Source: Acidobacteriaceae bacterium
Lineage (GTDB): Bacteria; Acidobacteriota; Terriglobia; Terriglobales; SbA1
DNA length: 6,294 bases
NCBI GenBank assembly: GCA_003156615.1
Contig: PMHI01000352.1
Location: forward strand, 1 to 6,294
Direction of reading: 5' to 3'
A program made the translations under genes and the position numbers. Below, in pieces: positions 1-6,294 of this stretch (its first letter is position 1; each line of letters opens with the position of its first letter). The notes under the pieces are model-generated. The model was not told the DNA's origin. It saw nothing but the letters and a program-made list of their open reading frames with translations, and did not search any database.

Positions 1-16
1 GTACCCGTCGCGTCAT
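1..16 (-). CDS. Possible start of a minus-strand gene, cut by the window edge
   Basis: On the minus strand an ATG at 16-14 opens a frame reading Met-Thr-Arg-Arg-Val before the window ends. A good purine-rich ribosome binding site, GAGGAG on the minus strand (27-32), lies 10 bases upstream. A second purine run (GGAGA at 17-21) sits too close to the ATG to serve. The gene would lie 68 bases downstream of the selenocysteine AhpD-like gene on the same strand, so the two could share a transcript. Five codons give no family information. The call rests only on the start codon and ribosome binding site. Confidence 0.3.
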
Positions 17-84
17 TCTCCGTTAACTCCTCTACATCGTTTCGTTTGTCAACGCCTGTAAGTATTGTCGGAAAACATCGAAGC

Positions 85-723
85 TCAAGGTGTCAATTTC
101 CCAGTTGCGAGATAGTCCTGCGAAGGAACACCGAATGCATCAGCGACACGATTGAAGAAAGCGAACAAGGCTGTGATGTACACGGCCTCTGAGATCTGTT
201 CTTCTTTCCATCCTGCGATACGCACCTTCTCGACGTCTTCGGGCGTGGATCGGTAGGCAGTGTGAGTAATGAGTTCCACATATTCCAGCAAAGCGCGCTC
301 CGCCGGCGTGAGTCCCGCTTCGTCAAGCTTGCCTTCGACGATTGCTTTTACACATTGATCGGGTGCTCCCTGGACCCGCAGGAAGTAGGCATGGCTGTCC
401 AGTCAATACGGACACCGGTTCAAATAAGAGACGTAGCTGGCAATCATCTCTTTATGTCGACGGGAAAGATGCCCCTCCGAAAAGTGGACCGTGTTTCCTA
501 GGGCGATTACGCTTCGCAGGAAGTCAGGCCGGGCTCCGAAGCACTTGATGATGCCGGGAACCTGCTGTCTCCCCGACCCAGCTCGCCAAAAGTCATAAGC
601 CGCAGCCGTTTCTCCGGTGGCGTCAGCATCTTCAATGATCTTGATTTTGGTAGCCGGTTTTGCGGCTGGGACGCCTTCTACGCTATCGCGAATCCTAGTA
701 CTGGTCTGTTCACGCTTTGGCAT
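85..723 (-). CDS. AhpD-like (carboxymuconolactone decarboxylase fold) selenoprotein with CxxU active site
   Basis: Read with UGA at 405-403 as selenocysteine, this is a 212-residue protein. Residues 1-25 are a polar leader. The AhpD-like helical domain follows, with Glu92, then Cys104-Pro-Tyr-Sec107 and His111, matching the E...CxxCxxxH redox site of AhpD and peroxidase-related enzymes, with Sec in place of the second Cys. Downstream of the UGA the frame continues without interruption as family-like sequence (LDSHAYFLRVQGAP, later LTPAERALLEYVELIT and ALFAFFNRVADAFGVP), ending at a UGA at 87-85. In mycobacterial AhpD the matching second cysteine acts with a Glu/His relay in disulfide exchange, so Sec here would be the more nucleophilic residue of a thiol-selenol pair (inference). 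The start at 723 has AGAGG (736-732) 8 bases upstream. The likely role is a cytoplasmic peroxidase or disulfide reductase of unknown partner. The alternative, a pseudogene broken by one Cys-to-stop mutation, is less likely because the frame is otherwise intact and a second gene here has the same pattern. Confidence 0.85.
360..402 (-). promoter_or_regulatory. Candidate bacterial SECIS region downstream of the AhpD-like UGA
   Basis: Bacterial selenocysteine insertion needs a SelB-binding hairpin just 3' of the UGA, inside the coding sequence. Two mutually exclusive stems are visible on the minus strand. One is CUGGAC/GUCCAG (402-397 with 375-370), a perfect 6-bp stem beginning at the base after the UGA and enclosing 21 bases. 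The other is CGGGU/ACCCG (378-374 with 364-360), 5 bp with a 9-base loop starting 29 bases after the UGA. Neither has the usual G at the start of a small apical loop, so the element is less convincing than the one in the deiodinase-like gene. Its exact form is unresolved. Confidence 0.4.
403..405 (-). other. In-frame UGA read as selenocysteine (Sec107 of the AhpD-like protein)
   Basis: The minus-strand codons around this site read Asn-Arg-Cys-Pro-Tyr-UGA-Leu-Asp-Ser-His. The UGA falls exactly on the second redox cysteine of the CxxCxxxH motif. A single base separates UGA from the cysteine codons UGC and UGU, so sequencing error or mutation has to be considered. Placement at the catalytic residue and open coding on both sides favour recoding. 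Confidence 0.83.
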
Positions 724-1015
724 CGGATAAGCCTCTTCGAGGAGCTCAAGCTTTGGCTTGTCTACAACTGTAGCAGTCGTTGAAGCTCAGCCAAACTCGG
801 GCCGCAAGTCCACGGCCAGGACGGAGAGGTAGCGTAGTGATTCCGGTGGGTCCCAGGGCTTCTGTGGTTCCACACGCGCGCCGTCCAAACGACTGCGACG
901 AGAACAATCCGGGTGGCGGTAAGTTAGCCGGATGAGATTGTGGGCGCAATAATCTAAAGACACTACTGCGCTGTCCTTTCGCACTTCGACGAGGGCTGGT
1001 ACTCCTTTCAGATTA
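724..1015. other. Divergent intergenic region with no convincing gene
   Basis: This stretch separates the minus-strand AhpD-like selenoprotein from the receptor promoter and must hold the regulatory DNA of the selenoprotein gene. I found no convincing sigma-70 promoter on the minus strand. A minus-strand open frame runs through about 984-787 (GTG start) and ends in a UGA that is in phase with the AhpD-like start 66 bases further on. Its translation resembles no family I know and it lacks a well-placed ribosome binding site, so I do not call it a gene. No tRNA-like cloverleaf was recognised. Confidence 0.4.
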
Positions 1016-1043
1016 TTGACTCGCTGTTATGCGTCCCTATAAT
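1016..1043 (+). promoter_or_regulatory. Sigma-70-type promoter for the TonB receptor operon
   Basis: A -35 box TTGACT (1016-1021) and a perfect -10 box TATAAT (1038-1043) are separated by 16 bases. The first matches consensus at five of six positions. Transcription would start near 1050, leaving a leader of about 87 bases before the receptor start codon. It is correctly placed and oriented to drive the receptor and the closely spaced genes behind it. Confidence 0.7.
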
Positions 1044-1093
1044 CGCGGCACTCTGTCGGGAAAATCTTCGGGCGCATTCAGTGTTCGCTCGCG

Positions 1094-1109
1094 GAGATGT
1101 CTTCATCTC
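1094..1109 (+). promoter_or_regulatory. Small hairpin in the receptor mRNA leader
   Basis: GAGATG and CATCTC form a perfect 6-bp inverted repeat around a 4-base loop (TCTT), about 28 bases before the first possible start codon. It has no U-tract, so it is not a terminator. It could stabilise the leader or affect translation, but a chance hairpin of this size is also possible. Confidence 0.3.
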
Positions 1110-1136
1110 AACGTTAAAAGAGATTCGTGAGGACGA

Positions 1137-4100
1137 ATGGGGAGACGCATGAGCAATTTGAGAAGACTGGCCTTTGCGCTAGTTGCGGTCATTGCAGGAG
1201 TGAGCCTCATAAGTTTGAACCTTGCTGGACAGCAGATAACAGGAAGCATCCGCGGAACGGTGGTCGATCCGAGCGGGGCGATTGTGCAAGCCGCTACTGT
1301 TACCGCGAAGCAGATCGAAACCGGCTTAACACGCGTTGCGGTCACAGACCATCAGGGAGAGTACGTGCTGGTCGAACTACCGATTGGGCACTACCAGCTA
1401 GAGACTCAGGCGAAAGGCTTCCAGACTTACCTGCAGCAAGGCATCTCGTTGGATGTGAACGAGACCGCGACGGTTGGCATTCGCCTGAAGGTCGGGTCGG
1501 AAACGCAGCAGGTGGAAGTGAGCGCGAATGCGGCTCTGGTGCAGTCCACAGTCAGCAGTCTCGGCGAAGCCGTGATGGAGCGCGAGATCCTCGACCTCCC
1601 GCTGGACGGGCGCAATTTTTCCCAGCTGGGACTTCTTCAGCCCGGCGTCGTGCCCCTGACTGCCGGACTTCTTGAAGCCGGCGGTCCCGCGCGACAGAAT
1701 CAGGCCTATGCCGTCGACGGCCAGCGGCCGGAGTCGAACAACTTTATGATCGATGGCGCCGACAACGAAAGCTCTGTGGACGGCGGATTTGTGCTCAAAC
1801 CGCCGATTGACGCGATTGCCGAGTTCAAAATTCTGAGCCACAACGCGAATGCAGAATTCGGCCGGAACACGGGCTCTACCACCAACATAGTTACGCGGTC
1901 AGGATCCAATTCGTTTCATGGGGCCGCCTGGGAGTTCCTGCGCAACGATGCCATGGATTCCTCCGATTACTTCACGCAAAGCGTGCAGCCGTTGAAGCAG
2001 AACCAGTTCGGCGCAACCTTTGGTGGGCCGATTCTAAAGGATAAGACTTTCTTTTTCGGATATTACGAAGGCTTCCGCAACCGCCAGGGTGAGACCGTGC
2101 CTGCGACCGTGCCGTCCGCGGCAGAAAGGCAAGGCAATTTTGCGGAGGAGTGTACGGATCTCCCCGGAGCCTCGTTCAATCCGAGCGGCCTGTGCAGCAA
2201 CCCCAATGGGCAACTCACCTTTTTTTTAACACCGGTGCCAACGCCGGTGCCCTTCAACCAAATGACTCTGTTCACGCCCATCGATCCGATTGCGACCAAT
2301 GTCTTGCCCTTTTTTCCTCTGCCAAACCAGGGGGAAAATGGGTTCATCGCTACGCAGACGCTAAGCGAGAATAACGACCAATTCGGCGTACGCGTGGATC
2401 ACTACCTTTCCCGCGCGGACACATTGAATTTCCGCTATATGTTCAGCGCAGGTCCAACCACGGATCCGCTCTCGCCGGTGGGAGCCAATGTGCCCGGCTT
2501 TCCGGTAGGCGAGGATGATCGCGCACAGAACTTTGTGGCGCAGGAGACGCACCTGTTTTCGCCGAACACGATCGGCGTGGCGCGCTTTTCCTACCTCCGC
2601 AATAAGTTCCTGCTCGATGAGCACCTGAATCATGAGTCGCCGTCGGACTTAGGCTTTCAGTACGCTCCGACGTTGCCTTCAGCTGCCGGACCTCCATTTA
2701 TTCAGGTCGGAGGATACGCCTCGGTGGGCGATCCCATTACCGGACCGCGCAACACGTTTCAGAATACCTTCGACCCCTCCGCCTCTCTGAGCTGGGTTCA
2801 CGGTCGCCACGAGTTTAAATTCGGTGGAGGCTATCGGCGCGACCAGATCAACGCCTTGCAGGGTATCGCCAGCAACGGCTTCTTTGTGTTCTCCAACTTC
2901 CCCTACAGTGACGGATTCGCCAGCTTCCTGTCTGGCAATCCCGTGGTCTTTCTGCAGGGTGGAGGTAATTTTGCTCGTGAAATCCGCGACCGAGCCCTGG
3001 ATGCTTATGGCCAGGATACCTACAAGGTCAGTTCTCGCCTCACCTTGAACTTGGGACTTCGCTATGAGCTGCCCTTTCCCTCAACGGAAAGGCACAACGA
3101 GGTCAATCTCTTCGTTCCCGGGGCTCAATCGACAGTCATGCCGAGCGCTCCCGCAGGACTTCTCTATCCCGGCGATCGGGGTGTGCCTGCGGGCTTGATT
3201 CCAACCCAGAAAACCGCTTTCGCTCCGCGCTTCGGCGTTGCCTGGGACCCGCGTGGAGATTCCAAAATGGTGGTCAGTGCTGCCTACGGAATTTTCTACG
3301 AGCCGTACTACACCGGAGAGGGTGGTCCGTTGCAAGACCCCGTCAGTTCGCCTCCTTTCCTCAAGACGCAGCAAATTAGTTTCCCCATCAACTCCTTTGC
3401 CAACCCGTTCTACACGCCGAATCCTTTCAGTCAGGCTTTTCCCGAGCCGATGACCCTGCTCGTAGTCGCCCGCAATCTCCATCTGCCCTACGCGCAGGAT
3501 TGGAATCTGAACATTCAACAGTCTTTTGGCGCAGACTGGCTCTTTCAGATCGGGTACGTGGGTACGACTGGTGTGAGGCTACCGCGATTCATTGAAGGCA
3601 ATCCGCCAGTCTTTATCCCTGGCGTGGACACGACCAGCGCTGGCTGTTCGGTGGCGAGCCCGTGTCCAATTTCCACCGAGAGCAATGTGAACCAGCGGCG
3701 CCTCTATTCTGGATGCACCCTAGCGAACCCGAACAATTGCATTTACAGTTCCGTCGGGGAAATCGCCAGCGTGGCAAACTCCAGCTATAACGCCTTGCAA
3801 ACCAGCTTGCGCAAACGCTTCAGCCACGGTCTGTCCTTCCTGGCGTCCTACACCTGGTCGCATGCGATCGATGACGTGTCTTCGTTCAACATTACCGGCT
3901 CTGCTTCGCAACCCGTCGCCGGAGAAAATGACCTGGCGCAAGACCCATTCGATCTGGCGGCCGAGCGCGGCCGGTCGATGTTCGATTCCCGCAATCGTTT
4001 TGTGCTGAGTTATCAGTGGGTGCTGCCATTCCTCGCGCATTCCAGCAGTTGGTATGGGCATGTGTTCGGCAACTGGCAGTTGAACGGAATTGTGACTGCC

Positions 4101-4541
4101 ATGAGCGGCGGGCCCTTCACGGTATTCGACTCGAACGACGTTTCGCTGCAAGGGCAGGCACCGGAGATCACCGGCTTCTCCGCAAACCGTCCCAGTCTGA
4201 TTGGCAACCCAAACTCCGGTCCGCGAACGCCTCAGGAATGGTTCAACGTGAGCGCTTTTCAGCAACTCCAGCCCGATCCTCTAGGCCGGTTCGAAGTCTT
4301 CGGGGACGAAGGCAGGAACGTGGTCCAGGGCCCGGGATACGTGGACTGGGACGCATCGGCCTTCAAGAACATTCGGCTGACGGAATCGAAACAGCTTCAA
4401 TTCCGCGGTGAATTGTTTAATCTGCTGAACCATACCAATCTCCGCTTGCCGGTCAGTGACATCGAATCGCCGACGTTCGGCCAAATTCAGTCGGATATAA
4501 GCCCGCGGGTGATCCAGGTGGCGCTGAAGTTCTTGTTTTAA
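1137..4541 (+). CDS. Oar-like TonB-dependent receptor with carboxypeptidase-regulatory-like domain
   Basis: This 1134-residue outer-membrane protein probably imports a large or scarce ligand using TonB-supplied energy; the ligand is unknown. A basic start and hydrophobic segment (about residues 8-31, ending LNLAG before QQITG) form a signal peptide. Residues about 33-125 are a beta-sandwich carboxypeptidase-regulatory-like domain (SIRGTVVDPSGAIVQAATV, then GEYVLVELPIGHYQLE). A plug domain follows (LDLPLDGRNFSQLGLLQPG, YAVDGQRPESNNFMIDGADN), then a long beta-barrel with FFFGYYEGFRNRQG and the late GPGYVDWDASAFKNIRLTE and FNLLNHTNLR motifs. The chain ends in aromatic Phe (QVALKFLF), the usual signal for barrel assembly. 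No clear TonB box was identified. Start choice is ambiguous: ATG at 1137 has GAGG (1129-1132) and ATG at 1149 has GGGGAG (1139-1144), both only 4 bases upstream; either leaves a signal peptide. The architecture is typical of Acidobacteriota. It heads a probable operon with the next genes. Confidence 0.93.
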   Translation: MGRRMSNLRRLAFALVAVIAGVSLISLNLAGQQITGSIRGTVVDPSGAIVQAATVTAKQIETGLTRVAVTDHQGEYVLVELPIGHYQLETQAKGFQTYLQQGISLDVNETATVGIRLKVGSETQQVEVSANAALVQSTVSSLGEAVMEREILDLPLDGRNFSQLGLLQPGVVPLTAGLLEAGGPARQNQAYAVDGQRPESNNFMIDGADNESSVDGGFVLKPPIDAIAEFKILSHNANAEFGRNTGSTTNIVTRSGSNSFHGAAWEFLRNDAMDSSDYFTQSVQPLKQNQFGATFGGPILKDKTFFFGYYEGFRNRQGETVPATVPSAAERQGNFAEECTDLPGASFNPSGLCSNPNGQLTFFLTPVPTPVPFNQMTLFTPIDPIATNVLPFFPLPNQGENGFIATQTLSENNDQFGVRVDHYLSRADTLNFRYMFSAGPTTDPLSPVGANVPGFPVGEDDRAQNFVAQETHLFSPNTIGVARFSYLRNKFLLDEHLNHESPSDLGFQYAPTLPSAAGPPFIQVGGYASVGDPITGPRNTFQNTFDPSASLSWVHGRHEFKFGGGYRRDQINALQGIASNGFFVFSNFPYSDGFASFLSGNPVVFLQGGGNFAREIRDRALDAYGQDTYKVSSRLTLNLGLRYELPFPSTERHNEVNLFVPGAQSTVMPSAPAGLLYPGDRGVPAGLIPTQKTAFAPRFGVAWDPRGDSKMVVSAAYGIFYEPYYTGEGGPLQDPVSSPPFLKTQQISFPINSFANPFYTPNPFSQAFPEPMTLLVVARNLHLPYAQDWNLNIQQSFGADWLFQIGYVGTTGVRLPRFIEGNPPVFIPGVDTTSAGCSVASPCPISTESNVNQRRLYSGCTLANPNNCIYSSVGEIASVANSSYNALQTSLRKRFSHGLSFLASYTWSHAIDDVSSFNITGSASQPVAGENDLAQDPFDLAAERGRSMFDSRNRFVLSYQWVLPFLAHSSSWYGHVFGNWQLNGIVTAMSGGPFTVFDSNDVSLQGQAPEITGFSANRPSLIGNPNSGPRTPQEWFNVSAFQQLQPDPLGRFEVFGDEGRNVVQGPGYVDWDASAFKNIRLTESKQLQFRGELFNLLNHTNLRLPVSDIESPTFGQIQSDISPRVIQVALKFLF

Positions 4542-4548
4542 CGATTTC

Positions 4549-4554
4549 GAGGAG
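4549..4554 (+). promoter_or_regulatory. Ribosome binding site of the cysteine AhpD-like gene
   Basis: GAGGAG lies 9 bases before the ATG at 4564 and only 7 bases after the receptor stop codon. This fixes the start and supports translation from the same mRNA as the receptor. Confidence 0.7.
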
Positions 4555-4563
4555 ATCGACGTC

Positions 4564-5142
4564 ATGGCTCACATCAAAGTTCCCGATAATCTGCCCGGCA
4601 TTTTAGGCCCGATGGCAATCAGCCCCGAAACTGCCAAAGCTCTACGCGAATTGGCAGAGGTTCTGTTGCGCGGTCCGAACACTCTCACTTCTGGGGAACG
4701 CGAAATCATTGCAACCTACGTTTCGTCTCAGAACGATTGCTGTTTCTGCCAGCTTTCGCATGGTGCGGCGGCAGCCGAGCATCTTGGTGGGAACTACGAA
4801 CTGATCGATCGAATCAAACAGAATTTCGGCACAGCCGAGATTTCGGAGAAGCTAAGGGCACTGCTGGCGATTGCGGGCAAAGTGCAAAAGGGGGGCAAAC
4901 ACGTGACTGGGGAAGATGTCGAGCGGGCACGTCAGCAGGGCGCAACCGATAAGGAGATCCACGACACGGTTCTGATCGCGGCCGCATTCTGCATGTACAA
5001 CCGCTACGTGGATGGTCTGGGGACTTGGCAGCCGACTGATCCGAAAGCCTACCGCGAAATGGGGAGGAGCATGGCCGATGCCGGCTACTTAAAACCGAAC
5101 CGGGATGCGCTAAACTCTGATGCACCAGTGGAAGCGGCCTGA
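4564..5142 (+). CDS. AhpD-like (carboxymuconolactone decarboxylase family) protein, cysteine form
   Basis: This 192-residue protein has no signal peptide and is probably cytoplasmic. Glu46 precedes Cys59-Cys60-Phe-Cys62 and His66, giving the CxxCxxxH redox site of AhpD and peroxidase-related proteins; the extra Cys60 inside the motif is slightly unusual. After it come helical segments (SEKLRALLAIAGKVQKGG, then TDKEIHDTVLIAAAFCMYNR) typical of the fold. The N-terminal signature MAHIKVPDNLPGILGPMAIS and the C-terminal YREMGRSMADAGYL recur in the broken paralog immediately downstream. The likely activity is thiol-dependent peroxide or disulfide reduction; the electron donor and substrate are not visible. 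It follows the receptor by 22 bases and is probably co-transcribed. It is the cysteine counterpart of the selenocysteine protein at 723-85, although the two are clearly divergent. Confidence 0.88.
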   Translation: MAHIKVPDNLPGILGPMAISPETAKALRELAEVLLRGPNTLTSGEREIIATYVSSQNDCCFCQLSHGAAAAEHLGGNYELIDRIKQNFGTAEISEKLRALLAIAGKVQKGGKHVTGEDVERARQQGATDKEIHDTVLIAAAFCMYNRYVDGLGTWQPTDPKAYREMGRSMADAGYLKPNRDALNSDAPVEAA

Positions 5143-5167
5143 CATCCGTCAAACTGCAGGATCGCCC

Positions 5168-5333
5168 ATGGCCCGCATTCAATTTCCTGAAGGATTGCCA
5201 GGCATTCGCGGCCCGTGGGTATTCAGCCCTGAAATCACCAAATATATATCGCGAAAATGGCCGACGACTGGCTGAAGTGGGCTATGTCGAATCGACCGCG
5301 CAAGTACATGCGATCGAGAAACAATATGACTAG
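5168..5333 (+). pseudogene. Internally deleted third AhpD-like gene
   Basis: A ribosome binding site (AGGA, 5158-5161) and ATG at 5168 open a frame MARIQFPEGLPGIRGPWVFS that closely parallels the first 25 residues of the gene just upstream. Around 5243-5249, an ATATATAT stretch, similarity jumps to the C-terminal end in another frame: from 5247, YRENGRRLAEVGYVES matches YREMGRSMADAGYL (residues 163-176) of the upstream protein and runs to a TAG at 5331-5333. About 137 codons, including the whole redox motif, are missing and the two ends are out of phase. The first frame now stops at 5275 after 35 residues. This is a tandem duplicate destroyed by deletion. The residual 35-codon frame could still be translated, but a function is unlikely. 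Confidence 0.8.
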
Positions 5334-6075
5334 TCGTCGTTTGACGTTGAGTCCGTTCGCTCGAAGCCTGCTGCTCAGACTATTTTTTGTTCTGATCATT
5401 GCTTACCTTTCATTCGGAACTTTTGTCTGGTGGGCGATGCATCAGCCTCCCGAGACTTTCGGGCGGGTGATGGCCAGAATGCCTGGCCCCATCCCCTTTT
5501 TGCTTTTTCCATTTGAAACTGCCTGGCTACGCGCTCGTGCCGGAACGCTTCATACGGGAGATGCCGCGCCAGACTTTTCGCTGTTCAAGGTGGACAAGAG
5601 TGAGCGGGTTCAGCTCTCCGCGTTAAACCAACGGCAACCAGTGGTGCTGGTATTCGGCAGCTACACGTGACCGCCGTTTCGGCGGGAGGTTCCTGCCCTC
5701 AACAAGCTTTACGAGCAGTATCGCGAGCGCGTGGCATTCCTGGTCGTCTACATTACAGAAGCGCATCCCAGCGACGTGTGGCAAATGGAGAGCAATGTCA
5801 AAGACAAGGTCGTTTTTGCCAGCCCGAAGACAGAAGAAGAAAGAGCATTCGTCGCCGGGGCTTGCGTGCGGAAACTTGGCATCGAATTTCCGGCTGTGCT
5901 CGACGAGTTCGGCAATTCGACCGAACGAGCGTACACCGGCTGGCCTGATCGCATCTATTTGATCGACTCCGAAGGCCGCATTGCTTACAAGAGCAAGCCT
6001 GGCCCTTTTGGATTTAAGCCTGACCAATTGGCGGCAGCGCTGGTTCATACGCTCGGGGCGCTGGCAAGCAGGTAG
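5326..6075 (+). CDS. Membrane-anchored iodothyronine deiodinase-like selenoprotein
   Basis: With UGA at 5668-5670 read as selenocysteine this is a 249-residue protein. Residues about 15-38 form one N-terminal membrane segment after a basic start, so the rest is probably outside the cytoplasm. A thioredoxin-like domain begins near residue 78 (GDAAPDFSLF). The active site is VFGSYT-Sec115-PPF, matching the animal deiodinase GSCTUP motif with Tyr for Cys. The deiodinase signature EAHPSDVW follows at 145-152, then FGNSTERAYTGWPDRIYLI and GRIAYKSKPGPFGFKP at 194-231, also family-like. Vertebrate members reductively remove iodine from thyroid hormones; bacterial members mostly lack known substrates and may be thiol/selenol oxidoreductases or dehalogenases. 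The ATG at 5326 overlaps the stop of the broken gene upstream (ATGACTAG) and is preceded by a weak GAG; an in-phase ATG at 5308 is an alternative, while 5257 lies deep in the old gene. Readers stopping at UGA would see a 114-residue fragment from 5326 plus a separate frame at 5731. Confidence 0.87.
5668..5670 (+). other. In-frame UGA read as selenocysteine (Sec115 of the deiodinase-like protein)
   Basis: The codons read Gly-Ser-Tyr-Thr-UGA-Pro-Pro-Phe. The UGA coincides with the catalytic selenocysteine of the deiodinase family, and the same frame stays open for 134 further codons with conserved family motifs. A hairpin of suitable size and position follows. An ordinary stop would remove most of the catalytic fold. 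Confidence 0.88.
5671..5697 (+). promoter_or_regulatory. Bacterial SECIS hairpin of the deiodinase-like gene
   Basis: GGCGGGA (5681-5687) pairs with UCCUGCC (5691-5697) through seven base pairs, one a G-U wobble, around the loop GGU (5688-5690). The loop begins 17 bases after the UGA. In E. coli fdhF the SelB-binding hairpin has a GGUC loop 18 bases after its UGA, so loop sequence and spacing agree well. The bulged U of the fdhF stem is not present. A competing hairpin, CCGCCG/CGGCGG with loop UUU (5671-5676 with 5680-5685), shares bases with this stem and could compete with it. Confidence 0.7.
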
Positions 6076-6076
6076 A

Positions 6077-6140
6077 CGAGCGACGGCGGAGCGAGATTGC
6101 CGCCCGGCGAATGGGTATGGTGAAATCGGGCCGTCGCTTG
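6077..6140 (+). terminator. Long inverted repeat after the deiodinase-like gene, possible terminator
   Basis: Two bases past the stop codon, CGAGCGACGGC (6077-6087) pairs with GCCGUCGCUUG (6130-6140) through 11 positions, one a G-U pair. The 42-base interior can itself fold through GGCGG/CCGCC-type pairing in competition with the outer stem. A T-rich stretch lies downstream (about 6151-6175), but it begins more than 10 bases after the stem, so this is not a textbook intrinsic terminator. It is well placed to end the receptor operon and separate it from the next gene. Confidence 0.4.
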
Positions 6141-6198
6141 CTGAGTCGATTCAATATCTTTATCTTTAATCTTTTTCGCTTTATCGGATTCCAGCGGC

Positions 6199-6204
6199 AG
6201 GAGG
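6199..6204 (+). promoter_or_regulatory. Ribosome binding site of the last gene
   Basis: A perfect AGGAGG lies 10 bases upstream of the ATG at 6215 and supports this start for the heptad-repeat protein. Confidence 0.75.
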
Positions 6205-6214
6205 CCGCTTCACA

Positions 6215-6294
6215 ATGTCAGAAAGCCAAGTGATCGCTAATCAGAAGACGATTGTCCAGAATCAGAAGACCATCATCGCCAATCAGGCTGCGCT
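6215..6294 (+). CDS. Start of a heptad-repeat (Asn-Gln-Lys-Thr-Ile) protein, cut by the window end
   Basis: The frame opens MSESQVIANQKTIVQNQKTI and then reads IANQAA before the window ends. From residue 7 the sequence is built on a seven-residue unit, (I/V)-x-Asn-Gln-Lys-Thr-Ile, with paired aliphatic residues at the unit borders. Such a pattern favours a long helix, probably a coiled coil or fibrous oligomer. There is no signal peptide or membrane segment in the visible part. I do not recognise a named family. It has its own strong ribosome binding site and lies 139 bases after the deiodinase-like gene, beyond the inverted repeat, so it is probably a separate transcription unit. Confidence 0.65.
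   Translation, partial: MSESQVIANQKTIVQNQKTIIANQAA
6239..6286 (+). repeat. 21-bp tandem repeat encoding the heptads
   Basis: AATCAGAAGAC occurs at 6239-6249 and 6260-6270, and AATCAG recurs at 6281-6286, giving an exact 21-base period that matches one heptad per unit. The DNA itself is conserved between copies, suggesting recent expansion of the repeat. The array may continue past the window. Confidence 0.75.

Follow-up and report, generated by a model that had tools for sequence, protein, structure and literature searches.

An in-frame UGA, a SECIS-like hairpin, and a distal invariant cysteine mark a predicted selenoprotein of the deiodinase family in Acidobacteria

A reading frame on an acidobacterial contig raises the question of whether the TGA codon within it ends a gene or specifies selenocysteine and, in the latter case, what chemistry the product might carry out. 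The window analyzed here is the whole 6,294-nucleotide stretch of contig PMHI01000352.1 from an Acidobacteriaceae bacterium (assembly GCA_003156615.1); its features are collected in Table 1. The first-pass annotation of this DNA had recognized the string GSYT-UGA-PPF, followed by an open frame with EAHPSDVW up to GPFGFKP, and had proposed a membrane-anchored bacterial deiodinase-like selenoprotein. The frame does run as described, from the ATG at 5326 to the TAG at 6073 to 6075 with a single in-frame UGA, and its 249-residue read-through product contains GSYT-U115-PPF, EAHPSDVW, and GPFGFKP when TGA is read as U. The in-frame UGA also supports the claim that ordinary gene calling would not see the gene.

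Table 1. Features of the 6,294-nucleotide window
Feature	Position	Strand	Remarks
AhpD-like/peroxidase-related gene, second likely selenoprotein	85..723	-	NRCPY-U (CxxU); TGA at 405-403
TonB-dependent-receptor-like outer-membrane protein gene	1137..4541	+	CarboxypepD_reg and OMP_b-brl_4
CMD/peroxidase-related gene	4564..5142	+	CCFC motif; follows the receptor gene and precedes the deiodinase-family gene; terminates at TGA
Remnant of a second, degenerate CMD gene	5168..5333	+	14/25 identity between its first part and the intact CMD gene
Deiodinase-family gene, predicted selenoprotein	5326..6075	+	249 residues with U115
Predicted N-terminal membrane anchor	5362..5439	+	Residues 13-38
In-frame UGA, predicted selenocysteine codon	5668..5670	+	Opposite mouse Dio3 residue 170 in the alignment
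SECIS-like hairpin	5681..5697	+	Stem 5681-5687 with 5691-5697; apical loop GGT 5688-5690
EAHPSDVW loop	5758..5781	+	Residues 145-152, corresponding to Dio3 Glu200, His202, Asp205, Trp207 (from alignment with both Dio3 and Dio2)
Codon of Cys180, the putative resolving cysteine	5863..5865	+	Cys in 28/28 core rows
Beginning of an open frame that extends past the window end	6215..6294		Repeated NQKTI-type units

Membership of the product in the deiodinase family was borne out by the Pfam model T4_deiodinase (PF00837), which matched residues 63 to 239 with 110.6 bits (cut-off, 27), while the generic models AhpC-TSA (46.1 bits) and Redoxin (43.2 bits) were far weaker. The closest relatives of solved structure by sequence were mouse Dio3 (1.7e-21) and Dio2 (2.2e-19), and the same two enzymes gave the best structural matches of the read-through protein, which supports the deiodinase/thioredoxin-like fold of PF00837. 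The UGA falls on the Dio3 residue given in Table 1, and selenocysteine at the catalytic position of the family is supported as a prediction; so is the N-terminal anchor, with a Kyte-Doolittle maximum of 2.19 (19-residue window) and a helix at residues 10 to 38 in the predicted structure model. The NCBIfam model NF038285 (deiodinase_rel) also aligns, to residues 77 to 242 with 201.5 bits, but this lies below its curated cut-off of 250 and spans only profile positions 178 to 343 of 347. Seven relatives that we tried likewise stayed below 250.

Scanning a single genome for each species, we obtained 26 loci, of which 25 belong to acidobacterial records. The TGA stands at the same site, after [VI]FGSYT, in all 24 acidobacterial loci that cover it; the remaining one (L024) begins after the site and is outside this count, and the 26th locus (Crocinitomicaceae) encodes a thioredoxin-like protein with CGPC. 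Broken frames were found in L022 and L025. In a set of 26 aligned genes, the window included (rows scoring at least 270, L021 and any row containing N being left out), every row has TGA at this column, and other in-frame stops are confined to the row ends (alignment columns 1 to 3 and 242 to 244), so that stops scattered at unrelated positions, which the first-pass annotation had named as grounds for abandoning its reading, were seen only there. The median pN/pS over all 325 pairs of these genes was 0.47 before the UGA and 0.24 after it, making the portion past the "stop" the better conserved one. Across 396 genomes of the phylum, PF00837 matched in 38 and exceeded the cut-off in 30; a TGA is present in 27 of the 38 matches that exceed it and in 17/17 of those scoring at least 82 bits.

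The protein databases give a complementary picture. At the site of residue 115, the best 120 of 480 database relatives carry Cys in 59 cases, which answers the call for an alignment check in the first-pass annotation, and otherwise Trp in 50, Arg in 3, and Gly in 2, with 1 gap and 5 sequences not covering the site; among these 120, the listed relatives below 50% identity that cover the site all have Cys and none has Trp. The Trp and Gly entries probably stem from gene calling under codes that give TGA a sense meaning and, for Trp, most likely from metagenome gene callers trying a code that reads TGA as tryptophan; many of the metagenome relatives with Trp are named peroxiredoxin or peroxidase-related enzyme. 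A conserved in-frame UGA with Cys in homologues is the pattern of a bacterial selenoprotein. Arginine at the selenocysteine site of P0059, P0069, and P0081 (deiodinase family) and of P0135 (AhpD-like) could be either genuine or an artifact of annotation.

Just past the UGA lies a potential hairpin, GGCGGGA-GGT-TCCTGCC, at nucleotides 14 to 30 counted from the U of UGA, with positions 14 to 20 pairing with 24 to 30 around a GGT/GGC loop. Against shuffles of synonymous codons, the stem in the window had a p value of 0.035; the same test, applied to 51 of the 52 UGA sites (L025 has N, and a false match in L045 had been removed earlier), gave p values of at most 0.05 at 29 sites, with 22/51 failing this level, and five sites (L034, L039, L041, L056, and L057) have two pairs or fewer in that register. 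Covariation was evaluated on 36 of the 52 sites picked for a common register, a selection that leans towards structure: pairing was found in 92.2% of cells, two-sided changes occurred in five of the seven stem pairs (18 cells), and the covariation score of 0.332 compared with 0.109 in shuffles, none of 500 scoring as high, while sliding the partner by one to three columns lowered pairing to 52 to 61%. Since the rows of the covariation test were chosen by register, the synonymous-codon test is the cleaner evidence. An Rfam scan of the window gave no match up to an E value of 1, and the hairpin thus rests on our own tests. With its GGU/GGC loop, it agrees with the bacterial SECIS as described in the 2005 report on Sargasso Sea selenoproteins, namely, a hairpin after the UGA whose small apical loop includes G (PMC1088965).

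The selenocysteine machinery was inferred from the genomes of relatives rather than from the window's own genome; the check for selA, selB, selC, and selD suggested by the first-pass annotation is thus answered for relatives only, most of which possess the machinery. SelB exceeded its cut-off in 21 of 25 relatives' genomes. For tRNA-Sec, the gathering score of 47 was passed in 22/25 but also in 5 of 14 control genomes, and we therefore adopted a stricter 64 bits, reached in 18/25. In these 25 genomes plus two more, SelA was found in 26/27 (missing in G001) and SelD in 24/27 (not in G008, G015, and G024), and the SelD gene itself contains an in-frame TGA in 21 of the 24 positive genomes; in the 14 controls, SelB, SelA, and SelD passed in 2, 1, and 2, respectively. 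At least one of SelA, SelB, SelD, and tRNA-Sec is present in all 25 relatives' genomes, G001 having tRNA-Sec and SelD and G015 having SelA. SelB presence does not separate Cys from selenocysteine forms and is uninformative in this respect, because it exceeded its cut-off in 25/26 genomes, including six without TGA in the best copy.

Two readings would dispense with selenocysteine altogether. If the UGA were an ordinary stop, arisen by decay of a Cys codon or by sequencing error, the gene would be a pseudogene, and decay does occur in the neighborhood, as the CMD remnant directly upstream and the two broken frames among the relatives illustrate; against this speak the identical TGA in 24/24 covering loci, purifying selection that is stronger after the UGA than before it, the covarying hairpin, and the machinery in relatives, and we regard such a loss as very improbable. 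Even harder to credit is an alternative code with UGA as tryptophan or glycine, for which the 50 Trp and 2 Gly entries among the best 120 of 480 relatives could be cited: the CMD gene of the window itself terminates at TGA, the relatives' genomes carry SelA, SelB, SelD, and tRNA-Sec, and Trp is absent from the listed relatives below 50% identity that cover the site, all of which have Cys. Selenocysteine decoding of the UGA at 5668 to 5670 is, on the other hand, well supported.

The active site was compared over 28 core rows, the window included, with residues numbered by Dio3; these counts, like the first tree described below, omit L024, L025, L026, L058, and rows scoring below 40 or shorter than 140 residues, and the Cys forms are represented by a sample of 15 from 59. 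All 28 rows keep Ser167, Thr169, Pro171, Pro172, and Phe173 of the SxT-U-PPF motif, Tyr197, the Glu200, His202, Asp205, and Trp207 of the EAHxxDxW loop, Arg225, Arg260, Gly276, and Pro277, residues that the window protein shares, together with the fold and a membrane anchor (predicted in the window protein), with Dio3 (4tr3) and Dio2 (9h48). In published work on the deiodinases, Glu200, His202, His219, Ser167, Thr169, and Tyr197 are tied to a proton relay or hydrogen-bond network (PMC11592359, PMC7506546), the His at Dio3 position 219 is conserved in mouse Dio1 to Dio3 and affects substrate binding (PMC7506546), and the basic contact for the substrate carboxylate is Arg275 in Dio3 and Lys in Dio2 (PMC11592359, PMC7506546), with the Arg of Dio1 one residue earlier (PMC7506546). 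Here the window protein departs from Dio3: it has Pro in place of His219 and of Arg275, Trp in place of Tyr257, and Pro in place of Phe258. The last two changes are found in 28/28 core rows (Dio2 has Ala at the Tyr257 place), the His219 position is Pro in 26/28 (Thr in 1, Ala in 1), and the Arg275 position is Pro in 26/28 and Ala in 2. The proton relay thus appears largely retained, and the hormone clamp appears to be absent from its usual place. Because of the Pro residues at the His219 and Arg275 positions, an iodothyronine substrate is unlikely, and the thyroid-hormone relevance put forward in the first-pass annotation found no support as an activity. The loss of His219 is not uniform in bacteria, as one of the 15 Cys forms and nine of the 21 distant rows retain His, and the window has a Lys (K224) one residue ahead of the Arg275 place, so that a shifted basic contact is conceivable.

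A feature of its own is Cys180, present in all core rows, in 15/15 Cys forms, and in 34/34 of the set A2, but elsewhere in only 1/9 sister-clade rows, in 0/21 distant rows, and in neither mouse enzyme. Judged from these alignments it is specific to the clade and not general to the family; it sits in a helix of the model (residues 170 to 184) and is a candidate resolving cysteine. The explanation that we favor, and consider probable, is that the UGA is decoded as selenocysteine to give a membrane-anchored periplasmic selenol reductase, the frame being kept in 24/24 covering relatives. Its working could be pictured as follows: (i) the hairpin with its GGU loop right after the UGA would recruit SelB and tRNA-Sec; (ii) a single N-terminal helix would hold the deiodinase/thioredoxin-fold domain, likely at the outer face of the inner membrane; (iii) the selenolate of Sec115 may attack an electrophilic atom of a small molecule, either a peroxide oxygen or an aromatic halogen; (iv) Ser112, Thr114, Tyr142, Glu145, and His147, as the putative proton relay, would protonate the leaving group; (v) Cys180 could resolve the oxidized selenium to a selenenyl sulfide; and (vi) a periplasmic thiol donor would reduce this bond from outside.

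How narrow the substrate range might be is a matter of competing readings. A strict reductive dehalogenase, in which Sec115 would strip I, Br, or Cl from aromatic organohalogens that occur naturally in peat and soil, is a special case that overlaps the explanation just given, and reductive dehalogenation, raised in the first-pass annotation, is a possible activity. The invariance of Tyr197, Glu200, His202, and Trp207, the deiodinases as best fold matches, the consideration that a general thiol peroxidase would presumably not need the deiodinase loop, and the titles of the source records, which name palsa, bog, fen, or peat for 9 of the 25 acidobacterial loci, all lean in this direction. On the other hand, Pro replaces the His219 and Arg275 equivalents in 26/28 rows each, no dehalogenation gene occurs among the named neighbors (the window genes and eight proteins of two loci), the passages of the selenoprotein literature that treat the family describe no activity measurement on a bacterial member of PF00837, and the two clinical reviews that claim a gut-bacterial deiodinase activity name no gene where they do so; we consider strict dehalogenation unlikely. 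Somewhat less probable still is a general thiol-disulfide oxidoreductase of the ResA/CcmG kind that would act without a small-molecule substrate. ResA is membrane-anchored, and the window protein resembles ResA/CcmG oxidoreductases and peroxiredoxins in its thioredoxin-like fold and in a redox residue placed just before the first core helix, but it differs from them in having no CxxC (or UxxC, the sequence being U-P-P-F), in the retained EAHPSDxW deiodinase loop, in the predicted selenocysteine, and in a T4_deiodinase score far above those of the generic models. The peroxiredoxin active-site motif, PxxxT/SxxC, is matched by the Ser at -3 from U115 but not at -7, where Leu replaces Pro.

The periplasmic selenol reductase that we favor would be a variant of a kind already known. 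A bacterial deiodinase-like selenoprotein is not new as such; proteins of this sort were reported from the Sargasso Sea in 2005, in selenocysteine and Cys forms and with a bacterial SECIS, in a text whose authors considered a redox function possible (PMC1088965), and the 2008 GOS paper lists a deiodinase-like family in its tables, where no motif is given (PMC2398784). The window protein resembles these in its PF00837 domain, in a catalytic selenocysteine with Cys homologues, and in the bacterial SECIS-type hairpin after the UGA. It differs from the form given as UxxC in the main texts of reviews of 2022 and 2026, in which the word Acidobacteri does not occur, by its U-P-P-F sequence without a near Cys and by the distal invariant Cys180; among other genomes of this phylum, copies L056, L057, and L059 do have a Cys three residues past the UGA. 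The hairpin likewise sets the gene apart from those of animals: it lies inside the coding region, whereas the SECIS of animal deiodinases is located in the 3' UTR. Selenocysteine in the phylum is not new either, since a table of the 2025 deep-Sep paper counts three known selenoprotein genes, not named there, in the acidobacterium Occallatibacter riparius (PMC12013277). Searches of open-licence PMC returned no paper joining Acidobacteria, selenoprotein, and deiodinase, none joining Solibacter usitatus and selenoprotein, and nothing on the clade of the window. Of the first-pass interpretation as a whole, the family, the predicted selenocysteine, the predicted anchor, and the machinery of relatives have stood; novelty of the kind and any thyroid-hormone activity are not supported.

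In a tree of 58 rows, the window grouped with L001 to L003, and the Cys forms fell inside the core clade. Mouse Dio2 and Dio3 joined eight sister-clade rows with GSFT-, GSYT-, or GSCT-U-PPF (support, 99/99) and were closest to the GSCT rows (69/79), where long branches meet; the alternatives of placing the mouse rows with the core, or of core and sister clade together, were not rejected (p-AU, 0.169 and 0.175), and a first tree of 77 rows had left the place of the mouse enzymes unsettled. Descent of the animal deiodinases from the clade of the window is unsupported, the 58-row tree putting Dio2 and Dio3 with the sister clade. Two side observations concern these sequences: the sister-clade members L034, L039, and L041, the tree rows nearest to mouse, have GSCT-U-PPF, the very letters of mouse Dio3 at the site, and L060, L061, and L062, from three genomes, contain tandem pairs of deiodinase-domain genes, the first of each pair with Thr at the selenocysteine site (GSSTT) and the second with TGA (GSST-U).

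The surroundings of the gene are less constant than the gene itself. Six relatives (L002, L003, L004, L006, L010, and L023) have a receptor homologue as the immediate upstream neighbor of the deiodinase-family gene; it nearly abuts that gene in L002 and L003, and in L006 no more than its last 87 residues are visible. The remaining loci have other neighbors, with L016, L021, and L024 beginning too near the gene to judge. The named neighbors, eight proteins of L009 and L010, include a two-component system, ASPIC/UnbV, VWA, and DUF2207 proteins, and others. A conserved operon partner was considered and rejected, and since the neighbors vary among relatives, we draw no function from them. No homologue of the window's CMD or AhpD-like gene turned up among the 26 loci at an E value of 1e-5, so that the pairing of the two selenoprotein genes was seen only in the window. 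The AhpD-like gene, which matches TIGR01926 with 93.3 bits (cut-off, 81.8), is likely a second selenoprotein by its CPYU sequence: orthologues with TGA occur elsewhere in G008 (87% identity) and G024 (85%), and the site is Cys in 73, Trp in 45, Arg in 1, and a gap in 1 of the best 120 of 513 relatives, the Trp entries again probably arising from gene callers that take TGA for Trp.

To conclude, the bacterial side of the deiodinase family has hardly been studied, the selenoprotein papers, in the parts devoted to it, listing the family or calling a redox role possible, and in metagenome databases many such proteins are entered as peroxiredoxins, their catalytic residue given, probably wrongly, as Trp. 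The clade described here offers an enzyme open to testing that combines a selenocysteine site of the animal type and a predicted membrane anchor with a Cys180 that is invariant and specific to the clade, and its activity would reveal what role deiodinase chemistry plays where thyroid hormone is not expected. A bolder proposal, which we think doubtful, is that Acidobacteria of peat and forest soil possess membrane-anchored selenocysteine dehalogenases for natural soil organohalogens that retain the proton-relay site of the animal deiodinases but are resolved by a distal Cys; if this were true, the acidobacterial sister clade with GSCT/GSFT-U-PPF would comprise the closest extant bacterial relatives of the source from which the animal thyroid-hormone deiodinases came.
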